NCBI RefSeq assembly: GCF_017939625.1
Contig: NZ_JAGKTC010000003.1
Coordinates: 62,001-126,000, forward strand
DNA: 64,000 bases
DNA from: Pseudoxanthomonas helianthi
Lineage (GTDB): Bacteria; Pseudomonadota; Gammaproteobacteria; Xanthomonadales; Xanthomonadaceae
Reading direction: 5' to 3'
Within the stretch, counting starts at the first letter, position 1. Each line of letters begins with the position of its first letter. A model generated the notes under the pieces. It had not been told where the DNA came from. It made no database searches and saw only the letters and a list, made by a program, of their open reading frames with translations. Below are positions 1 through 64,000 of the stretch, piece by piece. Made by a program: the position numbers and the translations under genes.

Positions 1-271
1 TGCCCGCGTCGACCAGCACGTGGCCTTGCGGCGAAGTCACCAGCAGGGCGCTGATGCCGCAGGTGCCGACGTACCAGGTATTGCCGAAGATCCGCTGCGG
101 CGGCGCGCGGTCGTTCCATCCATCCATCGGGTCGGCGTCGGCGAAGCAGGCGACGGCATTTGCGGTTGCTGTGCTGCCGGCACTGGGCGTGGCTCGGGGG
201 GCCGCACAACCTGTCGCCAGGGCGATGTAGGCAATTGTCGGCAGGGAAACAAGTGCGGAGCGGATGTTCAT
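1..271 (-). CDS. Subclass B3-like metallo-beta-lactamase, N-terminal part
   Basis: Only the first 90 residues lie in the window; the gene continues past the left edge. They show a basic and hydrophobic N-terminus with a cysteine at residue 22, compatible with an export or lipoprotein signal, a variable linker, and then the first strands of a metallo-beta-lactamase fold: [20 protein letters not shown] followed by [10 protein letters not shown]. This '[26 protein letters not shown]' stretch is typical of periplasmic subclass B3 zinc beta-lactamases. The zinc ligands (HxHxDH and downstream His) lie outside the window, so activity cannot be judged. The ATG at 271 opens the reading frame. Housekeeping B3-like hydrolases of unknown substrate are the main alternative. 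Confidence 0.72.
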
Positions 272-389
272 GGGAAATTGTCAGTTCGCCATCCCGGCGC
301 AGGCCGGCGCTATTTTTGCGACCGTCCGGGTGAAGGAAAAACCCGGTTGAAGGCTGATTCCGGGCTGTGCTGTGCCGGGATACCGCGCG

Positions 390-3584
<3,195 letters not shown>

Positions 3585-3601
3585 AGCAGCTGTGATCTTC
3601 G

Positions 3602-3752
3602 GCGTGGGAGCGACGTGAGTCGCGAATCCATGCAGCCAATCACCTGTATCCATGCCGTGAGACATATCGCCGGATCAGGTAACCGGCTCCCGAATGGCGG
3701 CGCGATCGAAGTGTTCCCGGCTTCGAATTCGCGACTCACGTCGCTCCCACGC
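3602..3752. repeat. REP-like inverted repeat pair (copy 1)
   Basis: A perfect 25-bp inverted repeat: left arm 3602-3626, right arm 3728-3752, outer end GTGGGAG, inner end AGTCGCGAA. The spacer is about 100 bases. The same family recurs at 20425-20576 and, with a longer middle, at 50356-50453. The 209-bp gap after fumC holds nothing else I can support. Confidence 0.8.
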
Positions 3753-3793
3753 CCACATGCTTCGCTGGCCCGCATGTGGCAGTGGGTTGAATA

Positions 3794-4147
3794 TCATGTT
3801 CCCTGCCGCTCTTTGGGACGCACGGCCGGGAACGAACACAGGCCATCCGCAAACAAGTAGCCCGCAAGGCTGGCGGCCCAGGCGCCGATGAACATGTCCT
3901 CGGCGATGGCCATGGCCAGGACCAGGAGGCCGATACCGCACAGCCAGCCGAACGCATTGATCGATCTGGTGCGGGTACCCGCCTCGATGGCCCGCGAGCG
4001 GAAATGGCCGGACAGGCACCCCAGGCCGATGCCGACAGTCGCGAGCAACCAGGGTCGGGGCGTCGTAGTCGCGAATGCCGCCACCAGGGCGACGCCCCAG
4101 AAAGCCGTGGCCACGAGTTTCGTGATCGTCCCGGATATCCGGTTCAT
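3794..4147 (-). CDS. Small hypothetical membrane protein
   Basis: A 117-residue protein I do not recognise. From ATG 4147 it has three or four hydrophobic segments: roughly residues 8-25 (LVATAFWGVALVAAFATT), 30-43 (WLLATVGIGLGCLS), 60-78 (NAFGWLCGIGLLVLAMAIAE) and 80-97, with a charged loop at about 45-57. It is probably an inner-membrane protein. It lies downstream of and co-directional with the DUF2884 genes but is separated from them by a hairpin at 4186-4211, so it may be a separate unit. An upstream in-frame start would add 42 arginine-rich residues overlapping the neighbouring gene and is unlikely. Confidence 0.55.
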   Translation of the reverse strand: MNRISGTITKLVATAFWGVALVAAFATTTPRPWLLATVGIGLGCLSGHFRSRAIEAGTRTRSINAFGWLCGIGLLVLAMAIAEDMFIGAWAASLAGYLFADGLCSFPAVRPKERQGT

Positions 4148-4185
4148 GGCGCCTGATGCATCGGTCGAACCGTATCCATGAAGCA

Positions 4186-4211
4186 GCAGGCCGGGAACAA
4201 TCCCGGCCTGC
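4186..4211 (-). terminator. Hairpin after the DUF2884 genes
   Basis: An 11-bp perfect stem, GCAGGCCGGGA and its complement around ACAA, lies 7 bases beyond the stop of the distal DUF2884 gene. No T-run follows on the minus strand, so it is a weak intrinsic terminator or an mRNA-stabilising hairpin. Confidence 0.4.
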
Positions 4212-4217
4212 AGTCGA

Positions 4218-4973
4218 TCACGGGGTCGTATCCTTCGGTTCCGTCGCAGCCTGCGCGCCGCCACGCACCGCATCGCGAACGCCGTCGCGCACTTCCTGCT
4301 GCAGCTTGGCCCGGTCTTCGTCGGAGAACGCGGCCGCGCCCTTGTGGTCCTTGCCGCAGTCGTCGACGTCTTCCTGCGTCATCGTCGCGTACGGCTTGAA
4401 CTCGGGCAGGGAAGCGGCGAGCTTGTCCTGGGCGACCAGCATCGGGCCCAGGTGCGCGCAGATCTGCATCGCGTCGGCTTCGAGCTTCTTGCCCTCGGCT
4501 TCCATCTTCTTTTCGAATTCGTCGGTATCGCCGCTGAGAATGCTGCCCAGCGACTCGGTCAGCGCCTTGCCGGCCAGGTCGGCGCCCTTCAGTCCGACGG
4601 TCATGCCGGCCTCGGCCACGCCAAGCAGGTTGCTGCGGTAATCGAGCAACTGCTTGCGCTGCTCGGGGGTGATCGCCACCGCCTTGCCGTCGATCAGCAG
4701 GTCGCCCTGCGGGGTGATCTCGGCCTTGGGCAGGCTGGGATCGTTCCTGCCGCCGTACCTGCGGCCGTTGATGTTGATGCCGCCATCGCCGTTCAGGGTC
4801 AGGTTCTTGGTCTGCAGTTCCTTGCGCGCTTCCGCGATGCCCTTGGCTGCGATCTTGCCGATCGCGGTCTGTGGCGCCGCAGGGGCGTTGGGGTCGGCGG
4901 CCGGGGCGGATGCCTTGTGGCAGGCGCACAGCGACAGCGTGGCGAGGAAGGCGATGGCGTGGAGTCTGTTCAT
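4218..4973 (-). CDS. DUF2884 (YggN-type) lipoprotein
   Basis: A 251-residue envelope protein with a signal peptide and a likely lipobox at LSLCAC (residues 14-19). The body matches the DUF2884/YggN family: a strand segment LPKAEITPQGDLLIDGKAV near residue 82, an 'EQRKQLLDYR' segment after it, an amphipathic helical middle, and a C-terminal EFKPYATMTQEDVDDC block. The family has no established biochemical function. It is a paralogue of the next gene upstream (4989-5636), sharing LPKAEITP and PYAT--DVDDC, separated by 15 bases. Position downstream of a YtrA-controlled ABC transporter suggests a role in the same envelope response; this is inference. Confidence 0.82.
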   Translation of the reverse strand: MNRLHAIAFLATLSLCACHKASAPAADPNAPAAPQTAIGKIAAKGIAEARKELQTKNLTLNGDGGININGRRYGGRNDPSLPKAEITPQGDLLIDGKAVAITPEQRKQLLDYRSNLLGVAEAGMTVGLKGADLAGKALTESLGSILSGDTDEFEKKMEAEGKKLEADAMQICAHLGPMLVAQDKLAASLPEFKPYATMTQEDVDDCGKDHKGAAAFSDEDRAKLQQEVRDGVRDAVRGGAQAATEPKDTTP

Positions 4974-4988
4974 GGCGAGGGTCCCGGG

Positions 4989-5636
4989 TCAGCGCATGGC
5001 GAAATCGTTGCGGATGTCCTTCTCGCAGTCGTCGACGTCGTCGCGCTCGAGCGTGGCGTACGGCCGGAACTGCGGCAGGCTGGCGGACAGCTGCTGCTGC
5101 GAGGCCAGCACGTCGGGCAGTCTATGGCAGATCCGCCGCACCATCGGTTCGACGTGCTGCTTGACCGTGCGTTCGACGCGCCGTTCCAGGCTGCCGGTCA
5201 TCCCGCCCCAGATCAGGCCGAACAGCGAGGTGTCGGTGGCCTCGATCGCGGCCATCGCCGCGTGCTCGCCCGCGTCGATGCCGTCCTTGGCGATTTCGAT
5301 GACCAGGCCGCGATAGCCGAGCAGCTGCTGGCGTTGCGCGGCATTGACGGCCACGGCCTTGCCTTCGATCAGGAAATCGCCGCGCGGGGTGATTTCCGCC
5401 TTCGGCAGTTTCTCGTCGCGCGAGGCCTTTCTTTTCCCGTCCTTGCCGAAATGGAAGCTGTTGCCGACTTCCAGGTTTTCCGTGTCCAGTTCGACCCGGG
5501 CCTTGGCCAGTTCGGCGCGCACTTCGCTGCGTGCTTCGGCCATGTCGTGGCGGACGTCGTCGCGGACGCTGCCGGCCTGGGCGCCCAACGGCAGCAGCAG
5601 GGCCAGGGCGAGAGCGGTGATGCGGAGGGTTTTCAT
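4989..5636 (-). CDS. DUF2884 (YggN-type) periplasmic protein
   Basis: A 215-residue paralogue of the adjacent lipoprotein. It has a cleavable-looking signal peptide (MKTLRITALALALLLPLGAQA) without a lipobox, a charged helical stretch at 24-55, the strand segment LPKAEITPRGDFLIEGKAV, and the C-terminal PYATLERDDVDDC block. GGAG stands upstream of the ATG at 5636. The pair therefore couples one soluble and one lipid-anchored version of the same domain. Function is unknown. A hairpin at 5655-5676 separates it from the ABC permease, so expression may be partly uncoupled from the transporter. Confidence 0.8.
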   Translation of the reverse strand: MKTLRITALALALLLPLGAQAGSVRDDVRHDMAEARSEVRAELAKARVELDTENLEVGNSFHFGKDGKRKASRDEKLPKAEITPRGDFLIEGKAVAVNAAQRQQLLGYRGLVIEIAKDGIDAGEHAAMAAIEATDTSLFGLIWGGMTGSLERRVERTVKQHVEPMVRRICHRLPDVLASQQQLSASLPQFRPYATLERDDVDDCEKDIRNDFAMR

Positions 5637-5700
5637 GAGGATTCTCCGGGGTAGGCCGGGGACACGTCCCCGACCGTGTGAGCGACAGAAGGAAGCGGAA

Positions 5701-6669
5701 TCAGTCGGCCAGTTCGCGCCAGCGACGCATGCGGATGGCCAGGTAGATCATCGCGACGCCGGCGACGATGCCGATCCAGATGTCGGCGTGGCCCAGCGCT
5801 TGCCAACTGGTGCCCAGGCTCAGCTTGGATGCCAGGTCGGCCGGTTCGTGCATCGGGCCGGCGTTGTCGATCAGCGGCAGCCAGGTCCCGGGCACGATGC
5901 TCAGCAGCCCGCGGTACAGCACCACGTACAGCAGGGAACCGTAGGGCAGCTCGATGTCCGAGGCGATCTTGAACATCAGCGCCACCACGCCGGCCATCGC
6001 GCAGAACAGGAACGGGATCAGCACCGACCACAGGAACGGGAAGCGCTTCGCCCAGGCCGAGCACAGCATCAGCCAGCCGACGGTCGGCAGCGACCACAGG
6101 ATCTGCACCGGGAAGGACAGCAGCACGTTGCCGATGATGCGCAGCGGATGCGAGTGGGTCAGGATGCCGCTCGCGCCGGGCACGCCGTTGATCGCGGAGG
6201 TCAGCGCGGCGATCAGCCAGAACGCGACGCCGGTCAGCACGCCGGCGGCCAGGGCCAGTAGCGGCGCCAGCAGCAGCGCCCACGCCAGCTTCGACAGCAC
6301 CATCTGCGTGTCCGACACCGGCAGCGACTTCCAGAACAGGATGCTGCGGTCGCGGCGGTCGTCGTACAGCGAGCCCAGCGAGTAGAAGAACACCACGAAG
6401 GTCACCACGGCCATGGCCAGGCCGATGCCGAGCAGCAGGGCACCGTCGCCGACCTGGCCGGCGACGCGGCTGGCCTCGGCGAGGTCATCGACGTGGATGT
6501 CGTGCTTGCTGCGGACCAGGGTGGTGATCAGGCCGGCCATCGCGGCGAAGAACGCGGCGATGATCCCGGTGATCGCCGGGGCCCAGACGAAGCCGCCGCG
6601 GTTCTCCCAGAATTCGCGCTTCAGCAGCCACTGGAACGTGTTGGTCTTGTGCGTGGCGACGGCGTTCAT
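5701..6669 (-). CDS. ABC-2 type transporter permease
   Basis: A 322-residue membrane protein starting with a cytoplasmic helix (FQWLLKREFWENRGGFVWAP) and six hydrophobic segments spread to residue 310, the usual arrangement of an ABC-2 exporter permease. The YDDRRDRSILFWKSLPVS coupling loop near residue 105 is characteristic of the subfamily next to YtrA regulators. Its ATG overlaps the ATPase stop (ATGA at 6666-6669), so the two are translationally coupled and form one transporter. Substrate is not evident; relatives are linked to antibiotic or membrane-stress responses. Confidence 0.9.
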   Translation of the reverse strand: MNAVATHKTNTFQWLLKREFWENRGGFVWAPAITGIIAAFFAAMAGLITTLVRSKHDIHVDDLAEASRVAGQVGDGALLLGIGLAMAVVTFVVFFYSLGSLYDDRRDRSILFWKSLPVSDTQMVLSKLAWALLLAPLLALAAGVLTGVAFWLIAALTSAINGVPGASGILTHSHPLRIIGNVLLSFPVQILWSLPTVGWLMLCSAWAKRFPFLWSVLIPFLFCAMAGVVALMFKIASDIELPYGSLLYVVLYRGLLSIVPGTWLPLIDNAGPMHEPADLASKLSLGTSWQALGHADIWIGIVAGVAMIYLAIRMRRWRELAD

Positions 6670-7538
6670 GCGTAGGTTCCTTTCATGATGGCGACGAACA
6701 GGTCGGCGAGGCCGGGGGTGCGGGTTTCGCCCAGCGCGGCGAGCTGTTCGCGCGGGACGTTGTCGAACAGCAGCACGGTCTTGCCGAACGGCAGGGCGCG
6801 TTCGTCGATGGGTTTCAGCGCGCGCGCCTGCTCGGCCTTGTCGGCGGACACGAGCAGTTCGGTGTAGCGCTCGGCCACTTCGTCCATCTGCGCGGTCAGG
6901 GCGATCCGGCCGTCGCGGATGAACATCACGTCGGTGAGGATGTGCTCGATCTCCTCGACCTGGTGGGTGGTGACCAGGATGGTCTTCTGCTCGTCGAAGT
7001 AGTCTTCCAGCAGGCGCTGGTAGAACTGCTTGCGGTACAGGATGTCCAGGCCGAGCGTCGGTTCGTCCAGCACCAGCAGCTTGGCATCGATCGCCATCAC
7101 CAGGGCCAGGTGCAGCTGCACGATCATGCCCTTGGACATTTCGCGCACGCGCAGGTTGGGCGACAGCTGGGTGTGGGCGATGAAGCGTTCGCACTTGGCG
7201 CGGTCGAAGCGCGGGTGCACGCCGGCGACGAAGTCGATGGCTTCCTTCACCCGCAACCAGCGCGGCAGCACCGCCACGTCGGCGATGAAGCACACGTCGC
7301 GCATCAGTTCGTCGCGCTGGGTGCGCGGGTCCATGCCCAGCACCTTCAGCTCGCCCTCGAACGGGATCAGGCCGAGGATGGCCTTCAGCGCGGTGGTCTT
7401 GCCGGCGCCGTTCGGACCGATCAGGCCGATGATCTTGCCGGGTTCGATGTCGAAGCTGGTGTTGTCCAGCGCCAGCTTGTTCTTGTAGGCCTTGCGCAGG
7501 CCGTGCGCGGATACGACGTTGTTGGCGGCAGCGTTCAC
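6666..7538 (-). CDS. ABC transporter ATP-binding protein
   Basis: A 290-residue ATPase. Walker A GPNGAGKT is at 41-48, Walker B LLVLDEP lies downstream, a switch histidine follows in LVTTHQVEE, and the signature is MSKGM rather than LSGGQ, a variant usual in YtrB-like ATPases. About 70 C-terminal residues beyond the nucleotide-binding domain probably form an accessory domain. The start is GTG 7538, overlapping the regulator's stop as GTGA; an AAGGGGA lies 7 bases before it. An earlier start would require reading through the regulator in another frame. It pairs with the permease at 5701-6669. Confidence 0.92.
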   Translation of the reverse strand: MNAAANNVVSAHGLRKAYKNKLALDNTSFDIEPGKIIGLIGPNGAGKTTALKAILGLIPFEGELKVLGMDPRTQRDELMRDVCFIADVAVLPRWLRVKEAIDFVAGVHPRFDRAKCERFIAHTQLSPNLRVREMSKGMIVQLHLALVMAIDAKLLVLDEPTLGLDILYRKQFYQRLLEDYFDEQKTILVTTHQVEEIEHILTDVMFIRDGRIALTAQMDEVAERYTELLVSADKAEQARALKPIDERALPFGKTVLLFDNVPREQLAALGETRTPGLADLFVAIMKGTYA

Positions 7539-7903
7539 TTGGCGATCCCCTTCAGTAGTTCTTCGGCGGACAGGCCCAGGCGCTGGATGCGCTCGGCGAC
7601 CGGCGGCCATTCTTCGTTGAGAAAGCGTTCGCGTTCGCTGCCGAGCAGCTTCTTCGCCGCTTCGTCGGTCACGAACATGCCCAGCCCGCGGCGCTTCTCG
7701 ACCAGGGCCTCGTCGGCCAGTTCCTGGTAGGCGCGCGATACGGTGATCGGGTTGAGCTGGTATTCGGCCGCGACCTGGCGGACCGAGGGCAGGGCATCGC
7801 CCGGCTTCAGCACGCCGTCCAGCATCATCGCGATCACCCGGTCCTTCAACTGGCGGTAGATCGGCGCGCCGTCGGCCCATTGCACGGAAGTCATCATCAT
7901 CAT
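7535..7903 (-). CDS. ytrA: GntR-family regulator, YtrA subfamily
   Basis: A 122-residue repressor with an N-terminal winged helix and only a short C-terminal helical tail, the YtrA pattern. The DNA-binding region reads APIYRQLKDRVIAMMLDGVL, GDALPSVRQVAAEYQLNPIT and VSRAYQELADEALVEKRRGLG. The start is ATG 7903 (the first of four consecutive ATG codons), with GAGGA 6 bases upstream; a longer frame reads into the preceding gene. It is followed directly by the ABC genes and preceded by a GGTG-N16-CACC palindrome at 8174-8197, so autorepression of the operon is likely. The cognate ligand is unknown. Confidence 0.92.
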   Translation of the reverse strand: MMMMTSVQWADGAPIYRQLKDRVIAMMLDGVLKPGDALPSVRQVAAEYQLNPITVSRAYQELADEALVEKRRGLGMFVTDEAAKKLLGSERERFLNEEWPPVAERIQRLGLSAEELLKGIAK

Positions 7904-7904
7904 G

Positions 7905-8147
7905 TCAGTTCCTCGGACGCAGCGACTGCGCAAAGGAGAAGTAGGGCATCGTCAGGGAGTGCCGGCGATGGCGGCGGGGCGTGGTTTCGTCGGCCCGGAT
8001 CGCCTCGGTCCCGGTCAGGTCGGCGCCGATTTCGGCTTCGACGGCCCGGCCCCGGCCGGAGCCCGCCAGGCTGGCCAGCAAGGCCAGGCCGAGCACGGCG
8101 CCGCTGGCACCGAGCGTGGGCAGAAGATGGAGGGACTTGCTTGGCAT
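7905..8147 (-). CDS. Small membrane or exported protein, first gene of the ytrA operon
   Basis: An 80-residue product I do not recognise by family. It has a hydrophobic N-terminal segment (LLPTLGASGAVLGLALLASL, residues 8-27) and a charged C-terminal half rich in arginine. A strong GGGAGAG lies 4 bases before ATG 8147, and its stop is one base from the ytrA start, so it looks like a real, coupled gene. It is the first gene after the operator-promoter. It could be a small accessory to the ABC transporter or a leader that couples translation to ytrA. Confidence 0.6.
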   Translation of the reverse strand: MPSKSLHLLPTLGASGAVLGLALLASLAGSGRGRAVEAEIGADLTGTEAIRADETTPRRHRRHSLTMPYFSFAQSLRPRN

Positions 8148-8173
8148 GGCGCTCTCCCGTTGATGGGGTGAGT

Positions 8174-8197
8174 GGTGTTGTATGTAACTATAACACC
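8174..8197 (-). promoter_or_regulatory. YtrA operator GGTG-N16-CACC (site 1)
   Basis: GGTG at 8174-8177 and CACC at 8194-8197 are separated by exactly 16 bases. The spacer is AT-rich in a GC-rich genome and partly palindromic. It covers the -10 of the predicted operon promoter. The pattern is the one I recall for YtrA in Xanthomonas; binding here is inference. Confidence 0.7.
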
Positions 8198-8214
8198 TAA
8201 ACAGCGGTCGTCAA
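8187..8214 (-). promoter_or_regulatory. Sigma-70-type promoter of the ytrA operon
   Basis: On the minus strand, TTGACG (8209-8214) and TATAGT (8187-8192) are spaced by 16 bases, close to consensus. The -10 lies inside the GGTG-N16-CACC operator, so a bound repressor would block RNA polymerase. The first gene starts 40 bases downstream. Confidence 0.65.
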
Positions 8215-8280
8215 GCCTCCGCAACACTTTCTTGCCCCAACTAAAGGCATACTTCCGGGCAACCTCTTGGGAAGCTGAAA

Positions 8281-8844
8281 ATGAGAGTCAACTTGTTGAA
8301 ATTTCTGGTATTTGTCGTGCTCTGCGCTGTTGCGGCCGCGGCCATGGCGGGTGCCCTGTTGGACCACAATTACCGTCCGCTGGCCGGCAAGACCCCGGTG
8401 AACCTGAACCAGAAGTACGCCGGCGACGTGCTGCTGGTGGTCAATACCGCCAGCAAATGCGGTTTCACCCCGCAGTACGAGGGTCTGGAAGCCCTGCACC
8501 AGAAATACGCAGACCGGGGATTCGCCGTGCTCGGCTTCCCATCGAACGATTTCAAGGGTCAGGAGCCGGGCAGCGAACGGCAGATCCAGGAGTTCTGCAC
8601 GCTGACCTATGGGGTGAAATTCCCGATGTTCGAGAAGGTGCACGTGACCGGCGCGGAAACCACGCCGCTGTACCGCGAACTGGCGCGGGAAACCGGCGTC
8701 GCACCCGGCTGGAACTTCCACAAGTACCTGATCGGTCGCGATGGCCGCGTCGTCGCCCAGTTCCCCAGCAAGGTCAAGCCGGACGATCCGCAACTGGTAG
8801 AGGCCATCGAACGCGAACTGAAAGCGCCACGCCCGGCGCATTGA
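8281..8844 (+). CDS. Glutathione peroxidase, exported or membrane-anchored
   Basis: A 187-residue thiol peroxidase of the glutathione-peroxidase family, reducing H2O2 or lipid peroxides, probably with thioredoxin in bacteria. The N-terminal 24 residues are a hydrophobic signal or anchor (LVFVVLCAVAAAAMAGALL region), placing it in the periplasm or on the membrane, unlike the usual cytosolic form. The catalytic residues are visible: C60 in NTASKCGFTPQ, Q94 in FPSNDFKGQEPG, and W144-N145 in GWNFHKYL. A GGAAG stands before the ATG. It faces away from the ytrA operon across a shared regulatory gap. Confidence 0.92.
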   Translation: MRVNLLKFLVFVVLCAVAAAAMAGALLDHNYRPLAGKTPVNLNQKYAGDVLLVVNTASKCGFTPQYEGLEALHQKYADRGFAVLGFPSNDFKGQEPGSERQIQEFCTLTYGVKFPMFEKVHVTGAETTPLYRELARETGVAPGWNFHKYLIGRDGRVVAQFPSKVKPDDPQLVEAIERELKAPRPAH

Positions 8845-8920
8845 TGAACCGGCCGGCGCACATGCGACAATGAACGCGTTGCGCCGCGCCGTGGCGCCTC
8901 GACCAAAGAGAGATGACGGA

Positions 8921-9835
8921 ATGAAGCAGTCGGTATTCGGCCTGGCCGCATGGGTCGCCCTGGCGGCGGCGCTGCTGGCGGGCAACTCGGTGGCGCAGGA
9001 CAAGACCACGTTGGCCACCGAGCGCGAGAAACTCAGCTACGCGATCGGCCTGGACGTGGCGCGTTCGTTCGCTCCGATCTCGCAGCAGATCGACGTCGCC
9101 TCGATGGAAAAGGCGGTGAAGAACGCCTTCGCCGGCGGCCAGCCGCTGCAGTCGGAAGCCGAAGCCAAGGCCACCGACGATGCGTTGCGCAAAAGCATGA
9201 TGGCAGTGCAGGGCGCTGCACCGGGCACGCTGCCGCCGGCGGTGGACAAGACCAAGGTCGGCCTGATGCTCGGCGATCGCGCGGTCGGTCCGGGGCTGGC
9301 GCGGATCAAGGACGAAATCGACCTGCCGCTGGTGATGCAGGCGGTGCGCACCGCGTTCGCCAACGGCAAGTTGCTGCTGACCCCCGAGGAAGCGCAGGCG
9401 ACCCTGCAGGCCTTCGGCCAGCGCCAGCAGTCGCAGGCCGGAGCGAAGAACCGCGCGGAAGGCATCGCCTTCCTCGCCAAGAACAAGACCCAGAAGGGTG
9501 TGATCACCACGCCGTCCGGCTTGCAGTACATGGTGCTGCGCGCGGGCAACGGCGCGCGTCCGCTGCCTTCGAGCACGGTGCAGGTCAATTACGAGGGCAA
9601 GCTGCTCGATGGCACCGTGTTCGACAGCTCCTACAAGCGCGGGCAACCGGCGACCTTCCCGCTGACCGGGGTCATCGCCGGCTGGACCGAAGGCATTCCG
9701 CTGATGTCGGTGGGCGCCAAGTACCGCTTCTGGATCCCTTCCGAACTGGCCTATGGCCCGGGCGGCCAGCCGCAGGGCGGCATCGGTCCCGACGCGGCGC
9801 TCACGTTCGATGTGGAATTGTTGGGCGTGCAATAA
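8921..9835 (+). CDS. FKBP-type peptidyl-prolyl cis-trans isomerase, Mip-like
   Basis: A 304-residue periplasmic foldase. A signal peptide ends near AGNSVAQ (residue 26). An FKBP N-terminal dimerisation domain follows (LSYAIGLDVARSF onward) and is duplicated around residues 100-180 (KVGLMLGDRAVGPG). The C-terminal FKBP domain from about 195 contains the typical VQVNYEGKLLDGTVFDSSYK, VIAGWTEGIPLMSVGAKYRF and IPSELAYG segments. ATG 8921 gives a proper signal peptide; the in-frame ATG at 8870 would add 17 basic residues and is less likely. Independent of its neighbours, probably monocistronic or leading into ugd 28 bases downstream. Confidence 0.93.
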   Translation: MKQSVFGLAAWVALAAALLAGNSVAQDKTTLATEREKLSYAIGLDVARSFAPISQQIDVASMEKAVKNAFAGGQPLQSEAEAKATDDALRKSMMAVQGAAPGTLPPAVDKTKVGLMLGDRAVGPGLARIKDEIDLPLVMQAVRTAFANGKLLLTPEEAQATLQAFGQRQQSQAGAKNRAEGIAFLAKNKTQKGVITTPSGLQYMVLRAGNGARPLPSSTVQVNYEGKLLDGTVFDSSYKRGQPATFPLTGVIAGWTEGIPLMSVGAKYRFWIPSELAYGPGGQPQGGIGPDAALTFDVELLGVQ

Positions 9836-9863
9836 ACGCACGGACATCGAACTGGAATAACGC

Positions 9864-11216
9864 ATGCGAGTAAGCATTTTCGGTACCGGCTACGTTGGTC
9901 TGGTCACGGGCACCTGCCTGGCCGAAGTCGGCCATGACGTGGTCTGCGTCGACGTCGACGCGGCGAAGGTCGAAGGCCTGAACAACGGCATCATCCCGAT
10001 CTACGAACCGGGGCTGGAGCCGATGGTCAAGGCCAACCATGCCGCCGGACGGCTGAAGTTCACCATCGACGCGGCCGCGGCGATCGCCCATGGCGACATC
10101 GTGTTCATCGCCGTGGGTACGCCGCCGGACGAAGACGGCAGCGCCGACCTGCAATACGTGCTGGCCGTGGCGCGGACCATCGGACGCAACATCGAGCGGC
10201 CGACCGTGGTGGTCGACAAGTCCACCGTACCGGTCGGCACCGCCGACAAGGTGCGGGCGGCCATTGCGACGGAGTTGCAGGCGCGCGATGCGCAGGTCGC
10301 GTTCGACGTCGTCTCCAATCCGGAATTCCTCAAGGAAGGCGCGGCGGTCGAGGACTGCATGCGCCCGGACCGCATCGTCATCGGTGCCGACAACCCGGCC
10401 GCGGTGGAAAAGCTCAAGCGCCTGTACGCGCCGTTCAACCGCAACCACGACCGCATCGTGACGATGGACGTGCGTTCGGCGGAACTGACCAAGTACGCGG
10501 CCAACGCGATGCTGGCGACCAAGATCAGTTTCATGAACGAGATCGCCAATATCGCCGAGCGCGTCGGCGCGGACATCGAGCACGTGCGCAAGGGCATCGG
10601 TTCGGATCCGCGCATCGGCTGGCACTTCATCTACCCGGGCGCCGGCTACGGCGGTTCGTGCTTCCCCAAGGACGTGCAGGCATTGGCGCGCACGGCGCAG
10701 CAGCACGGCTATACCGCGCAGTTGCTGGATTCGGTGGAAGCGGTCAACGACGCGCAGAAGGGCCATCTGTTCGAACTGATGCAGCGCCATTACGACACCG
10801 GCGAGGACGAAGGCCTGCGCGGCAAGACCATCGCCGTGTGGGGGCTGGCGTTCAAGCCGAACACCGACGACATGCGCGAGGCCTCCAGCCGGCGCCTGTT
10901 GGCCCAACTGTGGGAAGCCGGCGCGAAGGCCCGGGCCTACGATCCGGAAGCGCGGCACGAAGCGGGGCGCATCTTCGGCGAACGCGACGACCTGGTTCTG
11001 TGCGGATCGGCAAGCGAGGCGCTGCAGGGTGCCGATGCGCTGGTCGTGGTCACCGAATGGAAGCAGTTCCGCAGCCCGGATTTCGCCCGACTGAAGGTCG
11101 CGTTGAAGGACGCGGCGATCTTCGACGGCCGCAACCTCTACGACCCCGCGGAAGTCGAAGCCGCGGGCCTGGCGTATTACGGCATCGGCCGGGGACGTTC
11201 GCTGCATGCAGCATGA
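9864..11216 (+). CDS. ugd: UDP-glucose 6-dehydrogenase
   Basis: Oxidises UDP-glucose to UDP-glucuronate, a precursor of exopolysaccharide and lipopolysaccharide. The 450-residue product has the Rossmann motif [15 protein letters not shown] at 7-21, the central [21 protein letters not shown] block, and the catalytic cysteine C266 in [14 protein letters not shown]. The C-terminal UDP-binding domain is complete ([10 protein letters not shown]). The start is the only well-placed ATG. The slyX-like gene overlaps its last 11 bases. Confidence 0.97.
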
Positions 11217-11457
11217 TTTGCTCCGCGACGGCGAGCACGCGCAGGATCGCGTGCTCGAACAACGGCTGGTCGAACTGGAAACGCGACTGGCCTTCCAGGA
11301 ACAGGCGATGTCGGAGCTGAGCCAGGCCCTGGCCGACGCCCGCATCGAAGGCGCACGCAACGCCGAGTTGCTGCGCCACCTGCTGGCCGACCTCGGCAAG
11401 CTGCGCAACAGTCTGCACGTCGACGCGCAGGACGAACCGCCGCCACCGCACTACTGA
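11206..11457 (+). CDS. slyX: SlyX family protein
   Basis: An 83-residue, almost entirely helical protein with a heptad-like middle ([21 protein letters not shown]) and a proline-rich end (EPPPPHY), both hallmarks of SlyX. Function is not established. Overlap with ugd by 11 bases suggests translational coupling. Length is slightly above the E. coli protein (72). Confidence 0.85.
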
Positions 11458-11467
11458 TCCTTCCGCA

Positions 11468-12088
11468 ATGAGCGATTCCCTCCGCGACCAATTGCTGGGC
11501 CTGGGTTTCAAGCCGGCGCCCAAGCCGGAACGCAGGCCCGAACAGCGCAAGCCGCACGGCGGCAAGCCGGTACCCGGCAAGGGCGGCCATGGCGCGGGCA
11601 AGCCTGCGCATGCCGGCAAGCCCGCCCACTCGAACAAGCCGGCCCAGCCCGCGCGCCAGCGCCAGGAATTCGACCTGGCCAAGGCCTACGCCATGCGCGC
11701 GCAGAAGGAAAAGGACGAGCGCATCGAGGCCGAGCGGCAGAAACAGGAAGAAGCGCGCCTGCGCCGCGAGGCGAAGGCCAAGCTCGAAGTCCTGCTCAAG
11801 GACAAGGCGCTGAACGATGCCGAGGCCGACATCGCCAGGCACTTTCCCTATGGCGGCAAGATCAAGCGCATCTACGTCAACGCGGCGCAACTGAAGCAGC
11901 TCAACGCAGGCGAACTCGGCGTGGTGCAGTTGAACGGCCGTTACCTGCTGGTCGACGCCGCGACGCTGGAAGAGGCCGGATCGGTGTTCGCACCGTCCGT
12001 TGCCTTGAAGGTCGATCCGAACGCGCCCGCTGAGGAAGATCCCTACGCCGATCCGAAATATCAGGTCCCCGACGATCTGGTCTGGTAG
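11468..12088 (+). CDS. DUF2058 (YaiL-type) nucleoid/nucleic-acid-associated protein
   Basis: A 206-residue protein that starts with the family's SDSLRDQLLGLGFK, followed by a lysine/proline/glycine-rich disordered stretch (about 18-62), a highly charged coiled coil at 65-115 (KAYAMRAQKEKDERIEAERQ), and a small C-terminal domain (HFPYGGKIKRIYVNAAQLKQ) ending in VPDDLVW. DUF2058 proteins have been annotated as polynucleotide-associated, with no proven activity. It begins 10 bases after slyX. Confidence 0.85.
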   Translation: MSDSLRDQLLGLGFKPAPKPERRPEQRKPHGGKPVPGKGGHGAGKPAHAGKPAHSNKPAQPARQRQEFDLAKAYAMRAQKEKDERIEAERQKQEEARLRREAKAKLEVLLKDKALNDAEADIARHFPYGGKIKRIYVNAAQLKQLNAGELGVVQLNGRYLLVDAATLEEAGSVFAPSVALKVDPNAPAEEDPYADPKYQVPDDLVW

Positions 12089-12090
12089 GT

Positions 12091-12256
12091 CTTTGTAGAG
12101 CCGAGCATGCTCGGCTGCCCTTGGTTTTTCGTAGGCGCCGGGCTTGTCCCGGCACGCTTTTGATCTTTGCGGCGATGCACGAAAAGCAAGCCGGGACAAG
12201 CCCGGCTTCTACAGCCGCAACGGCAAAAACAGCCGAGCTTGCTCGGCTCTACAAAG
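12091..12256. repeat. Nested palindromic repeat, TAGAGCC family (copy 1)
   Basis: Outer arms CTTTGTAGAGCCGAGC (12091-12106) and its exact complement (12241-12256) enclose a 17-bp perfect pair (12137-12153 with 12190-12206), with a short palindrome at 12102-12115. The outer right arm runs 8 bases into the 3' end of the MFS gene. A closely related copy is at 53535-53735. Confidence 0.75.
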
Positions 12257-13448
12257 CAGTTTCCCGCATTGCTTTCGCAATCGACCGAGGTCGCCGCAAC
12301 AGCCAGTGCCATGCGGTGGCGAACGCCGCCAGCGCGACGAAACCCGACACGGCGAAGGCGGTCTGCCCGCTGAAGCGCCATAGCTGGCCGGCGAGCAGCG
12401 CGCCGGCCACGCCGCCGATGCCCGACGACAGTCCGTAGAACACGCCCTGGCCATGGCCGTTGAGCTTGCCGGGGAAGTATTCGGCCAGCAGCAGCATCGC
12501 CGCGGCGAAGAACGCGGCGAAACTGAAGGCATGGCTGGTCTGCGCGACGATCATCAGCGCCAGCGAATCGGGCCACGTCGCCGTCACCCACCAGCGCACC
12601 GCGGTGATGCCCAGCGAGAACACCAGCAGGCGCCGCGCGCCCCAGCGGCGGAAGATGCGCCGCGACAGGAACAGCAGGCCGATCTCGACCAGCACGCCGA
12701 TGCTCCACAGCACGCCCTGGGTCGAAGGCGAGTAGCCGTGTTCGCCCAGGTAGATCGAGAAGAACGTGTAGTACGGCCCGAACGACACCTGCACCAGGAA
12801 CGCGGCGACGAAGAAGGCCAGCACCTCCGGCCGGCGCAGGCGTTCGCGGAAGCCCGCTTCCGCGCCGTGCGCGGCGATGGCGGGAGGTTGCGCGTAGTGG
12901 TTGCAGGACGCCGAAACCAGCAAGCCGGCGAAGAGCGGCAGCATCAGCCACGGCAGCTTCGCCGCGCCCAGCTCGTCGATCAGCACGCCGTACAGCGCGA
13001 CCACGATGATGAAGCCGATCGAGCCCCAGACCCGGATCAGGCCATAGCGGTCGCTGCGCCCGTGCAGGTGCGACTGGGTGATCGATTCGAACTGCGGCAT
13101 CACCGCGTTGTAGAAGAAGCAGAATGCGCACATCACCGCGAACAGGCCGGCGAACTTCCAAGGCACCAGGAAGCCGGCGAAGCTGGCCACGGTCAGCGCG
13201 CAACCCAGGTGCAGCCAGCGGATCGGCCGTGACGAACGCGCCGCCAGCGTGGTCCATGCGCTCGGCGCCAGCACCCGGGTCGCGTACCACAGGCTCATCA
13301 GCACGCTGATCGCGGCCACGCCCATGCCCTGCGATTGCAGGTACAGGCTCCAGTACGGCGTGAACGCGCCCAACGCGGCGTAGTAGGCGAAGTAGAAGCT
13401 CGCCAGGCGCAGCATCGGCACCGGGTGCGGGGCGTGGTTGCGCGTCAT
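12249..13448 (-). CDS. MFS permease, HcaT/PPP-like subfamily
   Basis: A 399-residue inner-membrane transporter with about 12 hydrophobic segments. The first helix (ASFYFAYYAALGAFTPYWSL) with its Y-rich 'F..YYA..G...PYWSLYL' pattern, and RVWGSIGFI at about 155, are typical of the phenylpropionate permease/nucleoside-symporter branch of the major facilitator superfamily. The substrate cannot be deduced. It begins 4 bases after the stop of the amidase-like gene and is likely co-transcribed with it. The last residues overlap an intergenic repeat arm, so the C-terminus (MRETAL) is partly repeat-encoded. Confidence 0.85.
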   Translation of the reverse strand: MTRNHAPHPVPMLRLASFYFAYYAALGAFTPYWSLYLQSQGMGVAAISVLMSLWYATRVLAPSAWTTLAARSSRPIRWLHLGCALTVASFAGFLVPWKFAGLFAVMCAFCFFYNAVMPQFESITQSHLHGRSDRYGLIRVWGSIGFIIVVALYGVLIDELGAAKLPWLMLPLFAGLLVSASCNHYAQPPAIAAHGAEAGFRERLRRPEVLAFFVAAFLVQVSFGPYYTFFSIYLGEHGYSPSTQGVLWSIGVLVEIGLLFLSRRIFRRWGARRLLVFSLGITAVRWWVTATWPDSLALMIVAQTSHAFSFAAFFAAAMLLLAEYFPGKLNGHGQGVFYGLSSGIGGVAGALLAGQLWRFSGQTAFAVSGFVALAAFATAWHWLLRRPRSIAKAMRETAL

Positions 13449-13452
13449 CGGC

Positions 13453-14148
13453 TCAGAACAGGTCCTCGACCGGGGTATTCAACAGTTCTTCCGTTTCGTG
13501 GGCGAGGCGGCGCAGCCGCGAGATGCCCAGGTCGCGGATCAGCGAATGGGTCCGGTGCGGCAGCTCCGAATCGTAGATGTCCTGCGGCGCGATGTTCTTG
13601 CCGTGCACGCCGGGAATGAATTCGATGCCCGCCGCGGCATAGCAGTGTTGCACCATCGCCGAGCAGTACAGCGCGCCTTCCTTGGCCAGCAGGTTGCCGC
13701 GCCGGCGCAGGCGCGTACTGTGCATGGCGAACAGGGTGCCGACCAGTTCGCTCAATGAATAGCTGGACAGGCCGGCCAGCAGGTCCAGCGCCGCGATTTG
13801 CACTTTGCGGACCTGCGCCTCATCGAGGCCGAAGTCGAGGATGGCCAGGTTGGGAAAAGCCTCCGCATCGAAATAACGGTCGGCGCGGTTTTCCTGTACG
13901 CCCAGGCGGATCTGCCGGTAGCGCAGGTCCAGGTCGGATTCCAGCACCCACCAGTGGCCGTCGATGCGCCGTTCGCAGAACAGGAAGGCGTGCGACCACA
14001 GGCTGCGATGGCCGTCGTTGGTCAGCGGCGCCTGCGCCTTGCGGATGGCCTTGCCGATCCAGTCCGAGGTGCCGCACAGGCCGATGCGGCCCGGCGCGGC
14101 ATGCTGGCGGAGGAAGTCGGCGTTGCGTGTGTCGGTGACGGCATCCAT
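13453..14148 (-). CDS. Permuted papain-like (YiiX/YebB-type) amidase
   Basis: A 231-residue protein with the layout of circularly permuted papain-fold hydrolases: an N-terminal GTSDWIGKAIRKAQ and a histidine in SLWSHAFLF (H53), then a C-terminal nucleophile in GALYCSAMVQHCY (C162). Related families act on peptidoglycan peptides or lipid/acyl-amide substrates. No signal peptide is visible, so it may be cytosolic or inner-membrane associated. It is upstream of an MFS permease with 4 bases between them. Assignment rests on the His and Cys order, not on close sequence identity. Confidence 0.6.
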   Translation of the reverse strand: MDAVTDTRNADFLRQHAAPGRIGLCGTSDWIGKAIRKAQAPLTNDGHRSLWSHAFLFCERRIDGHWWVLESDLDLRYRQIRLGVQENRADRYFDAEAFPNLAILDFGLDEAQVRKVQIAALDLLAGLSSYSLSELVGTLFAMHSTRLRRRGNLLAKEGALYCSAMVQHCYAAAGIEFIPGVHGKNIAPQDIYDSELPHRTHSLIRDLGISRLRRLAHETEELLNTPVEDLF

Positions 14149-14200
14149 GCGGGCGGAGGCGGGTAGGGAAGACGGATGCTAAACGATGCGCGGCGGCCTT

Positions 14201-14319
14201 TGCTCGTCATTCCCGCGAAGGGGGAATCGCTCTCCGCACGTTCTTACCAAGGCATCGCGAGCACGGCCCGCTCCCGCGAAAAGCAAGAGCGATTCCCGCC
14301 TTCGCGGGAATGACGAGCA
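14201..14319. repeat. Inverted repeat, GTCATTCCCGCGAA family
   Basis: Left arm 14201-14231 and right arm 14288-14319 are inverse complements except for one deleted base. It fills the gap between metH and the amidase gene and may end transcription from the right. A shorter relative is at 2046-2076. Confidence 0.75.
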
Positions 14320-14340
14320 GGAGCGAGCTTCCTCGTTGGG

Positions 14341-17024
<2,684 letters not shown>

Positions 17025-17028
<4 letters not shown>

Positions 17029-18128
17029 GCGGCCCGGTCCAATGCCTGCGGCAGCTTGCGCGGGGCGATGCCGGCGACCGCGTCGGCGATGGCCTTGATG
17101 TGCGCCGGCGTGGTGCCGCAGCAGCCGCCGACCAGGTTCAGCAGGCCGCTCTGAGCGAATTCCTTCAGCGTGGCGGCCATTTCCTCCGGCGTTTCGTCGT
17201 ATTCGCCGAAGGCATTGGGCAGGCCGGCGTTGGGATGCGCGCTGACGAAGCTGTCGGCGACGGTCGCCAAGGTTTCGACGTGCGGTCGCAGATCCTTCGC
17301 GCCCAGCGCACAGTTCAGGCCGATCGACAGCGGCCGGCTGTGCGCCAGCGACGTGTAGAAAGCTTCGGCGGTCTGCCCCGACAGCGTGCGTCCGGACGCG
17401 TCGGTGATGGTGCCGGAGATCATCACCGGCAGGCGCGCGCCGCGCGCGTCGAAGGCTTCCTCGATGGCGTACAGCGCGGCCTTGGCGTTGAGCGTGTCGA
17501 AGATCGTTTCGACCATCAGGGTGTCGGCGCCGCCATCGATCAGCCCGTCGGCGGCTTCGCGGTAGGCGATGCGCAACTCGTCGAAGCTGACGTTGCGGAA
17601 GCCCGGGTCGTTGACGTCGGGGCTGATCGACGCGGTGCGGCTGGTCGGGCCGAGCACGCCGATGACGAAGCGCGGCTTGTCCGGGGTCTGTGCCTCGAAC
17701 TTGTCGCAGCAGGCGCGGGCCAGGGCGGCGCCTGCCTTGTTCAGTTCGTAGACCAGGTGTTCGAGGTGGTAGTCGGCCTGACTGATCGTGGTCGCGTTGA
17801 AGGTATTGGTCTCGAGCAGGTCGGCACCGGCCTCCAGGTAGGCTTCGTGTACGCCGGCGATGACTTCCGGCTTGCTCAGCAGCAGCAGGTCGTTGTTGCC
17901 CTTGAGGTCGTGGCCGGCATGGTCGCAACCGGGCCCGTGCACATGGCCGTTCTCGGCGTGCGCAACGTCGTAGCCGTGGACGAAGCGTTCGCCGCGGTAG
18001 TCGGCTTCTTCCAGCCTGTGGCGCTGGATCATCGTGCCCATCGCGCCGTCGATGATCAGAATGCGTTGTGCCAGCGCCTGTTGCAGCTTGGCGACGCGGT
18101 CGGGATGCAGCCAAGGGAGAGTTTTCAT
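17025..18128 (-). CDS. Methionine synthase, homocysteine-binding subunit
   Basis: A 367-residue protein equal to the N-terminal barrel of MetH. It begins with [15 protein letters not shown], and the zinc ligands that activate homocysteine are present: C273 (LNCALG) and C336-C337 (GGCCGTTP). Between residues 50 and 74, where E. coli MetH has a short loop, it carries a histidine-rich insert (H51, H57, H62, H64, H70, H73, plus C68) before DLKGNNDLL. The gene overlaps the ArsR-type regulator gene by 4 bases upstream and the cobalamin subunit by 4 bases downstream, so all three look translationally coupled. Confidence 0.93.
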
Positions 18129-19054
18129 TTCTTGATGCCGATCAGCGAAATCACTTCGAAATGCGGAGGGCGCCGCTCGCGGGTCACGGTTTCGGAGCTG
18201 GCGATTTCCAGCCCGGCCTTCTCGGCGAACTTGCGCAGTTCCTTGGCCGTAAAGCCGAGGTTGACGTGGCCATAGGCTTCGACCACGGCACGGTGTTCGT
18301 GCTTGGCCAGGCTGCTGAGCAGCACGCGGCCGCCCCGACGCAGCACGCGCGCGGCCTCGGCCACCGCCTGCGCGGGCTGGGCCGAATAGGTCAGCGCGTG
18401 CATCAGCACGACCAGGTCGAAGCTGTTGTCCTTGCAGGGCAGCGCGTGCATGTCGCCTTCGCGCACCTCGACGTTGGGGAAGCGGCGCAGGCGCTCGCCG
18501 GCGGCGGCGACCACGCGCGCGCTGGTGTCGATGCAGACATAGCGCTTGGCGTGCGGCGACAACAGTTCGGCCAGCACGCCGTCGCCGGAAGCGATGTCGA
18601 GCACGTCGCCGACTTCGAACAGCGGCAGCACGGTGCGGGCCAGTGCTTCCCAGGTGCGCCCGGGCGAATAGTGGCGCTCCATGTCGCCGGCGACGCTGTC
18701 GGCCCAGTTCTGTTCGGCGGCGCGGCTGGCCAGCACGGCCGGCACCCGCTCGGCATCCTGGCGCAGCAGCGGGTCGTCGCTGCCTTCGCGCAGGCTGCGC
18801 CAAAGCTCCCGCTGGGCCGGGTCGAGCTTGTCCTCGTCGAAGCGGTAGTAGGCCGAGACGCCGGCGCGCCGGTCGCGGACCAGCCCGGCTTCCTTCAGCT
18901 TGGCCAGATGGGTGGAGACCCGCGGTTGGGCCAGCTGGGTGATCGAGGACAGCTCGGCCACGGTCAGCTCTTCCCCGGCCAGCAGGGCCAGCAGGCGGAC
19001 GCGGGTGGCGTCGGCGAAGACCTTCAGCCGGGTCGACCAGGCTTCCAGATCCAT
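18125..19054 (-). CDS. ArsR-type regulator fused to a SAM-dependent methyltransferase
   Basis: A 309-residue two-domain protein. Residues 1-95 form an ArsR winged helix ([34 protein letters not shown]). Residues about 130-300 form a class I methyltransferase with motif I LDIASGDG at 152-159. Such fusions next to methionine genes are thought to sense S-adenosylhomocysteine or SAM. The overlap with the MetH subunit gene supports control of that pathway. The start is ATG 19054, preceded by AGGAAG; an in-frame ATG at 19111 would read through a 30-bp operator-like palindrome and is rejected. No metal-binding cysteine pair typical of metal-sensing ArsR is apparent. Confidence 0.88.
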
Positions 19055-19055
19055 A

Positions 19056-19085
19056 AATATCTTCCTATCGCGATATAAAGATATT
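19056..19085 (-). promoter_or_regulatory. Palindromic operator of the ArsR-methyltransferase/metH operon
   Basis: A 30-bp palindrome centred at 19070.5: core TATCGCGATA (19066-19075), flanked concentrically by ATATCTT (19057-19063) and AAGATAT (19078-19084); only two base pairs do not match. It lies directly before the start codon and includes the ribosome-binding site AGGAAG. It is strikingly AT-rich for this genome. A dimeric ArsR-type repressor is the natural candidate to bind it; this is inference. Confidence 0.65.
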
Positions 19086-19173
19086 CTGTTCCCCGACCCG
19101 GCCGGGGTCAAGCCGCAAGGGGCGAATGGTTACAATTGCACCCATTGCCTTGGACTTGGAACGGAGTGGGGAC

Positions 19174-20322
19174 GTGGATTTCGGCTATACCGAAGAGCAG
19201 TTGATGATCCAGGACGTGGCCCGGCGCATCGCCCAGGAGAAGATCGCGCCCAGCGCCGAGCACCACGACCGCACCGGCGAATTCCCGCTCGACAACATCC
19301 GCCTGCTCGGCGAAAACGGCCTGATGGGCATCGAAGTGCCGGAGGAATACGGTGGCGCGGGCATGGATCCGGTCGCCTACGTACTGGCGATGGTCGAGAT
19401 CGCCGCCGGCGATGCGGCGCACAGCACCATCGTGTCGGTGAACAACTCGCTGTTCTGCAACGGCATCCTCAAGTTCGGCACCGAGGAGCAGAAGCAGAAG
19501 TACGTGCGCGCCATCGCCGAAGGCCGCGAGATCGGTGCCTTCGCCCTGACCGAGCCGCAGTCCGGTTCCGACGCCACCGCGATGCGTTGCCGCGCGGTGA
19601 AGCAGGCCGATGGCAGCTTCGTGATCAACGGCAAGAAGAGCTGGATCACCTCCGGCCCGGTCGCGAAGTATTTCGTCCTGTTCGCGATCAGTGAACCCGA
19701 AAAGGGCGCGCGCGGCATCACCGCGTTCCTGATCGATGGCGACAAGCCCGGCTTCCACCGTGGCAAGACCGAGCCGAAGCTCGGCATCCGCGCGTCGGCG
19801 ACCTGCGAGATCGAATTCACCGACTACGTCGTCCAGCCGGAAGACGTGCTGGGCATGGAGGGCGAGGGCTTCAAGATCGCGATGGGCGTGCTCGACGCCG
19901 GCCGCATCGGCATCGCCTCGCAGGCCATCGGCATCGCCCGCGCCGCCTACGAGAAGACCATCGAGTACGTGAAGGAGCGCAAGGCCTTCGGCGCACCGAT
20001 CGGCACCTTCCAGATGACCCAGGCCAAGATCGCCGACATGAAGTGCAAGCTGGATGCGGCCCTGCTGCTGACCCTGCGCGCGGCGTGGGTGAAGGCGCAG
20101 GGCGGGCGTTTCAGCAACGAGGCGGCCATCGCCAAGCTGACCGCTTCGGAAGCGGCGATGTGGATCACCCACCAGGCGGTGCAGATCCACGGCGGCATGG
20201 GCTATTCGAAGGAAATGCCGCTGGAGCGCTATTTCCGCGATGCCAAGATCACCGAGATCTACGAGGGTACGTCGGAAATCCAGCGCCTGGTCATTGCGCG
20301 GAACGAGACCGGGTTGCGCTGA
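19174..20322 (+). CDS. Acyl-CoA dehydrogenase
   Basis: An FAD enzyme of 382 residues introducing the alpha,beta double bond in fatty or branched-chain acyl-CoA. Recognisable parts: the N-terminal helical VDFGYTEEQLMIQDVARR, EYGGAGMDP, FALTEPQSGSDA, the INGKKSWITSG flavin region, and the C-terminal MGYSKEMPLERYFRDAK with catalytic base E364 in IYEGTSEIQ. The GTG at 19174 with GGAG 7 bases upstream gives the usual N-terminus; an ATG 48 bases earlier would add an atypical leader. Chain-length specificity cannot be read. It diverges from the metH operon, sharing a 119-bp gap with the palindrome. Confidence 0.93.
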   Translation: MDFGYTEEQLMIQDVARRIAQEKIAPSAEHHDRTGEFPLDNIRLLGENGLMGIEVPEEYGGAGMDPVAYVLAMVEIAAGDAAHSTIVSVNNSLFCNGILKFGTEEQKQKYVRAIAEGREIGAFALTEPQSGSDATAMRCRAVKQADGSFVINGKKSWITSGPVAKYFVLFAISEPEKGARGITAFLIDGDKPGFHRGKTEPKLGIRASATCEIEFTDYVVQPEDVLGMEGEGFKIAMGVLDAGRIGIASQAIGIARAAYEKTIEYVKERKAFGAPIGTFQMTQAKIADMKCKLDAALLLTLRAAWVKAQGGRFSNEAAIAKLTASEAAMWITHQAVQIHGGMGYSKEMPLERYFRDAKITEIYEGTSEIQRLVIARNETGLR

Positions 20323-20674
20323 GCCGTCTTTGCTCACGATCCCGCGTCTTTCAACAGCCGAATGGCTGGTCAAGCAGGGTCGCTTTTCAATGGCCCAGGT
20401 GACGGGTCGTCCAATGGCTTCCCAGTGGGAGCGACATAAGTCGCGAATATCGAAGCGACTGGCTTCCACTCGCCATCAAAATCGGGGCCGCTTGATCTCG
20501 CCCCCACTCCCATCCTGGAACTCACAGGCGTTGGGCAGCCTGCGGCTTCGATATTCGCGACTTACGTCGCTCCCACGCCCAGTTTCCTGGCCGGCCAAGC
20601 TTTCGTCATGGGACGGCGAAGGGGCCGTGGGCTAGAGTGCGGCCACCCCTCTGCCCGAATTCCCGGAGAAACCG
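20323..20674. other. Repeat-bearing intergenic region
   Basis: A 352-bp gap after the acyl-CoA dehydrogenase gene. It carries the REP-like pair at 20425-20576 and no credible gene. A GGAG at about 20663 precedes the DUF885 start. Confidence 0.6.
20425..20576. repeat. REP-like inverted repeat pair (copy 2)
   Basis: Left arm 20425-20455 and right arm 20546-20576 are complementary over 31 bases with one mismatch. The outer 22 bases match copy 1 at 3602-3752 apart from one or two bases; the arms extend inward by AATATCGAAG. Confidence 0.8.
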
Positions 20675-22546
20675 ATGCGCAAGACCCTGATCGTCTGTGC
20701 CATTGCCCTGGCCCTGGCCGCCTGCGACCGTACCGCCACGCCTGAAGCCGGTCGTCCGGCCGCCGCCACGACCGCTTCCGCCGCCGACATCACCGCGGAA
20801 ACCGCGCGGTTGAACCAGTGGTTCGAGAAGAAGTACGAGGAACAACTGCACTTCAGCCCGATCCAGCTGACCTTCCAGGGCCGCAAGGACCTGTATGACC
20901 AGTTGGACGACATGTCCGAAAAGGCCCAGCGCGACCAGGTGGCCTGGCAGAAGGCGAGCGTGGAGGAGATGGAGAAGTCCTTCGACTACGCCAAGCTCGA
21001 CGACGAGGCCAAGCTTTCCTACGACTTGTGGAAGCTGCAGTACGAGAACGCGCGCGACGGCTTGCCGTTCCTCGTCGACGGTTACGCCTTCGACCAGATG
21101 AACGGCGCGCAGAACTTCCTGCCGACCTTCCTGATCAGCTTCCACAAGGTCGAAGACGAGGCGGACTACAAGGCCTACGTGTCGCGGATCGCGGCCACCG
21201 GGCGTGCCTTCGACCAGTTGCTGGAACGCGCGCGCGCTTCCGCCAAGCAAGGCATCCGCCCGCCCAAGTTCGCCTATGAAGGCGTGATCGAGCAGTCGAA
21301 GAAGGTCATCGCCGGCGCGCCTTTCGCCGCGGGCAAGGACTCGGCGATCTGGGCCGACGCCCAGGCCAAGGCGGACGAGCTGGTGAAGGCGGGCAAGATC
21401 GACGCGGCGCGCGCCGCCGCGCTGAAGGAAGACGCGCGCAAGGCGCTGCTGGAGCAGTTCAAGCCGGCCTACGAGCGTGTCATCGCGTGGAGCGAGGAAG
21501 AGCTGCCGAAGGCCGCGGTCAACGCCACCGGCGTGGGCGTCACCCATCCGAACGGCAAGGCGTATTACGAGTACCAGCTGCGCCAGATGACCACCACCGA
21601 CATGACGGCCGAACAGATCCACGAGCTGGGCCTGAAGGAAGTGGCACGGATCAAGGGCGAGATGACCGCGTTGAAGGACAAGGTGGGCTTCAAGGGCGAC
21701 CTGCAGGCCTTCTTCCACTTCATCGATACCGACCCGCAGTTCAAGTTCCCGAACACCGATGCGGGGCGCAAGGCCTACCTCGATGAGGCTACGCGCGACA
21801 TCGACAACATCAAGAAGGTGCTGCCGAAGTATTTCGGCCTGCTGCCGAAGGCCGACCTCGTGGTCAAGCGGGTGGAGCCGTTCCGCGAACAGGATGGCGC
21901 TGCGCAGCACTATTACCCCGGCACGCCGGACGGTTCGCGCCCGGGCGTTTACTACGCGCATCTTTCGGACATGAACGCGATGCCGAAGCCCGAGCTGGAA
22001 GTGATCGCGTACCACGAAGGCATTCCGGGCCACCACATGCAGATTTCGATCGCCCAGGAACTGACCGGCGTGCCGAAATTCCGCACCCAGGCGGGGTTCA
22101 CCGCCTATGCCGAAGGCTGGGGGCTGTACGCGGAATGGCTGGCCAAGGAAATGCCGGGCACCTACCAGGATCCGTATTCGGAATTCGGCCGCTTGAGTTC
22201 GGAAATGTGGCGCGCGATCCGCCTGGTGGTGGATACCGGCTTGCACGCCAAGGGTTGGACCGAGGAGCAGGCCGTCGAATACTTCCACGCCAACAGCGCG
22301 GTGCCGCTGACCGCGATCAAGTCGGAAGTGCGGCGTTACCTGATCATGCCGGGCCAGGCCACCGCCTACAAGGTCGGCATGATCCGCATCCAGGAACTGC
22401 GCAAGAAGGCCGAAACCGAACTGGGCGACAAGTTCGACATCCGGGGCTTCCACGACGCCGTGCTCGGCGGCGGTGCGTTGCCGTTGACCCTGCTCGAACG
22501 TCGCGTCGACCAGTGGGTCGCGAAGCAAAAGGCGAAGAAGGCCTGA
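20675..22546 (+). CDS. DUF885 family lipoprotein, putative metallopeptidase
   Basis: A 623-residue lipoprotein: signal peptide with lipobox LAAC (residues 14-17), then the helical DUF885 fold. The diagnostic motif YHEGIPGHHMQ (H447, E448, H453, H454) and the following AYAEGWGLYAEWLAKEMG-like helix (ending in E) form an M32/M3-like zinc-peptidase pattern. The family is annotated as uncharacterised; peptidase activity is inferred from these residues. A strong 16-bp hairpin lies 12 bases after the stop. Alone in its orientation, so probably monocistronic. Confidence 0.85.
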   Translation: MRKTLIVCAIALALAACDRTATPEAGRPAAATTASAADITAETARLNQWFEKKYEEQLHFSPIQLTFQGRKDLYDQLDDMSEKAQRDQVAWQKASVEEMEKSFDYAKLDDEAKLSYDLWKLQYENARDGLPFLVDGYAFDQMNGAQNFLPTFLISFHKVEDEADYKAYVSRIAATGRAFDQLLERARASAKQGIRPPKFAYEGVIEQSKKVIAGAPFAAGKDSAIWADAQAKADELVKAGKIDAARAAALKEDARKALLEQFKPAYERVIAWSEEELPKAAVNATGVGVTHPNGKAYYEYQLRQMTTTDMTAEQIHELGLKEVARIKGEMTALKDKVGFKGDLQAFFHFIDTDPQFKFPNTDAGRKAYLDEATRDIDNIKKVLPKYFGLLPKADLVVKRVEPFREQDGAAQHYYPGTPDGSRPGVYYAHLSDMNAMPKPELEVIAYHEGIPGHHMQISIAQELTGVPKFRTQAGFTAYAEGWGLYAEWLAKEMPGTYQDPYSEFGRLSSEMWRAIRLVVDTGLHAKGWTEEQAVEYFHANSAVPLTAIKSEVRRYLIMPGQATAYKVGMIRIQELRKKAETELGDKFDIRGFHDAVLGGGALPLTLLERRVDQWVAKQKAKKA

Positions 22547-22558
22547 TCCGGCCGCTCA

Positions 22559-22598
22559 GGCCAGAGCGGATGCGCCGCTAGACGCATCCGCTCTGGCC
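22559..22598. terminator. Bidirectional terminator-like hairpin
   Basis: A perfect 16-bp stem (22559-22574 with 22583-22598) around an 8-base loop lies between convergent DUF885 and PD40 genes. It overlaps the last codons of the PD40 gene (stop at 22578-22580). No T-run follows on either strand. Confidence 0.5.
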
Positions 22599-23459
22599 GG
22601 TCACCGTCGGGGTGCGCACGCGATAGATGTCCTGCTTGCCCGCAGTCGGCGCTTTCGCGATGCCGTTGACCAGCATTTCGCCCGGCCTGGAAAGATCGAC
22701 CGACGGTCCGTAGGTATTGTCCTGCGGACCATTGAACGCCAGCGCCCACGGCTGCGGATCGACATAGCGCTCGCCGTCGCATTGCGCCAGCAGCAGGCGC
22801 ACCGGATCCTTGGCGATGTCCCTGGCGTAGGCGTACACGATCGCCTTGCCGTCCTCAATCCAGGCGGCGTCGAATTCGTCGCCGGGCGTATTGACGCCGG
22901 GCACCGGCCGGGGAGCGGTGAAGGCCTTGCCGTCCCAATGCGCCATCAGCAGATCGTGGCCGCCGGCGCCGCCGAAGCTGTCGCTGGCGAACAGCAGATG
23001 CTCGCCATCGTGGGTGGTCGCCGGCGCCCATTCGTCGCCCTTGCCGTTGACGCCGGGGCCGAGGTTTTCCGGCGTGCCGAAGTCGCCGTCGGCCAGCACG
23101 GCGGCGCGATACAGATCGTCGCCGCCGAAACCGCCTTCGCGATTGGAGAAGAAGTACAGCCACTTGCCGTCGGCGCTGAAGAACGGGTCGAACTCCTTGG
23201 CCGGGGTGTCGATCGAAAGCGGTCGCGGATCGGCCCAATGGCCGTCGCGTTTGGTCGCCTGCCACAGATCGTAGCTGCCCGGGCTGCCGGCGCGTTCGCC
23301 GGTACCCCAGACGATGCGCCGCCCGTCCGGGCTGACGCTGGCGCGCACCTCGCGTTGCGGCGTGGACACCACGCCCATGCCCTCGATGCTGAATTCCTGC
23401 GGCACGGCCGAGCCGCAGGCCAACAACGACGCCAGTACCACCGACTTTCGTATCGCCAT
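22578..23459 (-). CDS. Exported PD40 beta-propeller (TolB-like) protein
   Basis: A 293-residue secreted protein: short signal peptide (VVLASLLACGSAVPQ) and repeated propeller blades with the PD40 pattern, for example SVSPDGRRIVWGT, PFFSADGKWLYFFSNREGG, ATTHDGEHLLFASDSFGG and AAWIEDGKAIVYAY, spaced 45-60 residues. Such propellers bind peptides or act as scaffolds; no catalytic domain is visible. It converges with the DUF885 gene. Its C-terminal SGCV residues are encoded within the terminator stem. A specific role is not deducible. Confidence 0.75.
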   Translation of the reverse strand: MAIRKSVVLASLLACGSAVPQEFSIEGMGVVSTPQREVRASVSPDGRRIVWGTGERAGSPGSYDLWQATKRDGHWADPRPLSIDTPAKEFDPFFSADGKWLYFFSNREGGFGGDDLYRAAVLADGDFGTPENLGPGVNGKGDEWAPATTHDGEHLLFASDSFGGAGGHDLLMAHWDGKAFTAPRPVPGVNTPGDEFDAAWIEDGKAIVYAYARDIAKDPVRLLLAQCDGERYVDPQPWALAFNGPQDNTYGPSVDLSRPGEMLVNGIAKAPTAGKQDIYRVRTPTVTGQSGCV

Positions 23460-23577
23460 CGCGCTTCTCCCGGCAGGTCGCGGTGGAGACTAGTGCAGGG
23501 CGTCGGTCGCGGACAAGTGCGATCCGGCACGTGGCTGGACGCGCACTGGCGACGCGTGTTCCGGTTTACGCAATGTG

Positions 23578-23604
23578 AAAAGCCCCGGTACGGCCGGGGC
23601 TTTT
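23578..23604 (-). terminator. Intrinsic terminator of the TonB-receptor gene
   Basis: Stem AAAAGCCCCGG / CCGGGGCTTTT with a 5-base loop, just past the receptor stop at 23608. The flanking A and T runs let it work in both directions. Confidence 0.85.
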
Positions 23605-23607
23605 CTT

Positions 23608-25938
23608 TCAGTAGTCGTAGCGGAGTTCCGCCGACCAGGTGCGCTGGTTGTAGGGATGGAAGTTCCAGTAGGTCCGGTTGGCCAGGTTGTCCACGCCCAG
23701 CGCACCGCTCCAGTGCGCGTCGTGTCGGTAGCGCACGCGCGCGTCGGCGACCAGGAACCGGCTGGTGCCGGTATAGGCGTCGCCGTGCAGGTCCGCGTTG
23801 TCCTGCGTGTTGAACTGCCGGCCGCTATAGCGCAGGCCGCCGGTGAAACTCCAGCGATCGCCCGGATGCCACGTCGCCAGCAGGTTGGCGCGCCAGCGCG
23901 GCACGCGCGGCTGCCACTTGCCTTCGCTGGCCGGGAAGTTGCGGTTCTCGCGGATCACCGAATCGGCGAAGGTCAGGCTGGCGGCCAGGTCGAGGTCGTC
24001 CAGGCCGATGCCGGTCAGCTCCGTCGCCAGCTCGGCGCCGCTGGTGCGTATCGCGTCGACGTTCTGGATGCTGGTGACGTTCGGCGTCACGGTCACGTTG
24101 GTCTGCGAGTACAGCGCATCGCGGGTGCGTTCGTGGAAGAGCGTCGCCCGGAAGCGCCCATGTTCCAGGCGGCGTACCCACGAAAGTTCCGAAGTGACCG
24201 AACGCTCCGGTGCCAGGTCCGGGTCGTTGTTGACGATGACGTTCGTCGCGATGCTGCCCTGGTACAACTCGCTGACCGTGGGAAAACGCACGGCGCGGCC
24301 GATCGAAGCCTTCAGCGACCAGACGGGCGAGGGCGCGAACTCGACCGCGGCCTTCGGCGACAGCGCGTTCTCCCGTCGGCGCGGGAAGCCGAGTTCCGAT
24401 ACCGCGTTGGCAATCCGGCCATCGCGCGCCGTCCAATGCTCCGCACGCAAGCCGAACGTGCCGGTCCAGCGCGAAGACCATCGCCAGGTGTCCTGCACGA
24501 AGGCGCTGCGCAGTCCGGTGGTGCCGGCGAAGGCGGAATATCGCGTTCGCGGAATGCCGCGAATCCAGTCGCTGGTATCGAAGACCGTGCTGCGCAGTTC
24601 GAACCGATCGTCCTGCAGGCCGAATTCGAGCGTGTGCGACGGGTCGGGTTGCCATGTCGCACGCGCATTGGCCGTGGTCCAGCCGGTGCCATGGCCATCG
24701 GCGATGCGGCCCGCGCCGCCGGTGTCCGCCGCGGGCCGGGCGAGCAGCGGCGAACGCAACAGGTCTTTCGCATAGTCGAAGCGGCTCCACGCCAGCAGGT
24801 AATCCCATCCGCCGCCACTGCGCCTCAGCGTCAGGCCGTGCATCCGTTGTTCCTGTCCGGCGCGCTGCAGGGAAATGGCCGTCGGCGCCAGCGTGTAGCG
24901 GCGACCGTCGATCAGCACGTGGCCGGCATGCACGGGCCTGCCGGCGGCGTCGCGCAGATAGGCCTGCGAATCGCGCAGGACCTCGTTCTTCCACAACCCG
25001 AACACATAGCTCAGGCGCAGCTCCGGGGTGAAGTCGTAGGCCAGCTTCAACTTGGCCTGGTCCTGCACGGTATGGGTCTGTCCGCTGGCGCCGACCAGCC
25101 ACCAGGGTTGGTTGCGTGGATTCGATCCGGCAACGGCGCCGTCCACCGCGGTGCCGCCCCCGGTCGTGCCCGCGCTTTCGGGCAAGGTCGCGAACGCGAT
25201 CGGATGCGCATCGCTGTCGAGGCGGTTCAGCGACACCCAGGCCGAAAACCCGCCCCAGCGGTTGCCGAGCGAAGCCGAGGTGGATCGGGCGGGATAGACC
25301 GCCTCGGTGCCGTACAGGCGGAAGCGTTCGCGGTAATGGCCGTATTTGAGGTGCGCCTCGAAGCGTTCGGGCATGCGGGTGACGTAATCGACCACGGCGC
25401 CGGCCGAGTTGCCGGAATAGGCGGCGGAGAACGGGCCGTACAACACGTCGACGCGTTCGATTTCCTCCGGCGCGACCAGACCCCAGCGTGGGGTGAACGA
25501 TGCGCCGTTGCCGAGCAGGTTGGACAGCAGGATGCCGTCGGCGTAGACCAGCGACCGCGCGCTGTTGCCGGTGCCGGAAGCGCGGGTCGCCAGCACGGCA
25601 TGGTCGTAGTCGCCGATGTAGCGCTTGCGCACCAGCAAGCTGGGGAAATACTTCAGCGCGTCCTCGGCGTCGGTGGCGTTGATCCGGTCGCGGATCTCCG
25701 CGCCGGTGATGCCTTCCATCGTGGTGGGGATGCGCGCCGGCAGCGAGGTGGGTTGCGGGCCGCGTACCCGGATCGTGCCGAAAGTGGTGGTTTCGCCATC
25801 GCCGGATCGCGGTTCGCCGGAGGATTGCGGCTCCGCGCCTCTGTTGGCTGCGCGGGCGGGAAAGGCGGGAAGCAAGGCCATGGCAACGGCCACGGCCAAC
25901 AGCGATGCGCGCGGCATCGCGAAGCGGTAGTTCGACAT
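23608..25938 (-). CDS. TonB-dependent outer-membrane receptor
   Basis: A 776-residue receptor. Signal peptide to about residue 30 (LPAFPARA), a possible TonB box near TTFGTIRVRG, a plug domain at about 65-175 (IERVDVLYGPFSAAYSGNSAGAVVDYVTR), then a 22-strand barrel rich in alternating aromatic residues, ending in WSAELRYDY. GGAG is placed 6 bases before ATG 25938. The ligand is not evident. A DUF2946 gene 61 bases upstream in the same direction is often seen with copper-linked TonB receptors, so copper uptake is possible but unproven. No Fur-like site was seen upstream. Confidence 0.9.
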   Translation of the reverse strand: MSNYRFAMPRASLLAVAVAMALLPAFPARAANRGAEPQSSGEPRSGDGETTTFGTIRVRGPQPTSLPARIPTTMEGITGAEIRDRINATDAEDALKYFPSLLVRKRYIGDYDHAVLATRASGTGNSARSLVYADGILLSNLLGNGASFTPRWGLVAPEEIERVDVLYGPFSAAYSGNSAGAVVDYVTRMPERFEAHLKYGHYRERFRLYGTEAVYPARSTSASLGNRWGGFSAWVSLNRLDSDAHPIAFATLPESAGTTGGGTAVDGAVAGSNPRNQPWWLVGASGQTHTVQDQAKLKLAYDFTPELRLSYVFGLWKNEVLRDSQAYLRDAAGRPVHAGHVLIDGRRYTLAPTAISLQRAGQEQRMHGLTLRRSGGGWDYLLAWSRFDYAKDLLRSPLLARPAADTGGAGRIADGHGTGWTTANARATWQPDPSHTLEFGLQDDRFELRSTVFDTSDWIRGIPRTRYSAFAGTTGLRSAFVQDTWRWSSRWTGTFGLRAEHWTARDGRIANAVSELGFPRRRENALSPKAAVEFAPSPVWSLKASIGRAVRFPTVSELYQGSIATNVIVNNDPDLAPERSVTSELSWVRRLEHGRFRATLFHERTRDALYSQTNVTVTPNVTSIQNVDAIRTSGAELATELTGIGLDDLDLAASLTFADSVIRENRNFPASEGKWQPRVPRWRANLLATWHPGDRWSFTGGLRYSGRQFNTQDNADLHGDAYTGTSRFLVADARVRYRHDAHWSGALGVDNLANRTYWNFHPYNQRTWSAELRYDY

Positions 25939-25999
25939 CGAAGACTCCGAAAGTCACGAAGGCGCGCAGGGCGGAAGCCTTGCGCGGATTAGTGGTCCT

Positions 26000-26398
26000 T
26001 CAGAGAGCGAGCGGCGGTCCTCGCGAGCCGAGGCCGCAGGGATGCCAGCGGAACGCGGGCGGCGACAGCAGGCGACGCGGATGGAACGCGCCGACGATGC
26101 GCGGGAACACCAGAGCGATGCACAGCGCCAGCGAAGCGATCGCGTTGAGCACGGGGCAATAGGGGCAGTCGTCGCCCATCGGCATGTCGCCGGCGGGTTG
26201 CGGGGTCTTCGCCCCGGCATCGCCGAGGTCCAGCTTGACCAGCTTGAGTCCGGCCGTGGTGCACATCTGCGACCAGACGCTTCCGGCCGCACCGTCGCCC
26301 GCGGCGAGCAGCCGGCTCGCGACCGGCATGAGCACGAGCAGCAGCAGGGCGAGCAGCGCCATCAGGCCCATTCGACGTTGGAAGGCGTGCGATCGCAT
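26000..26398 (-). CDS. DUF2946 family membrane protein
   Basis: A 132-residue protein with an N-terminal transmembrane helix (LMALLALLLLVLMPVASRLL), a loop with CTTAG, the characteristic DDCPYCPVLN motif near residue 82, and a second hydrophobic segment (IASLALCIALVFPRIVGAF). The CxxC-type cluster suits metal binding. It is likely co-transcribed with the TonB receptor 61 bases downstream. ATG 26398 is preferred; an earlier in-frame ATG at 26443 would start inside the terminator of the next gene. Confidence 0.75.
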   Translation of the reverse strand: MRSHAFQRRMGLMALLALLLLVLMPVASRLLAAGDGAAGSVWSQMCTTAGLKLVKLDLGDAGAKTPQPAGDMPMGDDCPYCPVLNAIASLALCIALVFPRIVGAFHPRRLLSPPAFRWHPCGLGSRGPPLAL

Positions 26399-26445
26399 TC
26401 GCGGCGATTCTATCCCGCCGCCGCGCGTTGCGGTTTCCGCCATGT

Positions 26446-26474
26446 AAAAAGCCCCGGTCGATCCGGCTTTTTTT
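26446..26474 (-). terminator. Terminator of the GNAT gene
   Basis: Stem AAAAAGCC / GGCTTTTT with an 11-base loop, 30 bases beyond the acetyltransferase stop; A-rich on one side and T-rich on the other. Confidence 0.65.
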
Positions 26475-26505
26475 CTCGCCGGACCAACGCATCGAGGAAC
26501 GGCGC

Positions 26506-27036
26506 CTATGCGAGCGCCTTGCCCATCCGCACCAGCGGCACCGGCGCGCCGCCGCGCCGATCGACGACATCCTCGATCGGCGAATAACCGCAAGCGCGAT
26601 ACAGCGGTACGCCGGCCAGCGTCGCCATCATCTCGGCGCGGCGGAAGCCTTCATGCCGCGCAGCTTCCTCGCATAGGGTCAGGATCAGCCGGCCGACGCC
26701 TTTGCGCGCGTGGCCGGGATGGGTGTACATCGCGCGGATTCGCGCCGGCTCCCTTGCGGGATCGAGCAGCGCCGCATCGCGGCCGGGCGAGTGGTCGCCG
26801 CCGTACAGGGTCGCGCGCCGACTCCAGCCGCCGCAACCGGCAAGTTGGCCGTCGGTCTCCACGATGAAATAGGTGCCATCGTCGATCAGCTGCGTATCCA
26901 GCCCCATGATCGCACGGCTCGAGGCGATCTGCCCGGCGTCGAGGAAATCCTTCTGCAGTTCGGAGATGGCGGCGTCCATCAAGGCCTTCAGCGCATCGAG
27001 GTCGCTGTGGCGGGCGAGTCGGTGGGTGAGAAGCAT
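26506..27036 (-). CDS. GNAT-family N-acetyltransferase
   Basis: A 176-residue acetyl-CoA-dependent acetyltransferase. The first strand-helix is LLTHRLARHSDLDALKALMD; acetyl-CoA binding is at AMYTHPGHARKGVGRLIL (the R-x-x-G-x-G/A equivalent ARKGVG), followed by EMMATLAGVPLYRACGY. The acceptor is unknown. The start at ATG 27036 gives the usual N-terminus but has no visible Shine-Dalgarno; an upstream in-frame ATG near 27090 would add residues without family support. Confidence 0.85.
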   Translation of the reverse strand: MLLTHRLARHSDLDALKALMDAAISELQKDFLDAGQIASSRAIMGLDTQLIDDGTYFIVETDGQLAGCGGWSRRATLYGGDHSPGRDAALLDPAREPARIRAMYTHPGHARKGVGRLILTLCEEAARHEGFRRAEMMATLAGVPLYRACGYSPIEDVVDRRGGAPVPLVRMGKALA

Positions 27037-27116
27037 GGCGGAGGCGAGATGATTTTTCGGCGGACGGAATGGGAGCGCGGATCGCCCGCTCATCGTACCG
27101 TGCCGCCAATAAAGAA

Positions 27117-27140
27117 AAACCCCGGCTTTCGCCGGGGTTT
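27117..27140 (-). terminator. Terminator of the RND operon
   Basis: Stem AAACCCCGGC / GCCGGGGTTT with loop TTTC, 21 bases past the RND stop, followed by TTTTTCTTT on the minus strand. Confidence 0.85.
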
Positions 27141-27161
27141 CCGTTTCAGGCCACTGCCAGA

Positions 27162-30100
27162 TCAATCGCCCTGGTGCTGATGCGCCAGATACTCCTTCGA
27201 GGGCTCGTCCAGCTTGTCGCCCAGCACGCGGCGCACGGCGATGAAGAACACCGGGATCAGCAGCAGGCCGAGGAAGGTGGCGAACATCATGCCGCCGATC
27301 ACGCCGGTGCCGATCGCGTGGCGGGCGTTGGCGCCGGCGCCGGTGGACAGGGCCAGCGGGGTCACGCCGAGGATGAAGGCCAGCGAGGTCATCAGGATCG
27401 GGCGGAAGCGCAGACGCGCTGCCTCGATGGTGGCCTCGCGCAGGGTCTTGCCCTCGCGGCGTTGCTCCACGGCGAATTCGACGATCAGGATCGCGTTCTT
27501 CGCCGCCAGGCCGATGATGGTGATCAGGCCGATCTTGAAGAAGATGTCGTTGGACAGTCCGCGCGCGAGCGAGAACACGATCGCGCCGAGCACGCCCAGC
27601 GGCACCACCAACAGCACCGCGACCGGGATCGACCAGCTCTCGTACAGCGCCGACAGGCACAGGAACACCACCAGGATCGACAGCGCCAGCAGCAGGGTGG
27701 CGGTGTTGCCGGACAGGATTTCCTGGTACGACAAGCCCGACCAGTCGTAGCCGAAGCCCTGCGGCAGGTCCTTGTTGACGATGTCCTCCATCTCCTTCAT
27801 CGCTTCGCCGGAGCTGTGTCCCGGCGCCTGCGAGCCGACGATGTTGACCGCCGCGTAGCCGTTGTAGCGGGTCAGCGCCGGCGGGGCGGTGATCCATTGC
27901 GGCTTGACCACGTTGCTCAGCGGGATCATCGAACCGTCGGCGGCCAGCGTGCTGGGCGTGTAGAAGTGGCTCAGCGAATCCGCGCCCATGCGGTACGGAG
28001 AATCCGCCTGCATGGTCACCCGCTTGATGCGGCCGTCGTAGAAGAAGTCGTTGACGTACACCGGCGACAGCATCAGCTGGATGGTGTTGAACACGTCGGA
28101 GACCGAGATGCCCATCGACTGTGCCTGCACCCGATCCACCGACAGCTTGAGCTGCGGCGCAGGTTCGAGCTCATTCGGCCGCACGCCGGTCAGCGCCGGG
28201 CTGGCCTGCGGGTTGTTGGCCTTGCCCAGCAGTTGGCCGGTCGCCTGCATCAGCGCCTCGCGGCCCTTGCCCGAGCGGTCCTGCAGGTACATGTCGAAGC
28301 CGCCGAACTGGCCCAGGCCGTTCACGGTGGGCAGGTTGACCACGAAGATCTGCGCTTCCTTGATCCCGAACAGCGCGCCATTGGCCTGCTGGATGAAACT
28401 GGTCGCGTCGATCTTGCGTTCGTCCCAGGGCTTCAACTTGATGAAGCCCATGCCGACGTTTTCGCCCTGACCGACGAAGCTGAAGCCGGTGACTTCGAAC
28501 AGGCCGTCGAAGCCCTCCATCTTGCTCAGCTGGGTGCGTACCTGGTGGAACACCTTCTGCGTGCGCTGCATGGTCGCGCCCGGCGGCAGCTGCACGATGG
28601 CCAGCGCGTAGCCCTGGTCTTCCTCGGGCAGGAAGCTGCCTTTCATGTTGGTGAAAAGGAAGCCGCACAGCGCCGCCAGCAGGGCGAACACCAGCATCCA
28701 GCGCGGCGCGTGCTTCACCGCCGAACCGATGTGGCCCACATAGGTGTGGCTGATCTTGTCGTAGTACTTGTTGAACCAGCGGAACACCGCATGGCGGCTC
28801 TCGTGGTGCCCGGTCGGCTTCAGCATGGTCGCGCACAGCGCCGGGGTGAAGCCCAGCGCGAGGAACGCCGAGAACAGCATCGCGATGGCGATGGTCAGGG
28901 CGAACTGCTTGTAGATCTCGCCGGCGCTGCCGCCCTGCAGGGCGCTGGGGATGAACACCGCCGACAGCACCAGGGTGATGGCGATGACCGCGCCGCTGAT
29001 CTGGTGCATGGCCTTGATCGTCGCGTCGCGCGGCGACAGGTTTTCCTCGGTCATGATGCGCTCGACGTTCTCGATCACCACGATCGCGTCGTCGACCACG
29101 ATGCCGATGGCCAGCACCATGCCGAACAGGGTCAGCTGGTTGATGGTGAAGCCGACTACGGTCATGCCGAGGAAGGTGCCGAGCAGCGCCACCGGGATGA
29201 CCAGGGTCGGGATGATGGTGGCGCGGAAGTTCTGCAGGAACACCAGCATCACCAGGAACACCAGCACGATCGCCTCGAACAGGGTCTTCACCACTTCCTC
29301 GATCGAGATCTTGACGAAGTCGGTGGTGTCGTACGGCACGAACCAGGTCACGCCGGGCGGGAAGCTGGCGGACAGCTCGCCCATCTTGCTGCGCACCGCC
29401 TCCGCGACGTTCAGGGCGTTGGCGCCGGGCAGCAACATCACCGCGAAGCCGGCTGCGGGATCGCCGTTCCAGCGCGTTTCGAAGCCGTAGGCGCCGGCGC
29501 CGATGCCGATCTTGGCCACGTCCTTCAGCCGCACCGCCGAACCGTCGGGATTGGCGCGCAGCAGGATGTTGCCGAATTCCTCGGGGCTGGTGAACTTGCC
29601 TTCGGCCGAAACCGAGGCGGTGAAGCCCTGGCCGCGCGCGGCCGGTTCCGAACCGATCACGCCGGCGGTGAACTGCACGTTCTGGCTGCGCACCGCGTTC
29701 AGTACCTGCGCCGCCGACAGCCCGTAACCCTGCAACTGGTCGGGGTTCAGCCAGATGTTCATCGCGTATTCGCTGCCGAACTGCTGGGTGTTGCCGACGC
29801 CCGGCACGCGCGCGATCTGGTCGAGCACGCGCGAGCTGATCAGGTCCTGCAGCGCGTCCATGCCGATGGCCGGGTTGCTGGAACGCAATGCCGGCACCAT
29901 CAGGAAGCTGGAGCTGGCCTTGGCCACGACGATGCCCTGCTGGGTCACGTCGGAGGGCAGGCGCGGCGTGGCCAGTGAGACCTTGTTCTGCACCTGCACC
30001 TGGGCGATGTCGGGGTCGGTGCCGGTCTGGAAGGTCAGGGTGATGCTGACGCCGCCGCTGGCGCTGGACGACGAACTGAAATACAGCAGGTTGTCGATGC

Positions 30101-30311
30101 CGGTGAGTTGCTGCTCGATGACCTGGGTGACGGCCTTTTCCACCGCCTCGGCGTTGGCGCCGGGATAGCTGGCGTTGACCGTGACCTGCGGCGGGGCGAT
30201 GCTCGGATACGACTCGATGCCGAGGTTGAAAATGGCGATGATCCCGCCCAGCGAGATCAGGATCGCCACCACCCAGGCGAAGATCGGGTGGTCGATCATG
30301 TAACGTGACAT
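27162..30311 (-). CDS. RND efflux permease, HAE1/AcrB type
   Basis: A 1,049-residue proton-driven inner-membrane pump of the AcrB/MexB class exporting hydrophobic and amphipathic drugs across the envelope. It begins MSRYMIDHPIFAWVVAILIS. The proton-relay residues are intact: D407-D408 in GIVVDDAIVVIEN (AcrB numbering exactly) and K938 in GLAAKNAIL. Twelve transmembrane segments and two periplasmic porter loops are present. It lies 9 bases after the adaptor gene. No outer-membrane channel gene follows, so a TolC-like partner elsewhere is implied. Confidence 0.95.
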   Translation of the reverse strand: MSRYMIDHPIFAWVVAILISLGGIIAIFNLGIESYPSIAPPQVTVNASYPGANAEAVEKAVTQVIEQQLTGIDNLLYFSSSSSASGGVSITLTFQTGTDPDIAQVQVQNKVSLATPRLPSDVTQQGIVVAKASSSFLMVPALRSSNPAIGMDALQDLISSRVLDQIARVPGVGNTQQFGSEYAMNIWLNPDQLQGYGLSAAQVLNAVRSQNVQFTAGVIGSEPAARGQGFTASVSAEGKFTSPEEFGNILLRANPDGSAVRLKDVAKIGIGAGAYGFETRWNGDPAAGFAVMLLPGANALNVAEAVRSKMGELSASFPPGVTWFVPYDTTDFVKISIEEVVKTLFEAIVLVFLVMLVFLQNFRATIIPTLVIPVALLGTFLGMTVVGFTINQLTLFGMVLAIGIVVDDAIVVIENVERIMTEENLSPRDATIKAMHQISGAVIAITLVLSAVFIPSALQGGSAGEIYKQFALTIAIAMLFSAFLALGFTPALCATMLKPTGHHESRHAVFRWFNKYYDKISHTYVGHIGSAVKHAPRWMLVFALLAALCGFLFTNMKGSFLPEEDQGYALAIVQLPPGATMQRTQKVFHQVRTQLSKMEGFDGLFEVTGFSFVGQGENVGMGFIKLKPWDERKIDATSFIQQANGALFGIKEAQIFVVNLPTVNGLGQFGGFDMYLQDRSGKGREALMQATGQLLGKANNPQASPALTGVRPNELEPAPQLKLSVDRVQAQSMGISVSDVFNTIQLMLSPVYVNDFFYDGRIKRVTMQADSPYRMGADSLSHFYTPSTLAADGSMIPLSNVVKPQWITAPPALTRYNGYAAVNIVGSQAPGHSSGEAMKEMEDIVNKDLPQGFGYDWSGLSYQEILSGNTATLLLALSILVVFLCLSALYESWSIPVAVLLVVPLGVLGAIVFSLARGLSNDIFFKIGLITIIGLAAKNAILIVEFAVEQRREGKTLREATIEAARLRFRPILMTSLAFILGVTPLALSTGAGANARHAIGTGVIGGMMFATFLGLLLIPVFFIAVRRVLGDKLDEPSKEYLAHQHQGD

Positions 30312-30320
30312 GACGGCTCC

Positions 30321-31517
30321 TTAGTGCTGGGTCGCGGCGGCGGCGGGTGCGCCGGCGGGCGCGGCCTCGGGCTTCCATGGCGTGGTCTTGGCCTTGACCG
30401 GCTTGCCGCCCGACATCTGCTGGGCCATGCCGATCGCCTGCAGACCGGTGACGACGACCTGGTCGCCGGCGGCCAGGCCGGAGGAAACCAGCCACTGGCC
30501 GTTGCCGGCTTCGCTGATCGTCACGTTCTTGCGCGCGACCGTGCCGTCCTTGCCCACCACCATCGCGTAGGCGCTCGCCGCGTCGCGCTGGATCGCCGCC
30601 TGCGGCACCAGGAACGCGCCCTGCTGCTCGCCCAAGGTCGCCTTCAGGGTGACGAAGCTGCCGGGCATCAGCTTGTGTTCCGGATTGGCCACGCGCGCGC
30701 GCAACGACACCGCGCCGGTGGACGGATCCACCACGGTGTCGGCGAAGTCGACCGTGCCCGGCTGCGGATAGACGCTGCCATCGCCCAGCACCACGCTGAC
30801 CGTGGCCTGGCCCTTTCCGGCCAGCGACACGTTGCTGGCGTTGCGCAGGCGTTCCAGTTCGCTGGCGCCGACGGAGAAGTTGACGTACAGCGGATCGATC
30901 TGGTCGATCGTGGTCAGCAGGGTCGCGTCGCCGGTGCCGACCAGCGCGCCTTCGGTGACCTGCTGCTTGCCGGCGCGGCCGGAAATCGGCGCGGTGACGC
31001 TGGCGTAGCCCAGGTTGATGCGCGCCGCGGTGACGTTGGCCTTGGCCTGCTGCACGGCCGCGGCCGCGCTGCGTTCGGCGGCTTCGGCGTTGTCCAGGTC
31101 GGACTTCGACACGAACTTCTGCGGAGCCAGCTGGCGCGCGCGGTTGGCGGAGACGCGGGCATTGGCGTAGCTGGCCTCGGCCGAGGCCAGGCTGGCCTGG
31201 GCGGAGCTCAATGCGGCCTGCAGCGGCGCCGGGTCGATCTGGAACAGCAACTGGCCTTCCTTGACGTCGCTGCCTTCCTGGTAGACGCGCTTTTGCAACA
31301 CGCCGGACACGCGGGCGCGCACGTCGGAGCTGCGGAACGGCGCCAGCCGACCGGCCAGCTCGCGCTGCAACGGCACCGATTGCGGCTGCACGGTGACCAC
31401 GCCGACTTCCGGCGGGGGCATCTGTTGCTGCGGGGGCGCCTTGCAGGCGGCCAGCGCCAGCGCGAGCACCAGCAACGGGGCGCCGCGAAGCGCAGGGATA
31501 CGCAGGGAAGCGGTCAT
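30321..31517 (-). CDS. RND periplasmic adaptor (membrane fusion) lipoprotein
   Basis: A 398-residue AcrA/MexA-type adaptor. Lipobox LAAC ends at about residue 25; then the barrel-sandwich (lipoyl-like) half motif ELAGRLAPFRSSDVRARVSG, VYQEGSDVKEGQLLFQIDP, a hairpin of about 100-165, the second half-motif RINLGYASVTAPISGRAGK, and the beta-barrel and membrane-proximal domains. It connects the pump to the outer-membrane channel. Just upstream of the permease; controlled by the TetR gene next to it. Confidence 0.93.
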   Translation of the reverse strand: MTASLRIPALRGAPLLVLALALAACKAPPQQQMPPPEVGVVTVQPQSVPLQRELAGRLAPFRSSDVRARVSGVLQKRVYQEGSDVKEGQLLFQIDPAPLQAALSSAQASLASAEASYANARVSANRARQLAPQKFVSKSDLDNAEAAERSAAAAVQQAKANVTAARINLGYASVTAPISGRAGKQQVTEGALVGTGDATLLTTIDQIDPLYVNFSVGASELERLRNASNVSLAGKGQATVSVVLGDGSVYPQPGTVDFADTVVDPSTGAVSLRARVANPEHKLMPGSFVTLKATLGEQQGAFLVPQAAIQRDAASAYAMVVGKDGTVARKNVTISEAGNGQWLVSSGLAAGDQVVVTGLQAIGMAQQMSGGKPVKAKTTPWKPEAAPAGAPAAAATQH

Positions 31518-31559
31518 GGGGTCTGCTCCGGGATCTAGTTGTTTTTCGGGATTGTCGGA

Positions 31560-32213
31560 TCAAGCTTGTCGAAAACGGTGTGACGGCACAGCGTCGCGCG
31601 CATGCGTCGCAGCCGGTGCGAACGCGCGCAGGAAAGCATCGACAACGAATTCCGCCCATTGGCGCCGCGACGCGTCGCTGTCGCGGTAGGGCAGGTTGAA
31701 GCGCTGCCGCTCGAAATCCAACCCGCTGATCATGCTCAGCAACAGCTCGGCCGCCATGTGCGGATCGTCATGGCGCAGCTGCCCGCGGCGCATCGCCGCC
31801 TGCAGCCAGGCCGCCAACCGTTCCAGCAGCTTTTCGCAGGCGTCGGTGAACAGGCTGCGGGCTTCTTCCGGATACAGGTGGGCCTCGGCGTTGACCAGCT
31901 TACAGGCTGCGACCAGGGTCGGGTCGGACAGGCGTTCCAACTGGTCGGTGGCGAAACCGAGCAGGCCGGCGCGCAGGTCGTTGGCGTCCACGTCCAGGCG
32001 CACCGTGGCCAGGGCCAGTTCCTCCAGCATCGCGCTGCGCATCAGCGCCTGCTTGCTGCCGAACTGGGAGTACAGGGTCTGCTTGGAGCAGCCGACGCGT
32101 TCGGCCACCGCATCCATGCTGAAACGGAAACCGTGTTCCGACATCAGTTGCACAACGGCCTGGCGCACGCGCAAGCGACGCTGGGCAGCGGGGGCGAGGG
32201 CGGCGGCGTACAT
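31560..32213 (-). CDS. TetR-family transcriptional regulator
   Basis: A 217-residue regulator. The helix-turn-helix is at about 30-60 (FSMDAVAERVGCSKQTLYSQ then FGSKQALM), typical of TetR. The C-terminal ligand domain is helical, with DFERQRFNLPYRDSD near 170. It is co-directional with the adaptor and pump genes 42 bases downstream, so it probably represses this operon in response to pump substrates. A possible -10 TATAGT overlaps the region just before its start. Confidence 0.92.
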   Translation of the reverse strand: MYAAALAPAAQRRLRVRQAVVQLMSEHGFRFSMDAVAERVGCSKQTLYSQFGSKQALMRSAMLEELALATVRLDVDANDLRAGLLGFATDQLERLSDPTLVAACKLVNAEAHLYPEEARSLFTDACEKLLERLAAWLQAAMRRGQLRHDDPHMAAELLLSMISGLDFERQRFNLPYRDSDASRRQWAEFVVDAFLRAFAPAATHARDAVPSHRFRQA

Positions 32214-32588
32214 GGCGGTGGACTATACCGTCCAGTTCAAGAAATAACCACCCCGACAAGGCGGGGGATTTCCGGTTTCGTGGCGGCCGTCCCGGAGAAA
32301 CCGCCGACGGGCTTCGGCATCCGGGCGCCGCCGAACCCGACGATGGCATGAATGGCATCGCGTCCCGACACGGCGCGGCCGGTTCGCGTCGCGCGTGCGA
32401 TCCGCCGATGGCGAAGCTGTTCGTGGTCGAAATGGATCGTGCGCATTGCGAATCGACGGCGAGGCGAGTCGCATGCGGTTCGTGCAGGCGCGATCCGCCT
32501 GCGTTTCATGTCGCTTCGCAGCAATGTTGTCGTCGTACGGGTCGTTACAATGTGCGACTACTTTTTTCTTCATCGAGCCGCGTTGCAC
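32214..32588. other. tetR-gdhB intergenic region
   Basis: A 375-bp gap between the divergent regulator and glutamate dehydrogenase genes. A -10-like TACAAT at 32546-32551 lies 38 bases before the dehydrogenase start, without a clear -35. A minus-strand frame at 32237-32446 encodes a segment ending in GTAATKPEIPRLVGVVIS, reminiscent of phage Ash/Icd-like leader proteins; I do not annotate it as a gene. Confidence 0.5.
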
Positions 32589-35500
32589 ATGAGCCGCACC
32601 ACTCCCGCGAAAAAGCCTGCGAAGAATTCCACCGCGTCTTCCGCCAAGCGCGCGCCTGCCAAGGCGACGAAGGCGCCCGCCAAGGCGCGCGCCGCCGCAC
32701 CGAAACAGGAGGCCGCCGCGGGCTTCTCGCTGGAGCCGGTGTTCGCCGCGCTGCGCAAGCGCCTGCCGGCCGCACGCGCGGCGGAAGCGGTCGCCTTCGC
32801 CGAGGCGTTCTACAAGCGCATGGAAGCCGACGAATACGTGCACCACAGCGCCGACGGCTGGGCTGCGCTGGTCGCCGACATGCTGGACTTCGTCCGCAAC
32901 CGCAAGCCGGGCACCGCCAACGTGCGCGTGTTCAACGCCACGCAGAAGTCGCATGGCTGGGAATCGCAGCATTCGGTGCTGCAGATCGCCAACGACGACA
33001 TGCCGTTCCTGGTCGACTCGGTCAGCATGGCGCTGGCCGACCTCGGCGTGGGCGTGCACGTGCTCGGCCATCCGGTGATCCGGGTCGGTCGCGACAAGGC
33101 CGGCAAGCTGACCGCGGTCGGCGAGGGCAAGCCCGAATCGATGATGCTGCTGGAGATCGACCGCCAGCCGGCCGAGCAGATGCCGAAGATCGAATCGCGC
33201 ATCCGCGAAGTGCTGGAACAGGTGCGCGCCATCGTCCAGGACTGGAGCGTGATGCGCGAGAAGATGCTGGCCGTGTCCGACGACCTGGCCACGCGGCGCA
33301 TGCCGGTCGGCGACGCCGGCCGCCGCGAGGCGCAGGAATTCCTGCGCTGGGCCGCGAACGACCACTTCACCTTCTTCGGCTATCGCGAATACCGCATCGA
33401 CGGCGGCGTGCTGCACGCGATCGAAGGCAGCGGCCTGGGCCTGCTGCGCGGCGAGGAAAGCTCGCACGCGCGGCCGGTGAAGACCCTGGCCGCGCATTAC
33501 ATGCCGCAGTCCGGTTCGGTCGACACGCTGATCCTGACCAAGACCAATGCGCGTTCCAGCGTGCACCGTCCCGGCAACATGGACTACATCGGCGTGCTGG
33601 AATTCGACGCCCAGGGCCGCCCGGTCGCCGAGCAGCGCTTCATCGGCCTCTACACCTCCAGCGCCTACAACCGCCGGCCGTGGGAAATCCCGCTGGTGCG
33701 CGAGCGCCACGAACACGTGATGCGCCAGTCCGGCCTGTCGCCGAACAGCCATAGCGGCAAGGCCCTGCGCCACATCCTGGAAACGCTGCCGCGCGAGGAA
33801 CTGTTCCAGTCCAGCGAAGAGGAACTGACCCGCACCGCGATGGGCATCCTCGGCCTGCAGGAGCGCGTGCGCAGCCGCCTGTTCCTGCGTCGCGACCGCT
33901 ACGGCCGCTTCTACTCCGCGCTGGTCTACATCCCGCGCGACCGCTTCAACACCGACGTGCGCCTGCGCATCGAGGCGCTGCTGAAGCAGGCGTTGCGCGG
34001 CGAGTTCGTCGACACCAACGTGCAGCTCGGCGAATCGCCGCTGGCCCAGTTGCACCTGGTGGTGCGGCCGAAGGTCGGCGACCAGGTCGACGTCGACACC
34101 GCCGCGCTGGAACAGGAACTGGCCCACCTGCTGCGCAACTGGCAGGACGACCTGCGCGAAACCCTGATCGCGCGCCGCGGCGAAGGCGAGGGCCTGAAGC
34201 TGGCCGCGCGCTTCGGCCGCGCCTTGCCGGCCGGCTACATCGAGTCGGTGTCGGCCGAGGTCGCTGCCAGCGACGTCGAGAACCTCGCCGCGCTGGACGA
34301 CGGCGACGACCTGCGCCTGAGCCTGCACCGCGCGCGCGCGCCGCTGGCCGGCGAAGGCCCGCTGCGCCTGAACCTGTATCGCCGCAACAGCGACATCCCG
34401 CTGTCCGACGTGCTGCCGCTGATGGAAAACATGGGTCTGCGGGTGATCTCCGAACATCCGTACCGGCTGGAGATCGACGGCAGCCCGGCTTACATCCAGC
34501 AGTTCGAAGTCGAATCGACCGGTGCGCTCGACCTCGACGCGCGCCACCTCGCCTTCGAAGAGGCCTTCGCCTCGATCTGGCGCGGCGACGCCGAGAACGA
34601 CGGCTTCAACCGCCTGGTGCTGCGCGCCAGCCTCGGCTGGCGCCAGGTCGCGGTGCTGCGCGCGTACTGCAAGTACCTGATGCAGGCCGGCGTGCCGTTC
34701 TCGCAGAGCTACGTCGAATCGACGATGGCCCGCTATCCGTTGCTGGCGCGCTTGCTGGTGGAGCTGTTCGAAGCGCGCTTCGACCCGGCCACCGGCCGCG
34801 AGAGCAAGGCCGAGATCAAGCAGGGCCAGGAACGCTTCGCGCAGCAGCTGCGCGGCCTGGCCGGCGGCGACGAAGCCACCCTGGCCGTGCTGCAGGGCGT
34901 GATCGATGCTCGCAGCGACAGCCGCGAGCGTCAGGCCGAGGCCATCCACAAGGCGTTGCGCAAGTTGCTCGACGGCGTGTCCAGCCTCGACGACGACCGC
35001 ATCCTGCGCAGCTACATGGGCGTGATCGACGCGACCCTGCGCACCAACTACTACATCAAGTACCGCGACGGTCTGCGCGCCGACGGCGGCCCCGCCGATT
35101 ACCTCAGCTTCAAGTTCGACTCGGCCAAGGTGCCCGACCTGCCGAAGCCGCGTCCGTACCGCGAGATCTGGGTCTGCGGCCCGCGCGTCGAAGGCGTGCA
35201 CCTGCGTTTCGGCCCGGTCGCGCGCGGCGGCCTGCGCTGGTCCGACCGCCGCGAGGATTTCCGCACCGAGGTGCTGGGCCTGGTCAAGGCGCAGATGGTG
35301 AAGAACACGGTGATCGTGCCGGTGGGCAGCAAGGGCGGCTTCTTCTGCAAGCAGCTTCCGGATGCCTCGGTCAACCGCGAAGCCTGGTTCAACGAAGGCG
35401 TGGCCTGCTACAAGCGCTTCATCAACGGCCTGCTCGACCTGACCGACAACATCGTCGGCGGCAAGATCGTCCCGCCGAACGACGTGGTGCGCCACGACAA

Positions 35501-37619
35501 CGACGACCCGTACCTGGTCGTCGCCGCCGACAAGGGTACCGCGACCTTCTCCGACATCGCCAACGGCATCGCCCGCGCGCACGGCTTCTGGCTCGACGAC
35601 GCGTTCGCTTCGGGCGGCTCGGTCGGCTACGACCACAAGGGCATGGGCATCACCGCGCGCGGCGCCTGGGAATCGGTCAAGGGCCACTTCCGCGCGATGG
35701 GCCGCGACTCGCAGACCCAGGACTTCACCTGCGTGGGCATCGGCGACATGTCCGGCGACGTGTTCGGCAACGGCATGCTGCTGAGCGAACACATCCGCCT
35801 GGTCGCCGCGTTCGACCACCGTCACATCTTCCTCGATCCGAACCCGGACGCGGCGAAGTCGTTCAAGGAACGCCAGCGCATGTTCAAGCTGCCGCGCTCC
35901 AGCTGGGACGACTACGACCGCAAGCTGATCAGCAAGGGCGGCGGCGTGTTCCCGCGTTCGCTGAAATCGATCGACCTGGCGCCCGAGGCGCGCGCGGCGC
36001 TGGGCCTGGCCGACAACGTGAAGTCGCTGTCGCCCAACGAGCTGATGAGCGCGATCCTGAAGGCGCCGGTCGACCTGCTGTGGAACGGCGGCATCGGCAC
36101 CTACGTCAAGTCCAGCAACGAGATCAACGCCGACGTCGGCGACCGCGCCAACAACGCGATCCGCGTCGACGGCCGCGACCTGCGCTGCAAGGTGGTGGGC
36201 GAGGGCGGCAACCTGGGCCTGACCCAGTTGGGCCGCGTCGAGGCCGCGCTGCACGGCGTGCTGCTGAACACCGACTTCATCGACAACTCGGCCGGCGTCG
36301 ATACCTCCGACCACGAGGTCAACATCAAGATCCTGCTGGGCGGCGTGGTCCAGGCGAAGAAGCTGACCCTCGACGCGCGCAACAAGCTGCTGGCCGAGAT
36401 GACCGACGAAGTCGCCGAGCTGGTGCTGCGCGACAACTACCGGCAGAACCAGGCGCTCAGCCTGATGGAACGGATGAGCGTGTCGCGCCTGGGTTCCAAG
36501 CAGCACTTCATCCAGACCCTGGAAGCGCAGGGCCTGCTCGACCGGCAGATCGAATACCTGCCGTCCGACGCCGAACTGGCCGAACGCAAGGCCCGCGGCA
36601 TGGGCCTGACCCGGCCCGAGCTGTCGGTGCTGCTGTCGTACTCCAAGCTGGTCGCGTTCCAGCAGTTGCTGGATTCGGACATCCCCGAAGACCCGTACCT
36701 GTCGAAGGAGCTGCAGCGCTACTTTCCCGAGCCGCTGCAGAAGAAGTACGCGGCCGAGATGGAGAAGCACCGGCTGAAGCGCGAAATCATCGCCACCGCG
36801 GTGACCAACACCACGATCAACCGCATGGGCGCCAGCTTCCTGCTGCGCATGCAGGAGGACACCGGCCGCAGCACGGCGGAAGTGGCGAAGGCCTTCACCA
36901 TCACCCGCGAGACGCTGGACGCGCGCGCGCTATGGGCCCAGATCGACGCGCTCGACGGCAAGGTCGAGGAAAGCGTGCAGATCGACGCCCTGCAGGTGAT
37001 CTGGAACCTGCAGCGCTCGTTCACCCGCTGGCTGTTGAACCGCGCCGGCGCGATCCCCGACATCACCGCGGCGGTCAACCGCTACCACGACGGCTTCAAC
37101 GACATCCGCGCCGCGGGCGGCGTGCTGCCGCCGGCGCTGCGTCCGCCCTACGAAGCCAGCCTGAAGGACTGGAAGGCCAAGGGCGTGCCCAACGCGCTGG
37201 CCGAGCAGTTGGCGGCGTTGCCGTACCTGGAGCCTTGCGCCGACATCATCGAAGTGGCACTGGCGCGCAAGCTGAAGCCGGTCGAGGTGTCGAAGGTGCA
37301 CTACCGCCTCGGCGAAGCCCTGCACCTGCCGTGGCTGCAGGCGCAGATCGACGCGCTGAAGGTCGATGGACGCTGGCATGCGGTCGCACGCGGCGTGCTG
37401 CGCGACGAACTGGCCACGCACCAGCGGGCGCTGACCTCGCAGGTGCTGGCGATGCCGGGCGCCACGCCGGACGCCAAGGTCAAGAGCTGGCTGGAACGCG
37501 ACGACGCCAGCCTGCGCTTCACCATGAACATGCTCAACGAACTGGCCGCGCAGAAGACGCTGGACTACCCCACCGCGTCGGTGGCGGTGCAGCGCCTGTC
37601 CCAGCTGGCGAAGGCTTGA
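32589..37619 (+). CDS. gdhB: NAD-specific glutamate dehydrogenase, large type
   Basis: A 1,676-residue enzyme of the 180-kDa class (L-GDH180), oxidising glutamate to 2-oxoglutarate and ammonia. It has N-terminal regulatory ACT-like regions (about 50-700), the catalytic core from about 850 with GLRWSDRREDFRTEVLGLVK and VPVGSKGGFFCKQ, the NAD-binding segment SVGYDHKGMGIT and GIGDMSGDVFGNGMLLS, and a C-terminal helical domain. The first 45 residues are Lys/Ala/Pro-rich (AKKPAKNSTASSAKRAPAK) like a histone-H1 tail. ATG 32589 is chosen because upstream in-frame extension is unlike the family. A strong terminator follows. Confidence 0.94.
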   Translation: MSRTTPAKKPAKNSTASSAKRAPAKATKAPAKARAAAPKQEAAAGFSLEPVFAALRKRLPAARAAEAVAFAEAFYKRMEADEYVHHSADGWAALVADMLDFVRNRKPGTANVRVFNATQKSHGWESQHSVLQIANDDMPFLVDSVSMALADLGVGVHVLGHPVIRVGRDKAGKLTAVGEGKPESMMLLEIDRQPAEQMPKIESRIREVLEQVRAIVQDWSVMREKMLAVSDDLATRRMPVGDAGRREAQEFLRWAANDHFTFFGYREYRIDGGVLHAIEGSGLGLLRGEESSHARPVKTLAAHYMPQSGSVDTLILTKTNARSSVHRPGNMDYIGVLEFDAQGRPVAEQRFIGLYTSSAYNRRPWEIPLVRERHEHVMRQSGLSPNSHSGKALRHILETLPREELFQSSEEELTRTAMGILGLQERVRSRLFLRRDRYGRFYSALVYIPRDRFNTDVRLRIEALLKQALRGEFVDTNVQLGESPLAQLHLVVRPKVGDQVDVDTAALEQELAHLLRNWQDDLRETLIARRGEGEGLKLAARFGRALPAGYIESVSAEVAASDVENLAALDDGDDLRLSLHRARAPLAGEGPLRLNLYRRNSDIPLSDVLPLMENMGLRVISEHPYRLEIDGSPAYIQQFEVESTGALDLDARHLAFEEAFASIWRGDAENDGFNRLVLRASLGWRQVAVLRAYCKYLMQAGVPFSQSYVESTMARYPLLARLLVELFEARFDPATGRESKAEIKQGQERFAQQLRGLAGGDEATLAVLQGVIDARSDSRERQAEAIHKALRKLLDGVSSLDDDRILRSYMGVIDATLRTNYYIKYRDGLRADGGPADYLSFKFDSAKVPDLPKPRPYREIWVCGPRVEGVHLRFGPVARGGLRWSDRREDFRTEVLGLVKAQMVKNTVIVPVGSKGGFFCKQLPDASVNREAWFNEGVACYKRFINGLLDLTDNIVGGKIVPPNDVVRHDNDDPYLVVAADKGTATFSDIANGIARAHGFWLDDAFASGGSVGYDHKGMGITARGAWESVKGHFRAMGRDSQTQDFTCVGIGDMSGDVFGNGMLLSEHIRLVAAFDHRHIFLDPNPDAAKSFKERQRMFKLPRSSWDDYDRKLISKGGGVFPRSLKSIDLAPEARAALGLADNVKSLSPNELMSAILKAPVDLLWNGGIGTYVKSSNEINADVGDRANNAIRVDGRDLRCKVVGEGGNLGLTQLGRVEAALHGVLLNTDFIDNSAGVDTSDHEVNIKILLGGVVQAKKLTLDARNKLLAEMTDEVAELVLRDNYRQNQALSLMERMSVSRLGSKQHFIQTLEAQGLLDRQIEYLPSDAELAERKARGMGLTRPELSVLLSYSKLVAFQQLLDSDIPEDPYLSKELQRYFPEPLQKKYAAEMEKHRLKREIIATAVTNTTINRMGASFLLRMQEDTGRSTAEVAKAFTITRETLDARALWAQIDALDGKVEESVQIDALQVIWNLQRSFTRWLLNRAGAIPDITAAVNRYHDGFNDIRAAGGVLPPALRPPYEASLKDWKAKGVPNALAEQLAALPYLEPCADIIEVALARKLKPVEVSKVHYRLGEALHLPWLQAQIDALKVDGRWHAVARGVLRDELATHQRALTSQVLAMPGATPDAKVKSWLERDDASLRFTMNMLNELAAQKTLDYPTASVAVQRLSQLAKA

Positions 37620-37667
37620 ACATGATCGCGGGCGGTTGTCCGCTTGCCATCCCACTTGGCTAGAATC

Positions 37668-37697
37668 GGGGCGATCTTCGGATCGCCCCTTCTTTTT
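37668..37697 (+). terminator. Intrinsic terminator after gdhB
   Basis: Stem GGGGCGATC-ttcg-GATCGCCCC followed by TTCTTTTT: stable tetraloop and a T-run, 48 bases after the stop. Confidence 0.92.
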
Positions 37698-37709
37698 CGG
37701 GAATAGCCC

Positions 37710-38318
37710 ATGCGCCGCATCGGATGGTTGGTCGTACTGCTGCTGGTCGCCGGCACGGGTTTCGCGCAGGCGCGCAAGCAGGTCGGGCAAGTGAAGGGCC
37801 AGGCCGTGTACGCCGACCAGATCGTCGGCAAGACCGCGCAGGAGCAGGCGGAGGCGGCGCGCAACCTGTTCATGAGGCCCATCGTGCAGGGTTGGGCCAG
37901 GCAGCATGCGGCGCAATTCAAGTTGAGCGCGGAGGAGGCCACGCGCCTGGCGGACGATATCCGCGCGTACGCCGCCTGCAGCGGCAACGACTACACGCTG
38001 CCCGAGAACCCGGCCATGCGCGACAAGGTCCTGCAGGGCCTGGGCGGCAATATCAAGTTGCAGAAGGCCTTGTACGACGCGTTCGGCGGTGGACGCGTGC
38101 TGTTCCAGCAGGGCGGCGTCGAGGCGTTCGACGCAACGCGCAAGCTGCTGGAACAGAAGGAGGCGGCCGGCGAGTTCGCCATCACCGACCCGCAGGTCAG
38201 GCAACTGGCCTATGCCTACTGGACCCGCGACCACGGCCCCATGATGCTGTCCGAACCGGGGCAGGTCGCCAGGGCACTGGATCTCCGCTCCGTCGTCGCC
38301 CGCTGCCCGAGCAAGTAA
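37710..38318 (+). CDS. Hypothetical exported protein
   Basis: A 202-residue protein with a signal peptide ([18 protein letters not shown]). After it comes [17 protein letters not shown], then a mainly helical body ([38 protein letters not shown]) and a terminal [13 protein letters not shown] segment. The opening and helical make-up are reminiscent of parvulin/SurA-type chaperone N-domains, but no rotamase domain is present. Two cysteines (DIRAYAAC and VARCPSK) could form a disulfide. Function unknown. It begins just after the gdhB terminator. Confidence 0.75.
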
Positions 38319-38344
38319 GCTGTGCCGATTTGCCGGAGCCACGG

Positions 38345-39115
38345 ATGAGCCAGACGCCCCGCATCGCCTTCCTCGCCAGTCCCACGCCCGAGGCCCAGGA
38401 GGCGCTGGCGGACCTGGTCCGCGAGCATGGCGCGCACGAGCCCGACCAGGCCGATGTGCTGTGCGCGCTGGGCGGCGACGGCTTCATGCTGCAGACCCTG
38501 CACCGGCACGGCGGACTGGGCAAGCCGGTGTACGGGATGAAGCTGGGCACGGTCGGTTTCCTGATGAACCAGTTCCGCCCGGAAGGCCTGCTGGAGCGCA
38601 TTGCCGCGGCCGAACCGGCCAAGCTGCGCCCGCTGGAAATGCTTGCCCAGGCCGAATCCGGCGCCAGTACCGCTTCGTTGGCCTACAACGAGGTTTCGCT
38701 GCTGCGCCAGACCCGCCAGGCCGCGCACATCCGCATCGACCTCAATGGGCAGACCCGCGTCGACGAGCTGATCTGCGACGGGGTGATGGTGGCCACGCCG
38801 GCCGGCAGCACCGCCTACAACTTCTCCGCGCACGGACCGATCCTGCCGCTGGGCTCGAACACCATCGCCCTGACCCCGATCGCGCCGTTCCGGCCGCGGC
38901 GCTGGCGCGGCGCCATCCTCAAGGCCGACACCGAGGTACGCTTCCGTGTGCTGGACCCGTACAAGCGTCCGGTCAGCGTCACCGCCGATTCGCACGAAAT
39001 CCGCGACGTGGTGGAAGTGACCATCCGCGAATCGCGCGACCGCATGGTCACCTTGCTGTTCGATCCCGAGCACAACCTCGAAGAACGCATCCTCAGCGAG
39101 CAGTTCGTGGTTTGA
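38345..39115 (+). CDS. nadK: NAD kinase
   Basis: Phosphorylates NAD to NADP. The 256-residue protein carries the family motif GGDG at 43-46 in [12 protein letters not shown], the NE-containing [12 protein letters not shown], and the dinucleotide-binding [19 protein letters not shown] block. It is shorter at the N-terminus than the E. coli enzyme (292), matching xanthomonad NadK. ATG 38345 follows CCGGAG-like sequence. It begins 26 bases after the hypothetical exported protein gene. Confidence 0.95.
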
Positions 39116-39222
39116 GACGCAGTTCCGTTTCCGCGCCGTTTTCGTGATGCCATACTCATTGCCGGGGGAGCGGCGCTAACATCCTGCGTCGCGGTGGGGT
39201 CCGGATTTCGGGGTAAGGGGTT

Positions 39223-39738
39223 ATGAAAGCGTCGCAATGGCTTGGCCGTTCGGTGGCCGTGCTGGTTTTGGCCTGCAGCGCGGCTGCGCATGCGCAGAGC
39301 TGTGGACTGAACAGCCACCACGTACCGTTCCAGGTGGATGCCGGGACCACGCCGACCGATGTCGACGAGGAAACCGTGCGCGCCCCGGAACTGAAGGCCT
39401 TGCGGTTGGACCGGGGCATCGGCGGCGCGCCGGGTACGTGCGACGGTTCGGGCATCCTGACCCTGCGCCTGGACTGGCCTCGCGGCGACTATGCCATCGA
39501 CCAGGTCGGTTTCGAATTCCGCGTGGTCGCGTCGCAATCGCCGTACGCGGTGTTCCCGGCCGAACCCGTCGCGGTCACCACCGGCGACCGTCGCAGCGAA
39601 CTGCTGTTCTTCTGGCCCGACGATCCGCCGGGGCGGCAGCAGCCGTTGCGCATGGAAGTCGAGGTGCGGGCGGTGACCCGCAACAACCTGCGCGGTCCGC
39701 CGGCGAGGTTGACCATCGATTCGCTGGACCTGGACTGA
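39223..39738 (+). CDS. Hypothetical periplasmic protein
   Basis: A 171-residue exported protein: signal peptide ending AAAHAQ (residue 25), followed by SCGLNSHHVPFQVDAGTTPT. The rest is beta-rich (ILTLRLDWPRGDYAIDQVGF; PLRMEVEVRAVTRNN) and looks like a single immunoglobulin-like or jelly-roll domain. C27 and C73 might pair. No family recognised. A GGGGTAAGGGG lies before the ATG. Confidence 0.7.
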   Translation: MKASQWLGRSVAVLVLACSAAAHAQSCGLNSHHVPFQVDAGTTPTDVDEETVRAPELKALRLDRGIGGAPGTCDGSGILTLRLDWPRGDYAIDQVGFEFRVVASQSPYAVFPAEPVAVTTGDRRSELLFFWPDDPPGRQQPLRMEVEVRAVTRNNLRGPPARLTIDSLDLD

Positions 39739-39787
39739 TCCGCGCGGCGTTCTCGCCGGCGGAGACGCCAGCGCGGATAATGCCCGC

Positions 39788-40708
39788 ATGGCCGACAACA
39801 CCCCCCGACTGCTGACCGTCGCCGTCACTTCGCGCGCGCTGTTCGATCTGGAAGAAAGCCATGCGCTGTTCGAACGCGAAGGCGTCGACGCCTTCAGCGA
39901 TTACCAGCGCGATCGCGAGGACGACGTGCTGTCGCCCGGGGTCGCCTTCCCGGTGGTGCGCAAGCTGCTGGCATTGAACGCCGGAGCGCCGGCCGATGCG
40001 CCCCGGGTCGAGGTGATCCTGCTGTCGCGCAATTCCGCCGATACCGGCCTGCGCATCTTCAATTCGATCCAGCACCACGGCCTGGGCATCGTGCGCGCGG
40101 TGTTCACTTCGGGCGAGCCGACCTGGCCCTACGTGAAGCCGTTCGCCGCCAACCTGTTCCTGTCCGCCAACCCCGAATCGGTGCGGCGTGCGCTGGCGCA
40201 GGGCATCGCCGCGGCGACCATCCTGCCCGAGGCGAAGACCCCGCAGCAGCGCCACGACCAGTTGCGCATCGCCTTCGACGGCGACGCGGTGATCTTCGGC
40301 GACGAAAGCGAGCGGGTCTCGCGCGAGCAGGGCGTCGAGGCCTTCGCCCGCAACGAGCGCGAACGCGCGCGCGAGCCGTTGTCCGGCGGGCCGTTCAAGG
40401 GCTTCCTTTCGGCGCTGCACGAACTGCAGGCCGCGTTTCCCAGCGGCGAGGATGCGCCGATCCGCACCGCATTGGTCACCGCGCGCTCCGCGCCTGCGCA
40501 CGAGCGGGTGATCCGTACCCTGCGCGAATGGGGCGTGCGCCTGGACGAGGCGCTGTTCCTCGGTGGCCGGCACAAGGGGCCCTTCCTCGAGGCGTTCGGC
40601 GCCGACCTGTTCTTCGACGATTCCCAGCACAACATCGACAGCGCGCGCCAGCATGTCACCGCCGGGCATGTACCGCACGGCGTCGCCAACGAATCATCCG
40701 CCTCGTAG
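39788..40708 (+). CDS. Cytosolic 5'-nucleotidase
   Basis: A 306-residue protein of the NT5C1-like 5'-nucleotidase family (PF06189), hydrolysing (deoxy)nucleoside monophosphates. Typical segments: TVAVTSRALFDLEESHALFE at the N-terminus, EVILLSRNSADTGLRIFNSI, the FTSGEPTWPYVKPFAANLFL segment, and a C-terminal LFFDDSQHNIDSA with the metal-binding aspartates of the HAD fold. The stop codon is 1 base from a strong hairpin at 40709-40726. No clear operon partner. Confidence 0.9.
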   Translation: MADNTPRLLTVAVTSRALFDLEESHALFEREGVDAFSDYQRDREDDVLSPGVAFPVVRKLLALNAGAPADAPRVEVILLSRNSADTGLRIFNSIQHHGLGIVRAVFTSGEPTWPYVKPFAANLFLSANPESVRRALAQGIAAATILPEAKTPQQRHDQLRIAFDGDAVIFGDESERVSREQGVEAFARNERERAREPLSGGPFKGFLSALHELQAAFPSGEDAPIRTALVTARSAPAHERVIRTLREWGVRLDEALFLGGRHKGPFLEAFGADLFFDDSQHNIDSARQHVTAGHVPHGVANESSAS

Positions 40709-40726
40709 GGCGGGCCCTGGCCCGCC
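40709..40726. terminator. GGCGGGCC hairpin after the 5'-nucleotidase gene
   Basis: Stem GGCGGGCC-ct-GGCCCGCC directly after the TAG. A related GGCGGGCC sequence on the other side (40751-40758) suggests a repeat rather than a plain terminator; there is no T-run. Confidence 0.4.
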
Positions 40727-40829
40727 ATCGATCAACCCATCTATTTGGATGGCGGGCCAACGCCCACCACTGAATCCCTCCGTTCCGATGACGGCACGGG
40801 ACTACTCTCGTATCGAGTACGGACAGGCT

Positions 40830-41366
40830 CTACCGCGGCAAGCGGATGTCGGTCAGCTTCCAGCGCAGGCCCTGGCGGGTGAACACGAACACGATCGGCT
40901 TGCCGTCCTCGTCGGTGGTGGTGGCGGTGAAGCGCGAAAGGGATTCGTAGCGGGTTTGCGCCTGCTTCAACGGGTCGGCCGGTATCGGCTTGCCGTAGCT
41001 GTCGCCATCGACGGTTTCGCGCAACATCTGTTTCCACAACGAGCGGCCCTGCAGCACGCCGGCGATGCCCAACGGCGTGACCACCGTGTCGACGCCGCGG
41101 CCGGCGACGTTGTTGGCGATGGACAGGGCGAATGAGCCGATCACGTTGCCTTGCACGTCCGGGCCCGCCTTGCGCGCCAACCAGTCCTCGACCTGCGCGC
41201 GCAGGTTGACCCGCAGCGCGGGGAAATCGACATGCCGCTCCAGCTTGCCCATGTCCTGCTCGGCCAGCGCCTGGCGGATGCCATTGATCGCCAGGTACGG
41301 CCCCGCGGCGACGTAGCCGAGCAGGGCCAGCAATACGACGAGAACGAGTGCGATCCATTTTTTCAT
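40830..41366 (-). CDS. DUF2939 membrane-anchored protein
   Basis: A 178-residue protein with a single N-terminal membrane helix (WIALVLVVLLALLGYVAAGP) and a soluble domain with the DUF2939 pattern AINGIRQALAEQDMGKLERH, VDFPALRVNLRAQ, and a C-terminal RQGLRWKLTDIRLP. Family function is unknown. It is likely anchored in the inner membrane facing the periplasm. Convergent to the 5'-nucleotidase gene. Confidence 0.85.
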   Translation of the reverse strand: MKKWIALVLVVLLALLGYVAAGPYLAINGIRQALAEQDMGKLERHVDFPALRVNLRAQVEDWLARKAGPDVQGNVIGSFALSIANNVAGRGVDTVVTPLGIAGVLQGRSLWKQMLRETVDGDSYGKPIPADPLKQAQTRYESLSRFTATTTDEDGKPIVFVFTRQGLRWKLTDIRLPR

Positions 41367-41391
41367 GTCGATTCTCCGGGCGCCTTCATGT

Positions 41392-41478
41392 TGTCATCCC
41401 GAGCGTAGCGAGGGATCTGTTTTGCCCTTCCTTCGAGTGACCGGCAAAAGCCGATCCCTCGCCATGCCCGGAACGACA
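41392..41478. repeat. Imperfect inverted repeat, TCATCCCGAGCG family
   Basis: Arms 41392-41418 and 41453-41478 pair at roughly three quarters of positions (common ends TGTC and GAGGGATC). It occupies the 119-bp gap between the DUF2939 and DUF2461 genes. Confidence 0.5.
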
Positions 41479-41485
41479 GGGAACG

Positions 41486-42172
41486 TCAGAACTCCAGGTC
41501 CAATGCCGCACACAGGTAATCGACGAACGGCCCCAGCGCGGCCAGGTCGGCGGCAACGACCTGGCGCAGTTTCGGCCCGGTGATGGTCGCGTCGTCCAGG
41601 TCGCGCCAGAACACGAAGTTCTTGTGCTTGAGGTCCTCGATGAACTCGAAATCCGCCGGGAAGCCGCGTGGCGGCCGGGTCAGCATTTCGCTTTCCTCGA
41701 AGTCGAAGCGCTTGCGGAACTTCGCATCGTGCGCGGTGGCCTTCCACGTGCCGGGATTGTCGAAGACGAACTGGCGCACGCGCCGCTGCGTATCCGGCTC
41801 CGGATGCCACAGGCCGGCGCCGACGAAGCATTCGCCCGGCTGCAGGTGCAGGTAGAACGACGGCGCCGGCACCTGCTTGCTGCGTTCGTGGAACAGGCGT
41901 GCGCCCTGCCAGGGCTTGTAGGGCGCCTTGTCGCCGGAAAAACGCGTGTCGCGATAGATGCGGAACAGCGATCCGCCCACCGGCTTGGGCTCGGCGCGGA
42001 AATGCGTGCTGACCTTGGCCAGGTCGGGCTGCAGGTCGGTCAGCAGGCGCTGGAACGGCTGGCGCACGTGTTCCTCGTATTGCGCCTTGTGTGCGGCGAA
42101 CCAGGTCTTGTCGTTGTGCCGGGCCAGGCCGCGCAGGAACTTGAAGCTGGCATCCGTGAAATAGGTGGTCAT
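41486..42172 (-). CDS. DUF2461 family protein
   Basis: A 228-residue cytosolic protein of the DUF2461/TIGR02453 family, recognised by FKFLRGLARHNDKTWF at the N-terminus, FRIYRDTRFSGDKAPYK in the middle, FYLHLQPGECFVGAGLWHP, and KRFDFEESEMLTRPPRGFP. Biochemical function is unknown. It follows a REP-like pair on its upstream side and is probably transcribed alone. Confidence 0.9.
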   Translation of the reverse strand: MTTYFTDASFKFLRGLARHNDKTWFAAHKAQYEEHVRQPFQRLLTDLQPDLAKVSTHFRAEPKPVGGSLFRIYRDTRFSGDKAPYKPWQGARLFHERSKQVPAPSFYLHLQPGECFVGAGLWHPEPDTQRRVRQFVFDNPGTWKATAHDAKFRKRFDFEESEMLTRPPRGFPADFEFIEDLKHKNFVFWRDLDDATITGPKLRQVVAADLAALGPFVDYLCAALDLEF

Positions 42173-42185
42173 GCCATCATCCTAA

Positions 42186-42284
42186 TGTAGGAGCGCACTT
42201 CAGTGCGCGACCGCAATCTTTCAGATTCACCGATTTTCCATGCGGCGCCCTTGTCCCGGTCGCGCACTGAAGTGCGCTCCTACA
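42186..42284. repeat. REP-like inverted repeat, GTAGGAGCGCACTT family
   Basis: Perfect 27-bp inverted repeat: left arm 42186-42212, right arm 42258-42284; each arm also contains the small palindrome GCGCACTTCAGTGCGC with a one-base offset. The right arm contains the sbcB stop codon (42280-42282). Confidence 0.85.
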
Positions 42285-43722
42285 GGGTGGCCTGCAGTTC
42301 GCGGCCCCAGGCCTCGATCTGGTCGAGCTGTGCAAGTTTTTCGCCGCTGCCGGCATGTTGGGTGCGCAGCGCATCGATTTCACGGAAGTACGATTCGAAG
42401 GTATTTTCGGAAAGGCCGCTGTCGCTGCCCAGCCGCAGGCGGCGGTAATCGTCCCAGCGTTCCTGTTCCGGCTGCGTGAGCGTATCGGGCCAATTGCGGG
42501 CGCGATAGCGGAACAGCAGTTCGGGCAGGCGCGGGTCGCGGAAACCGAAATCGCGCTGGCCCAGCAATTCCGGCGGCGTGCCGCGCACATCGGCGAAGCG
42601 GCGCTTGTCGCCATCGCCGATGAAGCCGTCGTACAACGACGCATCCACGTCCGGGGTCGCGTATTCGCGTTGTACTGCGAATACCTGCCGGATCTTCTCG
42701 GCGAGCATCGCGGCATGCGGGCGCAACCGTGCCGCCGTGGCTTCGACGGCAGGGCGGTCGATGCACAGTCGGGCGAAGTCCTCTTCGCGCAGGTGCTGCC
42801 ATGCGACCAGTGCCGGGCACTTGTTCGCGTGCACTTCCTTCAGTCCGATCCGCTGCACGCCTTCGGGCAGAGCGGCCGCGGGCGTGTACAGGCGGTCGGC
42901 GATGGCGGCGGCGTCGAGGTCGAGCAGGGCGTCGGCGTCGCCTTCGAGGTCGAACACGATGGTGCGGCTGTCGATGTGCGGATGGCGCGCCAGCGGCAGT
43001 ACCGGCGCGGCGCAGAAGCGGCTGGCGGGGTAGCGCTGCGATACGTGCAGCAGCGGCTGCATCGCGGCGGTGTCGAGCAGGCGCGCGGCGAAACGCTTGT
43101 CGCGCAGTTGCAGCGCGTAGTCCCACAGCCGCGGCTGGGCGGCGCGCAGCTTGCGGGCGATGCCGACGGTGGCGAACACGTCGGACAACGCCTCGTGCGC
43201 ATCGCCGACGCGCACGTCGTTGGCGAGGGCGAGATGCTCCAGCTTGAACGACGTGCCCTTGCCGTCGTCGCGCTGCGGCCATGCCACGCCAGCCGGACGC
43301 AGTGCATGGAACAGCCGGGCCACGTCGAGCAGGTCCCAGCGCGAGTTGCCGCCGCGCCATTCGCGCTCGTAGGCATCGTGGAAATTGCGGAACAGGCCGT
43401 AGCGCACGAACTCGTCGTCGAAGCGCAGCGTGTTCCAGCCCAGCGTGCAGGTCTCCGGCTGCGCCATCAGTTCGCCGATGCGGGCGAAGGCCTCGGCTTC
43501 GTTGACGCCTTCGCGCAACGCGCGCTGCGGGGTGATGCCGGTGATCATCGTCGCGACGGGCGAGGGCAGCAGATCGTCGGCGGGCCGCACGAAGAAACTG
43601 ACCGCCTCGTCGACATGGTTCAGTTCGGCATCGGTGCGCACGGCGGCGAACTGGGCGATGCGCGATTTGCGCCAGTCGGCGCCGAAGGTTTCCAGGTCGT
43701 AGAACAGGAAACTCGCCGGCAT
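42280..43722 (-). CDS. sbcB: Exodeoxyribonuclease I
   Basis: A processive 3'-5' single-strand exonuclease used in mismatch repair and recombination. The 480-residue protein carries the DEDDh exonuclease motifs: D9 and E11 in FYDLETFG, LGWNTLRFDDEFVRY in the second, and KLEHLALAN-DVRVGDAHEALSD in the third, with the C-terminal ExoI-specific SH3-like and helical domain (RFADVRGTPPELLGQ). The ATG overlaps the kmo stop by one base (TGATG), coupling the two. The stop lies in a repeat arm. Confidence 0.94.
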   Translation of the reverse strand: MPASFLFYDLETFGADWRKSRIAQFAAVRTDAELNHVDEAVSFFVRPADDLLPSPVATMITGITPQRALREGVNEAEAFARIGELMAQPETCTLGWNTLRFDDEFVRYGLFRNFHDAYEREWRGGNSRWDLLDVARLFHALRPAGVAWPQRDDGKGTSFKLEHLALANDVRVGDAHEALSDVFATVGIARKLRAAQPRLWDYALQLRDKRFAARLLDTAAMQPLLHVSQRYPASRFCAAPVLPLARHPHIDSRTIVFDLEGDADALLDLDAAAIADRLYTPAAALPEGVQRIGLKEVHANKCPALVAWQHLREEDFARLCIDRPAVEATAARLRPHAAMLAEKIRQVFAVQREYATPDVDASLYDGFIGDGDKRRFADVRGTPPELLGQRDFGFRDPRLPELLFRYRARNWPDTLTQPEQERWDDYRRLRLGSDSGLSENTFESYFREIDALRTQHAGSGEKLAQLDQIEAWGRELQATL

Positions 43723-45089
43723 CAGGCGGCGTCCTGCAGGGGTTCCAGGCGTGCCAGCACGCGTGCATCGACCGCGGCCCAGTCGACGGAATCCAGCGAG
43801 CGCAGGCCGCGCGTGGCTTCGACGAGGATCTCGCGTTGGACGTCGCTGCGCTCCAGCGCCACCGCATACGGGATGCGCATGAAGGTGACCATGGTGTAAT
43901 GCGGGACGAATCGGCCGGGATGGCGTTCCTGCAGTTTGCGCTCCAGCTCGCGCTGCAGCAGGAAATCCGGGTCGTCGACCTTGTCGCGCATCTCGATGTA
44001 GTTTTCCAGCGCCATCTGCTGGATCGCGAGCGCGTTGGGCTTGCGCTCGGCCTCGAACGCAGCGAACGCGGCCGCCGTGTCGGCGTGCGCTTCGAGTTGC
44101 CGCGCCAGCGCCACGCAATCCTCGAACGCGCAATTCATGCCCTGGCCATGGAACGGCACCATCGCGTGCGCGGCATCGCCGAGCAGCACGGCGCGCCCGC
44201 CGAGGTGCCAGCGATCCAGGTACAACGTGGCCAGCAGGCCGGTCGGGTTGCGCTGCCAATCGGCCTCCAGCTCCGGGATCAGCGGCAGGGTGTCGGGGAA
44301 GTCGCGCTCGAACAGCGCACGCGCATCGGCGCTGCTGCGCACGCTGGCGAAACTGGGATCGCCTTCGTTCGGCAGGAACAGGGTGACGGTGAAAGTCTTC
44401 TCGTCGTTGGGCAGGGCGATGCACATGTAACGGCCACGCGGCCAGATGTGCAGGGCGTTCGGCTCGATCCGGAAGCCGCCGTCGGCGGCCGGCGGGATCT
44501 CCAGTTCCTTGTACGAATGGTCGAGGAATTCGCTGCGCTCGCCGAGGTCTTCGTGCTTGCCCATCGCCGCGCGCAACGACGAGCCGGCCCCGTCCGCGCC
44601 CACCAGCGCGTCGAAGGCGTGGGCGAAGGCGATGCCTTCGCGTTCGTCGTGGAAATGGGCGAGGCCGGCATCGAAGTCGACCGAATCGAGCCTGCGGTCG
44701 AAATGCACGCGGGCACCGGCGGCTTCGGCCAGGTCGAGCAGGGTGATGTTGAGGTCGCCGCGATGGATCGACCAGATCACCTCGCTGTCGTCGCGGCCGT
44801 AGCGCTGCAACTGCGGCGCGCCGCCGAGCGGATGCACCATGCGTCCGCGCATCATCACCGCCTGGCGCATCACCGCATCGTCCGCGCCGGCCTGGCGCAA
44901 TGCGTGGCGCCCGCGTTCGGCCAGCGCCAGGTTGATCGAACGCCCGCCGGCATACCCCTGCACGCGCGGGTCGCCGCGTTTTTCGTAAACGTCGATGCGC
45001 CAACCTTTGCGCGCGAGCAGCGTGGCCAACAAGGCGCCGGCGAGGCCCGCGCCGACGATGCTGAGGGAACGCTGCGATGGGGGCGGCAT
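43722..45089 (-). CDS. kmo: Kynurenine 3-monooxygenase
   Basis: An FAD/NADPH hydroxylase converting kynurenine to 3-hydroxykynurenine in tryptophan breakdown or the eukaryote-like NAD route. The 455-residue protein has the FAD motif IVGAGLAGALLATLLARKG at 11-29, the substrate-side GGRSINLALAERG, the DG motif ALVGADGAGSS and the second FAD motif GDAAHAMVPFHGQGMN, all matching the family. ATG 45089 gives the correct N-terminus. Its promoter region is shared head-to-head with the response-regulator gene. Other kynurenine-pathway genes are not in the window. Confidence 0.95.
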   Translation of the reverse strand: MPPPSQRSLSIVGAGLAGALLATLLARKGWRIDVYEKRGDPRVQGYAGGRSINLALAERGRHALRQAGADDAVMRQAVMMRGRMVHPLGGAPQLQRYGRDDSEVIWSIHRGDLNITLLDLAEAAGARVHFDRRLDSVDFDAGLAHFHDEREGIAFAHAFDALVGADGAGSSLRAAMGKHEDLGERSEFLDHSYKELEIPPAADGGFRIEPNALHIWPRGRYMCIALPNDEKTFTVTLFLPNEGDPSFASVRSSADARALFERDFPDTLPLIPELEADWQRNPTGLLATLYLDRWHLGGRAVLLGDAAHAMVPFHGQGMNCAFEDCVALARQLEAHADTAAAFAAFEAERKPNALAIQQMALENYIEMRDKVDDPDFLLQRELERKLQERHPGRFVPHYTMVTFMRIPYAVALERSDVQREILVEATRGLRSLDSVDWAAVDARVLARLEPLQDAA

Positions 45090-45217
45090 GCGGAACCTGG
45101 ATCGTGACCGGCGACGCCGCATCTTACTGGAAGCCTTGCAACCATCGTTGCGCTTGCGGCGTATTCAGGATGGGGCTAGTCTCGGGACAGGACGCGGAAA
45201 AGGGGGAAATTTCAGGG

Positions 45218-45865
45218 ATGACGATCAGGATTTTTCTGATAGACGACCACGCGCTGATTCGTACAGGCATGCGCATGATCTTGGCCGGCGAGACCGACAT
45301 CGAAGTGGTCGGCGAGGCGGACAGCGGCGAAGCCGGCCTGCCGCTGGTGCGGAAACTGAAACCCGACATCGTGCTGTGCGACCTGCACCTGCCGGGCTTG
45401 AGCGGCCTCGAGATCACCGAACGCATCGTGCGCGGCGGCCAGGGCACGCGGGTGATCGTGGTGTCGGTGCTGGAAGACGGACCACTGCCGAAGCGGTTGC
45501 TGGAAGCCGGCGCGTCCGGTTACGTCGGCAAGGCCGGCGATGCGACCGAACTGTTGCGCGCGGTGCGCGACGTGGCGCGCGGCAAGCGCTACCTGGGGAG
45601 CAACATCGCGCAGAACCTGGCGCTGTCCAACATGGGTGGCGGTGCGTCGCCGTTCGACGAGCTGTCGCCGCGCGAACTGGAAGTGGCGATGCTGCTGATC
45701 CAGGGCCTGCGCCAGGAAGAAATCGCCAAGCGCCTCAGCCTGAGCGCGAAGACGGTGAACACGCACAAGAGCCGGTTGTTCGAGAAAATCGGCGTGCAGG
45801 ACAATATCGCGCTGGCGCGACTGGCCGCGCAGTACGGCTTGATCGAACCCACGCGCACGCTGTAA
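45218..45865 (+). CDS. GacA/UvrY-like response regulator
   Basis: A 215-residue NarL/FixJ-type regulator. The receiver has acidic D9-D10, phosphoacceptor D55 (CDLHLPG) and K at GYVGKAG; the LuxR-type helix-turn-helix at the C-terminus reads LSPRELEVAMLLIQGLRQEE, then LSAKTVNTHKSRLFEKIG. Segment order and wording (RTGMRMIL, VGEADSGE, AGASGY, SPFDELSPRE) follow GacA/UvrY, the partner of BarA/GacS in control of small RNAs and secondary metabolism. A GGGGG and CAGGG precede ATG 45218. UvrC, the usual neighbour of uvrY, is absent here. Confidence 0.87.
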   Translation: MTIRIFLIDDHALIRTGMRMILAGETDIEVVGEADSGEAGLPLVRKLKPDIVLCDLHLPGLSGLEITERIVRGGQGTRVIVVSVLEDGPLPKRLLEAGASGYVGKAGDATELLRAVRDVARGKRYLGSNIAQNLALSNMGGGASPFDELSPRELEVAMLLIQGLRQEEIAKRLSLSAKTVNTHKSRLFEKIGVQDNIALARLAAQYGLIEPTRTL

Positions 45866-45895
45866 TCGCGGGAGCGGTCCAATCCGCTCCCGCGA
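45866..45895. terminator. Bidirectional hairpin between the regulator and rne
   Basis: A 12-bp stem (45866-45877 with 45884-45895), loop TCCAAT, between convergent genes in a 36-bp gap. T-runs are absent. Confidence 0.55.
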
Positions 45896-45901
45896 CGTGG
45901 A

Positions 45902-48900
45902 TCAGGCGTCGCGGCGGGTTTCTTCGCCTTCGGCCTGCGGCGCCGGCGCGGCGGCGACCTGCGTCTCGGCCGCATCGTCCTCGGCTTCGACTTCGTCTTC
46001 GTCGGTATCGGCATGGGGCGCCGTCACCGGCGTCAGCAGCTGACGAATCACCGACGGCGGGGTGTCCGCATCCATCGCGAAGAACAGGGAACCCGAATTC
46101 ACCGCGGGCGCGCGTACCGGTGCCGGCTTCGCGATTTCGGGCTTCGCGGTTTCGACGGCGATCGGCTCCGGTTCCGGTGCGGCCACGCTGGCCGTTTCCT
46201 GCGCCGCCGCCGGGGCCGGCGCGACAGGCTCGACGACGGGTTCGATCAGCGAAAACTGCTCGCTGGGCGGCGAGGCCGGGGCGGGGACTTCGGCGACGGG
46301 TTCGACCGGAGCCTGGACGACCGGCTTCGTTTCGCGTTGCGCCCACATCAGCTCTTCTTCGCTGGATACGTCGTCGGTGCCGGCCTGCGCGGGAGCCGTG
46401 GCTTCGACGCTCGCCTTCGGTTCCTGCACGGGCGCGGCCGGAGCCTGCGGCACGTCGTCGAAATCGAACTCGGGCTGGTTGCCGCGTTGCACGACCGGCG
46501 TGACTTCTTCGTCGTCGAAATCGTCGTCGCCCGCGTTTTCGCCAGAGGCGTCCGCGGCGGCTTCGCCAGCGGCTCCGCCTCCACGGCGACGGCGACGGCC
46601 GCCACGACGGCCACGGCGGCGACGCGCGCCGCCTTCACCGCCTTCCGCGGAAGCATTGGCTTCGGCAGCAGGCGTGGTTTCGGCGGATGTGGTGGTCTCC
46701 GCGGCTTCGGCTTCGGTCGGGGCAACGGCGACGGCGTTCACCGGCGCAACGGTTTCGTTGGCGACGACTGCAGCAGCGGCGGGGGCGGCAATGGCCACGT
46801 CCTTGGCCTCGACGGCTTCCGGCTTGGCCGTTTCCGGCTTGGCGGCCTGCGGGGCTTCGTTGCGTGGCGGCTTGGGCGCCTGCTGCTGTTTCTGCTGCTG
46901 GGCCTTCGGCTGTTGCTGCTGCTTGTTCTGCTGCTTTTGTTGTTGCTGTTGTTCGTTGCGCTGCTTCTGCTGCTGGCCGCCCTGCGCCTGCTTCTGCGAC
47001 TCGGCCTGCTGGGCGTTCTGCGGCTTGTTGCGGTTGTCGTCGCGTCGACCTTCGTCGCGCCGCGGGTTGTTGTTGCCGCGTCCCTGCTGCTGGCCGCCGC
47101 GGCCGTCGCGGCGGTTCTGGTTGCCGCCGCGATCGCGATCGTTGCGCTGGCGGTTGTCGGCCTGCGGCGCCGGAGCGGGGGCGGCCGGCGTTTCGCCGCC
47201 GAACAGGCGCTTGAAGAAGCCGACCACGCCGCCGTTGACCTTCGGTGCGGCGACGGGCGCGGCCACTGCCGCGGGCGCCGGGACCGGTGCGGGCGCTTCG
47301 CGTTCCTCGCGCACCGGAGCGGGCTGGGCGTGCTTGACCGTGGTCACTGCCGGGGCGGCGGGGATGTTCAGCTGCGCCTTGGTCAGCGCATGCACCGGCA
47401 GCTTGCGCGGGGTGCCGCGCTGGTAGCTGGGCTTGGAAGTCTCTTCGCCCAGCTCGTTCTCGCGGATGCGGGTGACTTCGTAGTGCGGCGTATGCATCTG
47501 CTCGTCGGCGACGATGACGATCGGCGCGTCGTGGCGCGTCTCGATCTCGCGCAGGGCGCCGCGCTTCTCGTTGAGCAGGAAGTTGGCGATCTCCACCGGG
47601 GCCTGCACCAGCACCTGTCCGGTGTTCTCCTTCATCGCGTGTTCCTCGGCGACCCGGATGATCGACAGCGACAGCGATTCGACGCTGCGCATGCGGCCAT
47701 GGCCTTCGCAGCGCGGGCACACGATCTGGCTGGACTCGCCCAGCGACGGGCGCAGGCGCTGGCGGCTCATTTCCATCAGGCCGAAGCGCGAGATGCGGCC
47801 CAGCTGAACACGGGCGCGGTCGTACTTCAGCGCGTTCTGCAGGCGGTTCTCGACCTCGCGCTGGTGCTTGTTGCTGGCCATGTCGATGAAGTCGATGACC
47901 ACCAGGCCGCCCAGGTCGCGCAGGCGCAACTGGCGCGCGACTTCCTCGGCCGCCTCGCAGTTGGTGTGGAACGCGGTTTCCTCGATGTCGCCGCCGCGGG
48001 TGGCGCGCGCCGAGTTGACGTCGATCGCGGTCAGCGCCTCGGTCTGGTCGATCACCAGCGCGCCGCCGGAGGGCAGGCGCACTTCGCGTTCGTACGCGCC
48101 CTCGATCTGCGATTCGATCTGGAAGCGGTTGAACAGCGGGATGTCGTCCTTGTAGTGCTTCAGCTTGCGCAGGTTGTGCGGCATCACCTGCTGCATGAAT
48201 TCCTGCGCGGTGGCGTACATGTCCTCGGTGTCGACCAGGATTTCGCCGATGTCGTTGCGCAGGTAGTCGCGCAGGGCGCGGACGATCAGCCGGCTTTCCT
48301 GGTAGATCAGGAACGGCGCCGGCTTGCTCAGCGCGGCTTCGGCGATGGCCTTCCATACGCTCAGCAGGTAGTCGAGGTCCCACTGCAGTTCTTCCGCGTC
48401 GCGGCCGACGCCGGCGGTGCGGATGATCACGCCCATGTGGTCGGGGATGTTCAACGCGTCCATCGCCCGCTTCAGCTCGGCCCGGTCCTCGCCCTCGATG
48501 CGGCGGGAGACGCCGCCGGCGGTGGGCGAGTTGGGCATCAGCACCATGTAGCGGCCGGCCAGCGAGATGAACGTGGTCAGGGCCGCGCCCTTGTTGCCGC
48601 GTTCCTCCTTGTCGACCTGGACGACGATTTCCTGGCCCTCGCGCAGCAATTCCTTCAGCCCGGCCTTGTTGTGGTCGGTGCCGGGCTGGAAGTAGTCGCG
48701 GGAGATTTCCTTCAGCGGCAGGAAGCCGTGGCGGTCGGCGCCATAGTCGACGAAGGCCGCTTCGAGGGAGGGTTCGAGCCGGGTGATGCGGCCCTTGTAG
48801 ATGTTGGACTTCTTCTGTTCCTTCGACGGCTGTTCGATGTCGATGTCGTACAGGGTCTGGCCGTCGACGATGGCCACGCGCAGTTCTTCCGCCTGCGTGG

Positions 48901-48922
48901 CATTGATCAGCATTCGCTTCAT
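45902..48922 (-). CDS. rne: Ribonuclease E
   Basis: The endoribonuclease core of the RNA degradosome. The 1,006-residue protein has the N-terminal S1/5'-sensor region ([20 protein letters not shown]), the DNase-I-like catalytic centre with D301 (LTAIDVNS) and D344 (VVIDFIDM), and the zinc-link C402-C405 (CPRC). From about residue 520 it is disordered: alternate arginine-rich blocks ([15 protein letters not shown]), a long glutamine-rich tract ([20 protein letters not shown]), and Ala/Pro/Glu-rich spacers, which would hold RNA- and partner-binding sites. Head-to-head with rluC as in E. coli. Confidence 0.95.
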
Positions 48923-49350
48923 TGTTGCGTTCCTCGCGCGCTGCTACCGCGCGGAACGCCGTGGGGCTTCGCTTCTGGTCACTCGTCGCCGCCCCTCGCG
49001 CCAGGCGCGGGCGGGGCGGGCTTTGGCTTCCAGCGCTACGACACCACGGCAGGCCGCGGGAGCGCTTTGGTTCTGGTTGTTGCGGGCCGGTGGCAGCTGG
49101 GGCAGGAGCCTTCGCGCCGCTCGGGACTGTTGTTCAGCACCAGCGTCTGACTCGCCGGACGATGGCCGGGTTTGCCGTTCAGCCGCTAACATGGCCACCC
49201 CGTGGGTGGTGGTTGCGCCCTGGACGCCTTCGCGGGAAGACGGGCTTCTGGCCCCGGCCGGCGGTTCACCTCGGGTGAATGCCTGCCCTTCAACTTCCTG
49301 CGAAATCAAACCCTTATCTCGCCCGCCGAGTGTAACAGATAAATGCCGGA
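48923..49350 (-). promoter_or_regulatory. rne leader / rne-rluC divergent region
   Basis: A 428-bp gap upstream of rne without a gene. On the minus strand a -10-like TACACT is at 49329-49334, so an untranslated leader of about 400 nt would result. It can form hairpins, for example TTCACC-tcg-GGTGAA at 49265-49279 and GCCACCC-cgt-GGGTGGT near 49194-49211. E. coli rne has a long autoregulatory leader that its own product cleaves; a parallel role here is inference. Regions of low complexity and no other feature were seen. Confidence 0.5.
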
Positions 49351-50331
49351 ATGACCCCTCCGACCCCGCCCCCGCGCCCCGACGGGGTCGCCCGCAGTGC
49401 CGTTCGCACCGTGACGGTGCCGGCCGACCGCGAAGGCCAGCGCCTGGACAATTTCCTGCTGGGCCAGCTCAAGGGCGCCCCGCGCAGCCTGGTCTACAAG
49501 TTGGTCCGCAGCGGCCAGGTGCGGGTCAATGGCGGCCGGGCCAAGGCCGAGCGCAAGCTGGAGGCGGGCGACGAGGTGCGGATTCCGCCGGTCAGTCTCG
49601 CCGAAGCGGGAGATTCGGCTCCGCCGCCGCCAGCCTTCCTGAAGCGGATGGAGCAGGCCATCGTTTTCGAGGACGCCCGCCTGCTGGTGCTGAACAAGCC
49701 CACCGGCGTGGCCAGTCATGGCGGCAGCGGCATCAGCCATGGCGCCATCGAAACCATGCGTGCCCTGCGGCCCGGCCAGTCGCTGGAGTTGGTGCACCGG
49801 TTGGACCGGGATACCTCCGGCCTGCTGGTGCTGGCGAAGAAGCGTTCGGCCCTGACCGAATTGCAGGCGCTGCTGCGCGAGGACCATGAAGACGGCATCG
49901 AGAAGCGCTACCTGACCCTGCTGGTCGGGCGCATGCCCGACGGGGTGATGAGCGTCGACGCGCCGTTGCTGGTCGGCCTGCGCCAGGGCGGCGAGCGCCA
50001 TGTGCAGGTCAATGCCGCCGGCAAGCCCTCGCTGAGCCATTTCCGCGTGCTAGAGCGGCGTGGCGGGCATTCGTATTGCGAGGTGCGGATCGAAACCGGC
50101 CGCACCCACCAGATCCGCGTGCATGCCCAGCATCTCGGCCACCCGGTCGCCGGCGACGACAAGTACGGCGATGCGGCGGTGAACAAACGGCTGCGCGAGC
50201 AGATCGGCCTGAAGCGGCTGTTCCTGCACGCCGCGTCGCTGCAGTTCGCGCTGGATGGCGGGAAGACGCCCTACGTGCTCAACGCGCCGCTGGCGGATGA
50301 CCTGGCGGCGGCGCTGGATCGGTTGGGTTAG
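49351..50331 (+). CDS. rluC: 23S rRNA pseudouridine synthase RluC-like
   Basis: Modifies uridines of 23S rRNA (955, 2504 and 2580 in E. coli). The 326-residue protein has an N-terminal S4 RNA-binding domain (RLDNFLLGQLKGAPRSLVYK, residues 30-50) and the RluA-type catalytic domain with D152 in VHRLDRDTSGLLVLAK, the ETGRTHQIRVHAQHLGHPV block and a C-terminal LKRLFLHAASL. The ATG at 49351 agrees with family length; another ATG 8 bases upstream is out of frame. It diverges from rne, the same gene order as in E. coli. Confidence 0.93.
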   Translation: MTPPTPPPRPDGVARSAVRTVTVPADREGQRLDNFLLGQLKGAPRSLVYKLVRSGQVRVNGGRAKAERKLEAGDEVRIPPVSLAEAGDSAPPPPAFLKRMEQAIVFEDARLLVLNKPTGVASHGGSGISHGAIETMRALRPGQSLELVHRLDRDTSGLLVLAKKRSALTELQALLREDHEDGIEKRYLTLLVGRMPDGVMSVDAPLLVGLRQGGERHVQVNAAGKPSLSHFRVLERRGGHSYCEVRIETGRTHQIRVHAQHLGHPVAGDDKYGDAAVNKRLREQIGLKRLFLHAASLQFALDGGKTPYVLNAPLADDLAAALDRLG

Positions 50332-50355
50332 TGGCGGGCAGGGCTGAACTTCGAT

Positions 50356-50453
50356 GTGGGAGTGGTGGCGTAGCCACCGGTAAGTCGCGAAGCGCTTCGC
50401 TCGGGTGCCTGAAAAGCATCGCGACTTACCGGTGGCTACGCCACCACTCCCAC
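50356..50453. repeat. REP-like inverted repeat pair (copy 3, long-arm variant)
   Basis: Perfect 35-bp inverted repeat (50356-50390 with 50419-50453). It shares GTGGGAG and AAGTCGCGA with copies 1 and 2, but the middle is GGTGGC-tagcc-ACC instead of the short CGACGT. The two arms are separated by 28 bases. Confidence 0.85.
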
Positions 50454-50492
50454 GTCGTGGAGTATTAGCGGCTCGGTACCGCCAACGGCCGA

Positions 50493-50906
50493 TCACTTGT
50501 CGTACTGGAAGCACCGCGTCGGCTTCTCCACCGGCGGAGTGAAGGTCACCGGCACCTGGATGCCTTGCACCCATGGCTTGCCGTTGCGGGTGCCAGCCTT
50601 GAATTCCCAGTCGCGCACGGCCTTCATCGCGGACTGATCCAGTTCCGACTGGCCGCTGCTGCCGATCTGCTCGACCTTCGCCGGCTTGCCGTTGCGGGCG
50701 ATGGTCACCCGGAACACGACGGTGCCACCGATGCCGGCGCAGGCCAGCTTCTCCGGATATTCGGGCGGCGGCGTGTTGATCGCGGCCAGTTCGGTCGGCG
50801 GAATGATCGGCGCCTGCGGTTTCTGTTCGCAGGCGGCCAGCAGCAAGGCGGGCAGGGCGGCGAGCATGCCGAGCTTGGAGCCGTGGTGTTTCATCGCATT
50901 CCTCAT
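50493..50906 (-). CDS. TonB C-terminal-domain lipoprotein
   Basis: A 137-residue lipoprotein: signal peptide with lipobox LLAAC (residues 22-26), a proline-rich spacer, and a TonB C-terminal fold (PPPEYPEKLACAGIGGTVVF, RVTIARNGKPAKVEQIGSSG, SAMKAVRDWEFKAGTRNGKP, GIQVPVTFTPP). There is no transmembrane anchor as in TonB itself, so it may serve as a peptidoglycan- or partner-binding module. The two cysteines in CAGIGG and RCFQYDK could form a disulfide. It lies 8 bases from the phhB stop, co-directional. Confidence 0.83.
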   Translation of the reverse strand: MRNAMKHHGSKLGMLAALPALLLAACEQKPQAPIIPPTELAAINTPPPEYPEKLACAGIGGTVVFRVTIARNGKPAKVEQIGSSGQSELDQSAMKAVRDWEFKAGTRNGKPWVQGIQVPVTFTPPVEKPTRCFQYDK

Positions 50907-50913
50907 GGTCGGA

Positions 50914-51255
50914 TCAGCCGATCAATGCGTCGGCCTTGGCCGCGCAGATGAAGTCATTCTCGCTCAGGCCGCCGACGTCGTGGGTCGAATAACGCACCAC
51001 GGCGCGGTTGTAGTGCACGCCCAGGTCGGGATGGTGGTCCTGCTCGTGGGCGATGAAGGCCAGCGCGTTCACGAAGGCCATGGTCTGGTAATAGTTGTCG
51101 AAGGCGAAGGTGCGGACCAGGGCGTGGCCGTTTTCGGCCAGTTCCCAGCCCGGCACCTGCGGCAGCAGCTCGGCGATGCGTGCGGGGCTGAGCCGGTGTT
51201 CGCTGCCCTTCAGCGGCAGGCAGTGGGCGCGGACGAGGGGGACGAGATCGGGCAT
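50914..51255 (-). CDS. phhB: Pterin-4a-carbinolamine dehydratase
   Basis: Recycles tetrahydrobiopterin cofactor after phenylalanine hydroxylation. The 113-residue protein has the family motifs [20 protein letters not shown] and the active-site histidine cluster [20 protein letters not shown], ending in [16 protein letters not shown] 51255 gives the normal length. No phenylalanine hydroxylase gene is nearby. It sits upstream of the TonB-domain lipoprotein gene with an 8-base gap and diverges from nfuA. Confidence 0.93.
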
Positions 51256-51348
51256 GGCGGCGGGTTTCTCTCGGCGGCGGCTGAACGTAGCACGCACGTC
51301 GTTAGGGATTCGGTGGGTGTGTCGCGTGGTCGTGGCTAGAATAGCCGC

Positions 51349-51945
51349 ATGATCCAGATCTCCGACAGCGCGCAGGCGCATTTCCGCAAGCTGATCGAGC
51401 GCGAGGCCTTGCCCGGGCTGGGCGTGCGCCTGAGCGCGGTCGATCCGGGCACGCCGCGCGCCGACGCGCGGCTGGAATTCGCCGAGCCGCGCGACCTGGC
51501 CGGCGACGAGTGGGCGGTGGACTGCGACGGATTCACCTTGTACGTCGATGCGGCCAGCGTGCACTGGCTGGACGCGGCGGAGATCGATTACGTCACCCAG
51601 GGCGTCGGCGGCCAGTTGACGATCAAGGCGCCGCGCATCAAGGGCAAGGTGCCAGCCGAATCCGCATCGCTGGTCGAGCGCGTGCGCTGGGTGGTCGACA
51701 ACGAAGTCAATCCGCAGCTGGCCCAGCACAAGGGCCGGGTCGCGGTGGAACAGGTCGATGGCGATGGCGTGGTGTGGCTGCGCTTCGGCGGCGGCTGCCA
51801 CGGTTGCGGCATGGTCGACGTGACCCTGAAGCAGGGCATCGAAAAGACCCTGATGTCGCGCGTGAGCGGGGTGACGGCGGTACGCGACGCCACCGACCAC
51901 GCCAGCGGCGATGCCCCCTACATTCCTCGCGACAACGCGGCCTGA
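51349..51945 (+). CDS. nfuA: Fe-S biogenesis protein NfuA
   Basis: A 4Fe-4S cluster carrier delivering clusters to target enzymes. The 198-residue product consists of an N-terminal degenerate A-type (IscA-like) domain ([20 protein letters not shown]) and a C-terminal Nfu domain with the cluster-binding C150 and C153 ([13 protein letters not shown]). Length and cysteine positions are almost the same as in E. coli NfuA. Followed after 15 bases by the transmembrane repetitive protein, in the same direction. Confidence 0.95.
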
Positions 51946-51960
51946 GTTTCCCTTCCTGCC

Positions 51961-53493
51961 GTGACGACAGCCGCCGACATCATCGCCGCGCTGCTGCCAC
52001 GCAAGCCCGCGCCCACCCTGGAAAAACAGACCCGCATGCCGTACGGCTGGGGCCTGTGGCTGCGCAGCCTGCGCGACAAGCGCGGCGCGATCACTCCTGA
52101 GCGCGCGCAGGCGTTGACCGACCACCAGGCGACGCGACCGTTGCCGACGTTCGCGCGCGAGATCGAATACGGCCGCATCGGCGCGTTCCGTTCGCTGTTC
52201 CAGCAGGGTTGGGAACCGGCGCCGCGGCACGAGCGCGGCCTGCGCTGGTTCGCCGGGTTCGCCAGCCTCTTGCTGCATGTGCTGTTCGCCATCGTCATCC
52301 TGTGGCTGGCGTGGGTGAACATCGAACCGTTTCCGCCCGCCGCCGAGGAAAGCCGCACGCGGCTGGAATACATCGGCGAAGGCACGCCGGAACAGACCGG
52401 CAGCGGCCCGCCGGCTCCCTCGGCGCCCGCGCCCGCGGCGTCGAGCAGCCAGCCCGCGGCGGCAGCGAGTACACCGCCGCCCAGCGCCGCGCCCGCGCCG
52501 GCGACCCAAGTTCCCGCTCCCGCGCCGGCCGACCAGCCGTTGCAGGTAACCGAAACCGAGCAGCCGACGCAGGAATTCGTGGTGCCGCCGCCGACGGTCC
52601 GGGAGAACCCGGTACCGACGCCCTCGGTGCGCCCGCCGCAGCAGAACGTGGTCGAGCGCGAAGTGACCGTGGTCGAAGTGCCGACCGCGACGCCGGCGAT
52701 CCGGCCCCGCGAATTGCCGACGCCGAGCGTGCGTGCGCCCGACGTGCAGCTGCGCGAACGCGAGGTGTCGGTGCCGTTGTCGCAGCCGAACGTGCAACGG
52801 ATCGAAACGCCGATCGCCAACGTGCCCAGTCGCAGCGCGCCGACCCAGCAGGTGCGTGAGCGCGAGGTCGCGATGCCGCAGCCCGGTCCGGCGACGACGC
52901 CAGCGCCACCGGCTGCGTCCGGCGTGAGCCAGGCGAGCAAGCCGGCGCCCGCCGCGGGCAGCACGCCATCCGCCACGGCGTCGGGACCGACAACGGGTCC
53001 GAAGCCGGGTGCCTTGCCCAGTCCGCGCCGCGCCGACGACTGGGGCGATTCGACGCGCAACAACGCCGGACAGCCCGGCGCGCAAGCCGGCAATGGTTTG
53101 TTCAACTCCGACGGCCGTCCGAACCTGCCCGGCGATACGGTCGGCAATGCCAGCACGCAACCGGGCGTACCCGGCTCGCGCCAGGCGCAGGCCCGCGACG
53201 ACGCGGCGGCCAACACTTTCCTCAAGCGCGTGCCGTTCCCTTACGAACCGACGATGTTCGACAAGGACTGGCATCCGCGCGAAAGCCTGTTGCAGGAATG
53301 GGTGCGGCGGAACATCCGCGAGGTGGAGGTGTCGATTCCCGGCACACGCAAGAAAGTGCGCTGCGTGATTTCGGTGCTGCAACTGGGCGGCGGCTGCGGC
53401 CTGTTCGATCCGAACCTCAACGACCAACCCGCCGTGGCGCGACCGCCGCCGGTCATTCCGAAGAAACGCAATCCGATCAAGACGGACAGCTGA
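51961..53493 (+). CDS. Transmembrane repetitive protein, proline-rich
   Basis: A 510-residue protein of the type called 'transmembrane repetitive protein' in xanthomonads. About 95 cytoplasmic residues ([20 protein letters not shown]) precede one transmembrane helix ([20 protein letters not shown]), then roughly 300 residues rich in Pro, Ala, Val with recurring VxREREV-type motifs ([31 protein letters not shown]), and a C-terminal folded domain with two cysteines ([17 protein letters not shown]). TonB-like architecture suggests it reaches across the periplasm. The GTG at 51961 has only a weak ribosome-binding site. The function is unknown. Confidence 0.8.
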
Positions 53494-53534
53494 AATCCGG
53501 ATACGGGAACGGCCTGGCCGCGAGTTGCCTTTGT

Positions 53535-53735
53535 CTTGTAGAGCCGGGTTCACTCGGCCGCTTTTTGCTTTCGTAGAGCCTGCCCCCGCGGGGGTGCCGG
53601 GCTTGTCCCTGCGCGCTTTTTTTGCTCTTTGCGGCAGGGGGCGAAAAGCAAGCCGGGACAAGCCCGGCTTCCGCAAGAGCAAGGCAAAAGCAAAGAGCAA
53701 GGCAAGAGCAGCCGAGTGAACTCGGCTCTACAAAG
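53535..53735. repeat. Nested palindromic repeat, TAGAGCC family (copy 2)
   Basis: Outer arms (53535-53558 and 53711-53735) share CTTGTAGAGCC/GGCTCTACAAAG with copy 1 at 12091-12256; the inner GCCGGGCTTGTCCC pair (53596-53609, 53655-53668) is the same sequence as in copy 1. A CCCCCGCGGGGG palindrome lies between. Confidence 0.75.
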
Positions 53736-53781
53736 CAAGAGCCATCGCGGTCGTGGATGTCTTATGCGAGGCGTGTGCGCA

Positions 53782-53815
53782 AACGAAAACGGAGCCTTGC
53801 GGCTCCGTTTTCGTT
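53782..53815 (-). terminator. Intrinsic terminator of the cytochrome genes
   Basis: A perfect 15-bp stem (53782-53796 with 53801-53815), loop TTGC, 21 bases after the cytochrome stop; A/T-rich ends allow it to work on both strands. Confidence 0.85.
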
Positions 53816-53835
53816 GATGCGCTGCGGCGATCGCC

Positions 53836-54285
53836 TTACTGGCCGGCGAGATCGTGCAACTGCGTCTGGCGCGAGCCGAAGTAGGCGGCGAGGTCGGAAA
53901 TATCCTGGTCGCTGAGCTTGGCGGCTTGCGGGCTCATCAGCGCGTGGACGCGCTCGCCGCCGCGATAGTTCTGCAGCGCGTGGGCGATGTAGTCGCCGTA
54001 CTGGCCGCCGAGCTTGGGGTAGGTCGCGTCGATCGGCGCATTGCCTTCGGCGCCGTGGCAGTCGATGCAGCTCTGGCCGGTGGCTTCGCCCTTCTTCTTC
54101 GCCAGTTGCTCGCCGATGGCGATGCGGCCTTCGGGCAGGCCGGCGGAGGAGCCGGATTCGTGTTCGCCGCTGGCGTGGCCGGGATCGGCGGCGGCGACTT
54201 CGTTGTTCTGCGAGCAACCGGCGGCAACGAGGGCAGCCACGGCAACGGCGGCGAGCAGGGCGGGACGCAAGGAGTTCGTCGTCAT
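53836..54285 (-). CDS. c-type cytochrome lipoprotein
   Basis: A 149-residue periplasmic electron carrier. The signal peptide ends at a lipobox (LVAAGC, C24); haem is attached at C73-x-x-C76-H77 (QSCIDCHG), and the distal methionine is probably in VHALMSPQAAKLSD. Order and spacing (YPKLGGQYGDYI, YRGGERVHALM, DQDISDLAAYF) resemble one half of cytochrome c4. It lies 7 bases from its homologue upstream. Partner oxidase or reductase is not in the window. Confidence 0.9.
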   Translation of the reverse strand: MTTNSLRPALLAAVAVAALVAAGCSQNNEVAAADPGHASGEHESGSSAGLPEGRIAIGEQLAKKKGEATGQSCIDCHGAEGNAPIDATYPKLGGQYGDYIAHALQNYRGGERVHALMSPQAAKLSDQDISDLAAYFGSRQTQLHDLAGQ

Positions 54286-54292
54286 GTGCGGC

Positions 54293-54688
54293 TTACTTCA
54301 GCGTGGAGAGGTAGGCGGAGATGTCGGCGATGTCCTGCGCGGAGAAGCTCTGCGCCTGCGCCTGCATGGTCGGGTGCTTGCGCTTGCCCTCGCGGTATTC
54401 GGTCAGCGCCTGGGTCAGGTACTCGGCCGACTGGCCGCCGATGCGCGGCACGTGGAAACTCGGGTAGGCGTTCTTGTAGCCGGTGATGCCGTGGCAGCCC
54501 TGGCAGGTATAGGTCAGGGTCTTGCCCTTGGAAGCGTCGCCGGTGGCCTTGGCGGCCGCTGCCGGGGCAGCGGTGGCGGGCGCGGCGGCCGGCGCGCTGC
54601 TGGCGGGGTCCTGGGCGGCGGAGGCGGCGGTCGCGAAGAAAGCGGCGGCCAAGGCAAGGCAGGCGGCGAGCGGCAGCGGTCGCATCAT
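54293..54688 (-). CDS. c-type cytochrome, periplasmic
   Basis: A 131-residue paralogue of the neighbouring cytochrome. The signal peptide ends AASAAQ; an Ala/Pro linker (about 28-50) precedes haem-binding C62-x-x-C65-H66 (YTCQGCHGITG). VPRIGGQSAEYLTQALTEYR and HPTMQAQAQSFSAQDIADIS match the c4-type core, with the methionine as distal ligand. No lipobox. The two genes probably supply a c4-like pair as separate single-haem proteins. ATG 54688 is followed by a second ATG; either is possible. Confidence 0.9.
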   Translation of the reverse strand: MMRPLPLAACLALAAAFFATAASAAQDPASSAPAAAPATAAPAAAAKATGDASKGKTLTYTCQGCHGITGYKNAYPSFHVPRIGGQSAEYLTQALTEYREGKRKHPTMQAQAQSFSAQDIADISAYLSTLK

Positions 54689-54750
54689 GTTGTGTCCGGG
54701 ATTCCCTGGGATTGCGCGCACCGCGACCCACGCGGCGCTTGGCTGGGGCA

Positions 54751-54781
54751 AGTATAACGTGGCATTCACGAAGCTCGCCAA
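54751..54781 (-). promoter_or_regulatory. Possible promoter of the cytochrome genes
   Basis: TATACT (54751-54756) and TTGGCG (54776-54781) on the minus strand, with a rather long 19-base spacer, 63 bases before the first cytochrome start. Confidence 0.35.
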
Positions 54782-54914
54782 CCATGCGCGGCAAGGCGCT
54801 GTTTCCTCTACGCTGCGCGCGACGCGGCCTGCAACGGACACGGTCGTCTCCGCATCCCAATGGGAATGCCCAGCAAGTCACCATGACCTTCGGCGCATAC
54901 GCCGTTCAAGCTTG

Positions 54915-54938
54915 GGTGATATACCTATCTACAACACC
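54915..54938 (+). promoter_or_regulatory. YtrA-type operator GGTG-N16-CACC (site 2)
   Basis: GGTG (54915-54918), 16 bases, CACC (54935-54938), 20 bases before the adaptor start. Eleven of 16 spacer bases match the reverse complement of site 1 at 8174-8197. A -35-like GTGATA (54916-54921) and -10-like TATACA (54939-54944) with 17 bases between them overlap the site. Predicted target of the YtrA regulator encoded at 7535-7903. Confidence 0.6.
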
Positions 54939-54958
54939 TATACAACGGTCCTTGCCCG

Positions 54959-56086
54959 ATGTCCCCACTCAACTCCCCCCGTCGCCCGAACTTCCGTCTG
55001 GCGGCCCTCCTGATGACCACCGCTTTCGCCCTGGCCGCCTGCAAGGGCGGGGGTGGCCCCGGAGAGGCCATGGCCAAGGACGGCAAGGACAAGGGGGCCG
55101 ACGCCGTCCCTGTGGAAGTCGCCAAGGCGGAACGCCGCGCCATCGCGGCGAGCTATGCCAACACCTCCACGCTGGAGCCGCGCGCCGAATCGCAGGTCGT
55201 GGCCAAGACCTCCGGCGTGGCCTTGGCGGTGCTGGTCGAAGAAGGCCAGCAGGTGAAGGCCGGGCAGCCGCTGGTGCGGCTGGATCCGGATCGCGCGCGC
55301 TTGGCGGTCAGCCAGGCCGAGGCGCAGATGATGAAGCTGGAGAACAACTACGTCCGCGCGCAGAAGCTGGTGACCCAGCAGATGATCAGCGCCAACGACC
55401 TCGACGAGATCCGCTTCAACCTGGCCAATGCGCGCGCGCAATACAACTCGGCCAAGCTGGAGCTGTCCTATACCACGGTCACCGCGCCGATTTCCGGCGT
55501 GATCGCTTCGCGCAGCATCAAGGCGGGCAACTTCGTGCAGATCAACTCGCCGATCTTCCGCATCGTCGACAGCAGCCGGCTGGAAGCCACGCTCAACGTG
55601 CCCGAGCGCGAGATCGCCAAGATCAAGCCGGGGCAGGCGGTGGAACTGGTCGCCGATGCGCTGCCGGGCCAGCGCTTCACCGGTACGGTCGACCGCGTGT
55701 CGCCGGTGGTCGACACCGGCACCGGCACCTTCCGCGTGGTCGCCGCCTTCGCCGGCGACGGCCAGTTGCAGCCGGGCATGTTCAGCCGCCTGAGCATCAA
55801 CTACGACCAGCGCGCCGATGCGCTGGTGGTGCCGCGCACCGCGCTGTTGGAAGACGGCGGCGAACCCGCCGTATTCGTGGTCCGCGACAACAAGGCCGTG
55901 CGCACCACCCTGAAGCTGGGCTATGACGACGCCGGCCTGGTCGAAGTGCGCGAAGGCCTGAAACCGGGCGATGCCGTGGTCATCGCCGGCAAGGCCGCGT
56001 TGCGCGAAGGCAGCGCGGTGCAGGTGATCGGAGACAAGAAGCCGGTGCAGGCCAAGGCCGCGACCCCGGCGCAGGCGGTGAAGTAA
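54959..56086 (+). CDS. RND periplasmic adaptor lipoprotein (tandem-pump operon)
   Basis: A 375-residue adaptor with lipobox LAAC (residues 25-28), barrel-sandwich segments (VVAKTSGVALAVLVEEGQQV, KAGQPLVRLDPDRARL), a short hairpin of about 105-150, the returning TTVTAPISGVIASRSIKAGN, and the beta-barrel VVDTGTGTFRVVAAF. It would link two RND permeases downstream to an outer-membrane channel not encoded here. The stop overlaps the next start as TAATG. A YtrA-type operator lies 20 bases before the ATG. Confidence 0.92.
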   Translation: MSPLNSPRRPNFRLAALLMTTAFALAACKGGGGPGEAMAKDGKDKGADAVPVEVAKAERRAIAASYANTSTLEPRAESQVVAKTSGVALAVLVEEGQQVKAGQPLVRLDPDRARLAVSQAEAQMMKLENNYVRAQKLVTQQMISANDLDEIRFNLANARAQYNSAKLELSYTTVTAPISGVIASRSIKAGNFVQINSPIFRIVDSSRLEATLNVPEREIAKIKPGQAVELVADALPGQRFTGTVDRVSPVVDTGTGTFRVVAAFAGDGQLQPGMFSRLSINYDQRADALVVPRTALLEDGGEPAVFVVRDNKAVRTTLKLGYDDAGLVEVREGLKPGDAVVIAGKAALREGSAVQVIGDKKPVQAKAATPAQAVK

Positions 56087-59000
56087 TGAGCCCGCACGAT
56101 TCGCGGGAGGTCGCGGACGCTTCGGGCGGCGGCTTCAACCTGGTCGAGTTCGCCACGCGCCGGCGCGTCACCATCGCGATGATGACGCTGACCCTGGTGC
56201 TGTTCGGCATGATTTCGCTGTCCAGCCTCAAGGTCGAACTGCTGCCGGACCTCAGCTATCCGACCCTGACCGTGCGTACCGACTACGAAGGCGCCGCGCC
56301 TTCGGAAGTCGAGACCCTGATTTCGCAGCCGGCCGAAGAAGCGCTGGGCGTGGTCAAGGGCCTGCGCAAGCTGAAGTCGATTTCGCGCACCGGACAGAGC
56401 GATGTCGTGCTCGAGTTCGCCTGGGGCACGAACATGGAGCAGGCCGGCCTGGACGTGCGCGACAAGATGGAGGCGCTGCAGCTGCCGCTGGAGGCCAAGC
56501 CGCCGGTACTGTTGCGCTTCAATCCGTCCACCCAGCCGATCATGCGCCTGGCGCTGTCGTCGAAGCAGGATAGCGGCGGCGAAGCCGAAGCGATCCGCCG
56601 GCTGATGGAACTGCGCCGCTACGCCGACGAAGACCTGAAGCGCAAGCTGGAGCCGGTCGACGGCGTGGCCGCGGTCAAGGTCGGCGGCGGCCTCGAGGAC
56701 GAGGTGCAGGTCGACATCGACCAGCGCAAGCTGGCCCAGCTGGGCCTGTCGCTGGACAGCGTGATCCAGCGCCTGCAGCAGGAAAACGTCAACCTGTCCG
56801 GCGGCCGCCTGGAAGAAGGCTCGCAGCGCTACCTGGTGCGCACGGTCAACCAGTTCGCCACGGTCGAGCAGATGCGCGAGATGCTGCTGACCACGGCGAG
56901 CGGCTCGGGCAGCGCATCGGCGACCGGCACCAATGCCCAATTGATGACCGCGATCCTCGGCAGCCGCGATCCGAACGTGATCGCCGCGTTGCAGGGAGGC
57001 GGTTCCGGTAGCGGCACTTCGCCGGTGCGGCTGAAGGACGTGGCCGACGTGCGCCAGGGCTACAAGGAACGCGAGGCGGTGATCCGCAGCGGCGGCCACG
57101 AAGCGGTGGAACTGGCCATCTACAAGGAAGGCGACGCCAACACGGTCGCCACCGCGGACGCGCTGGAAGCGCGGCTGAAGCTGATCCGCGAGAAGATGCC
57201 CAAGGACATCGAGCTGACCGAGGTCGAGGACCAGTCGGTGTTCATCCGTCACGCGGTCAACGATGTCAAGGTCGACGCGGTGATCGGCGGCATCCTGTCG
57301 ATCCTGATCATCTTCCTGTTCCTGCGCGATGGCTGGAGCACCTTCGTCATCTCGCTTTCGCTGCCGGTGTCGATCATCGCGACGTTCTTCTTCATGGGCC
57401 AGTTGGGCCTGTCGTTGAACGTGATGTCGCTGGGCGGCCTGGCGCTGGCCACCGGCCTGGTGGTGGACGACTCGATCGTCGTGCTGGAAAGCATCGCCAA
57501 GGCGCGCGAGCGCGGGCTGGGCATCCTCGAAGCCGCCATCGCCGGCACGCGCGAAGTCAGCATGGCGGTGGTCGCTTCGACCCTGACCACCATCGCGGTA
57601 TTCCTGCCGCTGGTGTTCGTGCAGGGCATCGCCGGACAGCTGTTCCGCGACCAGGCGCTGACCGTGGCGATCGCCATCGCGGTGTCGCTGGTGGTGGCGA
57701 TGACCCTGATCCCGATGCTGAGTGCGCTGAAGGGCCGCCCGCCGCTGGGTTTCCCCGAGGAAGCGCCGCGTGGACGCTGGCAGCCGAACAAAACCTGGCA
57801 GAAGCCGGCCGCATACACCGGCCGCGGCGTGGGCGCGTTGTTCCGCTATGGCTTCTTCAGCATCGCGTGGATCATCGTGCGCATCTGGCGCGGCCTGGTG
57901 GCCGTGGTCGGCCCGGTCATGCGCAAGTTCAGCGACCTGGCGATGGCGCCGTACGCGCGCGCCGAACGCGCCTACCTGCGCATCCTGCCCGCGGCCCTGA
58001 AACGTCCCGCACCGGTGCTGGGCGTGGCGGCCGTGGCGTTCATCCTGACCCTGCTGGCCTTGCCGATGCTCGGCACCGACCTGATCCCGCAGCTGGCGCA
58101 GGACCGTTTCGAAATGACCGCCAAGCTGCCGCCGGGCACGCCGCTGGCGCAGACCGATGCGTTGATTCGCGACGTGCAGCAGAAGCACGCCAAGGAAAAC
58201 GGCGTACGCCTGTTGTACGGCGTGTCCGGCACCGGCACGCGCCTGGATGCCAGCCCGACCGAGAGCGGCGAGAACATCGGCAAGCTGACCGTGGTGATGG
58301 GCGATACCTCGCGCGAGACCGAGTTGACCGAAAAGCTGCGCGAGACGATGAAGGCCTATCCGTCGGCGCAGGTCGATTTCGCCCGCCCCGAGCTGTTCTC
58401 GTTGTCGCCGCCGCTGGAGATCGAGATCGAAGGCAGCGACCTGGACACGATCCGCGTGGCCGGCAACAAGCTGGCCGGCATGCTGCGCGCCAATCCGCAC
58501 TACGCCGACGTGAAGTCGACGGTGGAGCAGGGTTTCCCGGAAATCCAGATCGTGTTCGACCAGGACCGCGCCGCCGCGCTCGGCCTGACCACGCGCCAGA
58601 TCGCCGATGCGGTGGTCAACAAGGTCAAGGGCAACGTCGCCACGCGCTACAGTTTCCGCGACCGCAAGATCGACGTACTGGTGCGGGTGCGGGAATCGGA
58701 ACGTTCCTCGGTCGAGGACATCCGCCGCCTGATCGTCAACCCGACTGCCGGCACGCCGGTGGAACTGGGTTCGGTCGCCGACATCGTGTCCACTACCGGT
58801 CCCAGCGAGATCCACCGCGCCGACCAGCGCCGCGTCGCCATCGTCTCGGCCAACCTGCGCGATACCGACCTGGGTGCGGCGATCGGCGAAGTGCGCAAGA
58901 TGGTCGCCGACAATCCGCTGGGCACCGACATCGACATGCGCATCGGTGGCCAGGGCCAGGAACTGGACGACTCGATCAAGTCGCTGCTGTTCGCCTTCGG

Positions 59001-59571
59001 CTTGGCGGTGTTCTTGGTCTACCTGGTGATGGCCTCGCAGTTCGAATCGCTGCTGCATCCGTTCGTCATCCTGTTCACCATCCCGCTGGCCCTGGTCGGC
59101 GCGGTGCTGGCCCTGTTGCTGACTCGTGCGCCGGTGTCGGTGGTGGTGTTCATCGGCCTGATCCTGCTGGTCGGCCTGGTGGTGAAGAACGCGATCATCC
59201 TGATCGACAAGGTCAACCAGCTGCGCGAGGACGGCGTGGCCAAGCGCGAGGCACTGGTCGAAGGCGCACGCTCGCGCCTGCGTCCGATCATGATGACCAC
59301 GCTGTGCGCGGTGTTCGGCTTCCTGCCGCTGGCGCTGGCCTTCGGCGAAGGCGCGGAAGTGCGTTCGCCGATGGCGACCACGGTGATCGGCGGCCTGCTG
59401 GTGTCGACCCTGCTCACCCTGGTGGTGATCCCGGTGGTCTACGACCTGCTGGACCGCAAGCCGGACGAGTTCTACGCCGAACGCGGCCGCCGCGCGCGCA
59501 ACGCCGCCGCCCAGGTGGCCGAGGTGCTCTCGCACGAACACGATGCCCTCGGCGACGCCGCAAAGGACTGA
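56086..59571 (+). CDS. RND efflux permease 1 (proton-conducting, enlarged)
   Basis: A 1,161-residue RND permease, about 120 longer than AcrB. The proton relay is intact: D461-D462 in GLVVDDSIVVLES and K1034 in GLVVKNAIILID. The extra length is an N-terminal extension, a Ser/Gly/Ala-rich insert near residues 270-310 (SGSGSASATGTNAQ; GGGSGSG), and a long linker at about 550-620 between the two halves, including hydrophobic stretches (FFSIAWIIVRIWRGLVAVVG). It couples to the adaptor by TAATG and is followed after 4 bases by a second permease, suggesting a heteromeric pump. Confidence 0.93.
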   Translation: MSPHDSREVADASGGGFNLVEFATRRRVTIAMMTLTLVLFGMISLSSLKVELLPDLSYPTLTVRTDYEGAAPSEVETLISQPAEEALGVVKGLRKLKSISRTGQSDVVLEFAWGTNMEQAGLDVRDKMEALQLPLEAKPPVLLRFNPSTQPIMRLALSSKQDSGGEAEAIRRLMELRRYADEDLKRKLEPVDGVAAVKVGGGLEDEVQVDIDQRKLAQLGLSLDSVIQRLQQENVNLSGGRLEEGSQRYLVRTVNQFATVEQMREMLLTTASGSGSASATGTNAQLMTAILGSRDPNVIAALQGGGSGSGTSPVRLKDVADVRQGYKEREAVIRSGGHEAVELAIYKEGDANTVATADALEARLKLIREKMPKDIELTEVEDQSVFIRHAVNDVKVDAVIGGILSILIIFLFLRDGWSTFVISLSLPVSIIATFFFMGQLGLSLNVMSLGGLALATGLVVDDSIVVLESIAKARERGLGILEAAIAGTREVSMAVVASTLTTIAVFLPLVFVQGIAGQLFRDQALTVAIAIAVSLVVAMTLIPMLSALKGRPPLGFPEEAPRGRWQPNKTWQKPAAYTGRGVGALFRYGFFSIAWIIVRIWRGLVAVVGPVMRKFSDLAMAPYARAERAYLRILPAALKRPAPVLGVAAVAFILTLLALPMLGTDLIPQLAQDRFEMTAKLPPGTPLAQTDALIRDVQQKHAKENGVRLLYGVSGTGTRLDASPTESGENIGKLTVVMGDTSRETELTEKLRETMKAYPSAQVDFARPELFSLSPPLEIEIEGSDLDTIRVAGNKLAGMLRANPHYADVKSTVEQGFPEIQIVFDQDRAAALGLTTRQIADAVVNKVKGNVATRYSFRDRKIDVLVRVRESERSSVEDIRRLIVNPTAGTPVELGSVADIVSTTGPSEIHRADQRRVAIVSANLRDTDLGAAIGEVRKMVADNPLGTDIDMRIGGQGQELDDSIKSLLFAFGLAVFLVYLVMASQFESLLHPFVILFTIPLALVGAVLALLLTRAPVSVVVFIGLILLVGLVVKNAIILIDKVNQLREDGVAKREALVEGARSRLRPIMMTTLCAVFGFLPLALAFGEGAEVRSPMATTVIGGLLVSTLLTLVVIPVVYDLLDRKPDEFYAERGRRARNAAAQVAEVLSHEHDALGDAAKD

Positions 59572-59575
59572 CCGG

Positions 59576-62500
59576 ATGAACATCACCGAGCTGTCCATCC
59601 GCCGGCCCGTCACCACCATCATGCTGTTCGTGTCGATGGTGGTGATCGGCCTGATCGCCTCGTTCCGCCTGCCGCTGGAGGCCGAACCCGAGGCGACGAT
59701 TCCGTTCTTCTTCGTGCAACTGCCGTATGCGGGTTCCACCTCGGAAGAAGTGGAACGCAACATCGTGCGGCCGGTGGAAGAGGCGCTGGCCACGATGCCC
59801 GGCATCGAGTCGATGAACTCGCGCGCCAACGCCGAGGGCGGCTCGGTGCAGGTGCGGTTCAGCGACTGGGACAAGGACATCGCCATCGCCGCGTCCGACG
59901 CGCGCGAGCGCATCGACGCGATCCGCGACCAGTTGCCGGACGATTTCCGCCGCTACTTCGTCTACCGCTGGAGCACCAGCGACCGCGAGGCGATCAGCCT
60001 GCGCCTGAGTAGCAACATCGACCTGAGCGCGCGCGCCGACCTGATCGAACGCAGCATCAAGCAGCGCCTGGAGCGCCTGCCGGGCGTCGCCCGGGTCGAG
60101 GTGGAAGGCGTGGCCCAGCAGGAAGTGCTGGTGGCGTTGGACAAGGATCGCCTGACCGCGAACGGCGTGGCCTTGAACGATCTGGTGAAGCAGCTGCAGG
60201 CGGCGAATTTCTCCGTGTCCGCCGGCCAGATCACCGAATCCGGGCAACGCCTGCGGGTGCAGCCCAAGGGCGAACTGGCCCAGTTGCAGCAGCTGCGCGA
60301 CCTGCGCATCGACAAGCGCGGCACGCGGCTGTCCGACGTCGCCGACGTCGACCTGAAGCCGCAGCGCATGGATTACGTGCGGCGCATGGAAGGCAAGCCC
60401 AGCGTCGGCGTGGACATCTACAAGGAACGCGCGGCCAACCTGGTCGACCTGTCGCGCTCCGTGCGCGAGGAAGTGAAGCTGCTGGAGCAGGATCCGGCGA
60501 TGCAGGGCGTGAACATCGAGGTCACCGACGACCAGGGCCAGGCGGTGACCAGCTCGCTGCTGGCGCTGGCCGAGGCGGGCGCCATCGGCCTGCTGCTGTC
60601 GGTGATCGTGCTGTACGCGTTCCTGCGCCACTGGCCGTCCACGCTGATGGTGACCCTGGCCATCCCGATCTGCTTCATCATGACCCTCGGCTTCATGTAC
60701 TTCACCGGCATCACGCTGAACATCATCTCGATGATGGGCCTGCTGCTGGCGGTGGGCATGCTGGTCGACAACGCGGTGGTGGTGGTCGAGAGCATCTACC
60801 AGGAACGCGAGAAGTACCCGGGCAAGCCGTGGCTGGCTTCGATCGTCGGCACCCGCCACGTGGCCATCGCGCTGTCCGCGGGCACGCTGTGCCACTGCGT
60901 GGTGTTCCTGCCGATGATGTTCGGCGAGAAGAACATCATCACCATCTACCTGTCGCAGCTGGCGGTGACGATTTCGTTCTCGCTGCTGGCCTCTTGGCTG
61001 GTCGCGATCAGCCTGATCCCGATGCTATCGGCGCGGATGAAGACCCCGCCGGCGCTGAAGTCGCCGTTCATCACCCGGCTGCAGCAGCGCTACGCGCGCG
61101 CCCTGCGCTGGACCCTGGAACACCGCGGCTGGAGCGTGGCCGGCATCCTGCTCATCACCGCGGCCAGTTTCTGGCCGATGACCCATACCCAGGGCGGCGG
61201 CGACGACAACGACCCCAGCGAGATCAACATCTTCTACCAGTGGAAGGGCGCCTATTCCAAGGAGGAAATGGGCAAGGAAGTGGCGCGGGTCGAAGCCTTC
61301 GTCAACGCCAACCGCAAGCCGTTCCACATCGAGCGCGTGTACAGCCGCTACAGCGAAACCGGCTGGGCGCAGACCCGGTTGTTCCTCGACATCGAGGATC
61401 CGGAGCTGAGCAAGAAGATCCAGGAGGACGTGCGCAAGGGCCTGCCGCAATCGGCGCGCGCCAAGATCGGCATCGGCTGGCCGGGCATGGACGACCCCAA
61501 CGGCCAGGGCATCAGTTTCAGCCTGATCGGCGATTCGTCGCAGACCCTGCAGGAACTGGCCGAGGACGTGGTGCCGATGCTGGCGCGCAATCCGAAGCTG
61601 CGCGACGTGCGCGTGGATACCGGCGACGCCAATACCGAGCTGGCGGTGCGGGTGAACCGCGAACGCGCGGCCGCCTACGGCTTCAGTGCGCAGCAGGTGG
61701 CGCAGTACGTCAGCATGGCGTTGCGCGGCTCTTCGCTGCGCGACTTCCACCGCGGGGAGATCGAAATCCCGGTCAACGTGCGTTTCGCCGGCTCCGAGAA
61801 CTACGGCGTCGAGGACCTGTCGACCTTCATGGTGCGCGCGCCCAACGGCAGCGAGGTGCCGCTGCTGGCGATGGTCGACGTCGGGGTCAATCCGGCCGCG
61901 ACCTCGATCCAGCGCCAGAGCCGGCAGACCATGCTGAAGGTGGAAGCAAGCCTGGCCAAGGACGTGTCGATGCAGGACGCGCGCAAGGCCATCGAATCCA
62001 CCTTGAACGGCATGCAGTTCCCGCCGGGCTACGGCTATACCTTCGAAGGCGGCGGCTTCAACATCAACTTCGACGGCATGGCGCAAATGCAGCGGGCGAT
62101 CATGATCGCGCTGGTGCTGATGCTGGTGATCATGGCGGCGGTGTTCGAATCGCTGCTGTTCCCGCTGGCGATCATGTCCTGCGTGCTGTTCTCGATCTTC
62201 GGCGTGTACTGGCTGTTCTGGATCACCGGCACCGAGATGAACATCATGGCGGTGATCGGCATCCTGGTGCTGATGGGCGTGGTGGTGAACAACGGCATCG
62301 TGATGATCGAGCACATCAACAACCTGCGACGGCGAGGCTTGCCGCGCACCCAGGCATTGGTCGAAGGCAGCAAGGAACGCCTGCGCCCGATCATGATGAC
62401 CATGGGCACGGCGATCCTGGCGATGATCCCGATCGCGTTGTCGACCAAGACCGCGGACGGCATGCCGCCGTACTACCCGATGGCCCGCGCCATCGCCGGT

Positions 62501-62647
62501 GGCCTGGCGTTCTCGACCGTGGTCAGCCTGCTGTTCCTGCCGACCATCTACGCGATCCTGGACGACCTGCGCATCGGTACGAAGCGCCTGATGGGCAGGG
62601 CGCGGATGACCCGTGCGCAGCGGCGTGAGGCGCAGGCCACGGCATGA
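59576..62647 (+). CDS. RND efflux permease 2 (altered proton relay)
   Basis: A 1,023-residue RND permease of ordinary length, beginning MNITELSIRRPVTTIMLFVS. It has 12 predicted membrane segments and both porter loops, but the proton-relay positions differ: D398-N399 (GMLVDNAVVVVES) in place of two aspartates, and N905 (GVVVNNGIVMIEH) in place of the lysine. The equivalents (AcrB D408 and K940) are needed for proton-driven transport. Start ATG 59576, 4 bases after the first permease; an in-frame ATG at 59543 lies inside it. Likely assembles with permease 1. Confidence 0.92.
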   Translation: MNITELSIRRPVTTIMLFVSMVVIGLIASFRLPLEAEPEATIPFFFVQLPYAGSTSEEVERNIVRPVEEALATMPGIESMNSRANAEGGSVQVRFSDWDKDIAIAASDARERIDAIRDQLPDDFRRYFVYRWSTSDREAISLRLSSNIDLSARADLIERSIKQRLERLPGVARVEVEGVAQQEVLVALDKDRLTANGVALNDLVKQLQAANFSVSAGQITESGQRLRVQPKGELAQLQQLRDLRIDKRGTRLSDVADVDLKPQRMDYVRRMEGKPSVGVDIYKERAANLVDLSRSVREEVKLLEQDPAMQGVNIEVTDDQGQAVTSSLLALAEAGAIGLLLSVIVLYAFLRHWPSTLMVTLAIPICFIMTLGFMYFTGITLNIISMMGLLLAVGMLVDNAVVVVESIYQEREKYPGKPWLASIVGTRHVAIALSAGTLCHCVVFLPMMFGEKNIITIYLSQLAVTISFSLLASWLVAISLIPMLSARMKTPPALKSPFITRLQQRYARALRWTLEHRGWSVAGILLITAASFWPMTHTQGGGDDNDPSEINIFYQWKGAYSKEEMGKEVARVEAFVNANRKPFHIERVYSRYSETGWAQTRLFLDIEDPELSKKIQEDVRKGLPQSARAKIGIGWPGMDDPNGQGISFSLIGDSSQTLQELAEDVVPMLARNPKLRDVRVDTGDANTELAVRVNRERAAAYGFSAQQVAQYVSMALRGSSLRDFHRGEIEIPVNVRFAGSENYGVEDLSTFMVRAPNGSEVPLLAMVDVGVNPAATSIQRQSRQTMLKVEASLAKDVSMQDARKAIESTLNGMQFPPGYGYTFEGGGFNINFDGMAQMQRAIMIALVLMLVIMAAVFESLLFPLAIMSCVLFSIFGVYWLFWITGTEMNIMAVIGILVLMGVVVNNGIVMIEHINNLRRRGLPRTQALVEGSKERLRPIMMTMGTAILAMIPIALSTKTADGMPPYYPMARAIAGGLAFSTVVSLLFLPTIYAILDDLRIGTKRLMGRARMTRAQRREAQATA

Positions 62648-63342
62648 ACGGGAACGCCACCCTCGGTTTGCGGCGCGACGGACGCGTGGCCGGCGCCCTG
62701 TATCTCGTGGTGGTGCTGACCGGCATGTTCTGCCTGGCCTACGTGCCGTCGCAGTCGGGCGGCATGATCGCCGAGGCTGCCGCGCACGCGGGCCTGTTCC
62801 GTGCGGGCATCGCGGCGTTCCTGGCGATGCAGGTCGCCTTCCTGCTGCTGCCGTTCGCGCTGTATCGGGTGTTTGCCGACGTGAACCGAGGCGCCGCCAC
62901 GTTGATGGTGGCGCTGGCCGCGGTCAGCGTGCCGATCGGCCTGGTGGCGGTGACGCACCGGATGGAAGCCTTGTCGCTGCTGGAAACCGCCGGTGCCAAT
63001 GCCGCCGACTCGGCGAATGCCGCGTTCGCGCTGTGCCTGCAGCGTTATGGCCACGGCCTGCGCATCGCCAGCCTGTTCTGGGGATTGTGGCTGCTGCCGT
63101 TCGGCTGGCTGGTGTTGCGCTCCGGCCGGATACCGCGCGTGCTGGGCCTGCTGCTGGTGCTGGGCGGCGCGGGATATGTCGCGCAGGTATTCGGCGGGCT
63201 GGTGCCGCGCGTCGCGGATTCCGCGCTGATGGGCTACGTGCGCATGCCCGCAGCCTTGGGCGAAATCGGCAGCTGTTTGTGGCTGCTGGCATTCGGAGCG
63301 CGCGTCGGCCGCGGCGGTGCGCCGCAATCCTCATTGTCCTGA
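62644..63342 (+). CDS. DUF4386-type membrane protein
   Basis: A 232-residue protein with six hydrophobic segments: GALYLVVVLTGMFCLAYVPS, AGIAAFLAMQVAFLLLPFAL, TLMVALAAVSVPIGLVAV, IASLFWGLWLLPFGWLVLRS, VLGLLLVLGGAGYVAQVFGG and a final LWLLAFGARVG. The pattern and the 'RxxxxLYLxxxxxGxF' opening fit DUF4386, of unknown function. It overlaps the pump stop (ATGA at 62644-62647), so it is part of the tandem-RND operon. Confidence 0.8.
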   Translation: MNGNATLGLRRDGRVAGALYLVVVLTGMFCLAYVPSQSGGMIAEAAAHAGLFRAGIAAFLAMQVAFLLLPFALYRVFADVNRGAATLMVALAAVSVPIGLVAVTHRMEALSLLETAGANAADSANAAFALCLQRYGHGLRIASLFWGLWLLPFGWLVLRSGRIPRVLGLLLVLGGAGYVAQVFGGLVPRVADSALMGYVRMPAALGEIGSCLWLLAFGARVGRGGAPQSSLS

Positions 63343-63351
63343 GAGCTCCCG

Positions 63352-63777
63352 ATGCAGACGACCGCCCGTCCTTCGCGCGCACTGCTCGATCCGCCGCTGC
63401 CATTGCGGGTGAAGCTGTCCGCGCTGTGGGCCAGCCTGACCTTCTGTTACCTCTACGGCGATTATTTCGGGCTCTACAAGCCCGGGAAACTCCAGCACAT
63501 ACTGGACGGCGCAGGTCCGATGGGTCCGGCCAGCCAGGGTTCGCTGCTGTTCGTCGCGCTGTTGCTGGTGGTGCCCGGACTGATGGTGTTCATGTCGCTG
63601 GCGTTGCCAACGCGGCTCGCGCGCTGGTTCAACATCGGGCTCGCACTGTTCTATGCGGTCTTCGTGGCGATGACGATGCCCGGCGCATGGTGGTTCTACC
63701 TGGCCTACAGCGGCATCGAAATCATGCTGTGCGCGGTGATCGCATGGTTGGCGTGGCGCTGGCCACGCGCTGGTTAG
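63352..63777 (+). CDS. DUF6326-type small membrane protein
   Basis: A 141-residue, four-helix membrane protein starting after a basic leader with KLSALWASLTFCYLYGDYFG and LYKPGKLQHIL, then [38 protein letters not shown] and WWFYLAYSGIEIMLCAVIAW. The YGDYFGLY-PGKL segment is characteristic of DUF6326. Nine bases follow the DUF4386 gene. Function unknown; last gene of the presumed operon. Confidence 0.78.
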   Translation: MQTTARPSRALLDPPLPLRVKLSALWASLTFCYLYGDYFGLYKPGKLQHILDGAGPMGPASQGSLLFVALLLVVPGLMVFMSLALPTRLARWFNIGLALFYAVFVAMTMPGAWWFYLAYSGIEIMLCAVIAWLAWRWPRAG

Positions 63778-63817
63778 AAGCAGCGCTCAGACCAGTTCCG
63801 TAGGTCGGGGTAATGCT

Positions 63818-64000
63818 TCAGATCAGCTTGCCCAGCATGCGCAGTCCGCCGGTCCACACGCCGATGGCGGTGCCCAGGCTGGTCAGGAAGAAGTTCAGCA
63901 GCACGCGCGCCACGCGGTTGCGATACCAGCCGCGCACGCTTTGCACGTCGTCGCGCAGGGCCAGGAAGTCCGCGTAGGTCGGTTTTCGCACGGTCGCTTC
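63818..64000 (-). CDS. TraB/GumN family protein, C-terminal part
   Basis: Only the last 60 residues are in the window; the gene continues past the right edge. They read KPTYADFLALRDDVQSVRGW, then YRNRVARVLLNFFLTSLGTA, IGVWTGGLRMLGKLI. This ending, with RNRVARVLL-FFLTSLGTA and a terminal G--GK hydrophobic helix, is typical of TraB-domain (PrgY/TraB-like) membrane proteins. Their domain is related to GumN/haem-binding TIKI-like folds; a function cannot be assigned here. It converges with the tandem-RND operon; 40 bases separate the stops. Confidence 0.7.
   Translation of the reverse strand, partial: EATVRKPTYADFLALRDDVQSVRGWYRNRVARVLLNFFLTSLGTAIGVWTGGLRMLGKLI

Follow-up and report, generated by a model that had tools for sequence, protein, structure and literature searches.

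Regulators of the YtrA subfamily of GntR proteins have a C-terminal domain of about 50 amino acids (PMC4494728), and their operators are palindromes of about 24 bp with half-sites that lie far apart (PMC6746942). For YtrA of Bacillus subtilis, two binding sites are known, located in the ytrA and ywoB promoters (PMC4730234). YtrASa of Sulfolobus acidocaldarius represses its own operon and only one distant gene for a membrane protein, and it uses a shared palindrome that extends across the transcription start (PMC6746942). The YtrA-type regulator HpaR1 of Xanthomonas campestris activates gumB, with a footprint from −21 to +10 (PMC4730234), and Xanthomonas HpaR1 and YtrA have been named together and tied to the control of type III secretion (PMC7831014, PMC11173191). 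The motif GGTG-N16-CACC was assigned to YtrA of Xanthomonas citri with reference to Zhou et al. 2017 (PMC6746942). According to the comparative survey by Suvorova et al. 2015, most YtrA-subfamily regulons consist of a single ABC operon; the main text of this survey contains no word that begins with xanthomon, rnd or efflux (PMC4494728).

The locus analyzed here lies in a 64,000-nucleotide stretch of the 3.59-Mb genome of Pseudoxanthomonas helianthi (C3:62001-126000, hereafter the window). On its reverse strand, ytrA (7535..7900) encodes a GntR-family regulator of 121 amino acids with an N-terminal GntR winged helix (PF00392, 55.8 bits, residues 15-77), which leaves 44 residues past the helix-turn-helix match for a short C-terminal domain of the YtrA type. 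The top match among sequences of solved structures was 3tqn (120 bits). The gene is directly followed on the same strand by those for an ABC exporter ATPase (6666..7538; PF00005) and a weakly matched ABC-2 type permease (5701..6669; PF13346, 21.1 bits against a cut-off of 25), so that the regulator belongs to an ABC operon, and a palindrome of about 24 bp, here called site 1, is present in its own promoter. Between this palindrome and ytrA, a small reverse-strand ORF of 80 codons (7905..8147) is the first reading frame past site 1, at a distance of 27 bp, and has no Pfam match. Two DUF2884 proteins had been predicted further along the operon: the assignment holds for the one encoded by 4218..4973 (reverse strand; PF11101, 43.8 bits against a cut-off of 30.6), and the other one (4989..5636, reverse strand) is DUF2884-like with 22.6 bits, which is below the same Pfam cut-off. 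The closest named relatives of ytrA are from Pseudoxanthomonas, with 94% identity in P. sangjuensis, and the DNA-binding domain is identical at 58 to 62 of its 63 residues in 18 relatives, including species of Xanthomonas, Stenotrophomonas, Lysobacter and Luteimonas. A divergent gene (8281-8844), glutathione peroxidase-like as judged by eye, begins 83 bp from site 1.

Far from this operon, on the forward strand, the window contains a tandem RND operon with genes for a periplasmic adaptor of the membrane fusion type (54959..56086; TIGR01730, 291.5 bits), RND permease 1 (56086..59571; PF00873; its top sequence match among solved structures is MdtB, 9lyq) and RND permease 2 (59543..62647; PF00873). 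This layout of an adaptor followed by two RND permeases in tandem is of the SmeIJK/MdtABC type, and the two permeases had been predicted to form a heteromeric pump. SmeIJK of Stenotrophomonas maltophilia, for which control by sigma-E has been reported (PMC4229105), likewise combines one adaptor with two tandem RND permeases. SmeJ and SmeK are 42% identical (PMC4229105), whereas permeases 1 and 2 share 31% over their best aligned stretch, and this permease identity does not support an identification of the pump as SmeIJK.

The original prediction placed GGTG-N16-CACC in front of both operons, and the motif was indeed located at 8174..8197 on the reverse strand (site 1, before the ytrA operon; GGTGTTGTATGTAACTATAACACC on the forward strand and GGTGTTATAGTTACATACAACACC in the orientation of the operon) and at 54915..54938 on the forward strand (site 2, before the RND operon; GGTGATATACCTATCTACAACACC). 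Site 2 ends 20 bases before the ATG of the adaptor gene, and 11 of the 16 spacer bases are alike once one site is reversed, as had been stated. Since the two operons are located on opposite strands, the sites share the same orientation relative to their own genes. The motif has the same form, GGTG-N16-CACC, as the one cited for X. citri YtrA. B. subtilis YtrA, also a short GntR regulator acting at two promoters with dyad-symmetric operators, differs in that its repeats are 13 bp apart instead of the 16 bp between GGTG and CACC (PMC4730234).

By itself, GGTG-N16-CACC is uninformative, because this 8-base form is no commoner than expected by chance. Two occurrences were observed in the window against 1.43 expected, two or more were found in 44 of 100 shuffled sequences, and 68 places in the genome compare with 110 for the reversed control. 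The caution about chance that accompanied the original prediction was therefore right for the motif as it had been formulated. We derived a longer palindrome, GGTGTTRTANNTANNTAYAACACC, by aligning sites 1 and 2, and with up to three mismatches allowed it occurs in the genome at only two places, which are sites 1 and 2 (reversed control: none). A scatter of sites across the genome, which had been named as an argument against a regulon, was thus seen with the 8-base form, whereas the full motif is confined to the claimed promoters. A relaxed motif, GGTGNNNTANNNNNNTANNNCACC, has three matches in the genome with none for the control, whereas the base composition predicts about 0.10.

Conservation in relatives was examined at several levels. 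All 38 genomes of the genus matched GGTGTTRTANNTANNTAYAACACC, at two places in 30 genomes, three in 7 and one in a single genome that is 89% complete; the reversed control gave 1 match in a single genome. Matches were found in 293 of 297 genomes of the family, representing 53 of its 54 genera, and in 97 of 121 genomes of an order-wide sample that included the family. In at least 13 genomes of other families, comparison by eye paired a site with a ytrA homologue at a distance of a few hundred bases. The relaxed motif GGTGNNNTANNNNNNTANNNCACC was matched in 224 of 247 family genomes, with control hits in 15 rows.

The positions of these matches were consistent as well. Inspection of 70 loci within the genus, which did not cover genomes G035-G037 or several first sites (those of G030-G032 and G034), located the site in front of ytrA in 31 cases (G000-G029 and G033). 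In 33 cases it stands before the adaptor gene, with about 1.15-1.26 kb between it and RND permease 1 (G000-G034 minus G014 and G033; one of these loci, L077, was recognised with the permease-2 query only). The remaining loci comprised 4 before a third target, 1 before another ABC ATPase gene and 1 without a recognised target. Among 30 loci from other genomes of the family, the site preceded ytrA in 23 and the first RND permease gene in 5; one was near an ABC ATPase gene and one matched no query gene. Named ytrA loci have the site in 78 of 80 cases, and in the two without it the sequence ahead of the gene is just 153 and 207 bp long. A clear adaptor orthologue (63-76% identity, the others listed reaching at most 36%) was found in 29 named genomes spanning Xanthomonas, Stenotrophomonas, Lysobacter, Luteimonas and others. 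The site is present in front of the gene within three mismatches in 27 of them; one of the other two is at four mismatches, and the second (L197) retains GGTG-N16-CACC. In the Xanthomonas loci, the site is found both before ytrA and before the RND adaptor gene. Conservation of site 2 had been set beforehand as a test of the prediction, and site 2 is kept in the 33 genus loci as in the 27 of 29 named genomes.

At 60 site-2 loci (56 distinct windows, with a few genomes counted twice), GGTGNNNTANNNNNNTANNNCACC is exact in 50 and matched with at most one mismatch in 58; 10 depart from it, so that some genera show drift at site 2. Conservation at site 2 amounts to 98% in the half-sites, 100% at the TA positions and 69% in the centre, compared to 49% and 44% in the flanks. 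For site 1, 77 of 80 loci are exact for GGTGNNNTANNNNNNTANNNCACC, with 99% conservation in the half-sites and 54% and 52% in the flanks. This contrast between half-sites and flanks at both sites is a phylogenetic footprint. In many relatives, site 1 is additionally flanked by AGTTGGGT upstream and its inverted copy ACCCAAC downstream; these flanks are weaker in the P. helianthi genome (8148-8245 of the window).

A third site lies outside the window (C1:1399382-1399405), where a distance of 29 bp separates it from the ATG of a gene for a protein of 146 amino acids. This protein has a signal-like N-terminus, contains repeats of the IVDLPTVTVRP type and scores 144.1 bits against the NCBIfam model NF052303 ('XAC0231 family'), above the equivalog cut-off of 140. 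A related pattern with one mismatch allowed was found at three places in 34 of the 38 genus genomes and at two places in the other 4 (control: 1 match). The protein is present in 27 of 119 family genomes, covering 10 of 54 genera, and GGTGNNNTANNNNNNTANNNCACC stands exactly before the gene in all 26 readable loci of the 27 retrieved, as established by walking the reading frame upstream; in the 17 of these 26 loci where a start follows the site, the first in-frame start is 24-31 bp from it. A lower count of 9 of 24 was judged to be an artefact, because the gene starts had been extrapolated from alignments inside the repeat protein and the wrong stretch was scanned. Among the 120 of 342 homologues that were listed, those with a name were mostly called 'hypothetical protein', and an AlphaFold2 model of the exported protein was unusable (mean pLDDT 49.8). 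The model name suggests that a X. citri gene of this type has already been described somewhere; our literature search for XAC0231 found no paper with this term.

The original prediction also held that both window sites overlap promoter-like elements. For site 1 this was borne out: a promoter scan of the ytrA operon identified the −35 element TTGACG (8209..8214, reverse strand) and, within the operator, the extended −10 element TATAGT with TG in front (8187..8192, reverse strand). The combination TTGACG-16-TATAGT was found once by a two-hexamer scan, with 0.1 expected, and TTGAC is present at the equivalent position in 25 of 27 listed site-1 loci (counted by eye). For site 2 the overlap was not recovered by the same scan, which found neither a promoter nor a −35 element there; an extended −10-like sequence, TGATATACC (54917..54925, forward strand), was recognised within site 2 by eye only. 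The operator at site 3 is preceded by TTGACC at a distance of about 10 bp.

Several other explanations for the three sites were weighed. Since the 8-base pattern is expected about once per window (1.43) and its 68 genome matches do not exceed the 110 of the control, it could have fallen before two operons by coincidence. This is hardly credible for the long motif, which in the P. helianthi genome occurs at these promoters and nowhere else. It is matched in 293 of 297 family genomes, and in nearly all inspected loci the genes that follow it are the same. A chance origin was accordingly rejected on the grounds of conservation, and the claim that two such well-placed sites are not fortuitous could be upheld, the long palindrome being far above its control. 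Alternatively, sites 2 and 3 may be true operators that are used by a different protein of the GntR/YtrA type with the same specificity. The genome does encode a second YtrA-like protein, outside the window (C3:21848-22183; 37% identical to YtrA), and an ABC ATPase gene follows its gene (reverse strand, approximately 2795-3205 of locus L287). The palindrome upstream of this gene, as identified by eye, is a different one, CTGTACT-N9-AGTACAG. Moreover, the shared motif occurs at three sites only, so that the promoter of the paralogue itself lacks it. A paralogue that sits beside its own ABC ATPase gene with another palindrome makes YtrA the likelier partner of the shared motif, and we regard the involvement of a different protein at sites 2 and 3 as very unlikely.

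For site 2 in particular, the sign of the regulation deserves consideration. YtrA might activate the RND operon, or it might fine-tune a promoter that is driven mainly by another factor. A conserved block, GTCACCATGACCTTCGGCGCAT (54877..54898, forward strand), which holds GTCA-N3-TGAC, is located 16 bp upstream of site 2 and may serve the RND operon as an activator site. Most of the listed site-2 loci retain this block (CCATGACCTTCGGCGCATG) ahead of site 2, and with at most one mismatch the block has one match each in 9 of 13 genus genomes and none in the other 4; matches with two mismatches are about as frequent as those of the reversed control in these 13 genomes. The failure of the scan to find a −35 element at site 2 would fit such a role, and the activation of gumB by HpaR1 (PMC4730234) means that the sign of regulation at site 2 could differ. 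On the other hand, the −10-like sequence seen by eye lies within site 2 as the −10 element does within site 1, which fits occlusion of the promoter, and two loci from another genus (L175 and L176) are without the block and have TTGACA upstream instead. On balance, activation or fine-tuning at site 2 appears unlikely to us, though less so than the recruitment of a different regulator.

Some of the results do not follow the simple expectation that YtrA and its operator occur together. The presence of YtrA largely failed as a predictor of the motif: among 27 genomes without the site, 22 have a YtrA homologue with 52-82% identity, compared to 26 of 27 genomes with the site (P. helianthi apart; at least 48% identity). 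Genome G442 has the motif at two places, yet its best YtrA homologue reaches just 31%. In one other family (f9), 13 of 18 genomes are without the site, and 12 of these 13 have a YtrA homologue with 55-63% identity; the binding specificity of YtrA may have changed in this family. Outside the Xanthomonadaceae, the link between YtrA and the motif is loose.

Within the family, loss of the RND operon was mostly rejected as the reason why some genomes have only one site. Among 39 one-site or no-site genomes of the family survey that were tested, 35 have an adaptor orthologue with at least 51% identity. Four are without a clear adaptor: the best match in G288 is 32%, the match in G205 is partial with an internal stop, and that in G112 ends at a contig edge; in G014, a genome that is 89% complete, the adaptor reaches just 35%. 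Upstream of the adaptor gene, 18 of the 35 loci were read, and GGTGNNNTANNNNNNTANNNCACC was matched exactly in 10, whereas 7 differ from it by one base and 1 by two bases. In these one-site genomes the RND operator has thus drifted but is recognisable. In G194 and G237, which were each counted with two places, the RND site is at five mismatches to the tight motif, so that one of the two counted places must be something else. A variant operator of the GGTAGTGTAG / TATAACACC type was observed before a further ABC ATPase gene (assigned by eye) in four of four loci (L051 3020-3043, L290 1639-1662, L291 2003-2026 and L292 2005-2028). It is possible that this further ABC exporter is a fourth member of the regulon in some genomes; it was not found in P. 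helianthi.

Based on the present data, YtrA probably acts as a repressor on a shared 24-bp operator in front of its own ABC operon, the RND pump operon and the gene for the exported protein. The original idea of one repressor for the ABC and RND operons is supported by the confinement of the long motif to promoters and by the conservation of both sites, and the genome comparisons support its extension to a small, widely conserved putative regulon of at least three operons. We infer the binding of YtrA, the repression and the inducing signal. A YtrA dimer would contact the outer half-sites GGTG and CACC, which are about two helical turns apart, and would thereby lie over the promoter, which is clearest for site 1. 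Because the −10 element lies within site 1, bound YtrA would exclude RNA polymerase from the operon of its own ABC exporter, resulting in autorepression, and the two other operons would be repressed as well. By analogy with Bacillus YtrA, release of the regulator under cell-wall antibiotic stress may lead to derepression.

With the multi-site YtrA of B. subtilis and the two-locus regulon of Sulfolobus, this kind of regulon is already known. YtrASa resembles the regulator proposed for P. helianthi in combining autorepression with a distant target under one palindrome; it differs in its 14-bp core motif, in acting on an archaeal promoter and in having targets that resemble no characterised transporters (PMC6746942). 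No RND target is named for B. subtilis YtrA in the excerpt of PMC4730234, and for X. citri YtrA the excerpted review stresses type III secretion genes instead (PMC7831014). A connection between YtrA and this RND operon was not found in our literature search, though it may still be in print; the RND and exported-protein targets may be additions to the target list of Zhou et al. 2017 or may already be part of it.

More tentatively, and with slightly less than even confidence, we propose that an envelope-defence regulon exists throughout the family (Lysobacteraceae/Xanthomonadaceae), in which YtrA would control an ABC exporter, an RND pump with dissimilar permeases and an exported protein, with a second factor acting at CCATGACCTTCGGCGCATG and an extra ABC exporter being included in some genomes. 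The predicted link from YtrA to the RND pump and the exported protein would offer a handle on pump control in the family that includes Xanthomonas, Stenotrophomonas and Lysobacter, and the shared regulon hints that three uncharacterised systems act together in the cell envelope.
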